Origin: Emticicia aquatilis
GTDB lineage: Bacteria > Bacteroidota > Bacteroidia > Cytophagales > Spirosomataceae
Direction: 5' to 3'
DNA: 64,000 nucleotides
NCBI RefSeq assembly: GCF_014644295.1
Contig: NZ_BMKK01000003.1
Location: 186,001 to 250,000 of the forward strand
The notes beneath the pieces were generated by a model. The model was not told the origin of the DNA. It made no database searches and was given only the letters and a program-made list of their open reading frames with translations. The position numbers and the translations under genes are program-made. Within the stretch, counting starts at the first letter, position 1. Each line of letters begins with the position of its first letter. Below, one piece after another: positions 1 to 64,000 of the stretch.

Positions 1-264
1 CCCGAAGAAATCAAAAATGTAAGAATGGCGGTGGGGTCAAACTCAGCATCAATGTGGTGGCTGAATGGAAAAGAAGCTATTTTACTTTCGGGTGATAGAC
101 GTATGGTAATGGATGATTGCGTATCGAACCGCCTAACCCTCAATAAAGGTAAAAATATCATTCGTGGGGCAGTAATTAACGGCCCAGGAATGAGTGATTT
201 TTGTGTTAGATTCCTCGATGAAAAAGGCGAACCAATTAAGAATATCACGATAAGTTATGAATGA
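1..264 (+). CDS. C-terminal end of a secreted carbohydrate-active protein (partial)
   Basis: The reading frame is open from the first base of the window and ends in TGA at 262-264, so only about 87 C-terminal residues are visible. They form a short beta-rich module with a 'WWLNGKEA...DRRMVMDD' stretch and an 'NIIRGAVINGPG' strand. This is the look of a galactose-binding-like or beta-sandwich tail found at the end of secreted glycosidases and esterases. The catalytic part lies outside the window, so no reaction can be assigned. It lies 51 bases before the GH43 gene on the same strand and is probably co-transcribed with it. Its place at the edge of a xylan locus suggests a hemicellulose-acting enzyme, but that is inference. 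Confidence 0.6.
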   Translation, partial: PEEIKNVRMAVGSNSASMWWLNGKEAILLSGDRRMVMDDCVSNRLTLNKGKNIIRGAVINGPGMSDFCVRFLDEKGEPIKNITISYE

Positions 265-315
265 CTTTAAAGATTCATATTAGAAAAACATTCACAATTT
301 TTTACTTACTGAAAA

Positions 316-1767
316 ATGAAATCAAGAATAAAAATATTGGCCGGAATTGTCCTTTTTTCAATAATTTCCACAGAAAAGACTTCGGCTCAGATTGGTAAAC
401 CTTTCATTCATGACCCATCTACAATTCTGGAAAGTGATGGCAAATATTATACTTTTGGCACTCGTGGAGGCGGATTAATTTCAGAAGACGGCTGGACTTG
501 GAACCCAGGAGGCGAACGACCAGGAGGAGGTGCAGCACCAGATATGCTCAAAATCGGAGATAGGTATTTGGTTGCTTATGGTGCTACGGGTGGCGGACTC
601 GGAGGTGGCCATAACGGGAGGATTCTGACAATGTGGAATAAAACACTTGACCCAAAATCCCCAGATTTTAAATACACTGAGGCAATCGTAGTGGCATCAT
701 CTGATGGCACCGAAGATTGTGATGCCATTGACCCAGGTTTATTGCTTGACCCAACCGATGGCAGATTGTGGTTGTCTTACGGTACTTACTTTGGCTTTAT
801 TCGTTTGGTAGAACTCGACCCAAAAACTGGTAAGCGAGTAGAAGGAAACAAGGCTATCAATATTGCAATTGACTGTGAAGCAACGGCTTTGATGTATCGA
901 GATGGTTGGTATTATCTACTCGGCACGCACGGTACCTGCTGCGATGGTGCAAACTCAACTTATAATATAGTGGTGGGGCGTTCGAAGAAAGTAACTGGGC
1001 CGTACCTTGACAACATGGGTAGAGATATGCTTAAAGGTGGTGGAAAAATGGTGATGGGTTCAGGTGGTGGTAGAGTAAACGGAGCTGGCCACTTCGGGCA
1101 TTGGAAACTTGATGATGGTGTAGAAAAAATGTCGTTTCACTACGAGGCAGATTTAGACCAAAGTGGGCGTAGCGTTTTAGCAATTCGTCCGCTGCTTTGG
1201 AAAAACGGCTGGCCAGTGGGTGGTGAACTGTTTAGAGAAGGAACTTATCAAATAGAATCAGAACGCCGTGGTTATGGCTTGGAACTGATAGTAGATTTTG
1301 TACGTATGGCTGGAGGTTTCCGTGGCCCACGTGACCCTAACGAACCTATCAAGCCTGTTGCTTCGCAAGAACTAAAGGATGTGATTGATACTTGGCCAAA
1401 GGGTGATATTGGTGTAAGAGCAGGCGATTATATTGCCAGACCTCACCAAAAATGGACGATTACTGCCGTGCCAGATGGTGGTGGTTACCCTGGTGGAGTT
1501 TATTATAAAATTGTGATTGCTGGAACTGATAGAGCATTGGCTGCCACTGCTGACGCTGAAGTAAAAACTGTGCCAGCATTTACTGGGGCTCCCGAGCAAC
1601 TTTGGAGAATAGACCAACTAATTGATGGTACTTACCGCATAATGCCAAAGGCTGTGCCAGGTACCAACGAAAAATTAGCCTTGATTTCTTCGGGTGATAG
1701 CACTCCAACTCTTGGAAAATTTGATATGAACAGCGATAATTCTAAATGGAATTTCAAGGCACATTAA
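316..1767 (+). CDS. secreted GH43 glycoside hydrolase with ricin-like C-terminal domain
   Basis: Predicted secreted alpha-L-arabinofuranosidase/arabinanase-type enzyme, 483 residues. Residues 1-24 form a signal peptide (cleavage after TSA-24). The five-bladed propeller of GH43 follows, with the expected acidic triad visible: D33 in 'FIHDPS' as general base, D139 in 'AIDPGLLLD' as pKa modulator and E188 in 'DCEATAL' as general acid. Glycine-rich loops (residues about 48-65 and 88-105) shape the active-site face. The last 110 residues, with 'QKWTIT', 'EQLWRI' and 'SKWNF' repeats, resemble a ricin-type beta-trefoil sugar-binding domain. The substrate is probably arabinan or the arabinose side chains of arabinoxylan, judged from family and from the neighbouring xylanases; the subfamily cannot be fixed by eye. 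Convergent with the minus-strand genes that follow. Confidence 0.85.
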   Translation: MKSRIKILAGIVLFSIISTEKTSAQIGKPFIHDPSTILESDGKYYTFGTRGGGLISEDGWTWNPGGERPGGGAAPDMLKIGDRYLVAYGATGGGLGGGHNGRILTMWNKTLDPKSPDFKYTEAIVVASSDGTEDCDAIDPGLLLDPTDGRLWLSYGTYFGFIRLVELDPKTGKRVEGNKAINIAIDCEATALMYRDGWYYLLGTHGTCCDGANSTYNIVVGRSKKVTGPYLDNMGRDMLKGGGKMVMGSGGGRVNGAGHFGHWKLDDGVEKMSFHYEADLDQSGRSVLAIRPLLWKNGWPVGGELFREGTYQIESERRGYGLELIVDFVRMAGGFRGPRDPNEPIKPVASQELKDVIDTWPKGDIGVRAGDYIARPHQKWTITAVPDGGGYPGGVYYKIVIAGTDRALAATADAEVKTVPAFTGAPEQLWRIDQLIDGTYRIMPKAVPGTNEKLALISSGDSTPTLGKFDMNSDNSKWNFKAH

Positions 1768-1782
1768 TAATATTTTTAATAA

Positions 1783-1820
1783 GTGAAACGACGTTGGCGA
1801 TTTCGCCAACGTCGTTTCAC
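1783..1820. repeat. perfect 18-bp inverted repeat after the GH43 gene
   Basis: Arms 1783-1800 and 1803-1820 are perfect complements separated by only two bases (GTGAAACGACGTTGGCGA on the left arm). No T-run follows on either strand, so this is not a typical intrinsic terminator although it begins only 15 bases after the GH43 stop. It is GC-richer than its surroundings and resembles the other palindromic elements at 49-53 kb and 58.6 kb. Confidence 0.8.
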
Positions 1821-1902
1821 TTGTAGATTTAGTAGCTATTTTAATCAAAAGATGATGCTAAGTTTATTAAGATTGTTTATATGGAAGTTGTTGAATTATA
1901 AA

Positions 1903-1944
1903 AAAAACGCTCAAACTTGGCCAATGTCATGTTTGAGCGTTTTT
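1903..1944. terminator. bidirectional intrinsic terminator
   Basis: Fourteen-base arms AAAAACGCTCAAAC (1903-1916) and GTTTGAGCGTTTTT (1931-1944) give a stem with a T-run in either direction. It sits between the convergent GH43 gene (plus) and the small secreted protein gene (minus) and can end both transcripts. Confidence 0.85.
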
Positions 1945-1971
1945 CGTTTGAAGAGGTTGGTAAACCAACTA

Positions 1972-2313
1972 TTATTGTTTTACACGAGTTAGTTTCATTT
2001 CACCTCTTTCGTTTTTCGTAACGATTTCGTTTTCATTGATAAGCTCACCTGTGTTATTGATGGTCATCTCATTGAACGAAATAGTATATGAAAATTTCTT
2101 TCCCTCAACTTTTCCGTTTTCGATTTTGGTTTCACCAAACTGAGTCTTCCAAGTACCCGTGAGTTTATCTCCTTCTACTTTGAAAGTGTAGTTTATCTCA
2201 AATGTACCATTAGGCGTTTCTCTTGTACCTTTCCAGTTTCCATCAATTGGATTTGTTTGGGCAAAAACCGCCGTGCTGCAAATGAAGAATAAGAAAACAA
2301 ATAGTTTTTTCAT
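1972..2313 (-). CDS. small secreted lipocalin-like protein, function unknown
   Basis: 113-residue protein with a clear signal peptide (residues 1-18, cleavage after VFA). The mature part is a compact beta-rich unit starting 'NPIDGNWKGTRETPNG'. This pattern, a short G-x-W motif followed by repeating two-strand hairpins ('YTFKVEGDKLTGTWKT', 'KIENGKVEGKKFSYTI'), is common among small periplasmic beta-barrel proteins encoded near glycosidases in Bacteroidota. No catalytic residues can be recognised. It lies just downstream of the GH10 gene on the same strand, with a 52-base gap and no terminator between them, so it may belong to the same transcript. The link to glycan use is by position only. Confidence 0.7.
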   Translation of the reverse strand: MKKLFVFLFFICSTAVFAQTNPIDGNWKGTRETPNGTFEINYTFKVEGDKLTGTWKTQFGETKIENGKVEGKKFSYTISFNEMTINNTGELINENEIVTKNERGEMKLTRVKQ

Positions 2314-2365
2314 AGTTTTTTTTGAATTTTGGTTAAAAAGATAGTGAAAAGAATTAAATAAAATT

Positions 2366-3463
2366 TTAGTTTTTCAAACCCACAACTTTATAAAAAGCTG
2401 GCTTAGGCTGATTATTTCTGTCGAATAATAATGGGTAATTAGTGCGACCTCTCACTGGCCAGTTGTTCAGCCAACTATCGCCATCATTCACACCCCAAAA
2501 CGTTACTCTCGAAATTTTATCTTTGTGCTTCAAAAACAATTTGAACAACGCTTCGTAGTCATCCGCTAATTGTTTCTGAACTTCTTCGGGCAATCCATTG
2601 GTATATGGATTCATTTCTGGACTATTTGCCATTCTTTGACTTACATCAGCTCCTTGAAAATTTCTCTGCAAAACTTCAATATCTAACTCCGTAAACATCA
2701 CTTTCATCCCCAATGCCGAATATTCGATGATACTCTCTTCAATATCTTTCAAAGGCACTTTCCCAAGATGCCAATGTCCTTGAATCCCCACACCGTCGAT
2801 TCTGGCACCTGATTCCTTAATCTTCTTGATTATTTTTATGCAACCTGCTCTTTTGGCTGGCTGCTCATTGTTGTAGTCGTTGTAGTAAAGTTCGGTATTG
2901 GGAGAAGCCTCTTGCGTTAGTTTAAATGCTTCGGCAATGTAGCCTTCACCCAAGTTTTTCAAGAAAACAGAATTTCTGAGAGTTCCATCTTCATTGAGTG
3001 CTTCATTTACAACATCCCATGAGAATACCTTTCCTTTGTAACGTCCAGCCACAGTTTTGATGTGTTCAGTAAAAAATGTGCGGATTGAGTCGCTGCTCTT
3101 AATGCCTCTAATAAAGTTTGGTAATTGGCTATGCCATACCAACGTGTGTCCATTGATTTTGATGTTATTCTTCTGTCCATATTCAACCATTTTGTCGGCC
3201 AGTTTGAAATCATAAGTATCCCATTTTGGATGAATCAATGCCGATTTCATGATATTTTCGGGAGTTGCTGCATTAAACTGTTGCTTGATTAGGCTGTTTA
3301 CAGTCGGGTCTTTTTCTTCAATTTGTAAATTATTAAGAGCCGTACCAATCAAAAAGTCTTTCTTAAAAGCATCTTTAAGCGAATTGCTTGCCTTATTTCG
3401 TGTAATGAAATTTGAGCAAATAAAAACTACAAAAACCAGGGCAATAACTAAATTTTTTTTCAT
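2366..3463 (-). CDS. secreted GH10 endo-1,4-beta-xylanase
   Basis: Hydrolyses internal beta-1,4 bonds of xylan; 365 residues, a normal length for a single-domain GH10. An N-terminal hydrophobic segment (residues 1-20) acts as signal or anchor. Family marks are all present: 'GHTLVWHSQLP' (105-115), 'WDVVNEAL' with acid/base E154, 'NDYN' (about 195-198), 'GVGIQGHWH' (225-232), and 'FTELDIEV' with nucleophile E259. 'VTFWGVNDGDSWLNNWPVRG' near the end forms the final strand and loop. The gene follows the HTCS regulator on the same strand after a 576-base gap, so it has its own promoter. A dyad shared with the xus operon promoter lies about 260 bases upstream. It probably shortens oligosaccharides taken up by the Xus system, but the cellular location (periplasm or surface) is not certain. 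Confidence 0.93.
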   Translation of the reverse strand: MKKNLVIALVFVVFICSNFITRNKASNSLKDAFKKDFLIGTALNNLQIEEKDPTVNSLIKQQFNAATPENIMKSALIHPKWDTYDFKLADKMVEYGQKNNIKINGHTLVWHSQLPNFIRGIKSSDSIRTFFTEHIKTVAGRYKGKVFSWDVVNEALNEDGTLRNSVFLKNLGEGYIAEAFKLTQEASPNTELYYNDYNNEQPAKRAGCIKIIKKIKESGARIDGVGIQGHWHLGKVPLKDIEESIIEYSALGMKVMFTELDIEVLQRNFQGADVSQRMANSPEMNPYTNGLPEEVQKQLADDYEALFKLFLKHKDKISRVTFWGVNDGDSWLNNWPVRGRTNYPLLFDRNNQPKPAFYKVVGLKN

Positions 3464-4039
3464 TTTTTAATGAGATTTAATATACAGTGAAATGGGTGAT
3501 AATCATAATAAAATCTAACGTTCATGAAGCATAAACGTTAGACTGAAGTGAATCAAAACATATATATGAAACAAAACAAATATTCATTTTATATGATTTT
3601 TAACGGTAGTTTTCAAGTAAAATCTTAGAATAGTACTATTAAATGCGATATAGTTTCTAAAAATATCCCGTTAAATACGCTTTTTAATAATCAAAGCTAT
3701 ACTTAAAATTTAGAAATCCAAACAAAAAGTGTCAATTTGACACTAATATTTTTATTTAACATATCGGAAACGTTTTCGACAGATATTTTAACCTCATTTA
3801 TTTAAGATATTTAAGCATAATTATAGAGTAGTGGAAGGTTTTATTTATGTGAATAATAACTCTTGATTACGTTTTCAATCTTAGTAGAATACAATTATGT
3901 AATCTTAGGAATCTGTATTTTCTGATTGTATAACTTCATCAAAAATTAGTATTTAAAGACGCATGAAATCACGATAAATTGCTTCTCAGTTGTAAAAAAC
4001 GTAAAATTATAGTTAAAAACTCTCTCAGATGAAACAAAA
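3464..4039. other. 576-base intergenic region with control elements
   Basis: No convincing gene is present. The region is strongly AT-rich. It contains a 9-base inverted repeat at 3514-3522/3534-3542 (TCTAACGTT...AACGTTAGA), which would lie in the leader or near the promoter of the GH10 gene, and the GTGTCA dyad at 3724-3744. No clear match to the Bacteroidota -7 box TAnnTTTG with proper spacing was found. The part next to the HTCS stop codon shows no strong terminator hairpin. Confidence 0.6.
3724..3744. promoter_or_regulatory. palindromic site, candidate HTCS operator upstream of GH10
   Basis: AGTGTCAA-T-TTGACACT (3728-3744) is a perfect 8-base inverted repeat around one base, preceded by AAAA. 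The 20 bases 3724-3743 match the site 21133-21152 upstream of xusA at 17 of 20 positions. The only two strong carbohydrate-inducible transcription units of the locus therefore share it, which makes it a candidate binding site of the HTCS regulator encoded between them. The assignment is inference. Confidence 0.5.
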
Positions 4040-7000
4040 TTACTCAACAGGTTCTGTATCTACTACATTACGATTAATCGAAATGTATTCAGATGGTGAC
4101 AAATTATACTTGGCTTTAAATGCTCGGGCAAAATAATTTGGGTTTGAAAAACCAACCGAATATGCAATTTGCGAAATCTTCATATCGTGCTTTTGCAAAA
4201 GAGCAAGTGCTTTTTGTAGCTTCAATGACCTTACGTATTCGACTGGCGTTTCACCAGTTATATTCAATATTTTCATATACAAAGTTCCTCGACTTACATA
4301 CATTGCTTTACTCAATTGTTCAATCGAAAGATTTGGATTTTCAATATGTTCTTCAACATAACGGGTAAATTTTAATAAGAACTTTTCATCCTCAGATACA
4401 ACCTCTTTTTCTGGCATTTCGACTTGAATATGCTTGCTGTATGTGTTTTTAAGCATATTATTCAAACTGAGTAAGTTTTCAATCTTGATATTCAGTAAGT
4501 GAAAACTAAATGGCTTAGTTAGGTAATCGCTCGCACCAGCCCCCAAACCTTTGAGTTGTTCGGTTTCTTCTGACAGAACCGTCAGCATAATGATTGGAAT
4601 ATGCTTTGTTCGGTTATCATTTTTGATTTTTCTGACCATCTCGACACCATCAATTACTGGCATATTGACATCGCTGATGATTAGTTGCGGGTGATTGGCC
4701 AGAGCTTTTTGCCAACCCTGACGGCCATCGGCTGCTTCAATAACTTTATATTTATTTTTTAAACTCTGTACCAAATAAGCCCGTAAGTCGTCGTCGTCAT
4801 CGACAATTAAAACGATTGGCTTTTCTAATTTTTTTGGTTCTTTCTTAGTTTGAACCTGTGGTTCGTCTAAAACTTCATTTTTCAGTATAATAGGCTGGGT
4901 TTCTTGGAAGGCAATAGGAGATAGGGGCAGGGTAACAATAAATGCACTTCCTACGCCTTTTTCGCTTTCTACTTTTATTGTTCCTCCGTGTAATTTAACA
5001 AATTCTTGTGCTATTGATAGGCCAATACCGCTGCCTTGATTCAGAATGTCTGAGTTGTCGTTTGCTTGAAAGAAACGCTCAAAAATCTTATCTGTTAGTT
5101 CGGCAGGAAGCCCAATGCCAGTATCACGCAGAATCATTTTTATACCTGATGCTCCATCTGCAGTAATCTGAAGGCTTATGTTTCCGCCATCATTCGTGAA
5201 TTTGATGGCATTTGAGAGCAGATTTATAAGTATTCGTTCAATTTTATCTTTATCAAAACTTGTGTTATAACTACTAAATCCACTCACAAAATGCAGAGAA
5301 ATATTTTTACGAACGGCTATGTATTTGAAAGAATCTACGATTTCTTGAATGAAAGTGACTAAATCGCCCTCAGTCTTGTGTAGTGTCAATTCATTATCTT
5401 CTATTTTTCTAAAATCAAGTAGCTGATTAACCAAATTCAGGAGCCTTTTGGCGTTTCTGCTTACAAGGTTGAGTAACTCTAATCTTTCGGGACTACTCTC
5501 TTGAGACATTAAATTTTCGATTGGATTTAAAACAAGCGTGAGTGGGGTTTTTAACTCATGACTTAGATTTGTCAAGAATTTAATTTTCACTTTCTCAAGT
5601 TCCATCTTTTGCTCTGCATCGTGTCGTTCTTTTTCGATTATGTGCTTCATCTCTAATCGTTCCTGAGTACGCATAAATTCTCTCTTTAATTTTTGAATAG
5701 AACTTCTACGAATGGCCCATATAGCCAAAAGAATTAGAATGAAATAAAAGAAATAGGCATAGTAAGTACGCCAAAAGGGAGGTTTAACGGTTATATTGAT
5801 AATTTTTTCGGGAGTTTCCCAAGAGCCATCTTCGCTGTATGCTTTTAGTCTGAATACATAATTACCAGGGTCAAGATTTGTGTAAACGGCCGTGTTTATT
5901 ATACCAACTTTGTTCCATTCTTTATCAAAACCATCAAGTTTGTAAGCATAGCGATTCTCGTGGGGAACAGTGTAATTGAGTGCGATAAAGTCGATAGAAA
6001 AATTTTGTTTGTAACTCAAAATCATCTCTTTGGCGGTTGATATATGCTCAGTTATTTCGGCATTTTCGGCAGGATTTACTTGTTTATTATTGATTTTTAG
6101 ACTTGTGGTTACTAAAGTCGGAATATTTTTCTTCTGAAAGATATTCGATGATTTAAAGTAATTGAACCCATCGAGTCCTCCAAAAAATATTGTTTTATCA
6201 GTAGTAATAATTCCCGAACCAATATTAAAAGTACTTTGCTGAACGCCATTGTAATGTGTAAAATTTCGGAAAACCTTTTTATTGTAATCAAACGAACTTA
6301 TACCCTTATTGGTACTTACCCAAAGCTTGCCGCTTTCGTCTTCTAAAATTTTATACAATACATCATTCGATAAAGCATAGTTTTCATCAAATTGCTCAAA
6401 AGATTTGGTATTGGGTTTATATAAGCATAGCCCACCGCCTAACGAACCAACCCAAACTTTGCCAGTATAGTCACAAAATATTGTCTGAACTCTATCCATC
6501 GGCAAACCACTATTTCCATGGTTTAGTACCTGAAAACGATTTTCATTCGGAAAATAGATGGCTATACCTGTACCGTTTGAGCCAAACCACAAATTACCTG
6601 ACTTATCTTGTTCGATGGTAGTAATGAAGTTATTTAAGGGGATTTTTTGAACAGAATTTATGCCAAAAAGAACCTCACTTCCTTCTATTTGATTAGTGGC
6701 GGGATTATAGCAATAAATCCCATTGCCATTGGTACCAATCCATACTTTGCCATTTCTATCGGCTTTTAAACAGTTGATAGTAAAGTCTTTGGATTCACTC
6801 TTGTTTTTTGAGAGTTGGAAATACGTTGAAACACCAGTACTCAGATTTAAGTTATATAGGCCTGCTTGATAAGTACCAATCCAAAGCGTATTTTTAGTGG
6901 TTTCGAGAGCGATGATGGATGGATTATTTGGCAGTTTTTGGTTTAGCTTAAAAGGTTTGATTTGCCCGGTTTTTCTATTAAAAATATTCAACCCTGTTCC

Positions 7001-8146
7001 TTCAGTTCCAATAAATATATCGCCCGAAGGGCTTTCTGCGAAGGCCATTATTGAGCTTCCTGTGAGGCCATTAGGGTCGAATTGTTTGAATTGTCTGTGA
7101 TTGAAAAAAGCTAAATTCGTATCGTATTTATTGACACCTCCTTGATGAATTGCCACCCAGTAAATTCCAGCATCATCAATATAAATATCTCTGACCGAAC
7201 GCCCAATAATACTTGGAGTAAACCCTGTTTGCTCAACCAATGAGCTTTTGACTCTGGTAACTTTTGCAGTATTCGGATTAAAAATATCGAGATTGCTCTC
7301 AGTTCCGACCCAAAGTTGGCCGTCTTTATCAAATGCTAATTTATAAATTTGATTGTTCGAAAGAGTACTAATATCATTGACATCGGATTTATATGAAGTA
7401 AAGCTATTGCTCGTGCCATTCATCACATTTATTCCACATTTACTTGTTCCAATCCAAATCTTGCCACTTTTATCTTCGGTTATGCAAGAAATTTGATTGC
7501 AAGAAACAGCATCTTTACGAGTAGCATCACTCAAAAATCTTATGAATTTTTCATTTTTTTTGTCAAAAAGGTGAAGACCATTGTCGGTGCCTATCCAAAT
7601 ATTTTTCCGACTATCTTCAAAAATGTATCTTATGATATTAGAATTTAGCGTTGCTGGGTTGTGTATATCAGTCTTAAAAGATTTTACATTTTTAGTGAGT
7701 GGGTCAAAAACGAATAGACCGGCATAGGTACCAACCCAGATTTTTCCTGAGTGGTCGGCACAAAGACTTATAATCCAGCCGAGATTTGAGAAATCGTAAT
7801 TGATGAAAGAATCTAAGTTGAGGTTATAAACCGACAGCGTGAGATTAGTAGCCAGCCAAATTTTACCCGACTTATCTTGTGTCATTGCAATAACTGGGCC
7901 TCTTCCTATACTTGTGCTATCGCTGTCTTTGTGATGATAAGTTGTGAAATTTTGGCCGTCAAATTTATTGAGTCCATCTTCAGTACCAAACCACATAAAT
8001 CCATTTTTATCTTTGAGTATAGCATTGACGGAGTTTGAAGAAAGCCCATTTTTACTACTAAAGTTTATGAATTTAAATTCTTTTTGCTGCCCATAAATCA
8101 ATTGAGCAGTACCAAAAAAAATAATTATGAAGTATAGTTTTCTCAT
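4040..8146 (-). CDS. hybrid two-component system regulator (HTCS) of the xylan locus
   Basis: Single-polypeptide sensor kinase and transcription factor, 1368 residues, typical of Bacteroidota glycan loci. In order: signal peptide (1-19); about fourteen periplasmic propeller repeats with 'GKIWIGT/GNLWFGS' motifs (about 25-690); a Y_Y_Y domain (about 720-785); one membrane helix (about 790-812); histidine kinase with phospho-acceptor H863 in 'LSHELKTPL'; an ATPase domain with 'NLLSNAIKFT' and 'DTGIGLP'; a receiver domain with phospho-acceptor D1159 in 'IISDVNMP'; and a C-terminal AraC-type double helix-turn-helix (about 1262-1358). In known systems the propeller binds an oligosaccharide in the periplasm. 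Its neighbours predict xylo-oligosaccharides, the role XynR plays in Prevotella bryantii. It is transcribed in the same direction as the xus operon that precedes it, 232 bases apart. Confidence 0.95.
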   Translation of the reverse strand: MRKLYFIIIFFGTAQLIYGQQKEFKFINFSSKNGLSSNSVNAILKDKNGFMWFGTEDGLNKFDGQNFTTYHHKDSDSTSIGRGPVIAMTQDKSGKIWLATNLTLSVYNLNLDSFINYDFSNLGWIISLCADHSGKIWVGTYAGLFVFDPLTKNVKSFKTDIHNPATLNSNIIRYIFEDSRKNIWIGTDNGLHLFDKKNEKFIRFLSDATRKDAVSCNQISCITEDKSGKIWIGTSKCGINVMNGTSNSFTSYKSDVNDISTLSNNQIYKLAFDKDGQLWVGTESNLDIFNPNTAKVTRVKSSLVEQTGFTPSIIGRSVRDIYIDDAGIYWVAIHQGGVNKYDTNLAFFNHRQFKQFDPNGLTGSSIMAFAESPSGDIFIGTEGTGLNIFNRKTGQIKPFKLNQKLPNNPSIIALETTKNTLWIGTYQAGLYNLNLSTGVSTYFQLSKNKSESKDFTINCLKADRNGKVWIGTNGNGIYCYNPATNQIEGSEVLFGINSVQKIPLNNFITTIEQDKSGNLWFGSNGTGIAIYFPNENRFQVLNHGNSGLPMDRVQTIFCDYTGKVWVGSLGGGLCLYKPNTKSFEQFDENYALSNDVLYKILEDESGKLWVSTNKGISSFDYNKKVFRNFTHYNGVQQSTFNIGSGIITTDKTIFFGGLDGFNYFKSSNIFQKKNIPTLVTTSLKINNKQVNPAENAEITEHISTAKEMILSYKQNFSIDFIALNYTVPHENRYAYKLDGFDKEWNKVGIINTAVYTNLDPGNYVFRLKAYSEDGSWETPEKIINITVKPPFWRTYYAYFFYFILILLAIWAIRRSSIQKLKREFMRTQERLEMKHIIEKERHDAEQKMELEKVKIKFLTNLSHELKTPLTLVLNPIENLMSQESSPERLELLNLVSRNAKRLLNLVNQLLDFRKIEDNELTLHKTEGDLVTFIQEIVDSFKYIAVRKNISLHFVSGFSSYNTSFDKDKIERILINLLSNAIKFTNDGGNISLQITADGASGIKMILRDTGIGLPAELTDKIFERFFQANDNSDILNQGSGIGLSIAQEFVKLHGGTIKVESEKGVGSAFIVTLPLSPIAFQETQPIILKNEVLDEPQVQTKKEPKKLEKPIVLIVDDDDDLRAYLVQSLKNKYKVIEAADGRQGWQKALANHPQLIISDVNMPVIDGVEMVRKIKNDNRTKHIPIIMLTVLSEETEQLKGLGAGASDYLTKPFSFHLLNIKIENLLSLNNMLKNTYSKHIQVEMPEKEVVSEDEKFLLKFTRYVEEHIENPNLSIEQLSKAMYVSRGTLYMKILNITGETPVEYVRSLKLQKALALLQKHDMKISQIAYSVGFSNPNYFARAFKAKYNLSPSEYISINRNVVDTEPVE

Positions 8147-8313
8147 TTTATGGATTTTAGCCGACTGATTATTTCTCTAAAGAATCAAAATTATCATTAC
8201 GATAATGGTGTCACAAATAAATTATACCATTGTTCAATATTAGTATATGAAATCTCACTTTTATAGCTTCTTGTTTATGATTAGAGCAAATGTTGTTAAG
8301 GGTTCATGGAAAG

Positions 8314-8345
8314 AATCCCCCATCATTCGTTGAATGTGGGGGATT
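8314..8345 (-). terminator. terminator-like hairpin after the xus operon
   Basis: AATCCCCCA (8314-8322) and TGGGGGATT (8337-8345) pair perfectly, and inner CATTC/GAATG extends the stem around a three-base loop with one bulged T. It begins 34 bases downstream of the xyn10C stop on the minus strand and is much more GC-rich than its surroundings. The following T-run is weak, so efficiency is uncertain. Confidence 0.6.
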
Positions 8346-8378
8346 TGGTGTTTTTAGTGGCGATGATTTTCCGAAATA

Positions 8379-10061
8379 TTACTTCAAGTTTGCCTTAATA
8401 GATTCAGCAACGTATGAATAAGCTAATTTTCTAACATATTGTTGATTCCAAAGGCCAACTGGCTCGTCAGCTCTCCAACTTGAATTGGCAGGACTATCCA
8501 ACGGACTCCAAATAGTGATGCCGTATCGTTGAGCGGCAGGAACAATCTCAAAGTATTTATCAATCACATATTTATACATTTCGGCTTGTGCCTTGTACTG
8601 GTCTTGAGTAGCTGCTGCTGTTTTTACGCTTCCCAAACCAATATCCATTTCCGAAATCTTAATCAGTTTGCCAGTTGCTGCCAATAATTTAAACATTTCG
8701 GCAATTTTGGTTTTATCAGATTTGATATCAATGTGCATTTGAGTGCCAATACCATCTACTTTTGCACCTTTACTTTCGATGTATTTTACGTATTCGATGA
8801 GTCCTTTGCATTTATCCAGACTATACTCTAAGTTATAATCATTGATAAAAAGGATATCGTTGGCATTTCCGTATTTTCTGGCCATTTGGAAAGCCATTAC
8901 ACCATAATCTTTACCCAAATAATCTTGCCAGTAAAACTCATCAGCTTTGAGAGTTCGGCCTACGCCCGTTTTGAGTTCGTAAGGTTTTCCATCGTCCATT
9001 GGTTCGTTTACTACGTCCCATGCTGTTACATAAGGCTTACTTACCGACAACATTCCAGACATCCATTTATCCAAGGAATTAGTAATGAGTGTCTTTTTTA
9101 CTTCAGGAGATTTTTCTTTTGTTTGAATACTTCCCGTAGCATTATATTTTGTAAGCGTGATGTTATCGAAGTAGTAACTTGTGGCTGTTTTGCCAAGATT
9201 AAAAGCAATTGCACCACAAGTAGCCATATCGGCCGTAACAGTAATTTCTTTGGTATAAGTTGTCCAAGTTGGAGTTGCTGCAATAGTTCCGAAGAAATCC
9301 CAGTGTTTGTATGCACCTGGTGTTACGTGTGCCTGAGTTGGATACGATGCGTCAACATCAGCCTTCACGTCCATTTTAAGTGTATATTTTTCGCCTAAAA
9401 CAGCCGCTGGAGCAAATTTTATAAAGAGTTGGGCTTCCCAATCGTTGGCACGAACACTTGCATTCGTTATTTTCAAGGCTCTGCCAACTCCATTGGCACC
9501 ACCACCAATTGCGGTATATGATGTTACGGCATTGGCATTGGCTTCAAAGTTAGTGGTAGTATTGCCTTCAAAATCATTCGAAGTGATTACATCCCAGCCT
9601 GGGCCAGTTGATGACAAAACATCGGGTGCAATGACACTTCTTAGATAGGTGGCATTTTGGTTGGCGTGCCAACAAAGCGTATGTCCATAAACTGATACAC
9701 CTGAGGTTTTGGCATTTTCAAGTAATTTTGAGACATTATCAAGTGCCAGATTTCCGTTCGATTGTACTACGCCACCGTGCTTCATTTCATAGCCGAGTAC
9801 GATTTCATCGAAATTTTTATTGGCCAGTCGGTACATTACGCCCTTGTTGTTATAGTCGGCCAACGAAAGTGCCGCTCCCAACTTAAAGTTCGGGTGTGCC
9901 GCACGATTAATGTAAGATTTTAGTGCAGGATAGCTATCAATCTCTTCTTGCATTGCTACACTGTTGGGTTTCGGAACAGTGTATTGCAATGGCTCCATTT
10001 TGGCACACGAAGCCGCTAAAATGACGGTTAGTCCGAGTGTTAATTTATATAATTTGTTCAT
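8379..10061 (-). CDS. xyn10C: surface GH10 xylanase lipoprotein with inserted CBM (Xyn10C-type)
   Basis: Cuts xylan at the cell surface to feed the Xus importers. The protein has 560 residues. A lipobox 'LAASC' with C19 marks it as a lipoprotein. The GH10 barrel starts around residue 55 and is interrupted after 'YGHTLCWHANQ' (125-135) by a beta-sandwich of about 150 residues (about 158-308; 'NDFEGNTTT...SYYFDNITLTKYN'), which looks like a CBM4/CBM22-type module. The barrel resumes at about 320 with 'WDVVNEPMDD' (acid/base E353) and 'ISEMDIG' (nucleophile E471). This insertion inside the catalytic domain is the hallmark of the Xyn10C proteins of Bacteroidetes xylan loci. It is last in the xus operon, 30 bases after xusE. 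Confidence 0.93.
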   Translation of the reverse strand: MNKLYKLTLGLTVILAASCAKMEPLQYTVPKPNSVAMQEEIDSYPALKSYINRAAHPNFKLGAALSLADYNNKGVMYRLANKNFDEIVLGYEMKHGGVVQSNGNLALDNVSKLLENAKTSGVSVYGHTLCWHANQNATYLRSVIAPDVLSSTGPGWDVITSNDFEGNTTTNFEANANAVTSYTAIGGGANGVGRALKITNASVRANDWEAQLFIKFAPAAVLGEKYTLKMDVKADVDASYPTQAHVTPGAYKHWDFFGTIAATPTWTTYTKEITVTADMATCGAIAFNLGKTATSYYFDNITLTKYNATGSIQTKEKSPEVKKTLITNSLDKWMSGMLSVSKPYVTAWDVVNEPMDDGKPYELKTGVGRTLKADEFYWQDYLGKDYGVMAFQMARKYGNANDILFINDYNLEYSLDKCKGLIEYVKYIESKGAKVDGIGTQMHIDIKSDKTKIAEMFKLLAATGKLIKISEMDIGLGSVKTAAATQDQYKAQAEMYKYVIDKYFEIVPAAQRYGITIWSPLDSPANSSWRADEPVGLWNQQYVRKLAYSYVAESIKANLK

Positions 10062-10091
10062 AAAATAATAATTCTTTTAGTAAATGAAACA

Positions 10092-11054
10092 TTACTTTGC
10101 AACTGGAGAGAAAGTCTCGAAAGCCACCGTGCGGTCACGCATCACGAGCGTGTCGGTGGTGGCTACTTTCATTCCGGCAACATTTACTTCATACTTCAAA
10201 TAAAGGGCATCACGGTCTTTGTTTCCCCAACTGTTTTTCTCTCCTTTTTTCACGAAAGCACCGCTTCCAGAGGCTGTTACTCCACTTGTCAGAGAGGAAA
10301 CTGTACATTTTCCATCGTTATCAAACTTCATTAATAAGTTCACATTAACATTTTTGTTGTCTTTGTCTTTAAGTACAACAGGAAATTCGAGTTCAGACAA
10401 CGACTTAGTTGTAAGCTTATTCACTTCATCATTTTCTACGAATTGAGCATGACGAACCACCGTTTTGCTTACAGCTCCCGTTACAACATCATTTCCACGA
10501 CGGAGGTAATTACCATGCCAAGGATTGATGTATTTGATGGCATACAAAACAAAGTTTTTGCCAGCAAGTGCAGGTATTGCATTTACATCGCTTTGAGTAA
10601 TTGCCATCGGAATTACGTAAGTATTTTTGATTGATTTAGGGTCGGCAAAAAACGCATCGGTTAATTGCACATCCACTCCACCTGCTAAAGCTCCTTTGGG
10701 GATAATAATTTTATTTGATGCCAACGAGTAGTAATTATCGGGCATAGCAAGTACTTCATCTCTACCAGCACCAAACAACATTCCATTTTTAAGTAGGGTT
10801 TTATCAACCGAAACTTGAATGGCTAAATCGCTTCTACTTTCATAGACACCACCCAAAGTGGCATAAATTTGGCATTTTTTTGCATTATCTAAGTCAGTAT
10901 TTACAAAAGCATCATCTCCCAGTGTAATTGTTCTTACTGGATACTGGTAAGCAAAATATACATTTTGAGTTTTGAAGTCTGGAAATACTTTCTCCGTATT
11001 ACAAGAGGCAAGTCCAATCAGGAACAATACCGATACATAAACTAATCTCTTCAT
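10092..11054 (-). CDS. xusE: XusE-type surface glycan-binding lipoprotein (DUF1735-like)
   Basis: 320-residue lipoprotein with lipobox 'GLASC' (C19). The N-terminal half, with 'FKTQNVYFAYQYPVRTITLGDDAF', resembles the DUF1735 immunoglobulin-like unit of SusE/SGBP proteins. The C-terminal half is a second beta-rich domain seen in proteins of the same operon position. No catalytic motif is visible. By analogy to the fifth gene of the Prevotella and Bacteroides xylan loci it should sit on the outer face of the outer membrane and hold xylan for the uptake complex. It lies between xusD (30-base gap) and xyn10C (30-base gap), so it is certainly in the same transcript. The symbol follows synteny rather than any diagnostic residue. 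Confidence 0.8.
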   Translation of the reverse strand: MKRLVYVSVLFLIGLASCNTEKVFPDFKTQNVYFAYQYPVRTITLGDDAFVNTDLDNAKKCQIYATLGGVYESRSDLAIQVSVDKTLLKNGMLFGAGRDEVLAMPDNYYSLASNKIIIPKGALAGGVDVQLTDAFFADPKSIKNTYVIPMAITQSDVNAIPALAGKNFVLYAIKYINPWHGNYLRRGNDVVTGAVSKTVVRHAQFVENDEVNKLTTKSLSELEFPVVLKDKDNKNVNVNLLMKFDNDGKCTVSSLTSGVTASGSGAFVKKGEKNSWGNKDRDALYLKYEVNVAGMKVATTDTLVMRDRTVAFETFSPVAK

Positions 11055-11084
11055 ATTGATATAAAATTTTGTCGATAATAAAGT

Positions 11085-12872
11085 TTAATTCCAACCTTCG
11101 TTTTGTACGAGTGCTGAATATTTTAAGATTTCGGAATATGGAATTGGCCCATATTTCATGTGACTCTTAAATATTCTATCTTGAACAGCTGGTATAACTG
11201 TATAAACACCATTCTGAATACTCATGCCCTTGGCAGGTTCGGTAAGGTCGGCGTTCCAACGACGTAAATCCCAGAATCTGAAACCTTCAAAGCAAAGTTC
11301 TAAGCGGCGTTCGTTACGGATTAACTGACGCATGGTTTCTTTGCTTCCTTTAGCACTTTCTAAATACGCATCGTTGTTTGTTAGGCCGATACCCGCTCTT
11401 CTACGAATCGCTCTGATGATGTCATAAGCAGAATAGGTATTTGAACCTGTACCCGTTGGCCCATAAGCCTCGTTGGCAGCTTCGGCATAAGCCAATGCGA
11501 TTTCGGTATAACGGATATGTGGCTTATAGCGACGTTGGTTACTGGCAGATGTTGGGTTTAAGTTCACATCTTGACGCAATAACTTTCTTAGGTAATACCC
11601 TGTACGAGTCGATGTTTCAACTTTGTTGAGAGCATCGTTGGTTGGGCCATTTGCTGTGGTATTGATAGCCGTATTGTTTACGCCAGCAGTTGCTCCATTC
11701 ACCAAAATAAACATTCTGAGGCGTGGGTCACGGTTGGTGTACGGGTCGTTTGGATTATAACCACTCTGTGGACTATTAATTGGATAACCGTTTAGCATTG
11801 GGAAAGCATCAACCAAATTTTGTGTTGGATTGATTCGGCCATTTCCGAAAAGAGTAGGAGGGAAGTTTGCTTGCTCTAACTCTCGGTTTTCTAACCAGTT
11901 ATTACGCCATAGAATTTCTGGTGGGTTAGCTCCATCTCTCAAACCTGCAATTTCGGTAGCATTTGAATACCAAGTTAAGCCACTTGCCGCATTGCTCGGA
12001 ATAGCGTTTAGACCACCATTCAAGTTTAAAACTGCGGCCGCCGCATTGGCTGCATCGGCCCATTTATCGGTGCCATTATTGAATGCTGGACTTGCAGCCA
12101 ATAATGCTGTTTGAGCCTTGATTGCTTTCGCAATACGCCCCGTAAACAAACCACTGAACGTAACACCAAACGCACGATTATATTGCTCAACCGTTACTTT
12201 TCCGTATTTGGCTGGTATCTGCGATGCTTGCCCAGATGCAATATCACGGTAATCTAAAGGCAGTTTTACATCGGCACTATCTAAGTCTTGATTTATTTGT
12301 TTAACACATTCATCAAAAGTAGCTCTTGGCAAGTTGTAGTTGTCAGAAGTGGTTTGCGGTTTAAGCAAAATCGGCACACCTAACATTTGTCCATTTGCTC
12401 CTTTGCCAGCATGAGCCTGCAAAAGATGGAACATCAACAATGCACGAAGTCCGTAGGCTTCTCCTTTAATACGGGTTGCAAATAGTTTATTAGTTGCGGG
12501 GTCTGCTACCCACTGAACTTTATCAATTTCACCCAAAGCAATATTCATGTATTGGATTCCTGCAAAACAGTTTGTCCATTGGTTAGCTGGGTTATTATTG
12601 GCCGTCCATTGTCCTGTTGCCATTTTCAGATAACCGTTGTTTTGGTCATTGCTTACGGCATCATCAGTAGCCACATCGTTAAATGACCAAGAGTTTGTCG
12701 GAATTCTATTATATCCATTCAGCAAAATTCCGTATGGGAATCTCGAATCGCTCGGGATATAGGCACTGGCGTCTAATTGTCGGTTATTTTCAATGGCAGG
12801 CTCGATTAGGTCTTGACACCCTGCCAATAAAACCGTCGCACAGACCATTATTTTTAATATTCTTTTGTTCAT
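11085..12872 (-). CDS. xusD: SusD-family starch/xylan-binding lipoprotein (second pair)
   Basis: SusD-like lid protein, 595 residues from the ATG at 12872. That start gives a proper lipoprotein signal 'MNKRILKIMVCATVLLAGC' with C19; two start codons further upstream (TTG 12890, ATG 12881) are in frame but add nothing useful. The tetratricopeptide-like helices and the C-terminal RagB/SusD signature 'IRNERRLELCFEGFRFWDLRRW' are present. It is paired with the SusC-like transporter encoded 38 bases upstream and would close over its substrate channel and present oligosaccharide. A second SusC/SusD pair in one operon is characteristic of xylan loci. Confidence 0.92.
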   Translation of the reverse strand: MNKRILKIMVCATVLLAGCQDLIEPAIENNRQLDASAYIPSDSRFPYGILLNGYNRIPTNSWSFNDVATDDAVSNDQNNGYLKMATGQWTANNNPANQWTNCFAGIQYMNIALGEIDKVQWVADPATNKLFATRIKGEAYGLRALLMFHLLQAHAGKGANGQMLGVPILLKPQTTSDNYNLPRATFDECVKQINQDLDSADVKLPLDYRDIASGQASQIPAKYGKVTVEQYNRAFGVTFSGLFTGRIAKAIKAQTALLAASPAFNNGTDKWADAANAAAAVLNLNGGLNAIPSNAASGLTWYSNATEIAGLRDGANPPEILWRNNWLENRELEQANFPPTLFGNGRINPTQNLVDAFPMLNGYPINSPQSGYNPNDPYTNRDPRLRMFILVNGATAGVNNTAINTTANGPTNDALNKVETSTRTGYYLRKLLRQDVNLNPTSASNQRRYKPHIRYTEIALAYAEAANEAYGPTGTGSNTYSAYDIIRAIRRRAGIGLTNNDAYLESAKGSKETMRQLIRNERRLELCFEGFRFWDLRRWNADLTEPAKGMSIQNGVYTVIPAVQDRIFKSHMKYGPIPYSEILKYSALVQNEGWN

Positions 12873-12910
12873 ATATAACATGATAGTCAAAATTTAATGT
12901 TTTCAGACGC

Positions 12911-15900
12911 TTAGAATAAAGCTTTTACCCCTAAATTAAACATACGTGTTTGTGGAGCCGAGCCAACATTCAATTCCAAGAGTTCACGGTTTTCTGCAAT
13001 CGTAAGTAGGTTAAAGCCACTTACATACACGCCTAATTCACGTACAAATGATTTCATCTTTAATAGATTGCTCAAATCATAAGAAACTTGAACTTTAGTC
13101 AAATCGAAACGATTGGTTTTATACATCCAAAAATCTGATGAACGGAAATTGTTATCGCTAACCAATGTGGTCAATCTTGGAAACTTAGCAGTTGCTTTTG
13201 TTTCTTCAGTCCATCTATCTCTTACTACTTCTGAGTATTTATCTTCGGCATCTATCCAAAAATATGAATTGCTACGCATGGCATTTCCACCAAATCGGCC
13301 AACACCCAAAGCAAAAAATGTGAGTTTTTTCCATTCTGCAGTAAAGTTGAGTCCTAATGTAAGCGGAGAACCAAACCAACCACCTCGACCCAAGTAAACT
13401 TCATCACGAGTATCAATGATTCCATCACCATTTTGGTCTTTATACTTAATGTCACCAGGTTTTACTTGCCCAAAAGTTTGTGTTGGTGATGATACGATTT
13501 CTTCTTTGGTTTGGAATAGTCCTAAACTTTGTAAACCCCACATCGCATCAAGGGGTTTTCCTTGGCGGTTTTGGTAGGGATTTTCAAATAATTCGGCACG
13601 TTTCGATGCCGTAGCTTCATAATAAGTAGCATTTAATCCCATTGTCCAGTTTACGCTACCAGATTTTCTGTTCATGCTTGCACCAAAATCAAAACCTACA
13701 CGCTTGTCGTCGTTGTAGTTGACAAAAGGTATAAATGAAGAAACAGGGAAACCAGTTGTAAAATAACTCGGAAATAAAACCGCAGCTTGAATGATATTTC
13801 CTGAGATTTTATTGATAAAGAAATTACCATTTAGTGTCAAGAATTTCTTGAAAAATGAGCCTTCAAAACCAACCGTAATTTCTTCACGTTTCGGGAACGT
13901 CATATTTGGATTATCGCCTCTTCTTGATTCTGTTGCTTGAATACCTGTACCATCTTTCCAACCATACCACTGGCCAGCACCTGTGTAAATGCCTTGATAT
14001 AAGAAGTAATTATTGATGTCGAGGTCAGTATTGAGAATACTTGCCGATGCAGTGAGTTTTAGGTCATCAATTTTATTAGCATTTTTGAGAAATGCTTCTT
14101 CGCTGATTCTCCAACCTACAGAAACCGATGGCGAAAGTGCTTGACGATTGCTCTGTGGAAGTTTGGCCGAATGAATGTAAGCTGCACTTAAATCTGCGTA
14201 GTATTTTTGTTTATAATTATAACTTGCCAAGAAACCTAAGTTTGCGTTGCTGGTTCTGTGATAAATGGCTGACTCGGACTGTTGAAAGCCATTTAACAAT
14301 AAAATAGCCGATAAATTATGATTGGAATTGAATGTTCTGTCGTAATTGAACTGACCTGATAATGCAATCGTTTGGCGGTATCTGTTGCCCGAAACGTTTT
14401 GAGTCCCAGAGCGTGAATCTTGATTATAGACAGTCAATGAGCTAATGAGGTCAGTGCCGCTGTAACGATTCCAAGTTGGAGCATAGGTAGCATACGTGTA
14501 ATTATACGATAAGCTATACTCGGTAGCATAGTCAACCGCAAAAGCCGATTTGAAAGTTAGGCCTTTCAATACATTTCTTAAATCAGCTTTTATACCTGTA
14601 TTGAACTGAAACTGTCGATTGGCGTATTGGTTATTTCCACCCGAATAAATCGTAGCGAGTGGGTTAGTTTGGTCTAACTGTGTTCCACCCAGTAAATACT
14701 TTCCATCAATGATATTATTGCTGTTTTTAATGAAAACCTGAGAAGCTTCATCTTCTTTTTCGACTAAATCAATCGGAATCAGCGGAGAAAAACGATTCGG
14801 ACGAATGGTTGTTGCACTATTCCAGAAGTTAGCATTTACGCCACGACCTGTAAAAAAGATAGCTGTTGCATCAGCATTGAATGTGATGTACTCGTTGAGG
14901 TTTACATCAATATTTCCTCTGAAGTTAAGTCGGTCGGAGCTATTGTTGTTTTTTGCTTCACCAAAATTTAGGAGGGAACTTGTTTTTGCGTAGCCTAAAT
15001 TGGTGTAGTATTTTACTCTTTCATTTCCTCCCGATATTTCGGCCGTTGCATCGTAGCTTCCGTAGGCACTTTTGAGATATTCTGGCGAATAAAAATCAAT
15101 ATTCGGATAGCGATATTTGTTTGTACCCGAAGCATAATTATAAATATCTAAATCTGAATAAAGATTTGTCAAACCATCGTTTCTACGAGCTTCGTTGTAG
15201 AGTGACATATATTCTGCCGAACCTAAATAACGAGGCGTCGCTTTAGGTGTATTTATCCCATTATTGATTCGTAGGTCGAATCTATTTTTGCCAGATACGC
15301 CTCTTTTAGTGATTATATTAACCACGCCTTTAGCTGCTCTGCTACCATACAAAGCCACAGCATTAGCTCCTTTTAAAAATACAATCTGCTCAATTTCGGT
15401 TGGGGCAACATTTCCTATTTCACGAGGTACACCATCAATCATGAATAGATAATTTCCCATTCCCCAATTACTATTACCATTAAAGCCCGGTATAAGAGCC
15501 TCCATATCAGCTAAGGGATAGGTAAAGTAATTTTTAGGGAGCAGTTCGGTTACATTCACCGATGAAACGCCACCAAGAATATCCTGTTTATCGACGTCAC
15601 GAAAGGCAACACGTACTTTTTCTCTATTGATTGCTGGGGTCAAGGCTATTTCACTTACTTGCTCAGTAGCCGTAATGTATTTAATTACAAAACCTTTAGC
15701 AACAATCGAAATCACATCATTTTTCGGCACATCAATCGAAAACTTACCTACTGCATCGGTAGTGACCACCTTTGCGTTTTCGTCAGAGCCTTTTACCTCA
15801 GCTCCAACGATTGGCTGCTTATCAGCACCAATCACGGTAGCTCTAATTTTAATTATCGGAGTGCTTTGCCCCATGATGTTGGCTTTCGGAAAAGCCAACA

Positions 15901-15937
15901 TCAGACACAAGCATATCATTATTTTTATAAACTTCAT
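12911..15937 (-). CDS. xusC: SusC-family TonB-dependent transporter (second pair, XusC type)
   Basis: Outer-membrane beta-barrel importer of 1008 residues. It has a signal peptide (1-23), a carboxypeptidase-regulatory-like fold (about 30-105), a plug domain ('FMIDGVPREIGNVAPTEIEQ', 'LYGSRAAKGVVNIITKRG' near 175-215) and a barrel ending in F. It lacks the usual SusC TonB-box sequence 'VVVVGYG': the corresponding region reads 'KVRVAFRDVDKQDILGG'. Transporters of this subtype occupy the same third position in the xylan loci of Bacteroides and Prevotella, so this looks like a subfamily feature and not damage. It lies 49 bases after xusB and 38 bases before xusD. Confidence 0.9.
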   Translation of the reverse strand: MKFIKIMICLCLMLAFPKANIMGQSTPIIKIRATVIGADKQPIVGAEVKGSDENAKVVTTDAVGKFSIDVPKNDVISIVAKGFVIKYITATEQVSEIALTPAINREKVRVAFRDVDKQDILGGVSSVNVTELLPKNYFTYPLADMEALIPGFNGNSNWGMGNYLFMIDGVPREIGNVAPTEIEQIVFLKGANAVALYGSRAAKGVVNIITKRGVSGKNRFDLRINNGINTPKATPRYLGSAEYMSLYNEARRNDGLTNLYSDLDIYNYASGTNKYRYPNIDFYSPEYLKSAYGSYDATAEISGGNERVKYYTNLGYAKTSSLLNFGEAKNNNSSDRLNFRGNIDVNLNEYITFNADATAIFFTGRGVNANFWNSATTIRPNRFSPLIPIDLVEKEDEASQVFIKNSNNIIDGKYLLGGTQLDQTNPLATIYSGGNNQYANRQFQFNTGIKADLRNVLKGLTFKSAFAVDYATEYSLSYNYTYATYAPTWNRYSGTDLISSLTVYNQDSRSGTQNVSGNRYRQTIALSGQFNYDRTFNSNHNLSAILLLNGFQQSESAIYHRTSNANLGFLASYNYKQKYYADLSAAYIHSAKLPQSNRQALSPSVSVGWRISEEAFLKNANKIDDLKLTASASILNTDLDINNYFLYQGIYTGAGQWYGWKDGTGIQATESRRGDNPNMTFPKREEITVGFEGSFFKKFLTLNGNFFINKISGNIIQAAVLFPSYFTTGFPVSSFIPFVNYNDDKRVGFDFGASMNRKSGSVNWTMGLNATYYEATASKRAELFENPYQNRQGKPLDAMWGLQSLGLFQTKEEIVSSPTQTFGQVKPGDIKYKDQNGDGIIDTRDEVYLGRGGWFGSPLTLGLNFTAEWKKLTFFALGVGRFGGNAMRSNSYFWIDAEDKYSEVVRDRWTEETKATAKFPRLTTLVSDNNFRSSDFWMYKTNRFDLTKVQVSYDLSNLLKMKSFVRELGVYVSGFNLLTIAENRELLELNVGSAPQTRMFNLGVKALF

Positions 15938-15986
15938 TGCTTAATCGTTTATCAATTTTTATCTCATTTTGTGATTTGACTCGCTC

Positions 15987-17870
15987 TTACCAGCCAGGGT
16001 TTTGCCCAAACTCTACGTATAAATTCACGTCATTTACTTTCAGAGGCAACCAGTTGTGTTTTTCGGTAAACTTACGCTCTAAGATTGTTGTCTCACGCAA
16101 ATTTAAAACTCGGTTATCTTTTGGGTCTTTGGCTGGGTCAATAGGAGCGGCTCTGTCAAATTCTATAGATTTTTTGAGCGTGTAAGGGCTTTTTGAAATT
16201 AACAACCAACGGCGAAGGTCATTGAAGCGGTGTCCCTCAAACGAAAGTTCTACGGCACGCTCACGTCTTACTTCTTCCATATATGTATCTAACGAACCCA
16301 AGAATTTAGCATTTACAGGGCTTACACCTGCTCTTTCTCTGATTACGTTAATGGCATCGACCGATGTTTTCGAATAATTACTCGATTTGCCTAAAGCCGA
16401 ACCATAAGCTTGTGCAGCGGCTTCGGCATACATTAAGTAAATATCTGCCAAACGCATGTAAGGAACTTTGATGTTCAAACTTTTATCGTAGCTATAACCT
16501 TGGTCATATTTATTGGCTGTTCTTGGCACAAATTTGAATAATAAATACCCTGTGCGGCTACCCGTAGCAATATCACGGTAAGAACCACCAGTATGTAAAT
16601 TGGCGTAGCGGTTATTTGTCTCAGCGGCGTTAGGAATACTACCTGCTACCATTCTAACACCATCGAAAACGATGTCATTATAGAAGCGTGGGTCACGGCC
16701 TTTCCACGGGAATTCTGGATTATAACCTGACTCTGGGTCGGCTTTGGTGATGTCCTTAATTGGCATGCCGTTGGCCATGCCGTAGTTATTTACATAGTTA
16801 GAAGTTGGTAAAAACTTCACATCGCCTTCGCTAATAATCAATGGGCTGTATTGTTTACTTGTTCCCCAGTTTGAGTTATTTGCTCCATAATAAGGTCCAC
16901 GGAAAATGGCTTCTGTACCACCTGGAATTTGCCAGTTTTGGCCAGTAGTATAGAAATTAGTGTAGTATTGTGCAAACGGAACCAGTTTATGAGGTGCTGC
17001 TCCACTTTCGGTCAAACTGAGCAATTCTCCAAATGCTTCTGCTGCTTTTTTGCAATATTCTACATTATATGAAGTACTTCCACCCGAAACTTGGTTCATC
17101 AACGGGCTGCCCGCCCATAGATAGTTTTTGCCTAAATAGCCCAATGCCATAATCTTATTGATACGCAATTGGTTTTTGCCCAGTGTTCTTTTTCCAGCCG
17201 TTGTGTTGTCCCAGTCTGTTGGTAGTAAATTAGCCGCTGCCCTAAAATCTGCGGCAGCTTTGTCGGCACACTCGCTGTATTTTAGGCGTGGTAATGTCAG
17301 TTTCTCATCTCCAGGCAAAACCGTATCAATGTAGGGTAAACCTCCAAAATATTGCATAAACATGAAGTGATACCAACCTCTGAAAAACAAAAGTTGTCCT
17401 TTGATTAGGTCTTTTTCTTCTTGTGTAGCATCGGTTAGTTTATCAAGATTGGCTAAACCTAAGTTTGCTTTTCGGATACCATACCAGCCCAAACCCCAAA
17501 GAGATTTTGCAAAACGGTCATCGTTCGTTACGTTGTTATTGCGGTCCATCCAACCTGCTTGCCAGCCATCAAAGTTACGTTGCCAGCCCCAAAAATCTCC
17601 ATTATCAATCTTTACACCAAAGTGGAAATTCTGAGCTGTTGACTGAATTTCATCTTCCCCCCAGTTGAAGGAGTTTGTCCAATATCCATTCGTAAAGTCA
17701 GGAATTGTATGGTAGAGTTCTTCGGTAAAACCCTGAAAATTGACAAAGTTTTTAAAGGCATCTTTATCCGATACCAATGATTGTGGGTCACGGTCTAAAA
17801 AGTCTGAACATGAAGTAACCCCAAAAGATAGTGAACAAACCAATACTAAAAGCTTTATTCTATTTTTCAT
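15987..17870 (-). CDS. xusB: SusD-family xylan-binding lipoprotein (first pair)
   Basis: 627-residue SusD-like protein with lipobox 'GVTSC' (C21) followed by 'SDFLDRDP', a standard SusD opening. The helical tetratricopeptide-like core has 'KGQLLFFRGWYHFMFMQYFGGLPY' features near residues 150-180, and the C-terminal signature 'VRRERAVELSFEGHRFNDLRRW' is present. It works with XusA as the hinged lid of the uptake complex. The gene begins 11 bases after the xusA stop, close to translational coupling. Confidence 0.93.
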   Translation of the reverse strand: MKNRIKLLVLVCSLSFGVTSCSDFLDRDPQSLVSDKDAFKNFVNFQGFTEELYHTIPDFTNGYWTNSFNWGEDEIQSTAQNFHFGVKIDNGDFWGWQRNFDGWQAGWMDRNNNVTNDDRFAKSLWGLGWYGIRKANLGLANLDKLTDATQEEKDLIKGQLLFFRGWYHFMFMQYFGGLPYIDTVLPGDEKLTLPRLKYSECADKAAADFRAAANLLPTDWDNTTAGKRTLGKNQLRINKIMALGYLGKNYLWAGSPLMNQVSGGSTSYNVEYCKKAAEAFGELLSLTESGAAPHKLVPFAQYYTNFYTTGQNWQIPGGTEAIFRGPYYGANNSNWGTSKQYSPLIISEGDVKFLPTSNYVNNYGMANGMPIKDITKADPESGYNPEFPWKGRDPRFYNDIVFDGVRMVAGSIPNAAETNNRYANLHTGGSYRDIATGSRTGYLLFKFVPRTANKYDQGYSYDKSLNIKVPYMRLADIYLMYAEAAAQAYGSALGKSSNYSKTSVDAINVIRERAGVSPVNAKFLGSLDTYMEEVRRERAVELSFEGHRFNDLRRWLLISKSPYTLKKSIEFDRAAPIDPAKDPKDNRVLNLRETTILERKFTEKHNWLPLKVNDVNLYVEFGQNPGW

Positions 17871-17881
17871 GATTGTGTTAA

Positions 17882-20800
17882 TTAGAAAGTAATGTTTAAA
17901 CCCAAATTATATCTTTTCACTGTTGGATAAGCCCCTTGCGATGCCCAACCTGTTCCCGCAAAATTCGACTCTCTATCATCAGGCATTTTACTCCAAGCAT
18001 AGAGGTTATTGCCATTCAGATATACTCTAAGGCTATTGAAACCTAATTTTCGACTAAGTTCTGAAGTAAATGTATAGGCGATTTCGGCATTCTTTAATCT
18101 CACATACGAGCCATCGTACATATACTGCGTGCCTCGGTAGTCGCCAAAAGGAGTAGTTAACCAGCGTGGAATTGGCGTTCCGTTTGGATTCTGTGGCGTC
18201 CAGTATTCACCTTCCTTATACACTGTGTTGCTCTGAGCATTCAAACTCGTGAAAACAACTTGACGAGTTACGTTATTAACGGCGTATAACTGAACAAACG
18301 CAGAAAGCCCTTTCCAGTCTAAACCTAAAGTAGCATTATAGGTGTTTTGTGGCCATCCTGTATGCCCATACGGGATTCTATCTTGCGAATCTATCACCCC
18401 ATCAGCATTGTAATCCACTAAGTAGTAGTTACCAACTAATTTCTGATTATCATTTACGTTGTGCATTGTACTACCATACAATTGGTCCCAAGTATTATAA
18501 ATTCCGTTGTTTACGAAAGAATAAACTTGGTCAATTTGCATTCCTTCTGGTTTCTGATAATCTGGTAGCAATTCAGGTGTAGCACGTTCCAAGATTTTGT
18601 TTTCCGTATGAGTCATGTTAAGGTCAGACCACAAACGGAATTTTCCGATATTTTTATTGAAATGTAATTCAATTTCGTAACCTTTCGATTTTACTGCACC
18701 TAAGTTGGCCACAGGTGGAGCCGCTCCAAAATAACTCGGAACATCAGACCTTCCAGTCAACAAAATTTTACTTCTATTATCTTGAAAAACATCTGCTTTA
18801 CCTTTTACCAAACCTTTGAGAATCTCAAAATCTAATCCTAAATTGAACTTCTCAGATTCTTCCCACTGAACAGTTGGATTTCCAACCGTTGCCTGCGAAT
18901 ACCAAGTATATGGACTTTGCTCGGCTGCCTCGTTAGTAACTCCTAATCTTGACCTTCCGCCGTAAGCCCATTGCTCTAAATATGGCCATCTGACACCCAA
19001 ATTATCAAAACCTGTTTGACCATACGACATACGGAGTTTCAAGGAATTAATGAATTTTATTGGTTTCATGAAGCTTTCATTAGAGATAACCCAGTTTGCT
19101 CCACCCGAAGAGAAAAATGCAAAGCGGTAATCTTTTGCAAATTGCTCCGAGCCATTATACGCTCCGTTATATTCAATAGTATATCGGTTATTGAAGTTAT
19201 AGGTAGTTCTAAAAACCCAGTCTTCACGATATGATGGAATGGTATTTCCGCTGGCAAAAATATTTCTATTAGTCAAGCCCATTGCTGTAATATTGTGCTT
19301 ACCCGCAATTGTTTTGTTATAATTCAGTTGTAATTGATAAAACAAACGTCTTTGACTCGCTCCAATATTTCCAGCCGCTGGCGACCATTTGATACCCTCT
19401 TGAAAATCAAAACCTGTAATACCATCAACGGCTTGTTGGAAAGACTCAACTCCATTGTCGGGGTTTATCCATTTGCGTTGTGTTCCATTGAAAAGGTCAT
19501 TTACACCACGGTCAGACTCCACAAAAGTATTATCCAGCGAAACTGTTCCAGATGCTCTCAGACCTTTAACGAGTCGGTCTAAATCTTGTTCCAAAGTAAA
19601 GTCAGTTGTGATTCTGGCAGTTGTTTGGTATTGAATCCCGCCAATTGCAAGGCTTAAAGCTGAGTTTTCGGCCCTTGCTTGGTTAGGTGCGTAGAAGCCC
19701 CACGAACCGTCAGAATATTTTGGTAAGAATAAATCTGGTGCAGCACTGTACGCATCAATCCAAGGGCCATATTGGTTTCCTGTGAAACCCCACGGACTCT
19801 TTCTGATACCATACGAACCTGAGAGATTTGTTTTGAATAAAGTACTTTTTGATAACTGAAAGTCTAAATTACTGCGAACATTCAGACGATTGAAGCCAAA
19901 ACCTTGTTGGTATCCACGTTTGTTATCGTAGGTCTTAAATAAGTCAGCTTCTTGCAAGAAATCAGCACTGGTAAAGTATTTTACCAGACTTGTTCCACCA
20001 CTTATGTTCAAGTTTGCATTGTTTGAAATGGCGTAAGGCTTGAATAATGCTTCTTCCCAATCGACGTTTGGATAACGCTCGGCTTCTGCCAAGTTTGCAG
20101 GAAAACGATATTTATTGATTATCGCTTGTGGAGTATAATTTCTCCAACCTTCTGGTCTTGCAGCAAGTTCGTATTCAATCGCATCATTTCTTATTCTTAG
20201 AGCGTCATACGAATCATACTTTTGTGGCAATTTCGATGGTGCTTTCACAATCGTATTCACGGTGGCACGTATCGAAGCTTTACCTGTTTGACCTCGCTTA
20301 GTAGTAATCAAGATTACACCATTTGCACCTCTTGACCCAAAAACTGCCGTAGCTGAAGCATCTTTTAGAACCGTAATTGTTTCTACCGAACTGATATCAA
20401 CACTATTCATCGGACGCTCAACTCCATCAACAAGTATTAATGGCTCTGAGTTATTCCATGAACTACGACCACGAATGAGAATCTGTGGGTCTTCTGAGCC
20501 AGGAAGTCCAGTACTTGCATTTGTAATTAACCCCGGAACATTACCTGTCAATGCCGCTCCTATACTCGAAACTCCACCAGCTCTTTCAAGCTCTTTGTTG
20601 GTAGTTTGAGTAACAGACGCAACAACACCTTCTTTCTTTTGTCTTCCATAACCAACCACTACCACCTCGGATAACTCCGATAGAATTTCTTCTAATACTA
20701 CATTAATAATTTTCTCATTCCCAACAACAACCTCTTTCGCCTTGTATCCAACAGAGCTAAAAACCAAAACCTGTTTTGGAATACAAGTAATTGAGTACTC

Positions 20801-21010
20801 TCCAGTCGCCCCCGAATTTACTCCTCGGGTTGTTCCCTTAATAGTAACCGTTGCTCCAGGAATAGTCTCACCTGTGTTAGATTTAACCGTTCCCTTTACA
20901 GTTTGAGCTTTTACCGAAAAGCTCGAAAAACCAATCAGAAGCAAAACGCCCCATACAATTAAGTACCGCTTTTTCCAAGTGATTGAAATGTACAAGTCAA
21001 TTTGTTTCAT
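17882..21010 (-). CDS. xusA: SusC-family TonB-dependent transporter (first pair, XusA type)
   Basis: First gene of the operon; 1042 residues. Basic N-terminus and a hydrophobic stretch (16-34) ending 'VKAQ' form the signal peptide. A carboxypeptidase-regulatory-like domain spans about 37-120, followed by the TonB box 'EVVVVGYGRQKKEG', a plug with 'ILIRGRSSWNNSEPLILVDGVE' and 'VFGSRGANGVILITTKRG', and a 22-strand barrel with a terminal F. Imports xylo-oligosaccharides using TonB energy; the substrate is inferred from the two GH10 enzymes and the synteny with known xylan loci. The 647-base region upstream contains the GTGTCA site shared with the stand-alone xylanase gene. Confidence 0.93.
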   Translation of the reverse strand: MKQIDLYISITWKKRYLIVWGVLLLIGFSSFSVKAQTVKGTVKSNTGETIPGATVTIKGTTRGVNSGATGEYSITCIPKQVLVFSSVGYKAKEVVVGNEKIINVVLEEILSELSEVVVVGYGRQKKEGVVASVTQTTNKELERAGGVSSIGAALTGNVPGLITNASTGLPGSEDPQILIRGRSSWNNSEPLILVDGVERPMNSVDISSVETITVLKDASATAVFGSRGANGVILITTKRGQTGKASIRATVNTIVKAPSKLPQKYDSYDALRIRNDAIEYELAARPEGWRNYTPQAIINKYRFPANLAEAERYPNVDWEEALFKPYAISNNANLNISGGTSLVKYFTSADFLQEADLFKTYDNKRGYQQGFGFNRLNVRSNLDFQLSKSTLFKTNLSGSYGIRKSPWGFTGNQYGPWIDAYSAAPDLFLPKYSDGSWGFYAPNQARAENSALSLAIGGIQYQTTARITTDFTLEQDLDRLVKGLRASGTVSLDNTFVESDRGVNDLFNGTQRKWINPDNGVESFQQAVDGITGFDFQEGIKWSPAAGNIGASQRRLFYQLQLNYNKTIAGKHNITAMGLTNRNIFASGNTIPSYREDWVFRTTYNFNNRYTIEYNGAYNGSEQFAKDYRFAFFSSGGANWVISNESFMKPIKFINSLKLRMSYGQTGFDNLGVRWPYLEQWAYGGRSRLGVTNEAAEQSPYTWYSQATVGNPTVQWEESEKFNLGLDFEILKGLVKGKADVFQDNRSKILLTGRSDVPSYFGAAPPVANLGAVKSKGYEIELHFNKNIGKFRLWSDLNMTHTENKILERATPELLPDYQKPEGMQIDQVYSFVNNGIYNTWDQLYGSTMHNVNDNQKLVGNYYLVDYNADGVIDSQDRIPYGHTGWPQNTYNATLGLDWKGLSAFVQLYAVNNVTRQVVFTSLNAQSNTVYKEGEYWTPQNPNGTPIPRWLTTPFGDYRGTQYMYDGSYVRLKNAEIAYTFTSELSRKLGFNSLRVYLNGNNLYAWSKMPDDRESNFAGTGWASQGAYPTVKRYNLGLNITF

Positions 21011-21657
21011 AAGTCGAAAAAATATGAATCATTTAATAAATAATATGAATTTACTTTTGCAAAGTAAGGTGATGAACAAAAAATACAGTAGCACTATTCA
21101 CTAAATAAGCAATACAAATGTTCAGTAATATTAAAAAGTGTCATGTTTACACAATTGTTCTTACTTTTTGAGACCTTGCTCATAAGAATATTAGAGAAAT
21201 TAAGGGCGAAGAGGTGAGAATTTAATGAGTGAGCAAATGCTCAACAGCATATAGAAAAGTCCTTAACATTTAAAATTCGCCAGTAGATTTATGCGAATGA
21301 ATCTGATAATTAAGGTATAAACTTTGAGTTTACCAATACTATAGTAGCACTTATATAAATCGAAGAGGAGGAAAAAACTGTTAAATCTACACAGCATTAA
21401 TTTAATCGATTAATGTTAAGCATAAAAAAGAGGTTGCTTTTGTGGGTTAAATTCTCATTTAACTCTACATGAAATCCTCGGAACATTATCAAGAACTTAC
21501 TTTCGATAATGACTTCCGAAATATTCGCCTTTTTTGAGTTGGTTTATTTTTTGTATTGAAAAAAGGAGGTTTTTAGAAACAAATTTATGATAGTAATTTT
21601 TGAAGAAGCTAAATGAAACTGCCTATTTTTGTTAGATTTTAAATCTTAAAGAATCTG
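21011..21657. other. 647-base divergent control region between xus operon and VOC gene
   Basis: No gene is visible. The part nearest xusA holds a near-consensus -7 element on the minus strand (TTACTTTG, complement of about 21058-21065) and the dyad at 21133-21152. The rest is AT-rich with no convincing stem, RNA motif or reading frame. The plus-strand promoter of the VOC gene should lie in the last 100 bases, but no unambiguous TTG/TAnnTTTG pair was found. Confidence 0.6.
21133..21152. promoter_or_regulatory. candidate HTCS operator upstream of xusA
   Basis: AAAAAGTGTCATGTTTACAC matches the site upstream of the GH10 gene (3724-3743) at 17 of 20 positions. It lies about 125 bases before the xusA start and some 70 bases upstream of the possible -7 element, a plausible place for an activator. 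The dyad is imperfect here (GTGTCA...TTACAC). Confidence 0.5.
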
Positions 21658-22032
21658 ATGACTACCATAAAACCCTTTCTTACTGTAAATAACGGCCAAA
21701 AAGCCGTAGAATTTTATCAAGCTGCTTTTGCTGCCATCGAAACCAAAAGATGGGAAATGGCAGATGGCAAGATTTCATCAGTTTTGGAGATAGAAAAGGC
21801 CGAATTTTATGTAGCCGACGAAGAACCAGAAAATGGAAATTTCAGTACAAGTTCACAATCAAACTGCTCAATTAGGGTAATACTCAACACCAAAAACGCC
21901 GATAGTTTTTTTGAAAAAGCTATAAATTTAGGAGCAACTGAAATTTGCCCAATGACTACCGAAGAAAATTGGAGAATCGGTAAATTGAAAGACCCTTTTG
22001 GACATATTTGGGAAATTGGATATGAGTTATAA
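21658..22032 (+). CDS. VOC-superfamily (PhnB/glyoxalase-like) protein
   Basis: 124-residue protein of the vicinal-oxygen-chelate fold. Two beta-alpha-beta-beta-beta units are visible: 'IKPFLTVNNGQKAVEFYQAAF' opens the first and 'SIRVILNTKNADSFFEKAINLGA' the second, and the typical ending 'LKDPFGHIWEIGYEL' is present. PhnB-type members bind a metal or a small hydrophobic molecule; the usual metal-coordinating set is only partly present (H in 'DPFGH'), so the reaction is unknown. The next gene starts 12 bases downstream, so the two form a short operon. It opens the cluster of small stress/detoxification-type genes and points away from the xylan operon. Confidence 0.8.
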   Translation: MTTIKPFLTVNNGQKAVEFYQAAFAAIETKRWEMADGKISSVLEIEKAEFYVADEEPENGNFSTSSQSNCSIRVILNTKNADSFFEKAINLGATEICPMTTEENWRIGKLKDPFGHIWEIGYEL

Positions 22033-22044
22033 AACGATTAGGCA

Positions 22045-22500
22045 ATGATAAAGACTATTTTAGACCCAAAACTTAGAGACGAAACTATACAAAGAGTTCA
22101 GCAACTAAAATCTAATTTAATACCCATTTGGGGCACAATGAATGCCTATCAAATGCTAAAACATTGCCGACTTTTTGAGGCTTGGATTCATGGTATTGGT
22201 GAATGGGACTATAGCTCTTCACGAAGTACACCTCTCCAAGCCGCCGAAGCTTTGGCTAATATCACCTCTGATGATACTCCCTTGATGTTATTTGCTCCAA
22301 GTAGCGAAATTCTGATAGTAACCGATACAGAAGGAGATTTCGAAACGGAGAAAAATACATGGATTGATTACTTAAAACGTTATAAATCATACAGTAACCC
22401 CGCATTTGTACATGATTTCTTTGGCAAAATGACCAAAGAGCAAATTGGTATTCTTGCATATAAACACACCGACCATCATTTACGACAGTTTGGTGTGTGA
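22045..22500 (+). CDS. DUF1569 / DinB-like protein
   Basis: 151-residue helical-bundle protein. 'IWGTMNAYQMLKHCRLFEAW' near residues 30-50 and 'KHTDHHLRQFGV' at the end carry the three histidines expected to bind a divalent metal in the DinB four-helix fold. DUF1569 members are uncharacterised; some DinB relatives are thiol-dependent transferases (bacillithiol or glutathione type), but that is family knowledge and not shown here. It follows the VOC gene by 12 bases on the same strand and converges with the AraC gene. Confidence 0.8.
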   Translation: MIKTILDPKLRDETIQRVQQLKSNLIPIWGTMNAYQMLKHCRLFEAWIHGIGEWDYSSSRSTPLQAAEALANITSDDTPLMLFAPSSEILIVTDTEGDFETEKNTWIDYLKRYKSYSNPAFVHDFFGKMTKEQIGILAYKHTDHHLRQFGV

Positions 22501-22547
22501 GAAGTAAGATTCTCCGAATTTAGATTTTACTAAACAAGTAGTTGGTT

Positions 22548-23459
22548 TTAGTTGAAACTCGCCCGAAATTCCAGCGGACTTTTCTTAGTTTTTGTCTTAA
22601 ATAATTTACTAAATGACTGGGAATGTTCAAAGCCCAAATCATAGGCAATTTCAGAAACCGTCAGACTCGTCGTAGATAACCTTTCTTTAGCTTTTTCGAT
22701 AAGTTTTTCGTGGATGTGTTGCTGCGTACTTTGCCCTGTCAAGTTTTTTAGAAGTCCTCTCAGATAACTGGGCGAAACGTTTAATTCTCCCGAAATATAC
22801 TGAACCGTTGGCAATCCTTTTGTTATCAAATCTTCTTCGTTAAAATAATGAGTTAGTAGTTTTTCTAACCGGTCAAGAATCTGGTGATTAGAAATTTTTC
22901 GAGTTATAAATTGTCGTTGGTAAAAACGTTCGGCGTAGTTGAATAGCGTTTCAAGGTGCGAAATAATGATATTTTGACTGAAATTATCAATGTTTGAATG
23001 GTATTCGTTTTCAATATTTTGTATGATGCCGTTAATAGTAGATTCTTCTTTATCCGATATAAACAAGGCTTCACTGACCGCATAATCAAAAAAATCATAT
23101 TTCTTGATTTTATTCGCCAGTGGTGTACCCCACAAAAGGTCGGGATGAACCAATAACACCCAACCCGAAAGGTCATCTTCGGGACTTGCCCCCGCTCCTC
23201 GCATGATTTGATTAGGTGCTACAAACATCAACATTCCTTCGTCGAAATCATACGTTTGTTGCCCGTAATGCAATTTATTACAAAAGCCTTTTTTGAGCGA
23301 AATAAAATAAAAATCGAACAAAAAAGCCGCCGTAGATGCATCAATATCGGGAGCTTGAATATCGGCGTATCGAACCACCGAAACCAGCGGATGCACTGGT
23401 TTGGGCAAACCCATGATTCGATGCCCCTCGGTGATAGTTTTTATTTTTATGTGTTGCAT
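22548..23459 (-). CDS. AraC-family transcriptional regulator
   Basis: 303 residues. The N-terminal 190 residues form a cupin-like sensing domain ('VSVVRYADIQAPDIDASTAAFLFDFYFISLKKGFC...FDEGMLMFVAPNQ' region). The last 100 residues are an AraC double helix-turn-helix with 'YISGELNVSPSYLRGLLKNLTG' and 'TVSEIAYDLGFEHSQSFSKLFKTKTKKSPLEFR'. The gene begins only 5 bases after the DoxX-like gene and follows the short-chain dehydrogenase, so it is the last gene of a three-gene operon that it probably controls. The ligand is unknown. Confidence 0.9.
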   Translation of the reverse strand: MQHIKIKTITEGHRIMGLPKPVHPLVSVVRYADIQAPDIDASTAAFLFDFYFISLKKGFCNKLHYGQQTYDFDEGMLMFVAPNQIMRGAGASPEDDLSGWVLLVHPDLLWGTPLANKIKKYDFFDYAVSEALFISDKEESTINGIIQNIENEYHSNIDNFSQNIIISHLETLFNYAERFYQRQFITRKISNHQILDRLEKLLTHYFNEEDLITKGLPTVQYISGELNVSPSYLRGLLKNLTGQSTQQHIHEKLIEKAKERLSTTSLTVSEIAYDLGFEHSQSFSKLFKTKTKKSPLEFRASFN

Positions 23460-23464
23460 TTCAA

Positions 23465-23818
23465 TTAGCTTTTAAACGGATATTTCAACCAAATCATAAC
23501 CAAAGGCATTATCAAAAACGGAATTTCCATCAAAACCATTTTGAAATTACCCGCACGAGTTGCCAAAGCCATAATCAACAAGATTGACATCGCATTGAGT
23601 ACATTTCCAACAAAAAATGTTCTCGGAATCATTAAAAGTACGCCAACCAAAATCGTCAAAATACCAAATATTGGTACGAATGCCTCCGAGATACCTAATT
23701 CATTCAACATTTTAAGCGATTGCGGATTATTTTTATAGTTAAACGTGTCCCAACCGTGTTTGAAACTCAAGCCTACCGAAACCACGAGTAAGCACAAAGA
23801 AATTATATTTTTTACCAT
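23465..23818 (-). CDS. DoxX-like integral membrane protein
   Basis: 117 residues if started at the ATG at 23818 ('MVKNIISL'); the reading frame is open for another 36 codons, but they are charged and unlike the family. Four hydrophobic segments are visible: about 3-20, 45-64, 68-87 and 91-110. DoxX-like proteins are small four-helix membrane proteins of unclear function, often next to redox enzymes or thiol-stress genes. It lies between a short-chain dehydrogenase (61-base gap) and an AraC regulator (5-base gap). Confidence 0.7.
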   Translation of the reverse strand: MVKNIISLCLLVVSVGLSFKHGWDTFNYKNNPQSLKMLNELGISEAFVPIFGILTILVGVLLMIPRTFFVGNVLNAMSILLIMALATRAGNFKMVLMEIPFLIMPLVMIWLKYPFKS

Positions 23819-23879
23819 TTTATTAGCTGTTTTGATTTTAATACTACACAAAATTTGAAAAAATCGCAAATATGAGACC

Positions 23880-24659
23880 CTACAATTTGTTTTCTTTTTT
23901 AGCTTTTTTAAACTCACCATGTCCAAAACTTAATAGCATTTTCGGAGCGATTCTACTCGCTACTTTTATGATATTTATCAAAAATGGCTTTAATTCTGGT
24001 TTATCTTTTTGCAGCCCTTCTATTACTACTTTTACCATTTTATCAACTTCCATCATCATACTTGGATTCGGCTGTACCGCCCAATCATTTTGAAGGTTTG
24101 TTTTTACGCCAGGCGGAATCATTTCAAAAACTTTCACGTTGGTTTCTTCCAATTGCAAACGCAAAGCCTGAGTATATGCACGTACACCTGCTTTGGTGGC
24201 ACTATAAATTGGGGCAATCGAATAAGGCATGAAAGCAATTCCTGAAGATACATTGACGATGGCGGCCGATTTCTGCTTCACTAAATGGGGCAAAAATTGA
24301 TGCACCATTTGGATGGTTCCAGAAAGGTTAGTTGAAACCTCACGATTGATATTTTCCAAATCGAAACTGGCATCTTGTAAGTCAATTAGCCTCATTTGCC
24401 CTGCGTTATTGATGATAATATTCAAGTCAGGAAAATGACGTGTAACGTCGTTGTAAAGTTTTTCAATGTCTGATGCTTTACTTATATCGCTCTGGAAAGT
24501 ATTAACTTTGGGAAAAGCTTTTTTTGTTTCGGCCAGTGCATGAAGGTTTCGCCCTGTAACAATAATGTTTGAGCCTTGTTCGGTCAGTTGTTTGACAAGC
24601 TCAAGACCTATTCCGCTTGTTCCTCCTGTAATGAGTATGGTGCTATTTTTTAAATCCAT
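23880..24659 (-). CDS. short-chain dehydrogenase/reductase (DltE-like)
   Basis: NAD(P)-dependent oxidoreductase of the classical SDR type, 259 residues. Rossmann motif 'TGGTSGIG' at 11-18, 'NNAG' at 84-87, catalytic S139 in 'VNVSSG' and Y152/K156 in 'YSATK' are all in place. The start at 24659 ('MDLKNSTILITGG') is preferred over an upstream in-frame codon because a palindromic operator (24682-24698) lies inside the extra part. The substrate is not predictable. First gene of the SDR-DoxX-AraC operon. A close functional analogue is encoded at 29.5 kb, but the two are not near-identical. Confidence 0.88.
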   Translation of the reverse strand: MDLKNSTILITGGTSGIGLELVKQLTEQGSNIIVTGRNLHALAETKKAFPKVNTFQSDISKASDIEKLYNDVTRHFPDLNIIINNAGQMRLIDLQDASFDLENINREVSTNLSGTIQMVHQFLPHLVKQKSAAIVNVSSGIAFMPYSIAPIYSATKAGVRAYTQALRLQLEETNVKVFEMIPPGVKTNLQNDWAVQPNPSMMMEVDKMVKVVIEGLQKDKPELKPFLINIIKVASRIAPKMLLSFGHGEFKKAKKENKL

Positions 24660-24681
24660 TGTTTTGTTATTTTGTTGATGC

Positions 24682-24698
24682 AAAGTTGCAGCAACTTT
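24682..24698. promoter_or_regulatory. palindromic operator upstream of the SDR-DoxX-AraC operon
   Basis: AAAGTTGC-A-GCAACTTT is a perfect 8-base inverted repeat around a single base, 23 bases before the dehydrogenase start. On the minus strand its left half overlaps a CAACTTTG element that could be the -7 box, so a bound protein would block or position RNA polymerase. A second, 7-base repeat (ACTTTCG/CGAAAGT) lies at 24722-24742. Confidence 0.55.
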
Positions 24699-24787
24699 AA
24701 CCAACAGATTTAACCAAAACGACTTTCGTTGTAGCCGAAAGTGTATTTCATGATGGAATCATTTAAAAAATCAATTCTCTGTAAATG

Positions 24788-24831
24788 AAAAATCCCTTAC
24801 TGACTAAAATGTTTGCCAGTAAGGGATTTTT
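24788..24831. terminator. bidirectional intrinsic terminator
   Basis: AAAAATCCCTTACTG (24788-24802) pairs perfectly with CAGTAAGGGATTTTT (24817-24831); a T-run follows in either direction. It ends the transcript of the carboxymuconolactone-decarboxylase-like gene, whose stop is 16 bases away. Confidence 0.88.
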
Positions 24832-24846
24832 AAATACTTTCTTTAA

Positions 24847-25287
24847 TTACTTCGACACAGGAAGTTGCGTACTGATGGCAATTCTATTCCAAGCATTGAT
24901 AGCAACCGTAATCATTATCAACTGAGCAATGCTAGTTTCGTCGTAGAATTTTTTGGCGTTTTCATAAGTAGCTTTAGAAAGCCCACCATGACTGATGAAC
25001 GTAACTTCTTCGGCAACCGCCAAAGCAGCTTTTTCTTCTTCTGTGAAAATATCCGTTTCTTTCCAAGCATCTAATAAAAACAACCTTTTAGCAGTTTCAC
25101 CATTTTTCATAGCACTGGCCGTGTGCATATCAATACAGAAAGCACATTGATTCAATTGAGACGCTCTGACTTTGATTAACTCCTTGGTGATGAGAGGGAT
25201 ATTGATATTTGAAAGTGTGTTTTCTACACCGTACATAGCCTTCCAAGCTTCTGGGAAAGCTGTCTGAATTTTTACTCTGTTGCTCAT
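24847..25287 (-). CDS. carboxymuconolactone decarboxylase-family (AhpD-like) protein
   Basis: 146-residue helical protein with the redox motif C48-x-x-C51-x-x-x-H55 ('NQCAFCIDMH'), the signature of AhpD-type alkylhydroperoxidases. 'MYGVENTLSNINIPLITKELIKVRASQLN' precedes it as in other family members. It may reduce peroxides with help from a thiol partner. The gene follows the small Crp/Fnr regulator gene on the same strand after 65 bases, a common pairing in Bacteroidota, which suggests that this regulator controls it. Confidence 0.88.
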   Translation of the reverse strand: MSNRVKIQTAFPEAWKAMYGVENTLSNINIPLITKELIKVRASQLNQCAFCIDMHTASAMKNGETAKRLFLLDAWKETDIFTEEEKAALAVAEEVTFISHGGLSKATYENAKKFYDETSIAQLIMITVAINAWNRIAISTQLPVSK

Positions 25288-25352
25288 TTTTCCTTTGTTT
25301 TAAATTATATTACAAAGGTGGCAGATGAGAATCTTAATAAACTTAAACTGGT

Positions 25353-25928
25353 TTAAGAAATGCTTTTTCTTCTGATTTCGCTCAAATATTCTGGTGTAAA
25401 ACCAAGATATGAAGCGACGAGATATTGCGGAACTCGTTGGAGAAATTCGGGTTGGACTTTTCGAAAAAAATGGTAAAGCTCTTCTCGTGAATGTTCGTAC
25501 CGAAACTTGTTTCGTCTCTGGGCAGCGGCATAAGTTCGTTGATACACGCACCTAAAGTACTTTTCCATGAGTGGGTGGGCATCTAACATTTTATCGTGAG
25601 CATCTCGATGAAGTACTAAAACTTCAGTATTTTCTACTGCCTGAATAAAAAATTCTGACGGAGTTTGATTGATAAAAGAGAAGGTTTCTGTCATCCACCA
25701 GTTTTCGATGGCGAATTCGGTGGTTTGTTCTACACCTTTTCCGTTGATAAAAAATTTCCGTAGAATGCCTTTTGTTACAAAATAGCTCGCCTTGCAGACC
25801 TGTCCTTCGTTTAGTAGGTTTTCTTTTTTCTTAAAGTGCTGCACTTTAAAATAACTGATGATTTTGGCAAACTCATCATCACTCATTTTTACGAATTTAT
25901 TAATATGGGTTTTGAAAGAATCATCCAT
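25353..25928 (-). CDS. Crp/Fnr-family transcriptional regulator (divergent recognition helix)
   Basis: 191 residues from the ATG at 25928; a TTG one codon earlier is possible. An N-terminal cyclic-nucleotide-binding-like beta-roll (about 10-120) lacks the arginine that binds the cAMP phosphate, and a C-terminal winged helix follows. The recognition helix region reads 'YLGFTPEYLSEIRRK', without the R-E-x-x-x-R pattern of true CRP, so its DNA site is probably different. Upstream of the AhpD-like gene on the same strand, so likely its regulator. Confidence 0.85.
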   Translation of the reverse strand: MDDSFKTHINKFVKMSDDEFAKIISYFKVQHFKKKENLLNEGQVCKASYFVTKGILRKFFINGKGVEQTTEFAIENWWMTETFSFINQTPSEFFIQAVENTEVLVLHRDAHDKMLDAHPLMEKYFRCVYQRTYAAAQRRNKFRYEHSREELYHFFRKVQPEFLQRVPQYLVASYLGFTPEYLSEIRRKSIS

Positions 25929-25963
25929 CAATGAAAAGTTAATAGTATAATGACTCCTAATTT

Positions 25964-25996
25964 ACGGGGTAATTTAGTAAATTCAAATTACCCCGT
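25964..25996. terminator. terminator-like hairpin
   Basis: ACGGGGTAATTT (25964-25975) pairs perfectly with AAATTACCCCGT (25985-25996) and is followed on the plus strand by six T. It stands between the DoxX gene stop (26003, minus strand) and the Crp/Fnr start, so it most likely ends the upstream DoxX transcript. Confidence 0.7.
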
Positions 25997-26002
25997 TTTT
26001 TC

Positions 26003-26380
26003 TTATTTTATTAGAGCCAAATACTTTTCTCTATTTTCAAAAATTACCCAAAGTTCTACGGCCACAAATACCAATGCGATGGGCATTCCAGAAGTATCTG
26101 TAACGGTGTTGATTAACAATATGCCCACTATTATCGGAAATAACATGAGTGCCGCTAAGGCTCTTGTTTTGGGAATAATGAATAAAATTCCGCCAATTAT
26201 TTCAACAACTGCCACTAAGGGCATCAACCAACCAATTTCGGTGAAGGCATTGAATGCTTTTTGCAGATTTTCGGACAAATTTGCTGGTGCTGGCATATAA
26301 TTAAAAAGCTTGTTTAGCCCAGCGTTCACCATCATCAACCCAAACAATAACGATGCAACAAATAATATTTTATTTTTCAT
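26003..26380 (-). CDS. DoxX-family integral membrane protein
   Basis: 125 residues with four predicted membrane helices (about 5-22, 50-69, 74-94 and 98-116). 'GLMMVNAGLNKLFNYMPAP' in the first part and 'MPLVAVVEIIGGILFIIPKTRALAALMLFPI' in the middle are typical of the DoxX/SURF4-like fold. Function is not established; relatives are linked to thiol and oxidative stress. The start codon lies 4 bases after the end of the SRPBCC-VOC gene, so the two are co-transcribed. Confidence 0.8.
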   Translation of the reverse strand: MKNKILFVASLLFGLMMVNAGLNKLFNYMPAPANLSENLQKAFNAFTEIGWLMPLVAVVEIIGGILFIIPKTRALAALMLFPIIVGILLINTVTDTSGMPIALVFVAVELWVIFENREKYLALIK

Positions 26381-26384
26381 TCTT

Positions 26385-27350
26385 TTATCTATTTTGAAAA
26401 TTTATCATCCAATTTATTCCGTATTTGTCAGCGAACTCTCCAAAATAAGCTCCAAAAAACATATCAGCCATTGGCATTGTCACGTTGCCATCAACCGAAA
26501 GCTCGTTGAATAATCGGTCGGCTTCTTCCCTTGTTTCGGGTTCGATACACAAGTGTATATTATTGCCTTTGGTTAGCGTAAAACCCATTTCTTTCGGAGC
26601 ATCCGTACCCATCAATACATGGCCGCCAGTGATAGGTAGTTCCACATGCAAAATCATATTTTTTATACTCTCGTCCACTGGTGGCTGACTATCAGCTGGT
26701 ATATCGCCAAAGCGTTGGATGCCCTTACCAATGAATTCCGTTTTGAAAACCTTTTTGTAGAATAAAAACGCTTCTTCTGTATTACCATCAAAATTCAAAT
26801 AACTTGTTACTCTGGCCTTATTAGAAGTTTTATTTTGCTCACGAAGCATAAATTTAGCCTCAATGTACTGGTCAAGATTTTCGAGTGCCATGCTAAATCC
26901 TTCCTTAAAGCCCATTTCAATTACTTTTTCGAGGTCGGTGAGGCTTTGATATTGAGCTACTATTGTCACTAATGTTTTATCATTAGATACTGTTGTAAAC
27001 GAATTTGTCCATTGCGTTCGGGGCATATCCATATTTACTACACCGTTTTCATCGCAAAAGGCATCTAAACCCGTGTAACTTTTCTGCTTATCAATTTTTA
27101 AGTAATCGTTTTTGCACCAATGCACCTCGCCTGCCGGACTAATCATACAATACAACCACATACCACCCTCTCTAAAATCCATCGACTTGGTTTTGTTTTG
27201 GTAAGGCTTTGGTGCCCACCATTGGTCAAGAATTTCGGGATTTGTCCAAGCCTCCCACACCAATGCAAGGTCGGCGTTAAATTCTCGCTGTACATTTACA
27301 GTATTGTTAGCTTTGTTTACGGTAAAGTCAAAAAGTAATGCTGTTTTCAT
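26385..27350 (-). CDS. SRPBCC (AHSA1-like) and VOC domain fusion protein
   Basis: 321 residues joining two domains usually encoded separately. Residues about 12-170 are an AHSA1-type START-like domain ('VQREFNADLALVWEAWTNPE...WWAPKPY', 'MGFKEGFSMALENLDQYIE'), a fold that binds small hydrophobic ligands. Residues about 180-320 are a PhnB/YjdN-type VOC domain ('VTSYLNFDGNTEEAFLFYKKVF', 'ADKYGINWMINFQNR'). The junction is a short charged linker. The start overlaps the stop of the small ArsR-tail reading frame by ATGA, and DoxX follows after 4 bases. ArsR, AHSA1 and DoxX/VOC genes often occur together, so the fusion may have formed from such an operon. Confidence 0.85.
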   Translation of the reverse strand: MKTALLFDFTVNKANNTVNVQREFNADLALVWEAWTNPEILDQWWAPKPYQNKTKSMDFREGGMWLYCMISPAGEVHWCKNDYLKIDKQKSYTGLDAFCDENGVVNMDMPRTQWTNSFTTVSNDKTLVTIVAQYQSLTDLEKVIEMGFKEGFSMALENLDQYIEAKFMLREQNKTSNKARVTSYLNFDGNTEEAFLFYKKVFKTEFIGKGIQRFGDIPADSQPPVDESIKNMILHVELPITGGHVLMGTDAPKEMGFTLTKGNNIHLCIEPETREEADRLFNELSVDGNVTMPMADMFFGAYFGEFADKYGINWMINFQNR

Positions 27351-27460
27351 TTTTTCTTTTTTTTGATTGTTGTTAATACTTCGTCTAATTGATTAAAACG
27401 GCTCGCCCAAATCTTCTTGAATTGTTTTAACCATTGGTCTATTTTTTTCATTTTATCCAT
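27347..27460 (-). pseudogene. C-terminal remnant of an ArsR-family repressor
   Basis: A 37-residue reading frame, ATG at 27460 and TGA at 27347-27349, overlaps the next gene by four bases. The peptide (M-D-K-M-K-K-I-D-Q-W-L-K-Q-F..., then W-A-S-R-F-N-Q-L-D-E-V-L) looks like the last helix of ArsR repressors that precede AHSA1 genes, where 'WLEQYRxFWExRLDxLDxYL' is usual. The winged-helix part, which should be about 65-75 residues, is missing entirely, yet promoter and operator upstream are intact. An internal deletion is the simplest explanation. It might instead be a real mini-protein; the family assignment is by pattern and not proven. Confidence 0.55.
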
Positions 27461-27473
27461 TTTAATAAATAAC

Positions 27474-27519
27474 GAAACCATTTGGTTGCAAATATATGTG
27501 CAACTATTCGGTTTCGCAA
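27474..27519 (-). promoter_or_regulatory. promoter with long dyad operator (ArsR-type)
   Basis: On the minus strand a -33 TTG (27517-27519) and an exact -7 TATATTTG (27489-27496) are 20 bases apart. Overlapping them is a two-step dyad: GAAACC (27474-27479), GTTGC (27485-27489), GCAAC (27500-27504) and GGTTTC (27510-27515), symmetric about 27494/27495 and 42 bases long. Such a site covering the -7 box is what an ArsR repressor would bind. It drives the remnant and the SRPBCC-VOC/DoxX genes. Confidence 0.75.
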
Positions 27520-27603
27520 AATTATTTTTAAATTTTTCTCAAGTTTTTAAAATAGAATAGAAATTTTCGGTTGGAAAATTTTAATAAATAATTATAAATG
27601 AGG

Positions 27604-28161
27604 CTAATTCAACAAAGCTTCAAGGATTTCTCCAATCCGCTTTTCTTTGGTAGGTATAGTTTTGGCGGCTTTCAATCCATAGAGCATGAGTTTTTGTTTT
27701 GATTTGCTTAGGGCTTGAAATTTTTGTTTTGAGCCATTTGTTTGACTAAATGCCAACTCCAAAATCTCAGGAATTTCCAGTGCTTCAATGCTATCGAGGA
27801 TAGTCCAAGAGCCATTTTGTTTGGCTATTTCTACACTTTTTAGGCCTGTATGTGTCATTAGGCCGGCAGCGGTGAGTTGTTCAATTTTATCTTTATTGAC
27901 TCTCGACCACGTACTTTTAGCTTTACGTTTGGTAAAATATTGGTGCGAAGTTTCGGAATCTATTTTCACTCTTTTGCTATCTATCCAGCCAAAGCATAGA
28001 GCCACATCAACGGCCTCCGACCAAGAAATTGTGGGTTTTCCAGAGCTTTTACTATAATATACCAGCCAAACAGCTTGTGTAGAAAGACAGTTTTGTTCTA
28101 ACCATTCTCGCCAAGCCGAAACACTGGTTGGATAGAAAATTTCGATTTCTTTATTTTGCAT
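27604..28161 (-). CDS. YdeI/OmpD-associated-family protein
   Basis: 185 residues, the usual size of the family. 'WREWLEQNCLSTQAVWLVYYSKSSGKPTISWSEAVDVALCFGWIDSKRVKID' in the first third and 'FTKRKAKSTWSRVNKDKIEQLTAAGLMT' in the middle are diagnostic. The molecular activity is not established; members are annotated as bacteriocin-protection or OmpD-associated proteins. Stands alone on the minus strand, between the ArsR-type promoter region and a short terminator-like hairpin. Confidence 0.85.
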   Translation of the reverse strand: MQNKEIEIFYPTSVSAWREWLEQNCLSTQAVWLVYYSKSSGKPTISWSEAVDVALCFGWIDSKRVKIDSETSHQYFTKRKAKSTWSRVNKDKIEQLTAAGLMTHTGLKSVEIAKQNGSWTILDSIEALEIPEILELAFSQTNGSKQKFQALSKSKQKLMLYGLKAAKTIPTKEKRIGEILEALLN

Positions 28162-28260
28162 AAAAAGTAATGTTACATTGATTTTAATCGAATATAAAAT
28201 TAATTATTTCATGGCTATTTCAGAGAATTGTTCTCGAAAACTCTTTATGAATACATAAAA

Positions 28261-28289
28261 AGGGTAGCTTGAATTTTCCAAACTACCCT
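28261..28289 (-). terminator. short terminator-like hairpin
   Basis: AGGGTAG (28261-28267) pairs with CTACCCT (28283-28289), preceded on the plus strand by a run of A that becomes a T-run on the minus strand. It follows the ABM gene stop (28297) by 8 bases on that strand. Confidence 0.5.
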
Positions 28290-28296
28290 ACAAATA

Positions 28297-28599
28297 TTAA
28301 TTCAGAATTTGATTGGTCAAATAAACCTCTCGATTTGCCAATAGTGGCACAATCTGATTGACGACTATGCCTTGAAAATGTTCTGAGTTTCTGTGTTTAT
28401 TCAATGCATTTTCATCTTGGTAGGCTTCAGATAATATCAAGGTATTTTCATCGGTTTGACTTTGGTGAATTTTATAAAACAAATTCCCGCTTTCTGCTCT
28501 ACTTTTTTCAGCAACGTCATTCAGTAGATTTAATACATTCGGTAATTGATTTTCGGCAACTTGCCATTTGGCAAATACAAAAATTACGTTCGAGTTCAT
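28297..28599 (-). CDS. antibiotic biosynthesis monooxygenase (ABM) domain protein
   Basis: 100-residue single-domain protein of the dimeric alpha/beta-barrel fold. 'VIFVFAKWQVAENQLPNVLNLLNDVAEKSRAESGNLFYKIHQSQTDENTLILSEAYQDENALNKHRNSEHFQ' follows the ABM/YgiN pattern, including the E-x-Y-x-D-x-x-A-x-x-x-H-x-x-S/T-x-H-F end motif. YgiN-type members act on quinols or protect against quinones. It stands next to a DJ-1-type gene and a quinone reductase gene, consistent with electrophile defence, but no substrate can be named. Confidence 0.85.
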   Translation of the reverse strand: MNSNVIFVFAKWQVAENQLPNVLNLLNDVAEKSRAESGNLFYKIHQSQTDENTLILSEAYQDENALNKHRNSEHFQGIVVNQIVPLLANREVYLTNQILN

Positions 28600-28693
28600 G
28601 TCTTTATGATTTAGCTTTTATCAAAAAATTGAATAAAATAGTCCTTACTCCGCTTATTTTATCAGAAGAAGAGCAAGGACTTACAATTACAAA

Positions 28694-29365
28694 TTATGCT
28701 TCTAAAATAGCAATCATTTTTTCGGCAACACCTTTGGCAGAAGCTGGATTTTGACCAGTTACTACTCGTCCATCGGCAATACTATTGGCCGACCACAGTT
28801 CAGCAGCGTGAAAAATTGCACCTTGAGCAGTAAGAGCCGATTGAAGGTCAAAAGACACATCAGGTCGTGCATAATTATCTTCTTCGGCAGTGGTAAAAGA
28901 AGCAATATTTTTGCCATTTACTAAATAGCTACCGTCACTCAATTTTACATTCAATAAAGACACAGGTCCATGACAAACAGCACCTACAACGGCCCCTCTT
29001 TCGTAAGTATCAGCGATTACTTTTTTCAATTCGGGAGCTTCTACCATATCTACCATTGGAGCCAAGCCTCCTGGAATAAAGATGGCATCATACTGGTTTA
29101 CATCCACATTTGATAATTTGGCTGCTTTTTGCATATTTGCCCAGCCTTCACCAGTCAAGAACGCCAAGTTATCTGGGTCATTGGCTAAGAAAAGAGCGTC
29201 TAAATAAGGGGTGTCGCCCGATTGTGTTGCAAAATCAATTTGGTAACCTGCACGGTTGAATTCGGCATAAGGGTGAGCCACTTCGGGCAAAAATGTACCA
29301 GTTCTTCTATTGTTTGGGCCAATTGAATTAGCGTTTGATGCGATGATTAATACTTTCGGTTTCAT
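28694..29365 (-). CDS. DJ-1/PfpI-family protein
   Basis: 223 residues of the class I glutamine amidotransferase-like fold. The nucleophile C131 lies in 'GAVCHGPVSLL' with H132 beside it, and the partner acid E28 is in 'GTFLPEVAHPY', as in HchA/Hsp31-like proteins. Relatives are glyoxalases III or chaperones; stress protection against dicarbonyls is a reasonable expectation. Its promoter region (29483-29528) shares 37 of 46 bases with that of the dehydrogenase gene upstream, including a CRP-type box. Confidence 0.88.
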   Translation of the reverse strand: MKPKVLIIASNANSIGPNNRRTGTFLPEVAHPYAEFNRAGYQIDFATQSGDTPYLDALFLANDPDNLAFLTGEGWANMQKAAKLSNVDVNQYDAIFIPGGLAPMVDMVEAPELKKVIADTYERGAVVGAVCHGPVSLLNVKLSDGSYLVNGKNIASFTTAEEDNYARPDVSFDLQSALTAQGAIFHAAELWSANSIADGRVVTGQNPASAKGVAEKMIAILEA

Positions 29366-29482
29366 ATCTATAAATGTTTAAAATTGTTATTTTGATTATT
29401 TATTTCGAACTTCACCGTGAGCTGCTCCATGTCGGTATTGTTCTGATTTTTGATGTAAAATTACTACTTGGTAGGCTCTGAC

Positions 29483-29528
29483 TCGAAGGAGGGAAATCAC
29501 TTTGTTGGTGTGATTTAAATCACTTCTG
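29483..29528 (-). promoter_or_regulatory. CRP-type box in a duplicated control region, upstream of the DJ-1 gene
   Basis: TGTGATTTAAATCACT at 29509-29524 contains the perfect palindrome GTGATTTAAATCAC and fits the CRP consensus TGTGA-N6-TCACA except for the last base. The 46 bases 29483-29528 match 30376-30421 at 37 positions. Further along the minus strand lies TAATTTTA (complement of about 29456-29463), a likely -7 element, with the box above the -33 region, as for a class I activator. Confidence 0.7.
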
Positions 29529-30323
29529 TCAGTGAATTCCTTTCAATATTCCACCATCAACTCTGATAGCTGCACCATTGGTTGCGGCTGCCCATTGGCT
29601 CGAAACATACAGCACTGCACTGGCAACTTCGTCAGGCGTAATGAATCGTTGTAACAAACTCAACGGACGGGTTTCGGCAAAAAACTGATGCTCAACTTCT
29701 TTCGGTGTTAGATTTTTTTGTACGGCAAGTTCGCCAATGAAGCGTTCTACTCCATCTGAGAATGTTGGCCCAGGTAAAATAGAATTTACAGTTACGCCCG
29801 TGCCTTTTGTTAGTTGAGCCAAACCATTAGCAATAGATAGCTGAGCCGTTTTCGACATACCATAATGAATCATTTCGGTTGGAATTTGTATCGCTGATTC
29901 GCTTGAAATAAATAGCACTCTTCCCCAATTATTTGTCAACATTTTTGGCATATATAAACGTGTCAGGCGGATTCCGCTCAAAACATTGATATTAAACATC
30001 TTGAGCCAATCTTCATCCTTCGATTCAAAAAAATTAACAGGTTCGTAAATACCGAGGTTATTGACCAAAATATCTACTTCTGGTACTTCTTTTACCATAC
30101 TATTAAAACCTTCTTCAGTTGTAAGGTCTGCCGCAATTCCGAAAACCTTAGCTTCTGAGATTTCTCTTTTAATGCGACTTACGGCATCATTTACATTTTT
30201 TTCGCTTCGGCCGTTTAAATAAACCAATGCACCTTCTTTTGCAAAACCTTTTGCTATGGCATATCCGATACCAGTTGTTGAGCCTGATACCAAAACTTTT
30301 TTGTTATTGAGTAATAAATCCAT
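29529..30323 (-). CDS. short-chain dehydrogenase/reductase
   Basis: 264-residue classical SDR. Coenzyme motif 'SGSTTGIG' at 13-20, 'NNLG' at 88-91 in place of NNAG, catalytic S140/S141 in 'VLFISSES', and Y154/K158 in 'HYGMSK'. An arginine (R40 in 'NGRS') at the end of the second strand suggests NADP(H) preference. The substrate is not known. Its promoter is a duplicate of that of the DJ-1 gene downstream, so the two should respond to the same signal. Confidence 0.88.
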   Translation of the reverse strand: MDLLLNNKKVLVSGSTTGIGYAIAKGFAKEGALVYLNGRSEKNVNDAVSRIKREISEAKVFGIAADLTTEEGFNSMVKEVPEVDILVNNLGIYEPVNFFESKDEDWLKMFNINVLSGIRLTRLYMPKMLTNNWGRVLFISSESAIQIPTEMIHYGMSKTAQLSIANGLAQLTKGTGVTVNSILPGPTFSDGVERFIGELAVQKNLTPKEVEHQFFAETRPLSLLQRFITPDEVASAVLYVSSQWAAATNGAAIRVDGGILKGIH

Positions 30324-30375
30324 GATTGATAATTGTTAGATTGATGATACAAAATTAGATTCCGCTCGGTCAATG

Positions 30376-30421
30376 TCGAAGGAGCGAAGTCACTAATAAT
30401 GTGTGATTTGAATCACTTCTG
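30376..30421 (-). promoter_or_regulatory. CRP-type box in a duplicated control region, upstream of the SDR gene
   Basis: TGTGATTTGAATCACT at 30402-30417 fits TGTGA-N6-TCAC. On the minus strand a -7 element TAATTTTG (complement of about 30353-30360) lies 18 bases past the TTCGA that both copies share near position -33. The matching element upstream of the DJ-1 gene (29483-29528) keeps the box, the AAGTGA half-site and TCGAAGGAG, while the spacer between them differs. Confidence 0.7.
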
Positions 30422-30428
30422 AAAAGTT

Positions 30429-30468
30429 GAAGGTACGGTCATCAAAATATGCAATTGACCGTACCTTC
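30429..30468. terminator. terminator-like hairpin after the hydrolase gene
   Basis: GAAGGTACGGTCA (30429-30441) and TGACCGTACCTTC (30456-30468) pair without mismatch around a 14-base loop. It begins 15 bases after the minus-strand stop of the alpha/beta hydrolase gene. The T-run afterwards is short. Confidence 0.75.
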
Positions 30469-30482
30469 TATGTTTTAAAGAA

Positions 30483-31295
30483 TTATTGACCGATTTTAGC
30501 GAGTAAATTAGTTATTTCGGTAGGTTGAGATAAAAACTGAGAGTGGCTTGTATTGACCGTATATATTGTCTTAATACCTGCTCCAGCAATCATGCGGTCT
30601 TGTAAGCCAGGCGAAACTACTACATCTTGAAGTGTCTTGATGTAAACCTTTTCTACACTGCCAAAGTTTTGAGGAGTCAATGTAACCTTATTTGTCAACG
30701 GAATCGAAGGTTCGCCTCTATAATTTGTTAATACACTCTCTTTTACATTTTGGCTACCATCATTGATAAACAAACTAATCAGGTTCTCTTTTTTTACATC
30801 AAGTGTCAATTTGTCTGCCGATTCGACAAGATTTGGGCCGAGTTTTGAATCTGGGTCTGAGAAGGCCAAATCAACTAAAGCTTGTCCATTTGTTGGAAGA
30901 AACGCTCCGATATAGACTACTTTATTGATTTTTGAGGGTATTTTTTCAGCAACCGCTGAAACGACCATACCACCCATATTATGCCCAACGAGTATTACTT
31001 TTTCGTTTAATTGAGTGATTGCTGCCACTACTTTATCACGGTATAAATCTAATGTGAGGGTATGTAACGGAGTTTTATCTGTGCCATGCCCAGGTAGTTC
31101 AATGACAATTACTTGATTACCAGCTTTTGTTAAATCAGCACGAACGGCTTCCCATACATAAGGAGCTTGCCACGCACCATGAACAAGAACATAAGTTTGA
31201 GATTTAGCACTTGGAGTTGTATCATCTTTAGTACAAGAAGCAAATGCGAATACTGAACTTGCCGCACTAAGCAGCATTAAAACTAACTTTTTCAT
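30483..31295 (-). CDS. alpha/beta-hydrolase-fold lipoprotein lacking the serine nucleophile
   Basis: 270 residues. The N-terminus has a lipobox 'AFASC' (C21), so the protein is lipid-anchored. 'TYVLVHGAWQAPYVWEAV' (34-51) and 'LPGHGTD' place it in the methyl-esterase/hydroxynitrile-lyase-like branch. The nucleophile elbow reads 'VGHNMGG', with N106 where the family has Ser. The codon is AAT, one transition from AGT. The catalytic His (H251 in 'NTSHSQF') and a candidate acid remain. The protein is otherwise full length and undamaged, so it is either a non-hydrolytic member (binding or lyase-type activity) or inactive. Confidence 0.85.
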   Translation of the reverse strand: MKKLVLMLLSAASSVFAFASCTKDDTTPSAKSQTYVLVHGAWQAPYVWEAVRADLTKAGNQVIVIELPGHGTDKTPLHTLTLDLYRDKVVAAITQLNEKVILVGHNMGGMVVSAVAEKIPSKINKVVYIGAFLPTNGQALVDLAFSDPDSKLGPNLVESADKLTLDVKKENLISLFINDGSQNVKESVLTNYRGEPSIPLTNKVTLTPQNFGSVEKVYIKTLQDVVVSPGLQDRMIAGAGIKTIYTVNTSHSQFLSQPTEITNLLAKIGQ

Positions 31296-31367
31296 TGTAT
31301 TTTATATTTAATATTTAATTGTTTTGCCTACTTTGTATCACGGTGTTCGGCACGTCCGTTCTATTAT

Positions 31368-31955
31368 TTATTTAAATTGCTTGCCTAATTGCTCTACTTC
31401 ATTGAGCCATTTCCTCCGAATTTCATCAGTTGATTTTCTGATAAATCCGAACGTTGAAAACCGAATAGGGTCGAACCCGACGTATCCGAAAATGATGTCT
31501 TTGAGAATTTGATATTGTGATGCACGATAGATGAGATAAAACCACCATTTGGGGGTATCCATTGTTACCATAATCCTGATACTTTTTCCTGCAAGAAGTT
31601 TTTCAGGGAAAATTTTTCCCGAATGGTTTTTGAAGGCAAAACCAGGTAGAAATATCCTATCGAAAAAGCCTTTGGTGATAGCAGGCATAAAACCCCACCA
31701 ATTTGGATATGCTAACACAAGATGGTCGGCCCACGTGATAAGCTGTTGAGCATCACGCAAATCTGCTTCGAGTTGCATAGCTTCGCCAGTTTTATATCCA
31801 TCGGCCAGATTTACGTCGAATTTTAGCCTTGATATATAAATGGTTTTACAAGTAGCTCCTGAGTTTTCAGCACCTTTTTGATAGGCACTAATAAGGGCGT
31901 TGCAGAATGATTTTTCTGAAGGATGTCCTAATATGAGTAATATGTTCTTTGCCAT
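31368..31955 (-). CDS. flavodoxin-fold NAD(P)H:quinone oxidoreductase
   Basis: 195 residues of the NQO1/MdaB/KefF-like family. FMN/FAD-binding features: 'LLILGHPSEKSFCNALISAYQKGAE' at the N-terminus, and 'ADHLVLAYPNWWGFMPAITKGFFDRIFLPGFAF' (77-109), where the Trp-rich loop covers the flavin. It should reduce quinones by two electrons and so prevent semiquinone formation. A Crp/Fnr gene ends 80 bases upstream on the same strand and may regulate it. Confidence 0.88.
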   Translation of the reverse strand: MAKNILLILGHPSEKSFCNALISAYQKGAENSGATCKTIYISRLKFDVNLADGYKTGEAMQLEADLRDAQQLITWADHLVLAYPNWWGFMPAITKGFFDRIFLPGFAFKNHSGKIFPEKLLAGKSIRIMVTMDTPKWWFYLIYRASQYQILKDIIFGYVGFDPIRFSTFGFIRKSTDEIRRKWLNEVEQLGKQFK

Positions 31956-32035
31956 TGCAGTATTTGTTTATTTTGATACTGCAAAGTTCTACTCTAAATG
32001 GAAGGCGTACCTGACACTTAAGAGTCAAAAAACTA

Positions 32036-32623
32036 TTAATGTGCTATTCTTTGTCGAATACGGGTAAGTGACTGCCTCTCGATGCCGAGAAAACTACAAA
32101 GATGTGAAAGAGAAATTCTGTTGAAGAGAGCAGAATTTGATTGCATAAAATTTAGGTATCGTTCCTCTGGCGTTTCAAAAATAAAACTCTCGATTCTGTT
32201 TTGTTGAGCTTTTAGCACTTCTTCGGCTACGATTCGCCCATATCTTTCAAAAAATGGAGAATATTTATATAAAAGTTGCTGATTTTCAAACGAAAGACAA
32301 ATCAAGGAGGTAGGCTCTAAACATTGGATAAAGTACCTACTCGGTTTTTGTGCAATAAATGCTGGATAATGCGTGGCATAATCTCCTTCGGCATAAAAAC
32401 CGACAGTTTTTTCATCACCATCAGGGTCGATAAAATAGGCTCTAACCAAGCCTTTGGTTATAAATCCAATGCTTTTTTGAACCTTATCTGCGTGTACAAA
32501 GTATTCTTTTTTGTTTAATTCCTGTACTGAAACTTTTGAAGCAAAATATAGCAAGTATTCGTCCGAAATATCAGGGCAAATTTCTTTCACGGAATCTAAA
32601 AATATTTCTATTGCAGACTGCAT
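32036..32623 (-). CDS. Crp/Fnr-family transcriptional regulator
   Basis: 195 residues: a cNMP-binding-like beta-roll (about 20-115) and a short winged helix at the C-terminus ('SLSHLCSFLGIERQSLTRIRQRIAH'). The recognition helix has R-Q in place of CRP's R-E. The beta-roll keeps 'SIGFITKGLVRAYFIDPDGDEKTVGF' but not the nucleotide-binding arginine-serine pair. It lies directly downstream of another Crp/Fnr gene (19-base gap) and upstream of the quinone reductase gene. The two adjacent regulators differ clearly in sequence, so any duplication is old. Confidence 0.85.
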   Translation of the reverse strand: MQSAIEIFLDSVKEICPDISDEYLLYFASKVSVQELNKKEYFVHADKVQKSIGFITKGLVRAYFIDPDGDEKTVGFYAEGDYATHYPAFIAQKPSRYFIQCLEPTSLICLSFENQQLLYKYSPFFERYGRIVAEEVLKAQQNRIESFIFETPEERYLNFMQSNSALFNRISLSHLCSFLGIERQSLTRIRQRIAH

Positions 32624-32642
32624 TTAAGTTTATTGAAATTTA

Positions 32643-33203
32643 TCATTGATACAAACGACTGAGTGTTTCTCGACTAACACCCAAAAATTCAGCAATCAAC
32701 TTTTTGGGAATCTGTTGCATCAGATTTGGGTATAATCTCGCAAATTCTTCGTAGCGTTGCTGTGGAGTTCCAGAAAGCAAAAGCTTTATTCTTAATTGCA
32801 AAGCCACATAGCCATTGGTCAGTTTTACTCTGAAGAAATGCTCCATTTTATGAAAGTCGGCCGAGAGTTTTTCTCTACTGTCGAGCGTCAGACACAAAAC
32901 TTCACCCTCAACCAAACATTCAATATACATAGTTGCGGGTTTTCTTTTAAAGAAAGCTGGATAATCTGACATCCACCAGTTTTCTTGGGCAAATTGTAAA
33001 ATATATTCTTTTCCTTGTTCATCTACATAAAACACCTTATAGATACCCGATAACACAAAGTATTCGTGCTTTGCCTCATCACCTTCACTGACGAGGTATT
33101 GCCCTTTTCTAACTCTTCTTGGCGTAAAATGAGTTTTTATACTTTCAAACTCAATTTCATCTATCGGCGTGATATGTTCAATGTGTCTCTGTAGCTTTTC
33201 CAT
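32643..33203 (-). CDS. Crp/Fnr-family transcriptional regulator with CRP-like recognition helix
   Basis: 186 residues from the ATG at 33203; an in-frame TTG two codons earlier is also possible. Beta-roll about 15-115, then helix-turn-helix 'KKLIAEFLGVSRETLSRLYQ'. The R-E-T-x-S-R pattern matches the recognition helix of E. coli CRP (R-E-T-V-G-R), whose Arg and Glu contact the GTGA half-site. Of the four Crp/Fnr proteins in this window it is the only one with this set, and so the best candidate for the TGTGA-N6-TCACT boxes upstream of the DJ-1 and SDR genes. The cAMP-binding arginine is not evident, so the signal is unknown. Confidence 0.87.
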   Translation of the reverse strand: MEKLQRHIEHITPIDEIEFESIKTHFTPRRVRKGQYLVSEGDEAKHEYFVLSGIYKVFYVDEQGKEYILQFAQENWWMSDYPAFFKRKPATMYIECLVEGEVLCLTLDSREKLSADFHKMEHFFRVKLTNGYVALQLRIKLLLSGTPQQRYEEFARLYPNLMQQIPKKLIAEFLGVSRETLSRLYQ

Positions 33204-33273
33204 TCGCAAAAATTCTTTTGCTACAAATATATTAAAAGATTTTTGCTCAGTTGAAAACCTTTATGAACTGATT

Positions 33274-33894
33274 TTAAGCTAAAGTCAGCTTCGCTTTCAA
33301 ATCAGCAATCTCGGCTTTTAAATTTTTGATGTGTTCGTATTGAGGCTTCAAAGCTTCTTCAATTTCCTCAACCGTAAATCGTGGTGTTATATGTTGTGGA
33401 CAATTCCAATCGTAGGCTTCAATGTTGAGTACCATCATACGTTCGGGACGAAATGTATATCCTTCTAAATCAAGCAAATGGTGCAATTCAGGATTATCTT
33501 TTAGCTCCACAACTTCGGCCGTAGCATATATTTTCAAACGTTTTTTGTTGGGATAATCTACTAAAAATAATGACACTTTGTTGTTAGTTTCCAAATTGCC
33601 CACCGTGATATATTGCATATTACCTTTGAAATCAATAAATCCAAGTCGATTAGTATCTAAAACCTTTAAAAAGCCTTTTGGTCCGCCACGGTGCTGGATA
33701 TATGGAAATCCATTTTCGCCAGAAGTTGCCATGTAGAAACTATCTCGTTGAGCAATAAAATTTTGTTCGTATTTAGTCAACCCATCCAAGGTGGTTTGGC
33801 TTTCCATACGAGCATAAGTAGCACGGCTACCCATTTTTTCTTGTAATTTTTTGGCAGCTGAGCTAAAACCGATTTCTGCAAAATTTTTTGCCAT
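33274..33894 (-). CDS. PNPOx-like FMN-binding split-barrel protein
   Basis: 206 residues. The split-barrel core is visible: 'FYMATSGENGFPYIQHRGGPKGFLKVLDTNRLGFIDFKGNMQYITVGNLETNNKVSLFLVDY' (52-113), where the R-G-G-P loop and following strands would hold FMN phosphate. A C-terminal coiled-coil-like helix ends the protein ('EHIKNLKAEIADLKAKL'). Relatives reduce or oxidise small molecules with FMN or F420; the specific reaction is open. A small gene precedes it by 8 bases, and a TetR operator lies upstream of both. Confidence 0.85.
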   Translation of the reverse strand: MAKNFAEIGFSSAAKKLQEKMGSRATYARMESQTTLDGLTKYEQNFIAQRDSFYMATSGENGFPYIQHRGGPKGFLKVLDTNRLGFIDFKGNMQYITVGNLETNNKVSLFLVDYPNKKRLKIYATAEVVELKDNPELHHLLDLEGYTFRPERMMVLNIEAYDWNCPQHITPRFTVEEIEEALKPQYEHIKNLKAEIADLKAKLTLA

Positions 33895-33902
33895 GATTTC
33901 TA

Positions 33903-34076
33903 TTATTTTTGAGGTTCTTTGTTTTCGTACTGTGCTAAAACTTTATCCCATAGTGTGTCGCCACATTCGTCTGGCATTACCACTTCGTCTTGTTCACTCA
34001 GCTGCACTTGTTTGGGCTGAGTTGCCAATAATGTAGCTAAATCCAGCTTTTTGAAGGTTGTTTCGTTCGTTTCCAT
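33903..34076 (-). CDS. small hypothetical protein, 57 residues
   Basis: ATG at 34076, stop TAA at 33903-33905. The product starts M-E-T-N-E-T-T-F-K-K-L-D-L and is acidic ('LSEQDEVVMPDECGDTLWDKV'), with no signal peptide or membrane segment. It ends 8 bases before the PNPOx-like gene and begins 36 bases downstream of the palindromic TetR-type operator, so it is the first gene of that operon. Codon use is like its neighbours. Function unknown; it may be a partner or regulator of the flavoprotein. Confidence 0.6.
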   Translation of the reverse strand: METNETTFKKLDLATLLATQPKQVQLSEQDEVVMPDECGDTLWDKVLAQYENKEPQK

Positions 34077-34111
34077 TGTTTTGTTTTATTTAAGTTGAGA
34101 GTCAAATTTTC

Positions 34112-34133
34112 AAAAACAGACCAGTCTGTTTTT
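34112..34133. promoter_or_regulatory. TetR operator, copy 1
   Basis: AAAAACAGAC-CA-GTCTGTTTTT is a perfect palindrome with 10-base arms. The core ACAGAC-NN-GTCTGT recurs at 34732-34745 on the other side of the tetR gene. This copy precedes the small-protein/PNPOx operon. Confidence 0.8.
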
Positions 34134-34150
34134 ATACTAAACAGAAAAAA

Positions 34151-34681
34151 TTAGATTATTTTCTCTACAATTCTAAGAGTAGTTTCAATAGTCCATTTGT
34201 CTTTGAAGACTTTGCTACTTGCCAAAGCTCCTTCAAAAAGAATGTATAGTTCATCCGCCAAGTTTTCTTTATTAATGGGTTCAAGAATTTCGACGAATAA
34301 TTGACGAATTCTATTTTTATGACCTTGAATTATAGAGAGTACGTCTTCGTTGGATTGTGGAATCTCGGTCGCAATATTTAAAAATTGACAACCATTAAAG
34401 TTAGTTTCATTTGAAAAACCGAGTAAAAAATCAAAAACACTAAGCACTTTGTCTTTTGGTGTTTGTTTTTGTTCAATCACATTTCTCAAGGCCTCGATTG
34501 AACTTTCAGACGTATTCTGTAAGTATTTTTTCAGAATATCTACTTTCGATGGAAAATGAGCATACAAACTGGCTTTTGCAATACCTGCTTCGGCAATTAT
34601 TTGGTTAATTCCCGTTGAATTATAGCCTTGTTCGTAAAATAATCTGGCGGCTGTGCTTTCAATATTTTTCTTGGTGTCCAT
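34151..34681 (-). CDS. TetR/AcrR-family transcriptional repressor
   Basis: 176 residues. N-terminal helix-turn-helix 'AARLFYEQGYNSTGINQIIAEAGIAKASLYAHFPSKVDILKKYL' (about 10-52) and a helical ligand domain. The start at 34681 is chosen because the longer frame would begin at 34705, inside the -7 promoter element (34703-34710). The palindrome ACAGAC-NN-GTCTGT lies upstream of this gene and again just downstream before the next operon, so the protein should repress itself and the small-protein/PNPOx operon. The ligand is unknown. Confidence 0.9.
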   Translation of the reverse strand: MDTKKNIESTAARLFYEQGYNSTGINQIIAEAGIAKASLYAHFPSKVDILKKYLQNTSESSIEALRNVIEQKQTPKDKVLSVFDFLLGFSNETNFNGCQFLNIATEIPQSNEDVLSIIQGHKNRIRQLFVEILEPINKENLADELYILFEGALASSKVFKDKWTIETTLRIVEKII

Positions 34682-34702
34682 GATTTCTATTCGTTTGCAC
34701 AA

Positions 34703-34745
34703 CAAAGGTAATATAATTTTTTATAAAACATACAGACTTGTCTGT
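34703..34745 (-). promoter_or_regulatory. tetR promoter with TetR operator, copy 2
   Basis: The exact -7 element TACCTTTG is at 34703-34710 on the minus strand. ACAGAC-TT-GTCTGT (34732-34745) overlaps the place of the -33 element about 20 bases upstream, so bound repressor would exclude RNA polymerase. The transcription start predicted from the -7 box lies about 15 bases before the ATG at 34681. Confidence 0.8.
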
Positions 34746-34881
34746 TTTTTTAGGAATAATTTTTAATTTATGGTTTCCATTTCAAATAGAAATTATTAAT
34801 TGTAAACTTTGAATATTAACTTTGGATAAAGTTGTTTTGCTTTTTTGATACTCAACCCCAAACAAATTAACATAAAATTTC

Positions 34882-37032
34882 ATGAAAAAACTTTGCTTAA
34901 TACTCCTACTCTTTGCATCTCATAGCATAGGTTTTTCGCAATCTGTTCAACTTATTTCTTCATTAGATGCTTCAAAAACTGCCTACGCCAAGCGTATGCT
35001 CGAAAAAACGCTGAGTATTAAAGGATATGCTGTAAAAAATTCAACATCAAAATTTAAGATTGATTTTAAAATAGATGCCAATAAATATGAACCTGAAGCT
35101 TTTGGTATTTTAACCGATAAAACCACCATTAGCATTGTTGGAGGCGATACACGTGGCTTGATTTACGGCTCACTTGCTGTATGTGAGAATATAAAAAATG
35201 GTGTTGGTTTAGATAAAATCAAGGCTTTTGAGGAAAAAGCAAAATATCCTTATCGCACTATAAAGTTCGATTTACCTTACGATACCTATCGCCATAGCTA
35301 TGCATTAGATTTACATCAGGAGACCTGCAAAGATATAAAATATTGGGAGGCATTTTTAGATATGATGGCAGAAAATCGCTTCAATATCTTGAGCCTTTGG
35401 AATTTACACCCGTATGTGTATATGATTCGTTCAAAAAACTTCCCCGAGGCTTCTCCTTTTTCTGATGCTGAAATGAAAGAATGGCAAACGCTTTTTCACG
35501 GTATTTTGCGAATGGCTAAGGAGCGTGAAATAGAAACTTATTTAGTGCCTTTTAATATTTTCGTGAGTCCAGAATTTTCTAAAGCCCATAATGTAGCTAT
35601 GGATAATCTGGAACACCACTTTTTTGTGAAAGGTGATACTTCGAGCATTATTAAAAAATATACCCGTGAAAGCGTAGCCCAAGTATTGCAAGAATACCCC
35701 GAACTGACTGGGTTTGGTCTGACTTTGGGCGAAGGTATGGGCGGAATGACTCCACAGCAACGTGAAGACTGGATGAAAGAAACCATTATTGAAGGCATGA
35801 AAATGTCGGGTAGAAAGTCTAAGTTGATTCATCGAATACCATTTTCGAGTAATGTGGGTTCACTTGGTCCCACCAGTATCGAAACCGAGCGATTGACAAG
35901 AAGGGCCATCGACGAAGAAGGTACGATGGATTTTATTGAAAAACCAATTTGGGCTGATTTTAAATACAATTGGTCGCATGCACACTCAACACCTACCCTT
36001 GTAAAAGTTCATGGCGGAAAGCTTTTTGATACCTATTTTGTACCTAAACCCCAGACCTATAAAGTTACTTGGACAGCTCGGAACGAAGACTTTTTCTGCC
36101 TCAGATGGGGTGTGCCAGATTTTATCAGAAGCCATATCAAAGAAAATAGTCAAGAATACGTCGGAGGTTATACCATTGGTTCAGAAACCTATATTCCTGC
36201 CAAAGATTATTTTACAAAATCTGATATAAAAGTTGATTGGAAATACGCTTTCGAGCGTCAATGGTTATTTTACAAATTATGGGGGAGATTGCTCTACAAT
36301 CCAGAAACGCCCGATGCGGTATTCCAAGCCGAGTTTACCCGCAGATATGGAAAAGACGGACAAAACTTACTTACTGCCAGTTCGTTGGCAGGAAAAACGC
36401 CCCTCAGATTAGCTTCGTCTTTTGATTTTACTTGGGATTTCAGTTTGTATAGCGAAGGCTTTTTATCCTTAAAAGATAAAACAGTTAGTTACATTGATAT
36501 TATCCGACAAATCGAACAGCCTGTTACCGAGCCGTCGTACGTTTCTATTGCCGATTTCGTGAAGATAAAAACCAGCGGTGAAAGTTTTGAAACTGGAAAA
36601 GTTACACCTCCGATGTTGGCCGAAATGCTTGAAAATGATTGCAAAAAAGCATTGGAGTTGGTAAAAGATATTAATACCAAAAACAATAATACATTGATGT
36701 TTGAGGTGGCAGATGTACGCACATGGGCGAACTTGGGCTTGTATTATGCAGCAAAAATTAAAGGCGGAATTGAGCTACAAACCTACCGAACCATTGGCGA
36801 TTTGCAGTACCAACAACAGGCCATAAAGCATTTGGAAGTGGCCTTAAAATATTGGGATGAAGTAATAGCCATCACTAAACCCATCTACAACGATATGCCT
36901 TTGGTGCATTTTACCGAACAAGCGGGCAATACCAAAGAACAAAACGAAGCTCTGCGTTTTCATTGGCACATTCTACGCCCTGCCGTGGCCAATGACATTG
37001 AAATTGCTAAGAAAGCGGTATTTGGAAAATGA
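34882..37032 (+). CDS. large secreted glycoside-hydrolase-like protein (GH67/GH20-type architecture)
   Basis: 716 residues with a signal peptide (1-19, 'GFSQ'). Residues about 20-125 resemble the small alpha/beta N-terminal domain of GH20 and GH67 enzymes ('FGILTDKTTISIVGGDTRGLIYGSLAVCENI'). A TIM-barrel-like region follows ('YRTIKFDLPYDTYRHS', 'NRFNILSLWNLHPYVYMIRS', 'LTGFGLTLGEGMGGM' with a candidate acidic residue, 'EDFFCLRWGVPDF'), then a helical C-terminal part. An alpha-glucuronidase-like role on plant glycans would fit the nearby xylan locus, but the family is not certain and the catalytic pair cannot be fixed by eye. Monocistronic. Confidence 0.6.
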   Translation: MKKLCLILLLFASHSIGFSQSVQLISSLDASKTAYAKRMLEKTLSIKGYAVKNSTSKFKIDFKIDANKYEPEAFGILTDKTTISIVGGDTRGLIYGSLAVCENIKNGVGLDKIKAFEEKAKYPYRTIKFDLPYDTYRHSYALDLHQETCKDIKYWEAFLDMMAENRFNILSLWNLHPYVYMIRSKNFPEASPFSDAEMKEWQTLFHGILRMAKEREIETYLVPFNIFVSPEFSKAHNVAMDNLEHHFFVKGDTSSIIKKYTRESVAQVLQEYPELTGFGLTLGEGMGGMTPQQREDWMKETIIEGMKMSGRKSKLIHRIPFSSNVGSLGPTSIETERLTRRAIDEEGTMDFIEKPIWADFKYNWSHAHSTPTLVKVHGGKLFDTYFVPKPQTYKVTWTARNEDFFCLRWGVPDFIRSHIKENSQEYVGGYTIGSETYIPAKDYFTKSDIKVDWKYAFERQWLFYKLWGRLLYNPETPDAVFQAEFTRRYGKDGQNLLTASSLAGKTPLRLASSFDFTWDFSLYSEGFLSLKDKTVSYIDIIRQIEQPVTEPSYVSIADFVKIKTSGESFETGKVTPPMLAEMLENDCKKALELVKDINTKNNNTLMFEVADVRTWANLGLYYAAKIKGGIELQTYRTIGDLQYQQQAIKHLEVALKYWDEVIAITKPIYNDMPLVHFTEQAGNTKEQNEALRFHWHILRPAVANDIEIAKKAVFGK

Positions 37033-37077
37033 GCGGAGTAATGTAAATACTTACACATTATTTATTGGAAATTATTT

Positions 37078-37119
37078 TGTCAATTTTACTTGACATTTAG
37101 ATATACATATTTATCTTTG
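37078..37119 (+). promoter_or_regulatory. promoter and dyad upstream of the membrane-protein/XRE pair
   Basis: TTG at 37090-37092, 19 bases, then TATCTTTG at 37112-37119: an exact Bacteroidota promoter. TGTCAA (37078-37083) and TTGACA (37090-37095) form a perfect dyad across the -33 element, a probable site for autoregulation by the XRE protein. Confidence 0.75.
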
Positions 37120-37141
37120 TGTCGCAATAAAAAGACATAAC

Positions 37142-37525
37142 ATGAAAAATCAAGTAAATTTAAGTAGTGTGGTTTGGGCATTAGTTTTTGCCATCATCTT
37201 CCCAATTTCGGTATTTATTCTTTCCAAATATTCCATTTCTGCACCATTGGCTTTGCTAATCATAGGTATTAATGCACTACTTTTTGGCATTTACACTCTT
37301 AAACTCATACGCAGCATTAGTATATTGGATGAAGTGCAAATACGGATACAATTAGAAGCAGTTTCTATTGCTTTTGTGTTGTCGTTGCTTTTGATAATGA
37401 CATTGGGTTTAGTAGAAACCACCAAAGTTTTTGCATTTGATGGCCTCAGCTTTTTATACATTTTTCCTATTTTCTTCTTGTTTTATATTATCGGTTTAAT
37501 CTTCTCAAATAGCAAATACAAATGA
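37142..37525 (+). CDS. four-helix membrane protein paired with an XRE regulator
   Basis: 127 residues with four predicted membrane helices (about 10-28, 32-52, 75-93 and 103-122) and few polar residues. No family motif is recognised beyond the general shape of small membrane proteins that precede XRE-type regulators (DUF2178-like arrangement). The stop overlaps the start of the regulator gene by four bases (ATGA), so the two are translationally coupled. A role as signal sensor or target of the regulator is inferred only from the pairing. Confidence 0.7.
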   Translation: MKNQVNLSSVVWALVFAIIFPISVFILSKYSISAPLALLIIGINALLFGIYTLKLIRSISILDEVQIRIQLEAVSIAFVLSLLLIMTLGLVETTKVFAFDGLSFLYIFPIFFLFYIIGLIFSNSKYK

Positions 37526-37728
37526 AAAACACAATAAAAGTTGAACGTGCTAAGAAAGATTGGACACAGGCAGATTTAGCAGAAAAAATTGGTATTTCGA
37601 GACAAGCCATGAATTCAATCGAAACAGGAAAGTTTGTCCCATCAACTCTATTGGCACTAAGAATGGCACATGTATTTGGAACTCCAGTGGAAGAAATTTT
37701 TAAGTTAGAAGATACAGATTTTGAATAA
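37522..37728 (+). CDS. small XRE-family transcriptional regulator
   Basis: 68-residue Cro/CI-type helix-turn-helix protein consisting almost only of the DNA-binding domain: 'RAKKDWTQADLAEKIGISRQAMNSIETGKFVPSTLLALRMAHVFGTPVEEIF'. It is co-expressed with the membrane protein by ATGA overlap. A TGTCAA/TTGACA dyad over the promoter is its likely own operator. Similar small regulators with a membrane partner are common in many bacteria, with no settled function. Confidence 0.9.
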   Translation: MKNTIKVERAKKDWTQADLAEKIGISRQAMNSIETGKFVPSTLLALRMAHVFGTPVEEIFKLEDTDFE

Positions 37729-37869
37729 TTCAAACACAATATTATGAAAGTAAATTCGATTGAAAAAAACGTTTCAGCTAACCGATAATAATCAGTTGTT
37801 AGGTGAAATAAACAGAGTGTGATGAGTGGTATTTATGAAGTAGTATTTTTTTATTTAATTTGCTCATAA

Positions 37870-38943
37870 ATGTATCTAATTGCCTCTATATCAATCTGTT
37901 TGTTTTTGGCTGTTGTTTTACTTACGAACAATACCGACTCACTACCCAAAAAAATACTGGGCATTTGGCTGCTTTTTAGTGCGTATTACAACTGGGGTAT
38001 TTATTTGTGGGCGGAGCATTTAGAAAATCAATATCCAAGTATAATCGTTTCGGGTTTTTCTATGCCCTTACTGTTTGGACCTTTTTTGTTTTGGTATGTA
38101 AAATTCCAAACTTCTGATATCGGATTTACCAAGAAGGAGTTTTGGCATTTGACTCCGTATTTGTTAATTAGCCTTTCCTATATTTCGTATTTTTTTCAGC
38201 CATTTGAACATCGAGCCAATAGCCTCATAGCGAGTAATGAGGGTTTATTGTTTAGAAATTTGGTTAGAGCAACTTGCATTTATTTCACCATCCCTTTGTA
38301 TTTTGGTTGGTGTGCATTAAAAATATTTCGTTTTCAACGAAGCCTAAAAAATAACTTCTCTAACGCTGATAAAATACATTTTAACTGGATATTGTTTTTG
38401 ATGGCGGGTATCCTTGTCATTTGGGCTGTTGTGGTTATTACCCAAAACGAAGAACTCGTAACCAAAGCTATTGCTGTTTTTCTTATTTTATTGGGTTATT
38501 TTGGAATTACACAGGTTGATGTATTTTCAAAAAGAACTCCGCAAAGTACCTTAGTAGAAGAACCCAAAGTCAAATATGTAAACTCTGGCCTTGATGATAC
38601 CGAATTAGTTAGATTACACAAATTACTAATTGAAATACTACAAACCGAAAAACCTTACCTCAATCCTGAGCTTACACTCCAAAATTTAGCATCTACGATT
38701 AATATTCCAGTGCATCATCTCTCGCAGGTAATCAACGAAAAGGAACAAAAGAATTTTTATGACCTTATAAACGAATGGCGAATTCAAGAGTTTTTAAGAG
38801 AAGTAAAAAACGAAAAAAATAAAAATTATACGCTAATTGCCATTGCCTACGACTGCGGATTCAATTCTAAGGCCTCCTTCAACCGAAACTTTAAAAAATA
38901 CACTGGCAAAACGCCAACTGAGTATTTGACCGATGCTCAGTGA
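37870..38943 (+). CDS. membrane-anchored AraC-type regulator
   Basis: 357 residues. About seven hydrophobic helices fill residues 1-215 ('YLIASISICLFLAVVLL', 'IYFTIPLYFGWCALKIF', 'WILFLMAGILVIWAVVVI', 'AVFLILLGYFGITQVDV'). An AraC double helix-turn-helix occupies about 255-355 ('LTLQNLASTINIPVHHLSQVINEKEQKNF', 'IAIAYDCGFNSKASFNRNFKKYTGKTPTEYL'). Regulators of this build sense signals in the membrane. It is followed after 107 bases by an ABC exporter pair on the same strand, the probable target. Confidence 0.88.
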   Translation: MYLIASISICLFLAVVLLTNNTDSLPKKILGIWLLFSAYYNWGIYLWAEHLENQYPSIIVSGFSMPLLFGPFLFWYVKFQTSDIGFTKKEFWHLTPYLLISLSYISYFFQPFEHRANSLIASNEGLLFRNLVRATCIYFTIPLYFGWCALKIFRFQRSLKNNFSNADKIHFNWILFLMAGILVIWAVVVITQNEELVTKAIAVFLILLGYFGITQVDVFSKRTPQSTLVEEPKVKYVNSGLDDTELVRLHKLLIEILQTEKPYLNPELTLQNLASTINIPVHHLSQVINEKEQKNFYDLINEWRIQEFLREVKNEKNKNYTLIAIAYDCGFNSKASFNRNFKKYTGKTPTEYLTDAQ

Positions 38944-39050
38944 TTTATTTAAGCAACACTAGTTTCTTCTAAAATACTGGTCTCAACCCAACGGATGCAA
39001 CTTCATTCTCTTTTTTCATTGCTTTTTTTGCAGAAAAAAAATAAAAAGTA

Positions 39051-39965
39051 ATGAGCAATAAAGCTGTTTTAGAGACATTTCAGATTTCCAAACAATATGG
39101 AAATAATAAGGCACTTCACGACGTAAATCTTAGAATTGAAGAAGGACAAATCTATGGACTCATTGGGCTGAATGGTTCTGGGAAGTCCACCTTCATGAGA
39201 ATCGTGTGCGGACTTATTTCTGCCACCGAAGGCCATATTGAGCTATATGGCAAGTCGGGTAGTACTGACCTACAAAAGCAAAGAAGTAAGTTGGGGCAAA
39301 CCATCGAAACCCCAGCCTTGTACCCAGAAATGACCGCCGACGAAAACTTAATGGTTCAAATGACTTTGGCAGGAATATCAGAAAAGAAAAAAATCAAAGA
39401 AGTACTCAGAAGGGTTGGTTTGGAAGATACTGGCAACAAAAAAGCTAAAAACTTCTCATTGGGCATGAAACAAAGGCTTGCTTTGGCGATTTCACTCATT
39501 ACAGACCCTAAATTTCTGATATTAGATGAACCTACCAATGGATTAGACCCTGTGGGTATCGTCGAAACCAGAGATATTATCAAAAATTTAGCTCATGAAT
39601 ACGGACTGACAATTCTATTATCGAGCCATTTATTAGATGAATTATCGCAAATTGCTACCCATTATGGAATTCTACATCAAGGTCAATTGATTACCCAAAT
39701 TTCTGCTGATGAGCTTCTTAAATCGACCAATCAATACATAAAGATAATTACCGACAATGCCAGTGCTTCGGCAGAAATACTAAATACTGCTTTTTCGGTC
39801 AAATGTGAGGTACTCTCCGATACAGAAATTAGGATAAATGAGCAATCTGAAAGAATTGCAGATTTTAATAAAGCCCTAATAATGAGCGGACAAAAAGTAC
39901 AACACCTATCGTGCAATCAGCATAAACTCGAAGATTATTTTTTAAATATTACACAATCCAATTAA
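39051..39965 (+). CDS. ABC transporter ATP-binding protein (BcrA-like)
   Basis: 304 residues with Walker A 'GLNGSGKST' (about 42-50), Q-loop in 'LGQTIETPALYPEMTADENL', signature 'FSLGMKQRLALA' (about 136-147), Walker B 'FLILDEPTNGLDP' and switch His in 'LLSSHLLDEL'. A C-terminal extension of about 80 residues is typical for bacitracin/lantibiotic-type exporters. The permease gene starts one base after the stop. Together with the AraC-type regulator upstream it resembles an inducible peptide-antibiotic resistance module, but the substrate is unknown. Confidence 0.93.
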   Translation: MSNKAVLETFQISKQYGNNKALHDVNLRIEEGQIYGLIGLNGSGKSTFMRIVCGLISATEGHIELYGKSGSTDLQKQRSKLGQTIETPALYPEMTADENLMVQMTLAGISEKKKIKEVLRRVGLEDTGNKKAKNFSLGMKQRLALAISLITDPKFLILDEPTNGLDPVGIVETRDIIKNLAHEYGLTILLSSHLLDELSQIATHYGILHQGQLITQISADELLKSTNQYIKIITDNASASAEILNTAFSVKCEVLSDTEIRINEQSERIADFNKALIMSGQKVQHLSCNQHKLEDYFLNITQSN

Positions 39966-39966
39966 A

Positions 39967-40710
39967 ATGAAAGATTTACTAAAAGTCGAATTATACAAAT
40001 TATCCAAAAGCAAGACTTTGTTCTATCTGATGCTATTGCTATTTACTACGAATACCTTTGGCATCATCACCAATAAACTTTTGAAAAACTATGTTTTACT
40101 TGGGCAAAATGGCGTTTTTCAAGCTGGTACAAGCGTAAATGCCATGTGGTTTGGGGCCTTTGCTGGATTTTTTATAGCCTCAGAATTTCAAAACGGAGGT
40201 ATAAGAAACGCATTGGCTTTAGGAAAAGATAGGGGAAACGTATTCATGGCTAAAATCTTTTCTATGATTATTTGTATTACTATTTTGTTATTCGTGATTG
40301 TGGTCGTGCAAACCATTGGCAATAGTATTGTCAATGGCTTTGGAGAGATGCCAGTTGGCGAATTCGCAGTATTTTTTCTCAAAAACTTTTTTCACACAAT
40401 TGTTTTTCACTTGTCGTATGCGGGTTTCTTTACCATGTTTGCGTTTCTGACCCAAAAACCGGGGCTTACTATTCTATTTTCTTTTTGTTTCGAGGCTATT
40501 ATTTTGGTATTCGGTGGCTTTTTTGAGAATTATAAAGGGCAAAATCTTAAACCTTTTTTGAAGCTATTTCCTCAATTTTATTATACCAAAATTGACCATA
40601 ATTTAAGCAATCAGCAGTTTTTTATGAATGGTTATTTAGTATGTTTGCTGTATTTTTTGATTCCTGTCATTATTTCAGTATTTTTATTCAGAAAAATGGA
40701 TATTAAATGA
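39967..40710 (+). CDS. ABC-2-type permease
   Basis: 247 residues with six hydrophobic segments ('TLFYLMLLLFTTNTFGII', 'MWFGAFAGFFIASEF', 'IFSMIICITILLFVIVVVQTI', 'LSYAGFFTMFAFLTQ', 'LTILFSFCFEAIILVFGGFF', 'GYLVCLLYFLIPVIISVFLF'). It has the BcrB/ABC-2 pattern of an integral membrane exporter subunit and begins directly after the ATPase gene. The pair would form a homodimeric exporter in the inner membrane. Confidence 0.88.
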   Translation: MKDLLKVELYKLSKSKTLFYLMLLLFTTNTFGIITNKLLKNYVLLGQNGVFQAGTSVNAMWFGAFAGFFIASEFQNGGIRNALALGKDRGNVFMAKIFSMIICITILLFVIVVVQTIGNSIVNGFGEMPVGEFAVFFLKNFFHTIVFHLSYAGFFTMFAFLTQKPGLTILFSFCFEAIILVFGGFFENYKGQNLKPFLKLFPQFYYTKIDHNLSNQQFFMNGYLVCLLYFLIPVIISVFLFRKMDIK

Positions 40711-40750
40711 CGAGTAAAAAATTGTTGTTTAATCAAACTATGTAAGTATT

Positions 40751-41389
40751 ATGAATATGCTATTTCACCTTGCAAATGGATTGTTGCTGCCACCTGCAAT
40801 GTTTTTTGCATGGAATTATTACCGATACCAAGGTAAAGATATTGCTTTCAAACGGCTTTGGATAAGTATAACTATATTGCTAATTACTACCGTCATTACA
40901 AGTCTTCAATTTGTTTTCCCTGAAATAATTAAATTGTTAGAACGTGATAGACGAGCAATCTTTGAAGGTGAATTATGGCGATTGATTACGCCGCTTTTTA
41001 TTCAACCGATGGGGATATGGCAATGCCTTTTCAATGCCTTATTTTTTATCTCATTCGTACCGCTCGCTGAGCATTTATACGGCAATAGAATTCTGATAAT
41101 TTACTTTATAGTAAGTATATTAGCTCAATTAATCATTCTCTATTGGCAAACCACCCTCGGTGGATTACCAACCAGTGGTGGTGGGTCCTCAACGGCCATA
41201 TATAGCGTAATGGGGGCTTTATTTATGTATGTTTTTGTGAATTATAAGAATTTCCCGAAGGCATATATCCTCATACCAATTGCAGGATTCGTTGGGGCAA
41301 CTATTCTCGTTTTCTTTGAAGATGGCCATGCTCCAGCAACGATTCTTGGCGGGATTGCTGGCTTTTTATTTAGAAATAAGATTAAATAG
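40751..41389 (+). CDS. rhomboid-like membrane protein, possibly catalytically inactive
   Basis: 212 residues, seven hydrophobic segments. 'GELWRLITPLFIQPMGIWQCLFNALFFISFVPLAEHLYG' (73-111) matches the W-R and loop features of rhomboids. The serine motif, normally G-x-S-G, reads 'GGGSSTAIYSVMGA' (143-156), with S147 in the Ser position but Thr at the following Gly. In the last helix the usual 'AHLGG' reads 'ATILGG', so an Ile (I198) replaces the catalytic His; H193 lies five residues earlier. It may be a pseudoprotease or another rhomboid-fold protein. It lies 40 bases after the ABC permease gene and is probably co-transcribed. Confidence 0.65.
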   Translation: MNMLFHLANGLLLPPAMFFAWNYYRYQGKDIAFKRLWISITILLITTVITSLQFVFPEIIKLLERDRRAIFEGELWRLITPLFIQPMGIWQCLFNALFFISFVPLAEHLYGNRILIIYFIVSILAQLIILYWQTTLGGLPTSGGGSSTAIYSVMGALFMYVFVNYKNFPKAYILIPIAGFVGATILVFFEDGHAPATILGGIAGFLFRNKIK

Positions 41390-41421
41390 ATAGATTTTTG
41401 ATTGGCTTAGTCGAAAACTAA

Positions 41422-41462
41422 TGTATTAATCAAAGGCTTCAAAATAGCCTTTGATTAATACA
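41422..41462. terminator. strong hairpin after the rhomboid-like gene
   Basis: TGTATTAATCAAAGGCT (41422-41438) and AGCCTTTGATTAATACA (41446-41462) pair perfectly over 17 bases around a 7-base loop. It lies 33 bases after the rhomboid-like stop and marks the end of the regulator/ABC/rhomboid unit, although the T-run is weak. Confidence 0.75.
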
Positions 41463-41550
41463 AGTCCAAGTAAAATGTGTTAGATGCGACTTCATCAAAT
41501 AATCACTCAGCAGTTGGCCTTCATTATCAATGCTTACATTTTCTAAATTT

Positions 41551-42354
41551 TTACAGATACTTACCCAAGTTTAGTTCAACGTCAGCGTTTTGTTGGAGTC
41601 CCTTTGCAAATAGGTTTTTCATTCTGACGGCCGCCTCCGGTTGGGCTAAGGCTTCAAAGAAACGAGTTTGGGTATCCATAATATGCTCATTTTTGGGATT
41701 TACCGCTCTTTCGTTGATGATAGCTTTGATTTCTGCAATTACTCTCTTATCAAACGAAGCGATGCGTTGGGCAAGGTTTTCAACAAAAGCATCTAACTCG
41801 TCATCGGTGATTGCACGGTTTATCCAACCGTAAGCAGCGGCTGTTTCGGCATCAAAATCACTTCCACTCAAAATAATCTCCAATGCTTTTGCTTTTCCTG
41901 TGAGCAGATGCAAGCGTTCCATACCACCGCCACCTGGGAAAATACTGAATCCAATTTCGGGTTGACCAAAAATCGCTTTTTCTTTACTCGCAAATCTCAT
42001 ATCCATTGCTTGAGCAAATTCGCTTCCTAAGCCTCTGGCACGTCCTCGGATAGAAGCAATACTTACGAATGGAGCTTGCTCGAAGCGTTTGGCAATATCG
42101 GGCCATGATTTTGAAAGTCCAGTTTTTCCAGCACCTTTCGGAAAACCAGTTGCTTTCAATACATCTAAGTGAGCAATGAAAAAGTCAGGGTTTGCACTTT
42201 CAAATACCACTACTTTTAGGTTTTGGGCAGCTTCAAGTTCATCTATCAACACTATCAATTCTTCAGACATTTCTGGGCCAAATAGGTTGATTGGTGGGTT
42301 ATTAATGATTACTTTCCAGTAAGATTCATTAATTTTTTCAGTAGTTAATATCAT
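41551..42354 (-). CDS. enoyl-CoA hydratase/isomerase-family protein
   Basis: 267-residue crotonase-fold protein. 'VIINNPPINLFGPEMSEELIVLIDEL' at the N-terminus, the oxyanion-hole region 'IASIRGRARGLGSEFAQAMDMRFAS' (about 100-124) and 'FGQPEIGFSIFPGGGGMERLHLLTGKAKALEIILSG' (128-165) follow the family. The Glu of 'PEIGF' could be catalytic, but the normal second acid in 'GGGG' is not obvious, so the CoA substrate is unknown. It has its own promoter and is transcribed away from an HxlR regulator that probably represses it. Confidence 0.85.
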   Translation of the reverse strand: MILTTEKINESYWKVIINNPPINLFGPEMSEELIVLIDELEAAQNLKVVVFESANPDFFIAHLDVLKATGFPKGAGKTGLSKSWPDIAKRFEQAPFVSIASIRGRARGLGSEFAQAMDMRFASKEKAIFGQPEIGFSIFPGGGGMERLHLLTGKAKALEIILSGSDFDAETAAAYGWINRAITDDELDAFVENLAQRIASFDKRVIAEIKAIINERAVNPKNEHIMDTQTRFFEALAQPEAAVRMKNLFAKGLQQNADVELNLGKYL

Positions 42355-42385
42355 TTTAATTTTCGTTTTTTTTAGTAATTATTTG

Positions 42386-42416
42386 CAAACCTATTTTCAT
42401 TACTTTATTTTTGCAA
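42386..42416 (-). promoter_or_regulatory. promoter of the crotonase-family gene
   Basis: On the minus strand TTG (42414-42416) and the exact -7 box TAGGTTTG (42386-42393) are 20 bases apart. The HxlR-type dyad at 42421-42439 is immediately upstream. Confidence 0.8.
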
Positions 42417-42420
42417 GTAG

Positions 42421-42439
42421 TTACTAAATTGTGAAGTAA
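42421..42439. promoter_or_regulatory. HxlR-type operator between divergent genes
   Basis: TTACT-N9-AGTAA forms a dyad with the TACT...AGTA half-sites described for HxlR/DUF24 regulators such as YodB of Bacillus. It lies between the promoter of the crotonase gene and the HxlR gene and can serve both. Confidence 0.6.
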
Positions 42440-42476
42440 TAACAAAAAGTAAACTAATATTGATAGTCAAATCATT

Positions 42477-42809
42477 ATGTCCGAAAAAAAATGCAATTAT
42501 TTTGAATGTCCTATTACCAGAACCGCCGATGTTATTGGTGGTAAGTGGACTTTGCCTATTATTTTTGCTTTGATTTATGAAACCAAGCGTTTTAAAGAAT
42601 TAGAAAGAAGTATAGAGGGTATCAATACCCGTATGCTTGTGAAAGAACTGAAGCAATTAGAAGATAATGGTCTGGTCATTAGAAAAGTATTTGCCGAAGT
42701 GCCACCACGTGTTGAATATTCGTTGACGGATAAAGGTAAAGCTTTAAAAAATGTGCTTGTTGAAATGAGAGAATGGGGCAATAAATATCTATTTGATACA
42801 ATTTTATAA
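42477..42809 (+). CDS. HxlR-family (DUF24) transcriptional regulator, likely redox sensing
   Basis: 110-residue winged-helix protein. 'VIGGKWTLPIIFALIYETKRFKELERSIEGINTRMLVKELKQLEDNGLV' is the diagnostic HxlR core. Two cysteines near the N-terminus (C6 and C11) correspond to the redox-sensing Cys of YodB/HypR-type members, which respond to quinones, diamide and aldehydes. Divergent from the crotonase gene; the TTACT-N9-AGTAA site between the two starts is its probable operator. Ends before a strong bidirectional terminator. Confidence 0.9.
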   Translation: MSEKKCNYFECPITRTADVIGGKWTLPIIFALIYETKRFKELERSIEGINTRMLVKELKQLEDNGLVIRKVFAEVPPRVEYSLTDKGKALKNVLVEMREWGNKYLFDTIL

Positions 42810-42814
42810 ATTCA

Positions 42815-42866
42815 AAATTAGGCTGTTTAAAAATCTTAGCACAAATATTTTTAAACAGCCTAATTT
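42815..42866. terminator. bidirectional terminator, 20-bp perfect stem
   Basis: AAATTAGGCTGTTTAAAAAT (42815-42834) pairs with its exact complement at 42847-42866. It separates the convergent HxlR gene and the VPS10-like gene. Confidence 0.85.
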
Positions 42867-42893
42867 GAGAAGTTCGATTTTTTAACCCAATTT

Positions 42894-45800
42894 TTAATCA
42901 GGCACAATCAGAGCTGGAATCGCTTTTTGTTTATACATTTCGTTGAATTTGGCTACTTCTACGTTGATAAGCTTATTTAAAGTTGCTTTGTGCGTTTCCC
43001 ATTCTTTACTAAGGTCGTTTAAGCGAGTTGTTGCTCCTGTGGTTGGTCTTGGGTCGTGTACGTCCACACGATTTTTTAGGTCGAGCAATTCGGCATTTAG
43101 GCGATTATAAAAATTAATTACATCTTGGAAAGTCTCTTGCTTTGGTGTAATCAGGTTTTCTTCCCACGCCGATATTTTCTTCAAAACTGCCTTTCCTGTA
43201 TCAACCAAAGCCACCATGTCTTTATTATCTTTTAGCAATGCTGTGATGTTTTCAATCTGAGTTTTCACTTTTCTCATTCTATTGACTGAGTTGTGAATGT
43301 CTTTGGTTTGAACCTCAATTTTAGCAAGCATGGCTTGTTGAGCATCAAAGTCGGCTTTGGTAGCTTTCAGACGTGGGTCGGCAATGATAGTGGCTTCTGT
43401 CATTGAAGTATCCTTCTCGGCAATGAGCCTTACTTTATAAGTGTTTGGAGCTACCAACGAACCACGATAATCGCCATTTACAAAGACCTTGCTGATACCC
43501 GCAATGCCTTCTCGACGCATATCCCACGCAAAGCGATTGATACCTTTTTTACTTGGCATAACTGCTTTTTCGGCTGGCCCACCCTCGTAGCGTTGATAAT
43601 TCAAATCTTTCTTGTTATCGTAAGTTCTGATGATGTTTCCTTGATTATCAAGTATTTGTAAAACAACATTTGAGCTGTCCATATCTTTAGGTAAGAAATA
43701 ATCTAAAATTACGCCATTCATAGGGTTTTGGCCAACCCCTGGAACTGGCTCGGGTGGCGTTTGCGAATCAAACTTTACGGTATTTTTCGGTTTATAAATT
43801 CTCGCTTTAGATTCGGCTTGAAGGTTTTCAGATTGTTGTAAAACTGCCAAATCGTCTAAAATCCAAAAGGCACGCCCTGCCGTAGAAGCTACTAAATCAT
43901 TGTCATGCACAACTAAGTCTTTAATTGGTACAACTGGTAAATTAAGCTGTAATTTCTGCCAATTTTCGCCTTGATTATACGAAATATAAAAGCCCAATTC
44001 GGTGCCGCAATACAACAAACCTTTGCGTTTTGGGTCTTCTCTCACCACTTTGGCAAAGCTTTCGGCTTCAATGCCTTGCGTGATTTTCTTCCAAGTTTTA
44101 CCATAATCTTTTGTTACGTAAATCAAAGGTGTAAAATCATTGAAACGGTATTTAGTAGCCACAATATAGGCCGTCGCTGGGTCATGCGGCGAAACTTCGA
44201 TGCTGTGAATCAAACACTCATCTAAATCTTTTGGGGTAATGTTTTGCCAAGTTTTGCCATCATCTTGTGTCAGATGTACCAATCCACAATCGCTGCCTGT
44301 ATATAAAACACCCTCTTTATGAGGCGAAACCGCAATGTAGGCCAACGTATTATAGACTTCGCCACCCGCACCTTCGTTGGTGTATGGGCCACCACCATCT
44401 TCTTGTTTGGCTTTATCGTTTCGGGTTAAATCTCCGCTAATTACTTGCCATGTTTGGCCATTATCGCTACTTTTCAAAACAACATTTCCGCCGTGATAAA
44501 TAGTGCCATTTTTGAAAGGCGAAGCCATAATTGGGGCATTCCAGTTGAAACGGTATTTTTGAAGTTTAGGCGTTACGGCCAAACCAATGTGCGGATAGGC
44601 CATTACATCTTTCACAATGCCCGTTTTAGTATCAAAAACCTCAATATTCCCTTGATAGCAACCACCATAAATGACTTGTGGGTCGTTGGGATTATCGAAA
44701 GCAATGTAGGCCGACTCGCATCCTGGGCCAATGAACCAATCTTGGCGTTCGATGCCCGCTCCGTTGGTGCGAGAAGCCGTACCGAGCGAGGTATTATCTT
44801 GCTGCCCACCATAGACATAGTAAGGAAAACGATTATCGGTAATTACTCGATAAAATTGTGCCGTAGGTTGGTTGTTTTGGCTGCTCCAACTCGCTCCGCC
44901 ATTGAACGAAATATTTGCTCCGCCATCATTGGCGTTTATCATCACTTGGTTATTGGTGGGGTTTATCCAAAGGTCGTGATTATCACCGTGTGGCACACGC
45001 ATCGGAGCAAAACTACGTCCACCGTCGCTCGATTTCAAGAATGGAGCATTCATGATGTAAACTAAGTCGGCATTGAGTGGGTCGGCAAAGATTTCGATAT
45101 AATACCACGCACGAGTAATCGTAATTCTTTGTTTCTATGATTGTGTCCAAGTTTTTCCTGCATCATCACTTCTATAAACGCCCGCTTTATCGCCTTCAGC
45201 TTCGATATTGGCATAAACTCGGTTTGGATTTGCTCTCGAAACCGAAACGGCCGCTTTTCCAATGTTTTTAGGTAAACCTTCGGTCATTTTTGTCCAAGTA
45301 TCGCCACCATCAACCGATTTGTATAAAGCACAACCCGCTCCACCACTTTCAACTTTCCACGGATAGCGGCGGTGTTGCCACATAGCAGCGTACAAAATTC
45401 TTGGATTCGTCATGTCCATACTTAAATCGGCACAGCCAGTGTTGGCATCAACGTAAAATATTTTTTGCCAAGTTTTGCCGCCATCGGTAGTGCGATAAAT
45501 GCCACGGTCTTCGTTAGGGCCATGCAAAGCACCTTGAGCCGCTACATAAACTACATCAGGATTGTTGGGGTGAATTCTGACTGCTGCAATATGCTTGGTT
45601 TTTTCGAGGCCAACGTTTTTCCACGTTTTTCCTGCATCCGTCGATTTATAGATACCATCACCATGCGAGGTCATCATGCCACGCACAGGGTGTTCGCCCA
45701 TACCCACGTACAGCACATTCGGGTCAGATTCGGCAACCGTAATTGCTCCAACCGAACCAGTTTTTAGTTGACCATCCGAAATATTTTTCCATGAAATACC

Positions 45801-46040
45801 TGCATCTTCAGTTTTCCAGATTCCACCGCCTGTCGAACCGAAGTAATAGGTCATGGGGTTTTGTTTTACACCCGTGGCCGTCACGCTTCTGCCACCACGA
45901 AATGGACCAATATTTCGCCATTTCAAGCCTTTGTAAAGGTCGGGGCTGAAGGTGCTCGCTGGTGTTGAAGAACTTGCCTTTTGGGCGAATGTATTATTGA
46001 AAAGAAAAACGGAAAACAACAGAAGTAAAAGAGTTCTCAT
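42894..46040 (-). pseudogene. VPS10/BNR-repeat secreted protein interrupted by one in-frame amber codon
   Basis: Read through, the frame is 1049 codons long, the usual size of Bacteroidota WD40/YVTN/BNR-type 'glycosyl hydrolase' proteins. It has a signal peptide (1-19), repeated Asp-box motifs ('[18 protein letters not shown]', '[14 protein letters not shown]', '[14 protein letters not shown]', '[13 protein letters not shown]'), a second propeller and a C-terminal sortilin-like tail. Codon 302 is TAG (45135-45137). The frame is intact on both sides: the line '[14 protein letters not shown]-stop-KQRITITRAWYYIEIF' continues without shift or loss, so a single base change explains it. As annotated by strict rules there would be a 301-residue N-terminal and a 719-residue C-terminal piece (from 45053, with no signal). 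It may be a recent nonsense mutation, a sequencing error, or read through. Confidence 0.85.
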
Positions 46041-46214
46041 AGTTTGATGAATAGGTTTAGTTAAGATGGGTTAAAAATAGCTTTATTTTTAATTGCAATG
46101 TTTGAATTATAAATTTTTCTTATAAATCTGACCAAAATCATTCATTCCTCTAATTATTGTCATGTATAAACAATTGATATTCAATCACCTTTGTTAAAGA
46201 TAAATTGTTTAGAT

Positions 46215-46619
46215 ATGAAAAAGATAGTTGGTTTATTGGTTTTGATTTTGCTTTGGGGATGTAAGAAAGATGATGTTCCCGCAAAATTAGACCTGAATGG
46301 TGTTTTTGTTGGGAAAGTAACGGGTTGGGCTCAGCCAATTGCCATTAATGGTACTGCCACTTGGACAGTTGTGCATACTGGCAACGAAATAACTGCCAGT
46401 ATTGTCTATAATTCAGATGTAGTGGGGTTCAATATTCCAAAATATAAAGGAACAATCGTGAATGACACTACCTTAGTTGGAGGGTTTATTGAGATACCTG
46501 CTCCGAGTATTGTTAATGGTAAAATCAGCAAAGACGGGAATCATATTACTTGTGCTACTGCTTCCAATGACCCTTCTATCAATTATGTGCGGGTCGCTTT
46601 TGATTTGACGAGGAGATAA
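46215..46619 (+). CDS. small lipoprotein, function unknown
   Basis: 134 residues from the ATG at 46215, giving a lipoprotein signal with lipobox 'LLWGC' (C16); an upstream in-frame start adds eight residues that spoil it. The mature part is beta-rich ('LDLNGVFVGKVTGWAQPIAINGTATWTVVHTGNEITASIVY', 'GTIVNDTTLVGGFIEIPAPS') and resembles a lipocalin-like barrel. No catalytic residue or family is recognised. It converges with the OmpA-like gene, 17 bases away. Confidence 0.75.
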   Translation: MKKIVGLLVLILLWGCKKDDVPAKLDLNGVFVGKVTGWAQPIAINGTATWTVVHTGNEITASIVYNSDVVGFNIPKYKGTIVNDTTLVGGFIEIPAPSIVNGKISKDGNHITCATASNDPSINYVRVAFDLTRR

Positions 46620-46636
46620 AAAATAAAAAGTGATAT

Positions 46637-47596
46637 TTACTTCTCAACCACCAACTCCACTCGCCTATTTTTGCTACGGGTGAGTTCGTTGGCATTACTG
46701 GCAATGGGTAGTGTGCTTCCAAAGCCTTTGGTTTTGATTCTGTTTGGAGAAATACCTTTTTCTACTAAATACTTTTTGATAGTTTCGGCTCGGTCTTTTG
46801 ATAATTTGAGGTTGAGGTCAAAATCGCCTTGATTATCGGTATGGCCTTGTAGTTCGATTTTTATTGCAGGGTTTTGAGTCAGAAAATCATAAACTTTTTC
46901 CAGTTCGGGTGTTGATTCGGGGAGCAAAATGGGTAAACTTTGTACGAAATACAGATTTTTCAAAACACCCAAAGGCGAGCTTGAATTTTCATTAGAATTA
47001 TCGGTAAAAGCCTTAAACAGATTCTGAGCCGTTGGGGCATCAATAAAAAAATCATAAAGTTTTATCATAGCTACGGTTCCCGAAGTGGTGGTGCGTCCTG
47101 AGTCGGCAAAGAAAGTTACTTGGGCATTTTTATCCATCTCCATTTGGTTGTCGGAGTCCACAAAATCGAAGCGTATTTTTCCATCAATAAAGATATTTAC
47201 TTTCTTGGTTTGCTGGTTGCGAGTCGTCACCAAATGCACGTATTTTCCTTGTTTATTGGCCAAGTCATCGCCCAAAATTTGGTTATAGAGCAGCATACTG
47301 CCATCGTCGTATTTGAAATACATTTCGATTCCGTACGAACCAGTAATGAAATTCTCGATTTTGGTATTATCAAAAACTAAGCCCGAATTGAGCGGAAATC
47401 GGTACACCAGCCGCTTCGTTTTACCAAATTTTTCCACAACTTCTTCTTCAAATTTACCTTTTGTTCCCATAACATTGAGCGGTGGAAATTTGCCCGTAAA
47501 TTCCTTAAATTCTTTATCAAAATAATAAAGTGCTTGTTTTTGTGCAGATAGATGCAGAGAAATGAAGAAAAGAAACAGAACGCTTACAGATTTCAT
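46637..47596 (-). CDS. OmpA-family protein with N-terminal LamG-like domain
   Basis: 319 residues with a signal peptide (1-18). The N-terminal 200 residues look like a concanavalin/LamG jelly roll ('YGIEMYFKYDDGSMLLYNQILGDD', 'VHLVTTRNQQTKKVNIFIDGKIRFDFVD'). The C-terminal 110 residues are an OmpA/MotB peptidoglycan-binding domain ('IELQGHTDNQGDFDLNLKLSKDRAETIKKYLVEKGISPNRIKTKGFGSTLP...RSKNRRVEL'), with the D and R residues that hold diaminopimelate. It should bind the cell wall from the periplasm while the N-terminal domain binds another ligand. Single gene between a lipoprotein and a permease gene. Confidence 0.88.
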   Translation of the reverse strand: MKSVSVLFLFFISLHLSAQKQALYYFDKEFKEFTGKFPPLNVMGTKGKFEEEVVEKFGKTKRLVYRFPLNSGLVFDNTKIENFITGSYGIEMYFKYDDGSMLLYNQILGDDLANKQGKYVHLVTTRNQQTKKVNIFIDGKIRFDFVDSDNQMEMDKNAQVTFFADSGRTTTSGTVAMIKLYDFFIDAPTAQNLFKAFTDNSNENSSSPLGVLKNLYFVQSLPILLPESTPELEKVYDFLTQNPAIKIELQGHTDNQGDFDLNLKLSKDRAETIKKYLVEKGISPNRIKTKGFGSTLPIASNANELTRSKNRRVELVVEK

Positions 47597-47644
47597 GTTG
47601 ATGTAGAAAAGAATGTTGTCAATGGCTTTATTGAAACGGCACTA

Positions 47645-48964
47645 TTATTTTACACTAACCTTAATAAATTTCTTGCCAAAAAATACAAAAATGCTCGTGC
47701 AGATAAATAAAACAATAAAGAAGATGCTGCTCAAAGCTTGGTTGTAGTAAATAATAGCTACTAAGCAAAGCACAGAAAGCATGAGAGCAATAAATGGGAA
47801 AACAGGATAAAAAGGAGCTTTGTAAGGCCGAATAAGATTTGGTTCTTTTTTACGAAGAATAAACAAACTAATCATACTCATGATATACATCACGATTGCA
47901 CCCAGCACCGACATAATAATAATTTGGTCGGTTTTGCCCGAAAAAATGGCTAAAAACCCCACCAGTCCGCCAATGATTAAGGCCCAGTGTGGAGTTTGAT
48001 AGCGGCGATTGACTTTCGCCAAAAAATCAGGCAGATAGCCACCCCGAGCCAAAGCGTAGATTTGTCGAGAATACCCGATGGTATTTCCATGAAAGGAAGC
48101 GATGAGTCCAAAAAGTCCTAAGCTTGTAAAAATCTTCGACCAAGCATTTCCTGCACCAAGTGCCATAGCCAGTGTTTCGGGTAGCGGGTGGTCGATTTCG
48201 CTTAGCAGACGCCAGTCACCAACGCCTCCGCTCAAAATCATGATTCCGATAGAAAGAATAACAAGCGTCAAAATGGCCGAAATATAGCCTTTAGGAATGG
48301 TTTTATGTGGATTTTCTACTTCTTCGGCAAGCATCGCCACGCCCTCGATAGCCACAAAGAACCAAATCGCAAATGGAATACCCGCAAAAACTCCATTGGC
48401 AGTAATGCTTGAGTTAGCCAAGAAGTTTTCGGTTTTAAACGCAGGGAAAATAAGCAACATAAACACCAAAATCTCTGCAACCGAAAGGGTAGTGACAAGC
48501 AGCGAAAAATTGGCTGATTCTTTCATGCCAAACAAATTGATTGCGATAAAAACTATGTAAGCAATAATTGCTGTTGTGAGTACAGGAATGGCAGGGTTCA
48601 GAAAGTTGGCGTAACTACCCAAGGCCATTGCAATGGCTGGTGGAGCCAAAACGAAGTCAACCAACGTAGCAAAGCCGGCTACAAAACCTCCAACTGGGCC
48701 TATCGCTCGAAAAGCATACGCAAATGGCCCACCTGCTTCTGGAATTGAAGTTGTAAGTTCGGTATAAGAGAAAATAAAGGTTAGATAAAGAACCGTAACT
48801 AAAAGCACAGATACCAAAAAGCCCGTAGTACCTGCCACGCCCCAACCGTAGTTCCAGCCAAAGTATTGTCCAGAAATCACCATTCCGACGGCAATTGCCC
48901 AAAGTTGGGTTGTTCCTAAAACTTTTTTGAGGCCAACTTTGCTGTCGTCAGGCGGTTCTATCAT
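47645..48964 (-). CDS. APC-superfamily permease, ethanolamine permease type
   Basis: 439 residues with twelve hydrophobic segments. 'LWAIAVGMVISGQYFGWNYGWGVAG' in helix 1, 'YTELTTSIPEAGGPFAYAFRAIG' and 'FVAIEGVAMLAEEVENPHKTIPKGYISAILTLVILSIGIMILSGGVGDWRLL' are features of the ethanolamine permease group within the amino-acid/polyamine/organocation family. No ethanolamine ammonia-lyase genes lie in this window, so the substrate could be ethanolamine or a related amine, with the catabolic genes elsewhere. Confidence 0.85.
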   Translation of the reverse strand: MIEPPDDSKVGLKKVLGTTQLWAIAVGMVISGQYFGWNYGWGVAGTTGFLVSVLLVTVLYLTFIFSYTELTTSIPEAGGPFAYAFRAIGPVGGFVAGFATLVDFVLAPPAIAMALGSYANFLNPAIPVLTTAIIAYIVFIAINLFGMKESANFSLLVTTLSVAEILVFMLLIFPAFKTENFLANSSITANGVFAGIPFAIWFFVAIEGVAMLAEEVENPHKTIPKGYISAILTLVILSIGIMILSGGVGDWRLLSEIDHPLPETLAMALGAGNAWSKIFTSLGLFGLIASFHGNTIGYSRQIYALARGGYLPDFLAKVNRRYQTPHWALIIGGLVGFLAIFSGKTDQIIIMSVLGAIVMYIMSMISLFILRKKEPNLIRPYKAPFYPVFPFIALMLSVLCLVAIIYYNQALSSIFFIVLFICTSIFVFFGKKFIKVSVK

Positions 48965-49143
48965 TGCTTAAAGTTTGATTTATAAGTAGCGAAATTAATA
49001 AAATTCTTAGGTTTTGAATGTTTTTTTATAGTTTTGTTTCGACAAAACAATCGCATCGGCAATGGCCTACCGATTTCTCTGTTGTATTTTTAAATACTTT
49101 CAAATCTATTATCGAAACAAGTAAGAATCTTGTTCTACTGGCG

Positions 49144-50502
49144 ATGCTTCATCTACTTTATAATTTTTCAATACACGCTTATTCGTTTATAATCAGCATC
49201 GTAGCTCCGTTTAACTCCAAAGCAAAGTTTTGGATGGAGGGTAGGAAGAATATTTTTGAACGGCTTGGTTCGACTTCGCTCACCAACCATGATTCGGATT
49301 CAATCACTAACCTTGGTTCGGCTTCGCTCAGCAACCCGTTTACCGAGCGAAGTCGAGGTACGCTTGCTTGGTTTCATTGTGCTTCTTTAGGTGAATTTGA
49401 GCAAGGAAGACCAGTCATTGAAGCGTTTCGAGCGAAATATCCAGCCTATAAAATCTTGGTGACATTCTTTTCGCCATCGGGATATGAAATTAGAAAAAAT
49501 TATGCGGGTGCTGACTACATATTTTATCTGCCAGCCGATACTCCTGCAAATGCTCGAAAGTTTATAGAAATCGTAAAGCCGTCGATTGTATTTTTTGTGA
49601 AGTATGAATTTTGGCGAAATTATCTGAACGAACTCGAAAGAAAGCAAATTCCAGTGATTTCATTTTCGGCCATTTTCCGCCCTAATCAGCTATTTTTTAA
49701 GCCTTATGGTGGGTTTTACAGAGAAGTACTGACAAAGTTTAGACATATTTTAGTTCAGAATCAAGAATCATTCGATTTGCTGAAAAGTATTAATATTCAG
49801 CCAATTACACTCGCTGGCGATACCCGTTTCGACCGTGTGAAACAAATTGTAGATGCCAAAAAAGATATTCCGATTGCTGCCCAATTCAAGGCAAATCGAC
49901 AAGTATTTATGGTAGGTTCGGCTTGGCAAACCGATATGGAAGTTTTGATTCCGTTGATGAACTCATTTAACGTCGACAGGGTTTCGAACCCTGCCGACGT
50001 TAGAGTTACGGACGAAATAGCTTTCGTAATCGCCCCGCACGAAATCCATCGAGAGGAAATAAACGCTTGGCAAAAGCAAATTGAGTTGAAAAGTATTTGT
50101 TTTTCGGAAGTAAAACCCGATACGAAACTAACAGATTATCAAGTACTTATCATTGATAATATCGGAATGCTTTCATCGCTTTATCAATACGCCGACTTTG
50201 CGTTTATTGGCGGCTCATTTGGCAAAGGACTGCACAATATCTTGGAAGCTGCCACTTTCGGAATGCCTATTTTTTTTGGCAATAAAGCTTATCATAAATT
50301 CCAAGAAGCAGTCGATTTAGTCAAACAAGGGGGAGCTTTTGCCGTTTCTTCAACCAATGATTTGGGCGAAATATTGAAAAACTTACGCTCAAACGAAGCA
50401 AAAAAGAAGGAAACGGATAAAATTTCGCAGAATTATGTTTTACAGAATATCGGTGCTACCGAAAAAGTGATGTCGGTTGTAGCATCAATTCTTAACAATT
50501 AA
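49144..50502 (+). CDS. kdtA: 3-deoxy-D-manno-octulosonic acid transferase with two palindrome-encoded insertions
   Basis: Adds Kdo to the lipid A precursor at the inner membrane. 452 residues from the ATG at 49144 ('MLHLLYNF', a hydrophobic anchor as in other KdtA); an upstream start at 49018 would add unlikely residues. 'WFHCASLGEFEQGRP' with the catalytic Glu, 'VKYEFWRNYL', 'FSAIFRPNQLFFK', 'GDTRFDRV', 'GSAWQTDME', 'FVIAPHEIHREEI' and 'IGGSFGKGLHNILEAATFGMPIFFG' are all present. About 32 residues (41-72) between the membrane anchor domain and 'WFHCASLG' are encoded by a palindromic repeat (49267-49358). Another palindrome (49968-50002) encodes about 12 residues just before 'FVIAPHE'. Both keep the frame, and the conserved parts look undamaged. 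Confidence 0.92.
   Translation: MLHLLYNFSIHAYSFIISIVAPFNSKAKFWMEGRKNIFERLGSTSLTNHDSDSITNLGSASLSNPFTERSRGTLAWFHCASLGEFEQGRPVIEAFRAKYPAYKILVTFFSPSGYEIRKNYAGADYIFYLPADTPANARKFIEIVKPSIVFFVKYEFWRNYLNELERKQIPVISFSAIFRPNQLFFKPYGGFYREVLTKFRHILVQNQESFDLLKSINIQPITLAGDTRFDRVKQIVDAKKDIPIAAQFKANRQVFMVGSAWQTDMEVLIPLMNSFNVDRVSNPADVRVTDEIAFVIAPHEIHREEINAWQKQIELKSICFSEVKPDTKLTDYQVLIIDNIGMLSSLYQYADFAFIGGSFGKGLHNILEAATFGMPIFFGNKAYHKFQEAVDLVKQGGAFAVSSTNDLGEILKNLRSNEAKKKETDKISQNYVLQNIGATEKVMSVVASILNN
49267..49358. repeat. palindromic repeat element inside kdtA (1)
   Basis: Two direct copies of a 22-base unit (49267-49288 and 49315-49336, 20 of 22 identical, core TTCGRCTTCGCTCA) are followed by an inverted partial copy GAGCGAAGTCGAGG (49345-49358). 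The second copy and the inverted copy can fold together. The unit is GC-richer than kdtA and lies in a part of the protein where homologues have a short linker. It is an in-frame insertion. Confidence 0.8.
49968..50002. repeat. palindromic repeat element inside kdtA (2)
   Basis: Sixteen-base arms (TAACGTCGACAGGGTT at 49968-49983; AACCCTGCCGACGTTA at 49987-50002) with one mismatch and a TCG loop. It is translated in frame as part of 'FNVDRVSNPADVRV'. The AGGGTT/AACCCT core is close to that of the intergenic hairpin at 50943-50980. Confidence 0.8.
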
Positions 50503-50928
50503 ATAAACCCCAGCGACAATTAGCAGTCCGCCCGCAATTCTCCAAGCGTTGATTTGGTGCAATTTGAAGCCTAAAAGCCCATAATGGTCAAGTAGCATGG
50601 CAGTTATGAGTTGCCCTGCCACAATCAAACAAATCATATTTGCCGAGCCAATTTTTTGTACGCTTAAAATAACAGTCGTTACAAAAAAAGCCCCTAAAAC
50701 TCCACCCGTTAATTTCCACCACTCCAACGATTTTAAGGTTGCCATTGTCGGCACTGATTCTTTGAAAAAAGGCGTAATCAATATCAAAGCAACTAAACCC
50801 GATGCAAACGAAATGATGGCCGCATAAATTGGATTATTGATAGACCTCCGCAGCTCGGCATTTACGCCCGACTGCGTGCTGTTAGTAACGCCACATAAAA
50901 AAGCAAGAATGTAGTAGATGATGCTCAT
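50485..50928 (-). CDS. DMT-superfamily membrane protein (YdcZ/DUF606)
   Basis: 147 residues with five hydrophobic helices. 'YYILAFLCGVTNSTQSGVNAELRRSINNPIYAAIISFASGLVALIL' and 'WWKLTGGVLGAFFVTTVILSVQKIGSANMICLIVAGQLITAMLLDHYGL' are typical of the DUF606 (YdcZ) transporters, which usually work as two-gene pairs or fused forms; only one half-size gene is seen here. Its 3' end overlaps the 3' end of kdtA by 18 bases on the opposite strand. Confidence 0.88.
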   Translation of the reverse strand: MSIIYYILAFLCGVTNSTQSGVNAELRRSINNPIYAAIISFASGLVALILITPFFKESVPTMATLKSLEWWKLTGGVLGAFFVTTVILSVQKIGSANMICLIVAGQLITAMLLDHYGLLGFKLHQINAWRIAGGLLIVAGVYLIVKN

Positions 50929-50942
50929 GGCTAATTAGTTTG

Positions 50943-50980
50943 TTTCATAGCGTAGGGTTCGCAGGCCCTACGCTATGAAA
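50943..50980. repeat. intergenic palindromic element
   Basis: TTTCATAGCGTAGGG (50943-50957) and CCCTACGCTATGAAA (50966-50980) are perfect 15-base arms with an 8-base loop. It lies between argE and ydcZ, and its loop region TTCGCAGG extends the AGGGTTCG core also seen in the kdtA element. Might terminate argE transcripts only weakly, as no T-run follows. Confidence 0.75.
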
Positions 50981-51012
50981 AGCGTTTGTATGAGGTTATG
51001 AAACGATTATTT

Positions 51013-52092
51013 TTATATAATAACCTTGCCAAGCATAGTGATATATAGCTTGATACCTTCTTCAATTTCATCAAGAAAAATAAATTCGTCGGCCGTGTGC
51101 GAGCGAGCCGAATCGCCAGGCCCCATTTTCAGAGATGGACAATCAAGCAAAGCTTGGTCAGAAGTCGTTGGCGAGCCATAAGTATTTCGTCCCATCGAAA
51201 TTCCAGCTTGCACAATCGGATGTTCTTTCGGAATACTCGACGGACGCAAACGAATTGAGCGAGGAACAACTTCACTTTCGATGTTTTTCTTCACAACATC
51301 CGTAATTTCTTCCAAAGTATATTGCTCTGTTACTCGAATATCGACCGTAAACTTGCAAGTATCAGGCACAACATTGTGCTGCGAACCAGCATTTATCATC
51401 GTTACGCTCATCTTGATTGGTCCGAGGTTTTCAGAAACTTTAGGGAATCTATAATTCTGAAACCAAGCAATATCTTTCACGGCTTTGTAAAGTGCATTTT
51501 CGCCTTCATCACGGGCAGCATGCCCCGATTTTCCATGAGCAATACAATCCAAAACTAATAAGCCTTTTTCGGCAACTGCTAAATGCATTTGGGTTGGTTC
51601 GCCTACAATCGCAAATTCAATTTCGGGTAATTCTGGTACAACCATTTCAAGACCTTCTCGTCCCGAAATTTCCTCTTCGGCAGTCGCCGCCATAATGACG
51701 TTATATTTTAAGTCATTTCTATAATAAAAATAACAGAAAGTTGCAATCAACGAAACCAAACAGCCACCCGCATCATTGCTGCCGAGGCCGTAAAGTTTAC
51801 CTTCTTTCACCAATGGATTCAACGGATTGAGTGTCCAAGAAGGGTTGGGCTTTACGGTATCGTGGTGAGAATTTAATAAAACCGTTGGCTTAGAAGCATC
51901 GAAAAACTTATTTCTCGCCCAAATATTATTCTTTTTTCTACGATACGGAATATTTCTTTCACGAAAAAACTCTTCGATAATCGCTGCCGTTTCGTCTTCT
52001 TGTTTGCTGAAAGATTCGGTTTGAATTAAATCTTTCAGAAGCTCGATGGCATCTTTAGTAAGTGTTTCAACTAATTCTGAATTTTGAAGCAT
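51013..52092 (-). CDS. argE: M20-family deacetylase, probable ArgE-type
   Basis: Zinc-dependent amidohydrolase that should release acetate from N-acetylornithine or, as in other Bacteroidota, N-acetylcitrulline, in arginine synthesis. 359 residues from the ATG at 52092 (a TTG at 52101 is in frame). Metal ligands fall in 'LLNSHHDTVKPNPSW', 'GLGSNDAGGC', 'ATAEEEISGREGLE' and 'GEPTQ', with the last His in 'RSHTADEF'. The dimerisation domain starts at 'GKSGHAARDEGENALYKAV'. It follows argB on the same strand, 117 bases apart. Confidence 0.85.
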   Translation of the reverse strand: MLQNSELVETLTKDAIELLKDLIQTESFSKQEDETAAIIEEFFRERNIPYRRKKNNIWARNKFFDASKPTVLLNSHHDTVKPNPSWTLNPLNPLVKEGKLYGLGSNDAGGCLVSLIATFCYFYYRNDLKYNVIMAATAEEEISGREGLEMVVPELPEIEFAIVGEPTQMHLAVAEKGLLVLDCIAHGKSGHAARDEGENALYKAVKDIAWFQNYRFPKVSENLGPIKMSVTMINAGSQHNVVPDTCKFTVDIRVTEQYTLEEITDVVKKNIESEVVPRSIRLRPSSIPKEHPIVQAGISMGRNTYGSPTTSDQALLDCPSLKMGPGDSARSHTADEFIFLDEIEEGIKLYITMLGKVII

Positions 52093-52209
52093 AGAGTTCA
52101 ATAATGAATGATTGATTGAGCGAATGAGTGAATAAAGAAAGTTTACTCTCTTCTAAATTGCTCAAATAATATGATTTTTATTGTTGACCGCCAACTGTTG
52201 ACCGTGGAC

Positions 52210-52992
52210 TTACAGAATTATCTGTGTTCCTCGTGTACCTTCGGCAACGGCTTGTTTTAGTTCATCGGCATGGCAAATCGTTACTTTCGCAACGCCTCTT
52301 TGCAATGCCGCAAAGGCATTATCAAGTTTCGGAATCATACCAGCATTGATTACCCCCGAAGCCTTATAATCGGCATAAATGCTTGGCGTGAGCTGCGGAA
52401 TTACCGAGTCGTCGTCATCTGGGTTTGAAAGTACACCTTTTTTCTCGAAACAATAAATTAGATTTACTTCATACTGCTCAGCCATCGCTACTGCCACCGA
52501 TGAAGCTTGTGTATCGGCATTCGTATTGAGCATATTCCCTTCTTTATCAAACGTCAGCGGAGCAAAGATTGGCGTTAGTTCATTCTTTAAAAAATTATCT
52601 ATCAATGGTGCATTTACTTTTTCTACATCGCCCACGTAGCCATAGTCAATGTCTTTTACGGCACGTTTTTTTGCCAAAATTACGCCACCATCTGCTCCTG
52701 TAAGACCAAGAGCATTGCAACCGAGGGCTTGTAATTGTGCCACAATTTGCTTATTTACGAGTCCGCCATAAACCATCGTTACTACTTCGAGCATTGGCAA
52801 ATCGGTAATTCTGCGGCCGTCAACCATTTTGGTTTCCACATCAAGTTTTACGGCAATTTTTGTGGCTACTTTTCCTCCACCGTGAATCAAAATTTTTGAG
52901 CCTTCGAGAGCGGCAAAATCTTCGAGGAATTGTTTACATGAGCGAGGATTATCAATTACATTTCCTCCGATTTTGATGATGTTTAATTTCAT
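52210..52992 (-). CDS. argB: N-acetylglutamate kinase
   Basis: 260 residues of the amino-acid-kinase fold. 'LNIIKIGGNVIDNP' binds phosphate, 'KILIHGGGKVATKIAVKLDVETKMVDGRRITD' binds the acyl-glutamate, 'LTGADGGVILAKK' and 'PIFAPLTFDKEGNMLNTNADTQASSVAVAMAEQYEVNLIYCFEKKGVL' are family regions. In some Bacteroidota the enzyme uses N-succinylglutamate; which acyl group applies cannot be told here. Second step of arginine synthesis, next to argE. Confidence 0.92.
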   Translation of the reverse strand: MKLNIIKIGGNVIDNPRSCKQFLEDFAALEGSKILIHGGGKVATKIAVKLDVETKMVDGRRITDLPMLEVVTMVYGGLVNKQIVAQLQALGCNALGLTGADGGVILAKKRAVKDIDYGYVGDVEKVNAPLIDNFLKNELTPIFAPLTFDKEGNMLNTNADTQASSVAVAMAEQYEVNLIYCFEKKGVLSNPDDDDSVIPQLTPSIYADYKASGVINAGMIPKLDNAFAALQRGVAKVTICHADELKQAVAEGTRGTQIIL

Positions 52993-53003
52993 ATATCCAG
53001 ATT

Positions 53004-53050
53004 AAGGAAGTCTTCGCTCGAAGCGAATGTCGCCCAGCGAAGACTTCCTT
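53004..53050. repeat. intergenic palindromic element between divergent genes
   Basis: AAGGAAGTCTTCGCT (53004-53018) and AGCGAAGACTTCCTT (53036-53050) are perfect 15-base arms. The loop itself holds TTCGCT-CGA-AGCGAA sharing the left arm. The CTTCGCTC core is the same as in the kdtA element at 49.3 kb. It lies in the leader region between argB and the PLP enzyme gene. Confidence 0.78.
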
Positions 53051-53105
53051 GAAAATTATAGGCTTTTATCTATATTTGTAAACTTTAATAATACAAAATT
53101 ACAAA

Positions 53106-54239
53106 ATGAAAATCGAAACTCTTGCGATTCACGCAGGAAATCATGGCGACCCAACCACTGGAGCAGTTGTTCCTCCTTTGATTCTTTCTACGACCTTTGA
53201 GCGTGCCGCCGATGGAAGCATAGTTGAAGGTCGAGATATTTATACCCGTGCCTCGAATCCTAACCGACGAGCCTTAGAAGAAAAACTGGCTGCCCTCGAA
53301 GGTGGGAGCGAAGCCATTGCTTTTGCATCTGGGCAAGCCGCTACGATGAGTGTTTTTCATTCGTTGGGTGGGAATAGCCACGTCATTTTGCCCGATGATA
53401 TTTATTATAATACAAAAGTTATCATTGATAATCTCTATGCCAATTTCGGACTTACTTGCACTGCCGTTGATATGACTGATTTAAGTGCAATCAAGCGAGC
53501 GATTAAGAAAAACACAAAACTGATTTGGGTAGAAACACCGTCGAATCCGAGTTTGAAAATCACCGATATTCAAGCGGTTGTGAAAATTGCTAAAGCAAAA
53601 AATATCATGGTAGCCTGCGATAATACTTGGGCAACGCCATTTTTTACTCGACCTTTTGAGTTGGGTGTTGACGTAGTGATGCACTCAACTACTAAATATT
53701 TTGGTGGGCATTCTGATATTTTGGGTGGATGTGTAATTTTACCGGCCGACTCATCGCAAAGCGATTTAGCGAATAAAATTCGTACTTTCCAAACCGTCGG
53801 TGGAGCTGTACCTTCGCCGTTTGATTGTTGGTTATTGAGCCGAAGTTTATCTACTTATGCCGTTAGAATGCCTGTTCATGCTCAAAATGCCATGAAATTG
53901 GCCACTTTTTTAGAAGCCCAACCGCAAATCGAAAAAGTAAATTATCCTGGGCTGAAATCGAACGAATACCATAAGGTGGCTAAAAAGCAAATGACTAATG
54001 GATATGGAGGCATGATGTCGATTTTAGTGAAAGGTGGGCAAAATGAATCAATGGCGTTAGCATCGAAACTCAAAATATTCAAACACGCTACGAGTTTAGG
54101 TGGAGTAGAAAGTTTAATCGAACACCGTTATTCTGTAGAAGGTATTCATTCAACGAGTCCCGAAAACTTATTGCGTATTTCGGTTGGTATCGAAAATATT
54201 GATGATTTGATAGCTGATTTCGAGCAAGCCTTTCAATAA
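53106..54239 (+). CDS. Cys/Met-metabolism PLP-dependent enzyme
   Basis: 377 residues of the cystathionine gamma-synthase/lyase fold. PLP-binding lysine K197 in 'MHSTTKYFGGHSD', 'FASGQAATMSVFHSLGGNSHVILPDDIYY' around the cofactor phosphate, 'WVETPSNPSL' and 'VACDNTWATPFF' with the PLP-ring Asp, and 'GGVESLIEHRYSVEGIHSTSPENLLRISVGIENIDDLI' at the end. It could act as cystathionine gamma-synthase, beta/gamma-lyase or methionine gamma-lyase. Closely similar members cannot be separated by eye, so no symbol is given. Its promoter region contains a palindromic element. Confidence 0.9.
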   Translation: MKIETLAIHAGNHGDPTTGAVVPPLILSTTFERAADGSIVEGRDIYTRASNPNRRALEEKLAALEGGSEAIAFASGQAATMSVFHSLGGNSHVILPDDIYYNTKVIIDNLYANFGLTCTAVDMTDLSAIKRAIKKNTKLIWVETPSNPSLKITDIQAVVKIAKAKNIMVACDNTWATPFFTRPFELGVDVVMHSTTKYFGGHSDILGGCVILPADSSQSDLANKIRTFQTVGGAVPSPFDCWLLSRSLSTYAVRMPVHAQNAMKLATFLEAQPQIEKVNYPGLKSNEYHKVAKKQMTNGYGGMMSILVKGGQNESMALASKLKIFKHATSLGGVESLIEHRYSVEGIHSTSPENLLRISVGIENIDDLIADFEQAFQ

Positions 54240-54355
54240 TTACCTAATCATAGGTTAAATAAATATCAAACTTATTCGTTTAATTCGCAGTTTATTCATC
54301 ATCAAAGCATCGTTGTCCCAAAATATGCTTTTTCTCAAAAACAAAACTTATGCTA

Positions 54356-55939
54356 ATGAAAAAAATCCTTTTTTCGATTTTAATTTCCTCGTTTCTTCTT
54401 CAAACAAACGCCCAAGAACTAAAAACTAAACTTAATTGGTTTAACCTTGATTTTGAGAAAGATGGTGTTCGTGGAATGAGTGTGGAGCGTGCCTATAATG
54501 AGCTGCTGAAAGATAAAAAATCTAAGCCAGTAGTTGTGGCAATTATTGATGGTGGAACTGATGTAAACCATGAAGATTTGAAAGATAAACTTTGGGTAAA
54601 TACCAAAGAAATTGCTGGAAATGGCAAAGATGACGACAAAAATGGTTTCGTTGATGATATTAATGGCTGGGATTTTTTGGGTGGAAAAGATGGGACTGAT
54701 GTGCATCATGAACAACTCGAAATGACCAGAATTTTGAAGCAATTGAAAGATAAATTTGGCGATAAGCCATCGAAGAAATTGATTCGTAAAAACAAAGCCG
54801 ATTACGAATTATTACAAACTTTGCAAAAAGAGTATGACGAGAAAAAAGCCGAAAATGAGCAATATGCTCCATTTTATAAGCAGCTTTATACTAATTATGT
54901 AGAGTCGGAGAAGATTTTGAAAGATTATCTGAAAGTTGATAACCTTACTCAAGCAGCTATCAAAGGCATTGACGAAAGTCAAGCTGACCGCAAGGTAAGA
55001 GCAGCTAAGAAAACCCTCGAAAAATTTATTGAACTGGGGGCCACAGGAGCCGATATTAAAGAAGCAGCTGAGCATTTTGAAAGCGAATTGAAGTATAACT
55101 ATAATCTCGATTTTGATGCTCGTAAAGTAGTAGGTGATAATCCGAAAAAACTCGAATACGGAGAATACGGCAATAACGAAGTTACTGGGCCAGATGCTAT
55201 GCACGGCTCGCACGTAGCGGGTATTGTTGGAGCAAATCGCAACAATAATTTAGGTATCATGGGTGTGTGCAATGATGTGCAATTAATGGTTGTGCGTACG
55301 GTGCCTGATGGCGATGAGCGTGATAAAGACGTAGCCAATGCTATTCGTTATGCCGCCGATAACGGTGCTGAAATTATCAATATGAGTTTTGGTAAAAAAT
55401 ATTCTCCAGAGAAAAAATGGGTTGATGATGCCGTAAAATATGCACAATCTAAAGGAGTTTTGATGATTGCAGCGGCTGGAAATGACAATACAGATATGGA
55501 TGCAGACCCTCAGTTTCCGAATGATACTTATGAAAATGGTAGTGTAGCCGAAAACTGGATTTCGGTAGGTGCTTTATCTTGGAAACCAGACGTTGATGCC
55601 GTGGCTACATTCAGTAATTATGGCAAGAAAAATGTGGATGTTTTTGCTCCAGGTGTTGATATTTACTCGACAGTTCCAGGCTCAAAATATGAAGAAAAAA
55701 GTGGAACAAGTATGGCTTCGCCAGCAACGGCGGGTGTAGCTGCTTTATTGAAATCTTACTTCCCTAACCTTACAGCAGCTCAAATCAAGAAAATCATTTT
55801 AGAATCATCGGTGAAAGTGCCAGATTTGAGAGTTAAAAAACCTGGTGGAGACGAAATCGTGAAGTTTGAAGATTTATCAGCTACGGGAGGAATCGTAAAC
55901 GCTTACAATGCCGTGAAAATGGCGATGGAAATGAAATGA
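54356..55939 (+). CDS. secreted S8-family serine peptidase (subtilase)
   Basis: 527 residues from the second of two close ATGs, which gives a standard signal peptide 'MKKILFSILISSFLLQTNAQ'. Catalytic triad: D65 in 'VVAIIDGGTD', H283 in 'MHGSHVAGIVG', S452 in 'SGTSMASPATAG'. Between the Asp and His lies a long insertion of about 200 residues that is largely helical and charged (135-240), as in a Bacteroidota subgroup of subtilases. No propeptide domain or type IX sorting tail is visible, so it may stay in the periplasm. Monocistronic with a strong terminator. Confidence 0.93.
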   Translation: MKKILFSILISSFLLQTNAQELKTKLNWFNLDFEKDGVRGMSVERAYNELLKDKKSKPVVVAIIDGGTDVNHEDLKDKLWVNTKEIAGNGKDDDKNGFVDDINGWDFLGGKDGTDVHHEQLEMTRILKQLKDKFGDKPSKKLIRKNKADYELLQTLQKEYDEKKAENEQYAPFYKQLYTNYVESEKILKDYLKVDNLTQAAIKGIDESQADRKVRAAKKTLEKFIELGATGADIKEAAEHFESELKYNYNLDFDARKVVGDNPKKLEYGEYGNNEVTGPDAMHGSHVAGIVGANRNNNLGIMGVCNDVQLMVVRTVPDGDERDKDVANAIRYAADNGAEIINMSFGKKYSPEKKWVDDAVKYAQSKGVLMIAAAGNDNTDMDADPQFPNDTYENGSVAENWISVGALSWKPDVDAVATFSNYGKKNVDVFAPGVDIYSTVPGSKYEEKSGTSMASPATAGVAALLKSYFPNLTAAQIKKIILESSVKVPDLRVKKPGGDEIVKFEDLSATGGIVNAYNAVKMAMEMK

Positions 55940-55965
55940 TAGACTAAAGTTAGTAGTCGATAGCA

Positions 55966-55998
55966 AGAAAGCTCTTTTGACAATCAAAAGAGCTTTCT
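55966..55998 (+). terminator. intrinsic terminator of the subtilase gene
   Basis: AGAAAGCTCTTTTGA (55966-55980) and TCAAAAGAGCTTTCT (55984-55998) pair perfectly around a 3-base loop, followed by ATTTTTTT. It can also serve the convergent hydrolase gene. Confidence 0.92.
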
Positions 55999-56009
55999 AT
56001 TTTTTTAAA

Positions 56010-57563
56010 CTATGCTATCAATGTTCCAACTAATTTTTCTCTTTTATCAGGATTATTCTTAGTGTTTTCAGCTACACTACTTAGAAGCGAAATAGAAACT
56101 TTATTATCATCAAAAATTACTGTCAATTTATCGCCGTGAATCTGGTCAACAAACTTAAAGTTTATCTGTAATGTATTGTCATTAAGCCAAGTGGCAGTGC
56201 TGGCAATTCGTGAAGGAATCACAATAGGATTTGCCGAGAAAGGATTTTTCTGTTTAGCAGGATTTACTTTCCACTTTTCCCAACCGAAACCAATTTTTTC
56301 TATTCCTTTACCAAAATTCAAGCGTAAAACCCCCGCATCAGCAAATAATCCAAAGCCCACTTGCGTGATACCGAAAGCATTTTTATCTACATTAAAAATC
56401 TTATCGCTGTATTTACTCATCAATGACGATTTTATAGAGCCTTTCGGAACACTCAAAGAAAGCTCGCTAAGTTCTTTTTTCAAAGCACTTAACTCAGCAG
56501 GATTTTCGGCTAAAGAGGTATTTTTAATAGCGGGTAAAATTGTTTGGTAGGCTGTATCCATTGACTTTTGTAGATTCCAACTTTCTGAAGTCATTACCAA
56601 AACTGCATCTTGTTCGGGCATTACCATGCAAAATTGGCCATAAGCACCATCGCCACGATAAAATCCTGGTTTGCAACGCCAAAACTGATAACCGTATCCC
56701 TGCGACCAATCGTTATCGCCAGCCTGCGAAGTTGTCTGTTTGCTTGTGGCTGTTTCTACCCAACTCTCGGGCAAGAGTTGCTTGCCTTTCCATTTACCTT
56801 TTAGCAGATAAAATTGACCAAACTTTGCAATATCTTCGGTACTTACACGTAAGCCATAGCCTGCCGTATTCAGACCCTGCGGAGATTTCTCCCAGTCGTA
56901 GCCTGTGATATTTAACGGAGCAAACAAACGTGGTTGTAAATATTCTTCAAGTGTTTGCCCAGTTACTTTATGTAAAACTGCACCGAGCATATAGGTTGCC
57001 CCTGTATTGTACATAAAAAATGTACTTGGTTCATGTTCGACAGGTTTTTCGAGGAATGATTTTACCCAACTTTGCTCAGGTTTTGCACGAATATCGGGCA
57101 TCGAATCGGTGTGATGCCCTGTGTTCATCGTTAGTAAATGCTTGATTTTCATAGCCTTCAAATTTTCGCTGGGCGATGTTGGTGTTTCGTCAGGGAAAAA
57201 TTTGATTACTTGGTCTTCGACCGAAACTTTACCTTCATTCACCAAAAAACCAATGGCTGTACTCGTAAAACTTTTGGAGAGCGAATAAAGCGTATGCTTA
57301 TTTTGGGCGGCAAAAGGTTTCCACCAACCCTCGGCTACCACATTGCCGTGTCGGAGCAGCATGAAACTGTGCCATTCGAGGCCAGATTCTTTGATAGCCT
57401 TCAAGAAATTACGGATACCTTCAGAAGAGATTCCTTGAGATTCGGGGCTTTTTCGTGGTAGGCCTTGCGGTGTTTCGGCGAAAGAATAAAAAGGAGGTAA
57501 AATACTCAAACCAATAGAGCCAAGCCCCGTGGTTTTAATAAAATCTCGGCGAGTAGTTGTCAT
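56010..57563 (-). CDS. Tat-exported beta-lactamase-fold serine hydrolase
   Basis: 517 residues. The N-terminus carries a twin-arginine signal ('TTTRRDFIKTTGLGSIGLSILPP'). The class C beta-lactamase/esterase fold shows the S-x-x-K pair S94-L-S-K97 in 'LYSLSKSFTSTAIGFLVNEGKVS' and a Y-x-N-type motif in 'FFMYNTGATYMLGAVLHKVTG'. An additional beta-rich C-terminal part of about 140 residues follows the catalytic domain. Members are esterases, D-aminopeptidases or unknown. It is terminated together with the subtilase by the hairpin at 55966-55998. Confidence 0.88.
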   Translation of the reverse strand: MTTTRRDFIKTTGLGSIGLSILPPFYSFAETPQGLPRKSPESQGISSEGIRNFLKAIKESGLEWHSFMLLRHGNVVAEGWWKPFAAQNKHTLYSLSKSFTSTAIGFLVNEGKVSVEDQVIKFFPDETPTSPSENLKAMKIKHLLTMNTGHHTDSMPDIRAKPEQSWVKSFLEKPVEHEPSTFFMYNTGATYMLGAVLHKVTGQTLEEYLQPRLFAPLNITGYDWEKSPQGLNTAGYGLRVSTEDIAKFGQFYLLKGKWKGKQLLPESWVETATSKQTTSQAGDNDWSQGYGYQFWRCKPGFYRGDGAYGQFCMVMPEQDAVLVMTSESWNLQKSMDTAYQTILPAIKNTSLAENPAELSALKKELSELSLSVPKGSIKSSLMSKYSDKIFNVDKNAFGITQVGFGLFADAGVLRLNFGKGIEKIGFGWEKWKVNPAKQKNPFSANPIVIPSRIASTATWLNDNTLQINFKFVDQIHGDKLTVIFDDNKVSISLLSSVAENTKNNPDKREKLVGTLIA

Positions 57564-57703
57564 TTTTAGAGAAAGATTGAATAAATAGTATTTTAGTCGA
57601 TAGACAATAGTCCACAGACAACAGATTTTTCATAAATCTAACTTTTTTTCTCTATAATAAAGAATAAGAAGCTAAATCTATCGACTTTTAAGAAAAAACT
57701 ATC

Positions 57704-57720
57704 GTCCATCGACTATGGAC
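57704..57720 (-). terminator. probable terminator of the nadC transcript
   Basis: GTCCAT (57704-57709) pairs with ATGGAC (57715-57720) around CGACT; on the minus strand a T-run (complement of AAAAAACT before it) follows. The stem is made from the short repeat GTCGAT/GTCCAT that recurs between 57593 and 57730. Confidence 0.6.
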
Positions 57721-57735
57721 AATCGACTGAAAAAA

Positions 57736-58587
57736 CTATTTTACCGCCTTCAAGCTCAAATCTAAACTTTTGGCCGAGTGTGTCAGATAGCCCATCGAGA
57801 CGTAATCTACGCCGCAGTCGGCATATTCTCTTACGTTTTTAGGTGAAATATTGCCCGAAGCTTCGAGCGGAAAACGACCATCAACAATTTTGATGGCTTC
57901 ACGGATATTTTCGTAACTAAAATTATCGAGCATAATACGCACCACTCCGCCAATTTCGAGGGCTTCTTGGAGTTCGGTAAGGTTACGTACTTCGATTTCA
58001 ATCGGTAAATCTTTTCCAGTAGATTTTAGGTATTGGTGGGCTGCATTAAGGGCATTTTTGATACCCCCAGAGTAATCAACGTGGTTATCTTTTATCAAAA
58101 TCATATCAAAAAGTCCAAAACGATGATTGACACCTCCACCAATTTGCACGCCCCATTTTTCAATCATTCTGAAACACGGTGTTGTCTTACGAGTATCCAA
58201 CACTTTCGTTTTTGTGCCTTCGAGCAGTTTTACCACTTGTTTGGTTGTGGTCGCAATTCCGCTCATGCGTTGCATACAATTCAGTACCAAACGTTCGGCG
58301 GTTAGAATTGAGCGGTCACGGCCTTCTACATAAAACGCAATATCACCGTATTTGATTGGCTTACCATCTTTAATAAGCACTTGCACTTTTAGGTCTTTAT
58401 CTATAATCTTAAAAATCATTTTGGCCAACTCTACACCTGCCAAAATTCCTTCATCTTTTACCAAAAGTTTAGCTTTGCCAATGGCATCGACTGGTACAGT
58501 TGAAAGCGAAGTATGGTCGCCATCGCCAACGTCTTCGGCAAGGGCTGCTTTTATAAATTTCGTTATTGCTCTTTTATCTAATTTCAT
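57736..58587 (-). CDS. nadC: nicotinate-nucleotide pyrophosphorylase (carboxylating)
   Basis: Makes nicotinate mononucleotide from quinolinate in NAD synthesis. 283 residues from the ATG at 58587; a TTG three codons earlier is in frame. 'EDVGDGDHTSLST', 'LTAERLVLNCMQRMSGIATTTKQVV' (quinolinate site), 'KVLDTRKTTPCFRMIEKWGVQIGGGVNHRFGLFDMILIKDNHV' with catalytic R and K, and 'VDYVSMGYLTHSAKSLDLSLK' are all family marks. The gene follows coaX and a glycosyltransferase on the same strand. Confidence 0.95.
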   Translation of the reverse strand: MKLDKRAITKFIKAALAEDVGDGDHTSLSTVPVDAIGKAKLLVKDEGILAGVELAKMIFKIIDKDLKVQVLIKDGKPIKYGDIAFYVEGRDRSILTAERLVLNCMQRMSGIATTTKQVVKLLEGTKTKVLDTRKTTPCFRMIEKWGVQIGGGVNHRFGLFDMILIKDNHVDYSGGIKNALNAAHQYLKSTGKDLPIEIEVRNLTELQEALEIGGVVRIMLDNFSYENIREAIKIVDGRFPLEASGNISPKNVREYADCGVDYVSMGYLTHSAKSLDLSLKAVK

Positions 58588-58627
58588 TTTTTTCAATCTG
58601 ATAAATTTTGTGGAATATTATTGAGAA

Positions 58628-58648
58628 GAACGTCCAACTTGGACGTTC
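58628..58648. repeat. palindromic element adjoining the coaX stop codon
   Basis: GAACGTCCAA-C-TTGGACGTTC is a perfect 10-base inverted repeat around one base. It ends exactly before the coaX stop codon TAG (58649-58651), so the stop lies at the element's border. Confidence 0.75.
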
Positions 58649-59479
58649 CTACGAATTTATTTGATTTTGGATTGCATATAATCTGCTTTCTCCAATTATT
58701 CTCAAACCTTCCAAAGTTAATTCTCGATTTACCTCAACAAATTCATCTTTCAATGTCGAAATAATCGAAGAAAGGCCGCCCGTAGCAATGGCAATGCAAT
58801 CGCCACCGAGTTCGGCCCTTACTTTCTGAATCATATTTTTTACTAAGCCTTCGTATCCCCATAAAATACCCGACTGAATGGCATGAACAGAGTTTTTGCC
58901 AAGCACCGAAGTCGGCAATTCGAGCGGAACTTCGGGCAATTGTGCCGTATTTGAAAACAAGGCTTTTACTGCCGTGCGTAAACCTGGGGCAATCGAAACG
59001 CCAAGTACTTTTCCTTCGGCCGAAACGACTGTGAAAGTAAGTGCCGTTCCGAAATCAACCACTACGCAGTTTCTGCCATATTTAGTATAAGCCGCCACCG
59101 CATTTGCTACCAAATCGCTACCGATTTCATCGGGATTATCTATCGAAACCGTCAAAGTCGGGAAAATATACGCATTGACAACAATGGGGTCTAAGCCAAA
59201 TAAGTTTTGAATCAACGATTTGAAAACAGGTGTGAGCGGAGGCACAACGCTACTCAAAACCACCTTTGTAATATCGGCAAAGCGAAGATTATTTTCAAGA
59301 AAATACTGACGAAAACGATATTCAAAATATACGTAGTTTTCATCTTTCAGTGATTTTATCCTAAAGTTATGAAGTAGGTTTTCTCCATCGAAAATCCCGA
59401 AAGTGGCATCAGTATTGCCAACGTCAATAACCAGTAAATGTGCTGAGTTTTTTGTCAATGTTAGTTTTTTTATGGTCAA
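58649..59479 (-). CDS. coaX: type III pantothenate kinase
   Basis: First step of CoA synthesis. 276 residues. 'LLVIDVGNTDATFGIF' (15-30) is the phosphate-1 motif, 'NPDEIGSDLVANAVAAYTKYGRNCVVVDFGTALTFTVV' contains the catalytic Asp and the D-F-G-T phosphate-2 motif, and 'GVSIAPGLRTAVKALFSNTAQLP' follows. No ATG is available: a stop codon lies three codons before the TTG at 59479. The start is thus TTG there, or TTG at 59458, which would shorten the N-terminus to a length more usual for CoaX. Between nadC and the glycosyltransferase gene. Confidence 0.93.
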   Translation of the reverse strand: MTIKKLTLTKNSAHLLVIDVGNTDATFGIFDGENLLHNFRIKSLKDENYVYFEYRFRQYFLENNLRFADITKVVLSSVVPPLTPVFKSLIQNLFGLDPIVVNAYIFPTLTVSIDNPDEIGSDLVANAVAAYTKYGRNCVVVDFGTALTFTVVSAEGKVLGVSIAPGLRTAVKALFSNTAQLPEVPLELPTSVLGKNSVHAIQSGILWGYEGLVKNMIQKVRAELGGDCIAIATGGLSSIISTLKDEFVEVNRELTLEGLRIIGESRLYAIQNQINS

Positions 59480-59510
59480 AGTTTGCTAAATCTTCTTAAT
59501 TTTTCAAATT

Positions 59511-61181
59511 TTATTTCAAAAACAAGTTTTTAGTGTCATTCCGACGCTTCAAGAAAACAAAGCCATTTTCTTCTTTAATCAGCTCCAAATTTGGGTGATT
59601 TCTGTACTCTTCATAGCGGTCAAATTTTGTTACAAAAAACACAGGTTTGTCAACTTTTCCGTTTAGAAGCCAATCTTCGTAAGCCTCACCTTTCTCGGCC
59701 GAAACCTTTGAAACTGGTTTCTGAAAATAAAACAAATGAGCATAACTTTTAAAGCCTAACACATGAATATACACATCTTGTCCACGTTTCGACTCGTAGA
59801 AGTCAATCGCCGCACCTTGTGTATAACGTTCGATTTTTGGCACTACAATCGCTCCGAACAAGAACAAACAAACCGCAGTTGCTAACGAAAGTGTATAAAT
59901 GAAAGCCTTTTTGCTTTGTTTGCGTAGAAAAGCTACGGCAAAAACAATGACAGCAAAATAAACAATACCGATAAACATTTCGTAAATGTGCCAGTCAACC
60001 ACCGCTTCGAGATTTTTTACAGCAAAAGGGTCTTTAATGAATGGAATAATCTCCTGCGTGTGCATTCCTACATAAGGCACGGCTGCTAAAACCAACGATA
60101 GGATAAAGCCAATCGAAAGAATCCCAAAACTCACCCACTTGTTCCAAGTAGCACGTTCATTGAGCCAATCGTAAAGAAATTTAGCTGCCAAAAACGACAC
60201 AGGAAAATACGACATCGACGAATAATGCACAATCTTGGTCGTGACGATACTAAACAAAATCATAACCACCCAAAAAGTAGTTTTCATCCACGGGACAAAG
60301 GCTGTCAGTTCGGTAAATGCACTATCAATTTTTGCGTGACTATAAGTAAAAGCTCGAATCGCAAAGATTGAAATCGGAAAACAGCCAATCAACACAACCA
60401 CAAAATGATAATAGAAAGGTTGTCCGTGGCCTGCGTCGGGCGTACTGAAAAGTCGGATTTGATAAGTAATGAATTCGTTGATAAACCAAAACCCGTTGTT
60501 GATTAGCTCATTGGCAAACCAAATAGAGGCCACAAGTAGGCAACTTATTCCAAAAATTAGTATTTCTTTCCATTTTACAGACTGCTTGAATTTGGTAGAA
60601 ACAATGTAAAAAAATACTGTTAAGGCCCAAATAAGCCCTCCAACGGGCCCTTTTGTAAGAATTGCCAGCCCAATGAATACTCCAGCCAAAAGCGTATTTG
60701 GCATAGATTTCTTTGGCTCAATTTTTGCTCTGAAAAAGAAGTAAATGCCTAAGAAAATGCACAGATTAAAGGTAGGGTCAATGATACCAGATTTGAAATA
60801 AAGGTGCGGCGTAAAAGCTCCCAAGTACATCAAAGCCCAGATAAATCCGAATGTATTGTCTTTGAGTTTTTTACCAATTAAAAACAATATCAACAAAGTA
60901 AGAACCCCAACACAGGCATTCGGAAAGCGTGCTGCAAACTCATTAATACCAAAAATGTGCATTGCTGCGGTTTGCATCCAAAAGAATAGTGGAGGTTTTT
61001 CCCAGAAAGGTTTAAAATCAATTTGTACACGACTATAATTACCCGTAAGAATCATTTCTCGGGCCGATTCGGCAAAGTTTATTTCATCCCAATCAAAAAG
61101 ATGGACCCCTCCCAGAAATGGAAAATAAAAACAGATACCTAAAAGAATAATGTAAAGTATTTTTGAAGATGTTTTGGTCAT
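59511..61181 (-). CDS. GT39/ArnT-like membrane glycosyltransferase
   Basis: 556 residues with 11-12 hydrophobic helices. 'VHLFDWDEINFAESAREMILTGNY' carries the acidic D-E residue of the first periplasmic loop, 'KPFWEKPPLFFWMQTAAMHIFGINEFAARFPNA' is the ArnT/PMT signature, and 'AILTKGPVGGLIWALTVF' follows. Such enzymes move a sugar from an undecaprenyl-phosphate carrier to lipid A or protein. With kdtA on the same segment, a lipid A or envelope role is plausible, not shown. First gene of the GT39-coaX-nadC unit (31-base gap). Confidence 0.88.
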   Translation of the reverse strand: MTKTSSKILYIILLGICFYFPFLGGVHLFDWDEINFAESAREMILTGNYSRVQIDFKPFWEKPPLFFWMQTAAMHIFGINEFAARFPNACVGVLTLLILFLIGKKLKDNTFGFIWALMYLGAFTPHLYFKSGIIDPTFNLCIFLGIYFFFRAKIEPKKSMPNTLLAGVFIGLAILTKGPVGGLIWALTVFFYIVSTKFKQSVKWKEILIFGISCLLVASIWFANELINNGFWFINEFITYQIRLFSTPDAGHGQPFYYHFVVVLIGCFPISIFAIRAFTYSHAKIDSAFTELTAFVPWMKTTFWVVMILFSIVTTKIVHYSSMSYFPVSFLAAKFLYDWLNERATWNKWVSFGILSIGFILSLVLAAVPYVGMHTQEIIPFIKDPFAVKNLEAVVDWHIYEMFIGIVYFAVIVFAVAFLRKQSKKAFIYTLSLATAVCLFLFGAIVVPKIERYTQGAAIDFYESKRGQDVYIHVLGFKSYAHLFYFQKPVSKVSAEKGEAYEDWLLNGKVDKPVFFVTKFDRYEEYRNHPNLELIKEENGFVFLKRRNDTKNLFLK

Positions 61182-61424
61182 ATAAGGTTTATTAATTGTC
61201 GATTAAAGCGTCTAAAGCAAAATACCACTCGATAAAAAAACATTATTTAGATAATAACTAAAGTCAATTTTGTGTATCTATGTTCCCTTATTCAGAACTC
61301 TGGTTTTAGCTTTTTACTCATTTAAAGTAATTTTTAAATTATTGATATAAAAGAACGATAAATTGAGAAAAAATATCGTAATTTGTGTTAAATAATAGTT
61401 TTATAAGAAATCAAACATTTAGTA

Positions 61425-62210
61425 GTGCATAGAGAAATAGAAAATATTTTAAGGAAACTCTACGAAACACTGGAGCGTTTTTATCCTGATGATGTAAAGA
61501 TAGATGATAAAAAGTATCTTGAAAAATCAGGACTCATCAACTTACTAAATAATCAGCAAGGAAACCTAACATTTTTAATCGATGTTAAACAACTCAGAAT
61601 AGTTCAAGTTAGTGGGAGTGTACTCAAATATACGGGTTATAGCCCAGCTGAGTTTGCGGATAATACACTATTAAAATTTATGACGATGTTTGCTCCCGAA
61701 CATCGGTCATTTATGAATACCTTTGTTTCGTGGATTCTTAATATCGAAAAGGTTTTACCAGTTGAATATAAATCTCGACAGTTTATAAGTGCGTGGGGAA
61801 TGAAGCTCTTCAATAAAGCTGGGCATGGTATGCGTTGGTATCTGAACATCATTCCGATTGAGTTTAACGACCAAAAGAATCCTACTTTAATCATGATGTC
61901 TATCCAAGAGGTAGCTCATCTTGTTAAGGGCGATACTTATTGTATTAGAGGGGCTTTTGGCAACGAAGACAAGAAAATTTTCGTATATTATTCTAATGAA
62001 GAAAAGACGATAGACAATGATATAATCTCTGACAGAGAAAGAGAGGTGCTTCAGCACATTTCGCAGGGTTTTGATACGAAGCGTATCGCTACCGAAATGA
62101 AGATTAGCCCTAATACAGTTGATAATCATCGCCGAAATATGCTGGCCAGAACTGGTATGCGAGATACGACCGCTCTTATCCAATTATGTCGGATGGTTGG
62201 GATTTTATGA
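61425..62210 (+). CDS. PAS-LuxR-type transcriptional regulator
   Basis: 261 residues. Residues about 45-165 form a PAS-like domain ('LTFLIDVKQLRIVQVSGSVLKYTGYSPAEF', 'GMRWYLNIIPIEFNDQKNPTLIMMSIQEVAHL'), and 'IISDREREVLQHISQGFDTKRIATEMKISPNTVDNHRRNMLARTGMRDTTALIQ' is a LuxR/FixJ helix-turn-helix. The start is GTG at 61425: a stop codon lies seven codons upstream with no ATG between, and the first later Met is inside the PAS domain. No kinase or receiver domain is present, so the PAS domain should sense its ligand directly. Stands alone. Confidence 0.88.
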   Translation: MHREIENILRKLYETLERFYPDDVKIDDKKYLEKSGLINLLNNQQGNLTFLIDVKQLRIVQVSGSVLKYTGYSPAEFADNTLLKFMTMFAPEHRSFMNTFVSWILNIEKVLPVEYKSRQFISAWGMKLFNKAGHGMRWYLNIIPIEFNDQKNPTLIMMSIQEVAHLVKGDTYCIRGAFGNEDKKIFVYYSNEEKTIDNDIISDREREVLQHISQGFDTKRIATEMKISPNTVDNHRRNMLARTGMRDTTALIQLCRMVGIL

Positions 62211-62515
62211 GTTCAAATAATTAGTACTTAAATACGATAAAATTAGAATATTGGTATTAAAGATATTAAAAGTGAATAAATCTTATATTTTTTTTAAATC
62301 TATAAGTATTGTAAGTAGTTGATTATAAGTGCGTTGAAATAATTAATGGGTTGCTTAGTCAGACTGACTATTGTCATAACCGTAAATTTTGGAGAAATCG
62401 CACACTAAACTAAGAAATTCACTTTTTTAGTCACAGCAAAAGTTGTTTTGGGTTCATCGGGGGACATTTTATGCCCCCTTTGCCTTTTCTAACGACTATC
62501 AACATATATATATCT

Positions 62516-62540
62516 AAAAAGACGCATCATGCGTCTTTTT
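62516..62540. terminator. intrinsic terminator
   Basis: AAAAAGACGCA (62516-62526) and TGCGTCTTTTT (62530-62540) pair perfectly around TCA and have A/T runs on both sides, so it works in either direction. It is about 305 bases after the PAS-LuxR stop, farther than a terminator for that gene would normally be. Confidence 0.88.
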
Positions 62541-62603
62541 TATTTTCTTCTAAAAAAGATGACTAATAATGGCTTTAGGGCAAGAGAAGGGTATTAAATG
62601 AAA

Positions 62604-62630
62604 GCCACCAAACTCATTGAGTTTGATGGC
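62604..62630 (-). terminator. hairpin downstream of the Crp/Fnr gene
   Basis: GCCACCAAACTCA (62604-62616) and TGAGTTTGATGGC (62618-62630) pair with one mismatch around one base. It is the first stem after the minus-strand Crp/Fnr stop (62728), but the following T-run is short. Confidence 0.5.
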
Positions 62631-62727
62631 AAAACAATCTTTGTGTGGATTTATAACGCCCACAAAATTGAGAATACTTTTCCGAAATAAAAATTGACCT
62701 AAGTCAATAAATGCAAGGCAATGCTAT

Positions 62728-63321
62728 TTAGGCATCACGTTCGGCTCGTTTGGAGCGAACCCTGCTGAGGGTTTCGGGTCTGATATTGAGGTATGATGCT
62801 ATGTATTTTTGAGGAACACGATTAACCAAAGTAGGGAAGGTTTCTTCGAACCAAGCTAGTTTTTCTTCCGAACTACGATACCTGATTAAGAGCAAAAATT
62901 TTTCGTATTCGGTTAAGGTTTGCTCAGTTACAAGCCTGCCTATACGCTCCATCTGAGGTACTTTTTCGTAAATAATTTGTAAGTCTTGCTTGGTTATATA
63001 AAGCAGTTTTACTTTTTCGATGGCTCTTATGCCCATTTCAGTAGGTACTTCGTTGATAAAACTGACCGTCGAATACACAAAACTGCCTTCGGGCATTAGC
63101 CAATGGGTATTGGTTTGGTCTTCTTCTTGGTACGAAAATTCTTGCAAAACACCTTCTTCTACAAAATATAATTTATCGTTTATTTCTCCCATATCCAGCA
63201 GAATAGTGTCTTTTTCGTAAGAAACGGGCTTGAAGTACTGACTTAGAATTTGTAAATCTTTTTCGGTGAATGTAGCAAATTGTTGTAATCCTAAGAGCAT
63301 TGGGTGGTCTAAACTCAGCAT
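62728..63321 (-). CDS. Crp/Fnr-family transcriptional regulator
   Basis: 197 residues from the ATG at 63321. The frame is open to 63369, but the extra part would overlap the terminator stem of the gene upstream (63370-63415), so the shorter form is preferred. cNMP-binding-like beta-roll about 10-120 with 'KLYFVEEGVLQEFSYQEEDQTNTHWLMPEGSFVYS', then a winged helix 'KYIASYLNIRPETLSRVRSKR'. The recognition helix has P-E-T-L-S-R, one residue away from the CRP pattern. The nucleotide-binding residues are missing. Signal and targets unknown. Confidence 0.85.
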   Translation of the reverse strand: MLSLDHPMLLGLQQFATFTEKDLQILSQYFKPVSYEKDTILLDMGEINDKLYFVEEGVLQEFSYQEEDQTNTHWLMPEGSFVYSTVSFINEVPTEMGIRAIEKVKLLYITKQDLQIIYEKVPQMERIGRLVTEQTLTEYEKFLLLIRYRSSEEKLAWFEETFPTLVNRVPQKYIASYLNIRPETLSRVRSKRAERDA

Positions 63322-63369
63322 AGTTGTTCTATCTTCTTCATAGGTTGTAAGAGGTGCAAAGAAACGCAA

Positions 63370-63415
63370 TAGCCCAATAAGTTCAAAATAATTTTACATC
63401 GAACTTATTGGGCTA
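63370..63415 (-). terminator. terminator-like hairpin after the 2-oxoacid dehydrogenase gene
   Basis: TAGCCCAATAAGTTC (63370-63384) pairs perfectly with GAACTTATTGGGCTA (63401-63415). It begins 22 bases after the minus-strand stop of the E1 gene. Confidence 0.75.
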
Positions 63416-63437
63416 CTATTGTCTTTCTGTGAAGATA

Positions 63438-64000
63438 TTAATACAATTTCGGGTATAAAGTAGGCTTGGCTTCGTGCATTATTTCATAAACCGCATCAAA
63501 AATTGTTTCGGTATTTGGTTTCGAGAAATAATCACCGTCTGAGGCGTACGCAGGGCGGTGTGCTTGAGCCGAAATAGCTTTTGGTGCAGAATCTAACCAG
63601 CGATAAGCTTGTTGGTTGTCGAGCACTTCTTGCATCATAAACGCTGACGCTCCCCCCGGTACGTCTTCATCTGCAAAAATCACTCGGTTAGTTTTTTTGA
63701 TTGATTCTACAATTAAATGATTCACATCAAATGGTAGTAAAGATTGTACGTCTATCACTTCAGCCTTGATACCTACCTCTTCTAATTGAGCTGCGGCTTC
63801 CATGACGATTCGGCACATTGAACCATAAGTTACGATGGTTATATCTGAGCCTTCTTTGATGGTTTCAGGTACGCCAAGCGGAACACAGATTTCATCTAAG
63901 TTGGTAGGCAGTTTTTCTTTGATTCGGTATCCGTTTAGGCATTCGATAACTAAAGCTGGGTCGTCGCCTTTCATGATAGTGTTGTAGAAGCCCGCAGCTT
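63438..64000 (-). CDS. 2-oxoacid dehydrogenase E1 component, C-terminal part (partial)
   Basis: The frame runs off the end of the window; 187 C-terminal residues are visible, starting 'AAGFYNTIMKGDDPALVIECLNGYR'. The C-terminal transketolase-like domain is clear: 'GSDITIVTYGSMCRIVMEAAAQLEEVGIKAEVIDVQSLLPFDVNHLIVESIKKTNRVIFADEDVPGGASAFMMQEVL'. It is the beta-subunit half of a branched-chain or pyruvate-type E1 enzyme, possibly fused to the alpha half as in several Bacteroidota; the N-terminal part needed to tell is outside. It uses thiamine diphosphate and feeds an acyl-transferase E2 subunit. Confidence 0.85.
   Translation of the reverse strand, partial: AAGFYNTIMKGDDPALVIECLNGYRIKEKLPTNLDEICVPLGVPETIKEGSDITIVTYGSMCRIVMEAAAQLEEVGIKAEVIDVQSLLPFDVNHLIVESIKKTNRVIFADEDVPGGASAFMMQEVLDNQQAYRWLDSAPKAISAQAHRPAYASDGDYFSKPNTETIFDAVYEIMHEAKPTLYPKLY

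Follow-up and report, generated by a model that had tools for sequence, protein, structure and literature searches.

How does a palindromic repeat come to lie in frame within a conserved protein gene, and what keeps its two arms alike? Two stretches of kdtA (waaA) raise this question. The gene is on the forward strand at 49018..50502 of the window, the 64-kb stretch of DNA that was analysed, which is part of contig C3 of a 6.75-Mb genome (G000, here the host genome). The mechanical call is an ORF of 494 amino acids, identified by a match to Pfam Glycos_transf_N (E 1.5e-45) and by alignment with its relatives; judging by this alignment, the ATG at 49144 is probably the start of the conserved KdtA, which then has 452 amino acids. 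The closest named relatives belong to Emticicia, phylum Bacteroidota, and genus-level comparisons cover the host and ten further genomes (G001-G010). A sequence-only reading had described two GC-richer palindromic stretches in kdtA. Both hairpins are borne out by computation, and GC content is 0.53 at site 1 and 0.54 at site 2, compared with 0.39 for the kdtA ORF and 0.38 for the window. The same reading took both stretches for in-frame insertions; this holds for site 2 and only in part for site 1.

Site 2, on the forward strand at 49969..50001, is a palindrome of 33 bp, or 11 codons, which encodes NVDRVSNPADV (residues 276-286). Its 15-bp arms contain one mismatch and enclose a 3-base loop; the wider hairpin at 49968-50002 has 16-bp arms, also with one mismatch and a 3-base loop. 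When site 2 is folded as DNA, z is -6.9 and none of 200 shuffles is equally stable. The host kdtA is longer than that of G008 by exactly 33 bp, and 30 bases separate the insertion point from the same codon in both genes. In an alignment of 25 KdtA rows, the 11 residues are found in the host protein alone. They are missing from 23 rows, comprising all ten other genus genomes and 13 further relatives from 80 loci; the remaining row (L020) is a fragment which ends short of the site. Site 2 is confirmed as a dispersed palindromic repeat that was inserted in frame. Immediately after it, residues 287-293 (of 452) read RVTDEIA in the host and KNDSNLT in G008, differing at all seven positions; this stretch is also variable among other relatives.

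Both inserts had been expected at linker or loop positions, and the predicted structure agrees: both occupy stretches of low confidence in a KdtA model that is confident elsewhere (AlphaFold2, 32 sequences; mean pLDDT 90.8). At site 1, pLDDT is below 50 at residues 49-70; at site 2 it is 80 in block 271-280 and 55 in block 281-290, with confident elements on either side. A search of solved structures with KdtA matches one sequence, 2xci/2xcu, which is presumably the Aquifex protein; its alignment has a gap at site 2. The 11 residues are presumably translated into the mature protein and tolerated there.

The palindrome at site 2 belongs to a repeat family, here called family B, with a layout of 15-bp arms and a 3-base loop (15-3-15; 33 bp). 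Further copies of both kdtA elements had been anticipated elsewhere in the genome, and they are present. Allowing up to three mismatches, the 33-mer is found at 17 places in the host, 14 in G008, four in G005 and one each in G009 and G010; six genomes have none, and reversed controls give none in any genome. The 17 host places are unlinked, and seven of them have identical arms. When the most variable pair is left free, there are 29 matches in the host, and across the bacterial family the pattern is found in 23 genomes out of 150, belonging to six of 36 genera. A covariance model, which scored 150 candidates per genome, gives (with each strand counted) 88 matches in the host, 64 in G008, 49 in G010, 36 in G005, 20 in G009 and 17 in G002, and none in the five other genus genomes. 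Out of a larger total, 75 copies were read individually (31 in the host, 23 in G008, ten in G005, nine in G010 and one each in G009 and G002). On this distribution, family B appears to be a clade-specific, dispersed set of small REP-like palindromes, and it has presumably been mobile. No target-site duplication is seen beyond chance at the 31 host copies, and the family-B pattern has no exact match in viral contigs. Rfam gives a single match up to E 1 across 49000-53200; this is to a miRNA family, at 22 bits against a cut-off of 90, and is taken as chance.

The inner core (AGGGTT, one to nine bases, AACCCT) is a weaker signal, with 24 places compared with three in the control. Some of these are near contig ends: sites of the type AGGGTT(C/G)AACCCT are found no more than about 50 bases from the starts of host contigs C8, C14, C17, C20, C22 and C23, and from the ends of C4, C9, C23 and C26. 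The assembly probably broke at a repeat whose edge is marked by such sites.

Three of the 31 host copies that were read are coding: those in kdtA, in a GH106 rhamnosidase and in an S8 protease. All three use the same reading frame, N-V-x-[RK]-V-x-N-[PL]-A-D-V, and the peptides are NVDRVSNPADV, NVGRVQNPADV and NVGKVSNLADV. The GH106 copy is shared by the host and G008 and is absent from G010, G009, G002, G003 and G005; distant matches in G001, G004, G006 and G007 have no copy and a shorter linker. The S8 copy is also present in the host and G008; G010 has a decayed form, and eight other genomes lack it. In both genes, the net change in length differs from an exact 33 bp. Frame 1 is free of stops with seven of nine loops tested; TAG and TAA loops, which close it, occur at intergenic copies. 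Other copies spanned by ORFs or close to them were not counted as coding. At L134, the copy precedes the probable start of an FG-GAP protein; the ORF at L304 has no Pfam match; those at L328, L207 and L218 look spurious. L207, on host contig C2, carries two family-B copies (1539-1571 and 1778-1810) at a distance of about 240 bp, where the sequence is partly duplicated; they differ from each other by one paired arm change.

Rickettsia palindromic elements (RPE) are dispersed palindromic repeats which lie in frame within unrelated protein genes. Family B resembles them in that one palindrome family is found both between genes and in frame in unrelated genes, and in that orthologues lack the insert. 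It differs in its long arms, its 3-base loop, the lack of an unpaired CGTC end, the small share of genic copies (3 of 31) and its occurrence in Bacteroidota; this comparison uses the description of RPE rather than their sequences. The parallel with RPE drawn from the sequence alone is thus sound for dispersal and in-frame position, and fails for the tags that define REP and RPE. RPE are also summarised as dispersed in-frame palindromic repeats by Di Nocera 2013 (PMC3733652), a paper that reports REPs within the ORFs of a number of species, and CGTC repeats in five phyla, Bacteroidetes among them. Since palindromes within ORFs of many bacteria were described in print in 2013, the phenomenon is not new, and the earlier statement that the group has no widely described equivalent was too strong.

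The GTAG and CGTC REPs treated there are, like family B, palindromes of 20-40 bp, mostly intergenic between convergent or unidirectional genes, with some in ORFs. CGTC REPs are defined in the same text by an unpaired CGTC tag at one end, a stem of 8-9 bp, a loop of 4-5 bases and a CCA-like tail. In family B (compared here with the CGTC REPs RPE-4/RPE-6), CGTC is paired inside the stem, the stem is 15 bp, the loop is three bases, the flanks vary and there is no CCA tail. The 28 intergenic host copies also have no constant tag in their flanks, unlike GTAG REPs. Perfect inverted repeats are described in protein genes of Nematomorpha mitochondria as well (PMC6649704); those palindromes are mitochondrial and reach 284 bp, unlike family B. 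Literature searches of open PMC papers found no description of an untagged family like B. Three things look new: family B itself, the existence of coding copies whose sites are empty in relatives, and the pairing of arm changes between orthologous copies.

REPs may be associated with RAYT transposases (REPtrons), and the host genome has ten Y1_Tnp matches. None of these ten loci has a family-B copy within about 1.5 kb, and a RAYT link for family B is therefore rejected. At one of them, L147 on host contig C10, a Y1 transposase gene interrupted by a stop has hairpins of another sequence on either side (1421-1464 and 1925-1982). The downstream one resembles an intergenic hairpin of the window, CATAGCGTAGGG... 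at 50943..50980, which has no R1 match at E <= 1. A second intergenic hairpin, at 53004..53050 with arms AAGGAAGTCTTCGCT, is like one at C5:211218 in the same genome. The cores of the kdtA elements had been said to recur in these two hairpins; the hairpins and the AGGGTT and TTCGCTC motifs are indeed present, but the stems differ, neither is family B, and both read as members of other palindrome families. C3:1-400000 and C5:1-400000 together contain 102 hairpins whose arms are roughly 12 or longer, compared with four in one Markov control. The palindromes at C5:107023, C5:217348 and C5:211218 have the 15-3-15 layout with other sequences and may represent further families.

Family-B copies are unevenly placed. 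Of 74 copies classed from mechanical ORF calls, leaving out the window copy, 41 are between convergent genes, 24 between unidirectional genes, two between divergent genes, six in ORFs (those at L304 and L328 being doubtful) and one at an edge. This count repeats orthologous copies; the host alone has 16 convergent, ten unidirectional and one divergent. Background gene pairs in 800 kb of host DNA number 95 convergent, 427 unidirectional and 93 divergent. The excess between convergent genes would suit hairpins which act mainly as bidirectional transcription terminators or 3'-end stabilisers under RNA selection, with the coding copies as strays. T-rich ends (at least five T in the next eight bases) are also in moderate excess, at 17 of the 56 ends of the 28 intergenic host copies compared with a background of 12%; the other 39 ends have no such stretch.

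In the arms of 41 copies (31 distinct), 98.3% of cells are paired, compared with 19-46% in slid controls; most of these copies came from a palindromic search pattern, which biases the set toward palindromes. Changes on both sides are seen at six of 15 arm pairs, compared with at most two in slid controls. The search pattern does not favour such paired changes, since a paired change is charged twice and a broken pair once. Column pair 11/23 occurs in A-T, T-A and G-C forms with no broken form. Further pair types show no excess (10, compared with a shuffle mean of 10.1). Among the 33 pairs of orthologous copies whose flanks match on both sides (seven with one matching flank were left out), 13 arm changes are paired and 22 are single; these pairs are not independent, as one locus is counted in several genomes and one locus is duplicated. 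Correction between arms is evidently incomplete, since single changes outnumber paired ones. The loops of the same pairs are identical in 11, exactly inverted in eight and otherwise different in 14. Inversion taken alone is not beyond chance (eight, compared with a shuffled mean of 4.8; at least eight in 6.7% of shuffles, p about 0.07), while the total of identical and inverted loops is reached in none of 5000 shuffles.

Template switching is known to homogenise arms and to flip spacers (PMC8604942, PMC8794818). These describe the same two features as in family B, arm homogenisation and inversion of the spacer or loop, in PMC8604942 within coding DNA; they concern yeast genes and RNA genes, whereas family B is a dispersed bacterial repeat. 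Correction by template switching is suggested by the arm changes that come in pairs between orthologous copies, both coding pairs among them. Pairing at intergenic copies could be explained by selection on a 3'-end hairpin. No terminator role is evident for the coding copies; even so, GH106 of the host and G008 differs by one paired arm change (R to K together with P to L) and no single change, and S8 of the same genomes by one paired and one single change. A mainly terminator role is accordingly unlikely, though it deserves consideration. A tentative possibility is that template switching renews the mirror symmetry wherever the palindrome lies, so that coding copies drive linked pairs of amino-acid changes and flipped loop codons independently of selection on protein or RNA. 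Among the open PMC papers listed by literature searches, none was found to decide between template switching and RNA selection for REP-like repeats.

Site 1, first described at 49267-49358 and here delimited on the forward strand as 49264..49360 (about residues 41-72, GSTSLTN HDSDSITN LGSASLSN PFTERSRGT), is built differently. It consists of three direct units of 24-25 nt and one inverted copy of another repeat, motif A. The direct copies at 49264-49288 and 49312-49336 are 92% identical over 25 nt, and the third, at 49288-49312, is degenerate (72%). The left arm TCGACTTCGCTC (49270..49281) and right arm GAGCGAAGTCGA (49345..49356) form a perfect inverted pair of 12 nt. The fold is less marked (z = -3.2; one of 200 shuffles equally stable).

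The length of this linker differs among relatives. The GSTSLTN residues also occur in KdtA of G002, where the palindromic core is replaced by TTCGACATCTCTC, and in G009, G010 and L022 the linkers are related but lack the exact core. Site 1 is for this reason not a clean insertion: its motif is palindromic and repeated, as first proposed, but related residues occur in other KdtA proteins without the palindrome, and the absence from relatives expected of both sites is found at site 2 only. Part of the linker is thus older than the palindrome or independent of it. These observations would also suit a plain hydrophilic linker that evolves fast and has codons resembling motif A by chance. Three others speak against it. 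Firstly, the 13-mer core of motif A, TTCGACTTCGCTC, is found at 19 places in 16 loci of the host genome, and the reversed control gives none. Secondly, G008 has a plain motif-A hairpin at the same site of kdtA; the host is longer by 48 bp, equal to two 24-bp units, and G005 has the host length with different units. Thirdly, the core lies in frame in a leucyl aminopeptidase, where the insert is shared by the host, G010 and G005 and is missing from seven genomes, while G008 gives no match. Chance resemblance in a plain linker is consequently rather improbable. Site 1, whose reading as an insertion is confirmed in part, would be better described from these alignments as an expanded, palindrome-bearing variable linker with 24-bp tandem units of the dispersed motif A.

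The exact core lies within Pfam-matched genes at four of the 16 loci (kdtA, peptidase C26, AtuA and leucyl aminopeptidase). Motif A is in frame in L101, L113 and L116, which have Pfam matches; L116, a reductase with molybdopterin and pyridine-nucleotide domains, has a near-core form. The best solved homologue of L114 lacks 14 residues at the motif-A insert. L108 and L111 were excluded from the coding count, as motif A is near the ORF starts there.

It is very improbable that template switching created each palindrome where it now lies, with no family of copies behind them: the paired changes and flipped loops would fit that mechanism (PMC8604942, PMC8794818), and an older linker may have expanded into site 1, but the 33-mer's presence at 17 unlinked places (up to three mismatches, seven with identical arms, control none) and the gain of exactly 33 bp in kdtA largely refute it for site 2, where the family is dispersed.

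The explanation that probably accounts for the locus is that site 2 represents one copy from a REP-like 33-bp family, tolerated in frame and kept symmetrical by template switching, and that site 1 is a motif-A linker. Family-B palindromes would spread as copies through the genome, and most of the survivors would be those just past the 3' ends of genes, chiefly between convergent ones. A copy arriving where a protein has a surface loop would add 11 residues and leave the protein unbroken. In-frame insertion would be tolerated because the unit is 33 bp and frame 1 is free of stops with most loops; because the unit is palindromic, nearly the same peptide would result in either orientation. Once in place, the hairpin would stay symmetrical while its loop may flip. 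The simplest route would be switching of the polymerase between the arms as templates, which is proposed to explain why arm changes are often paired, coding copies included.

For small palindromes which add peptides to proteins, filled sites can here be compared directly with empty ones, since several relatives in the genus have been sequenced. In addition, arm changes that are paired between orthologous copies would give a direct handle on whether template switching or RNA selection is the keeper of symmetry.
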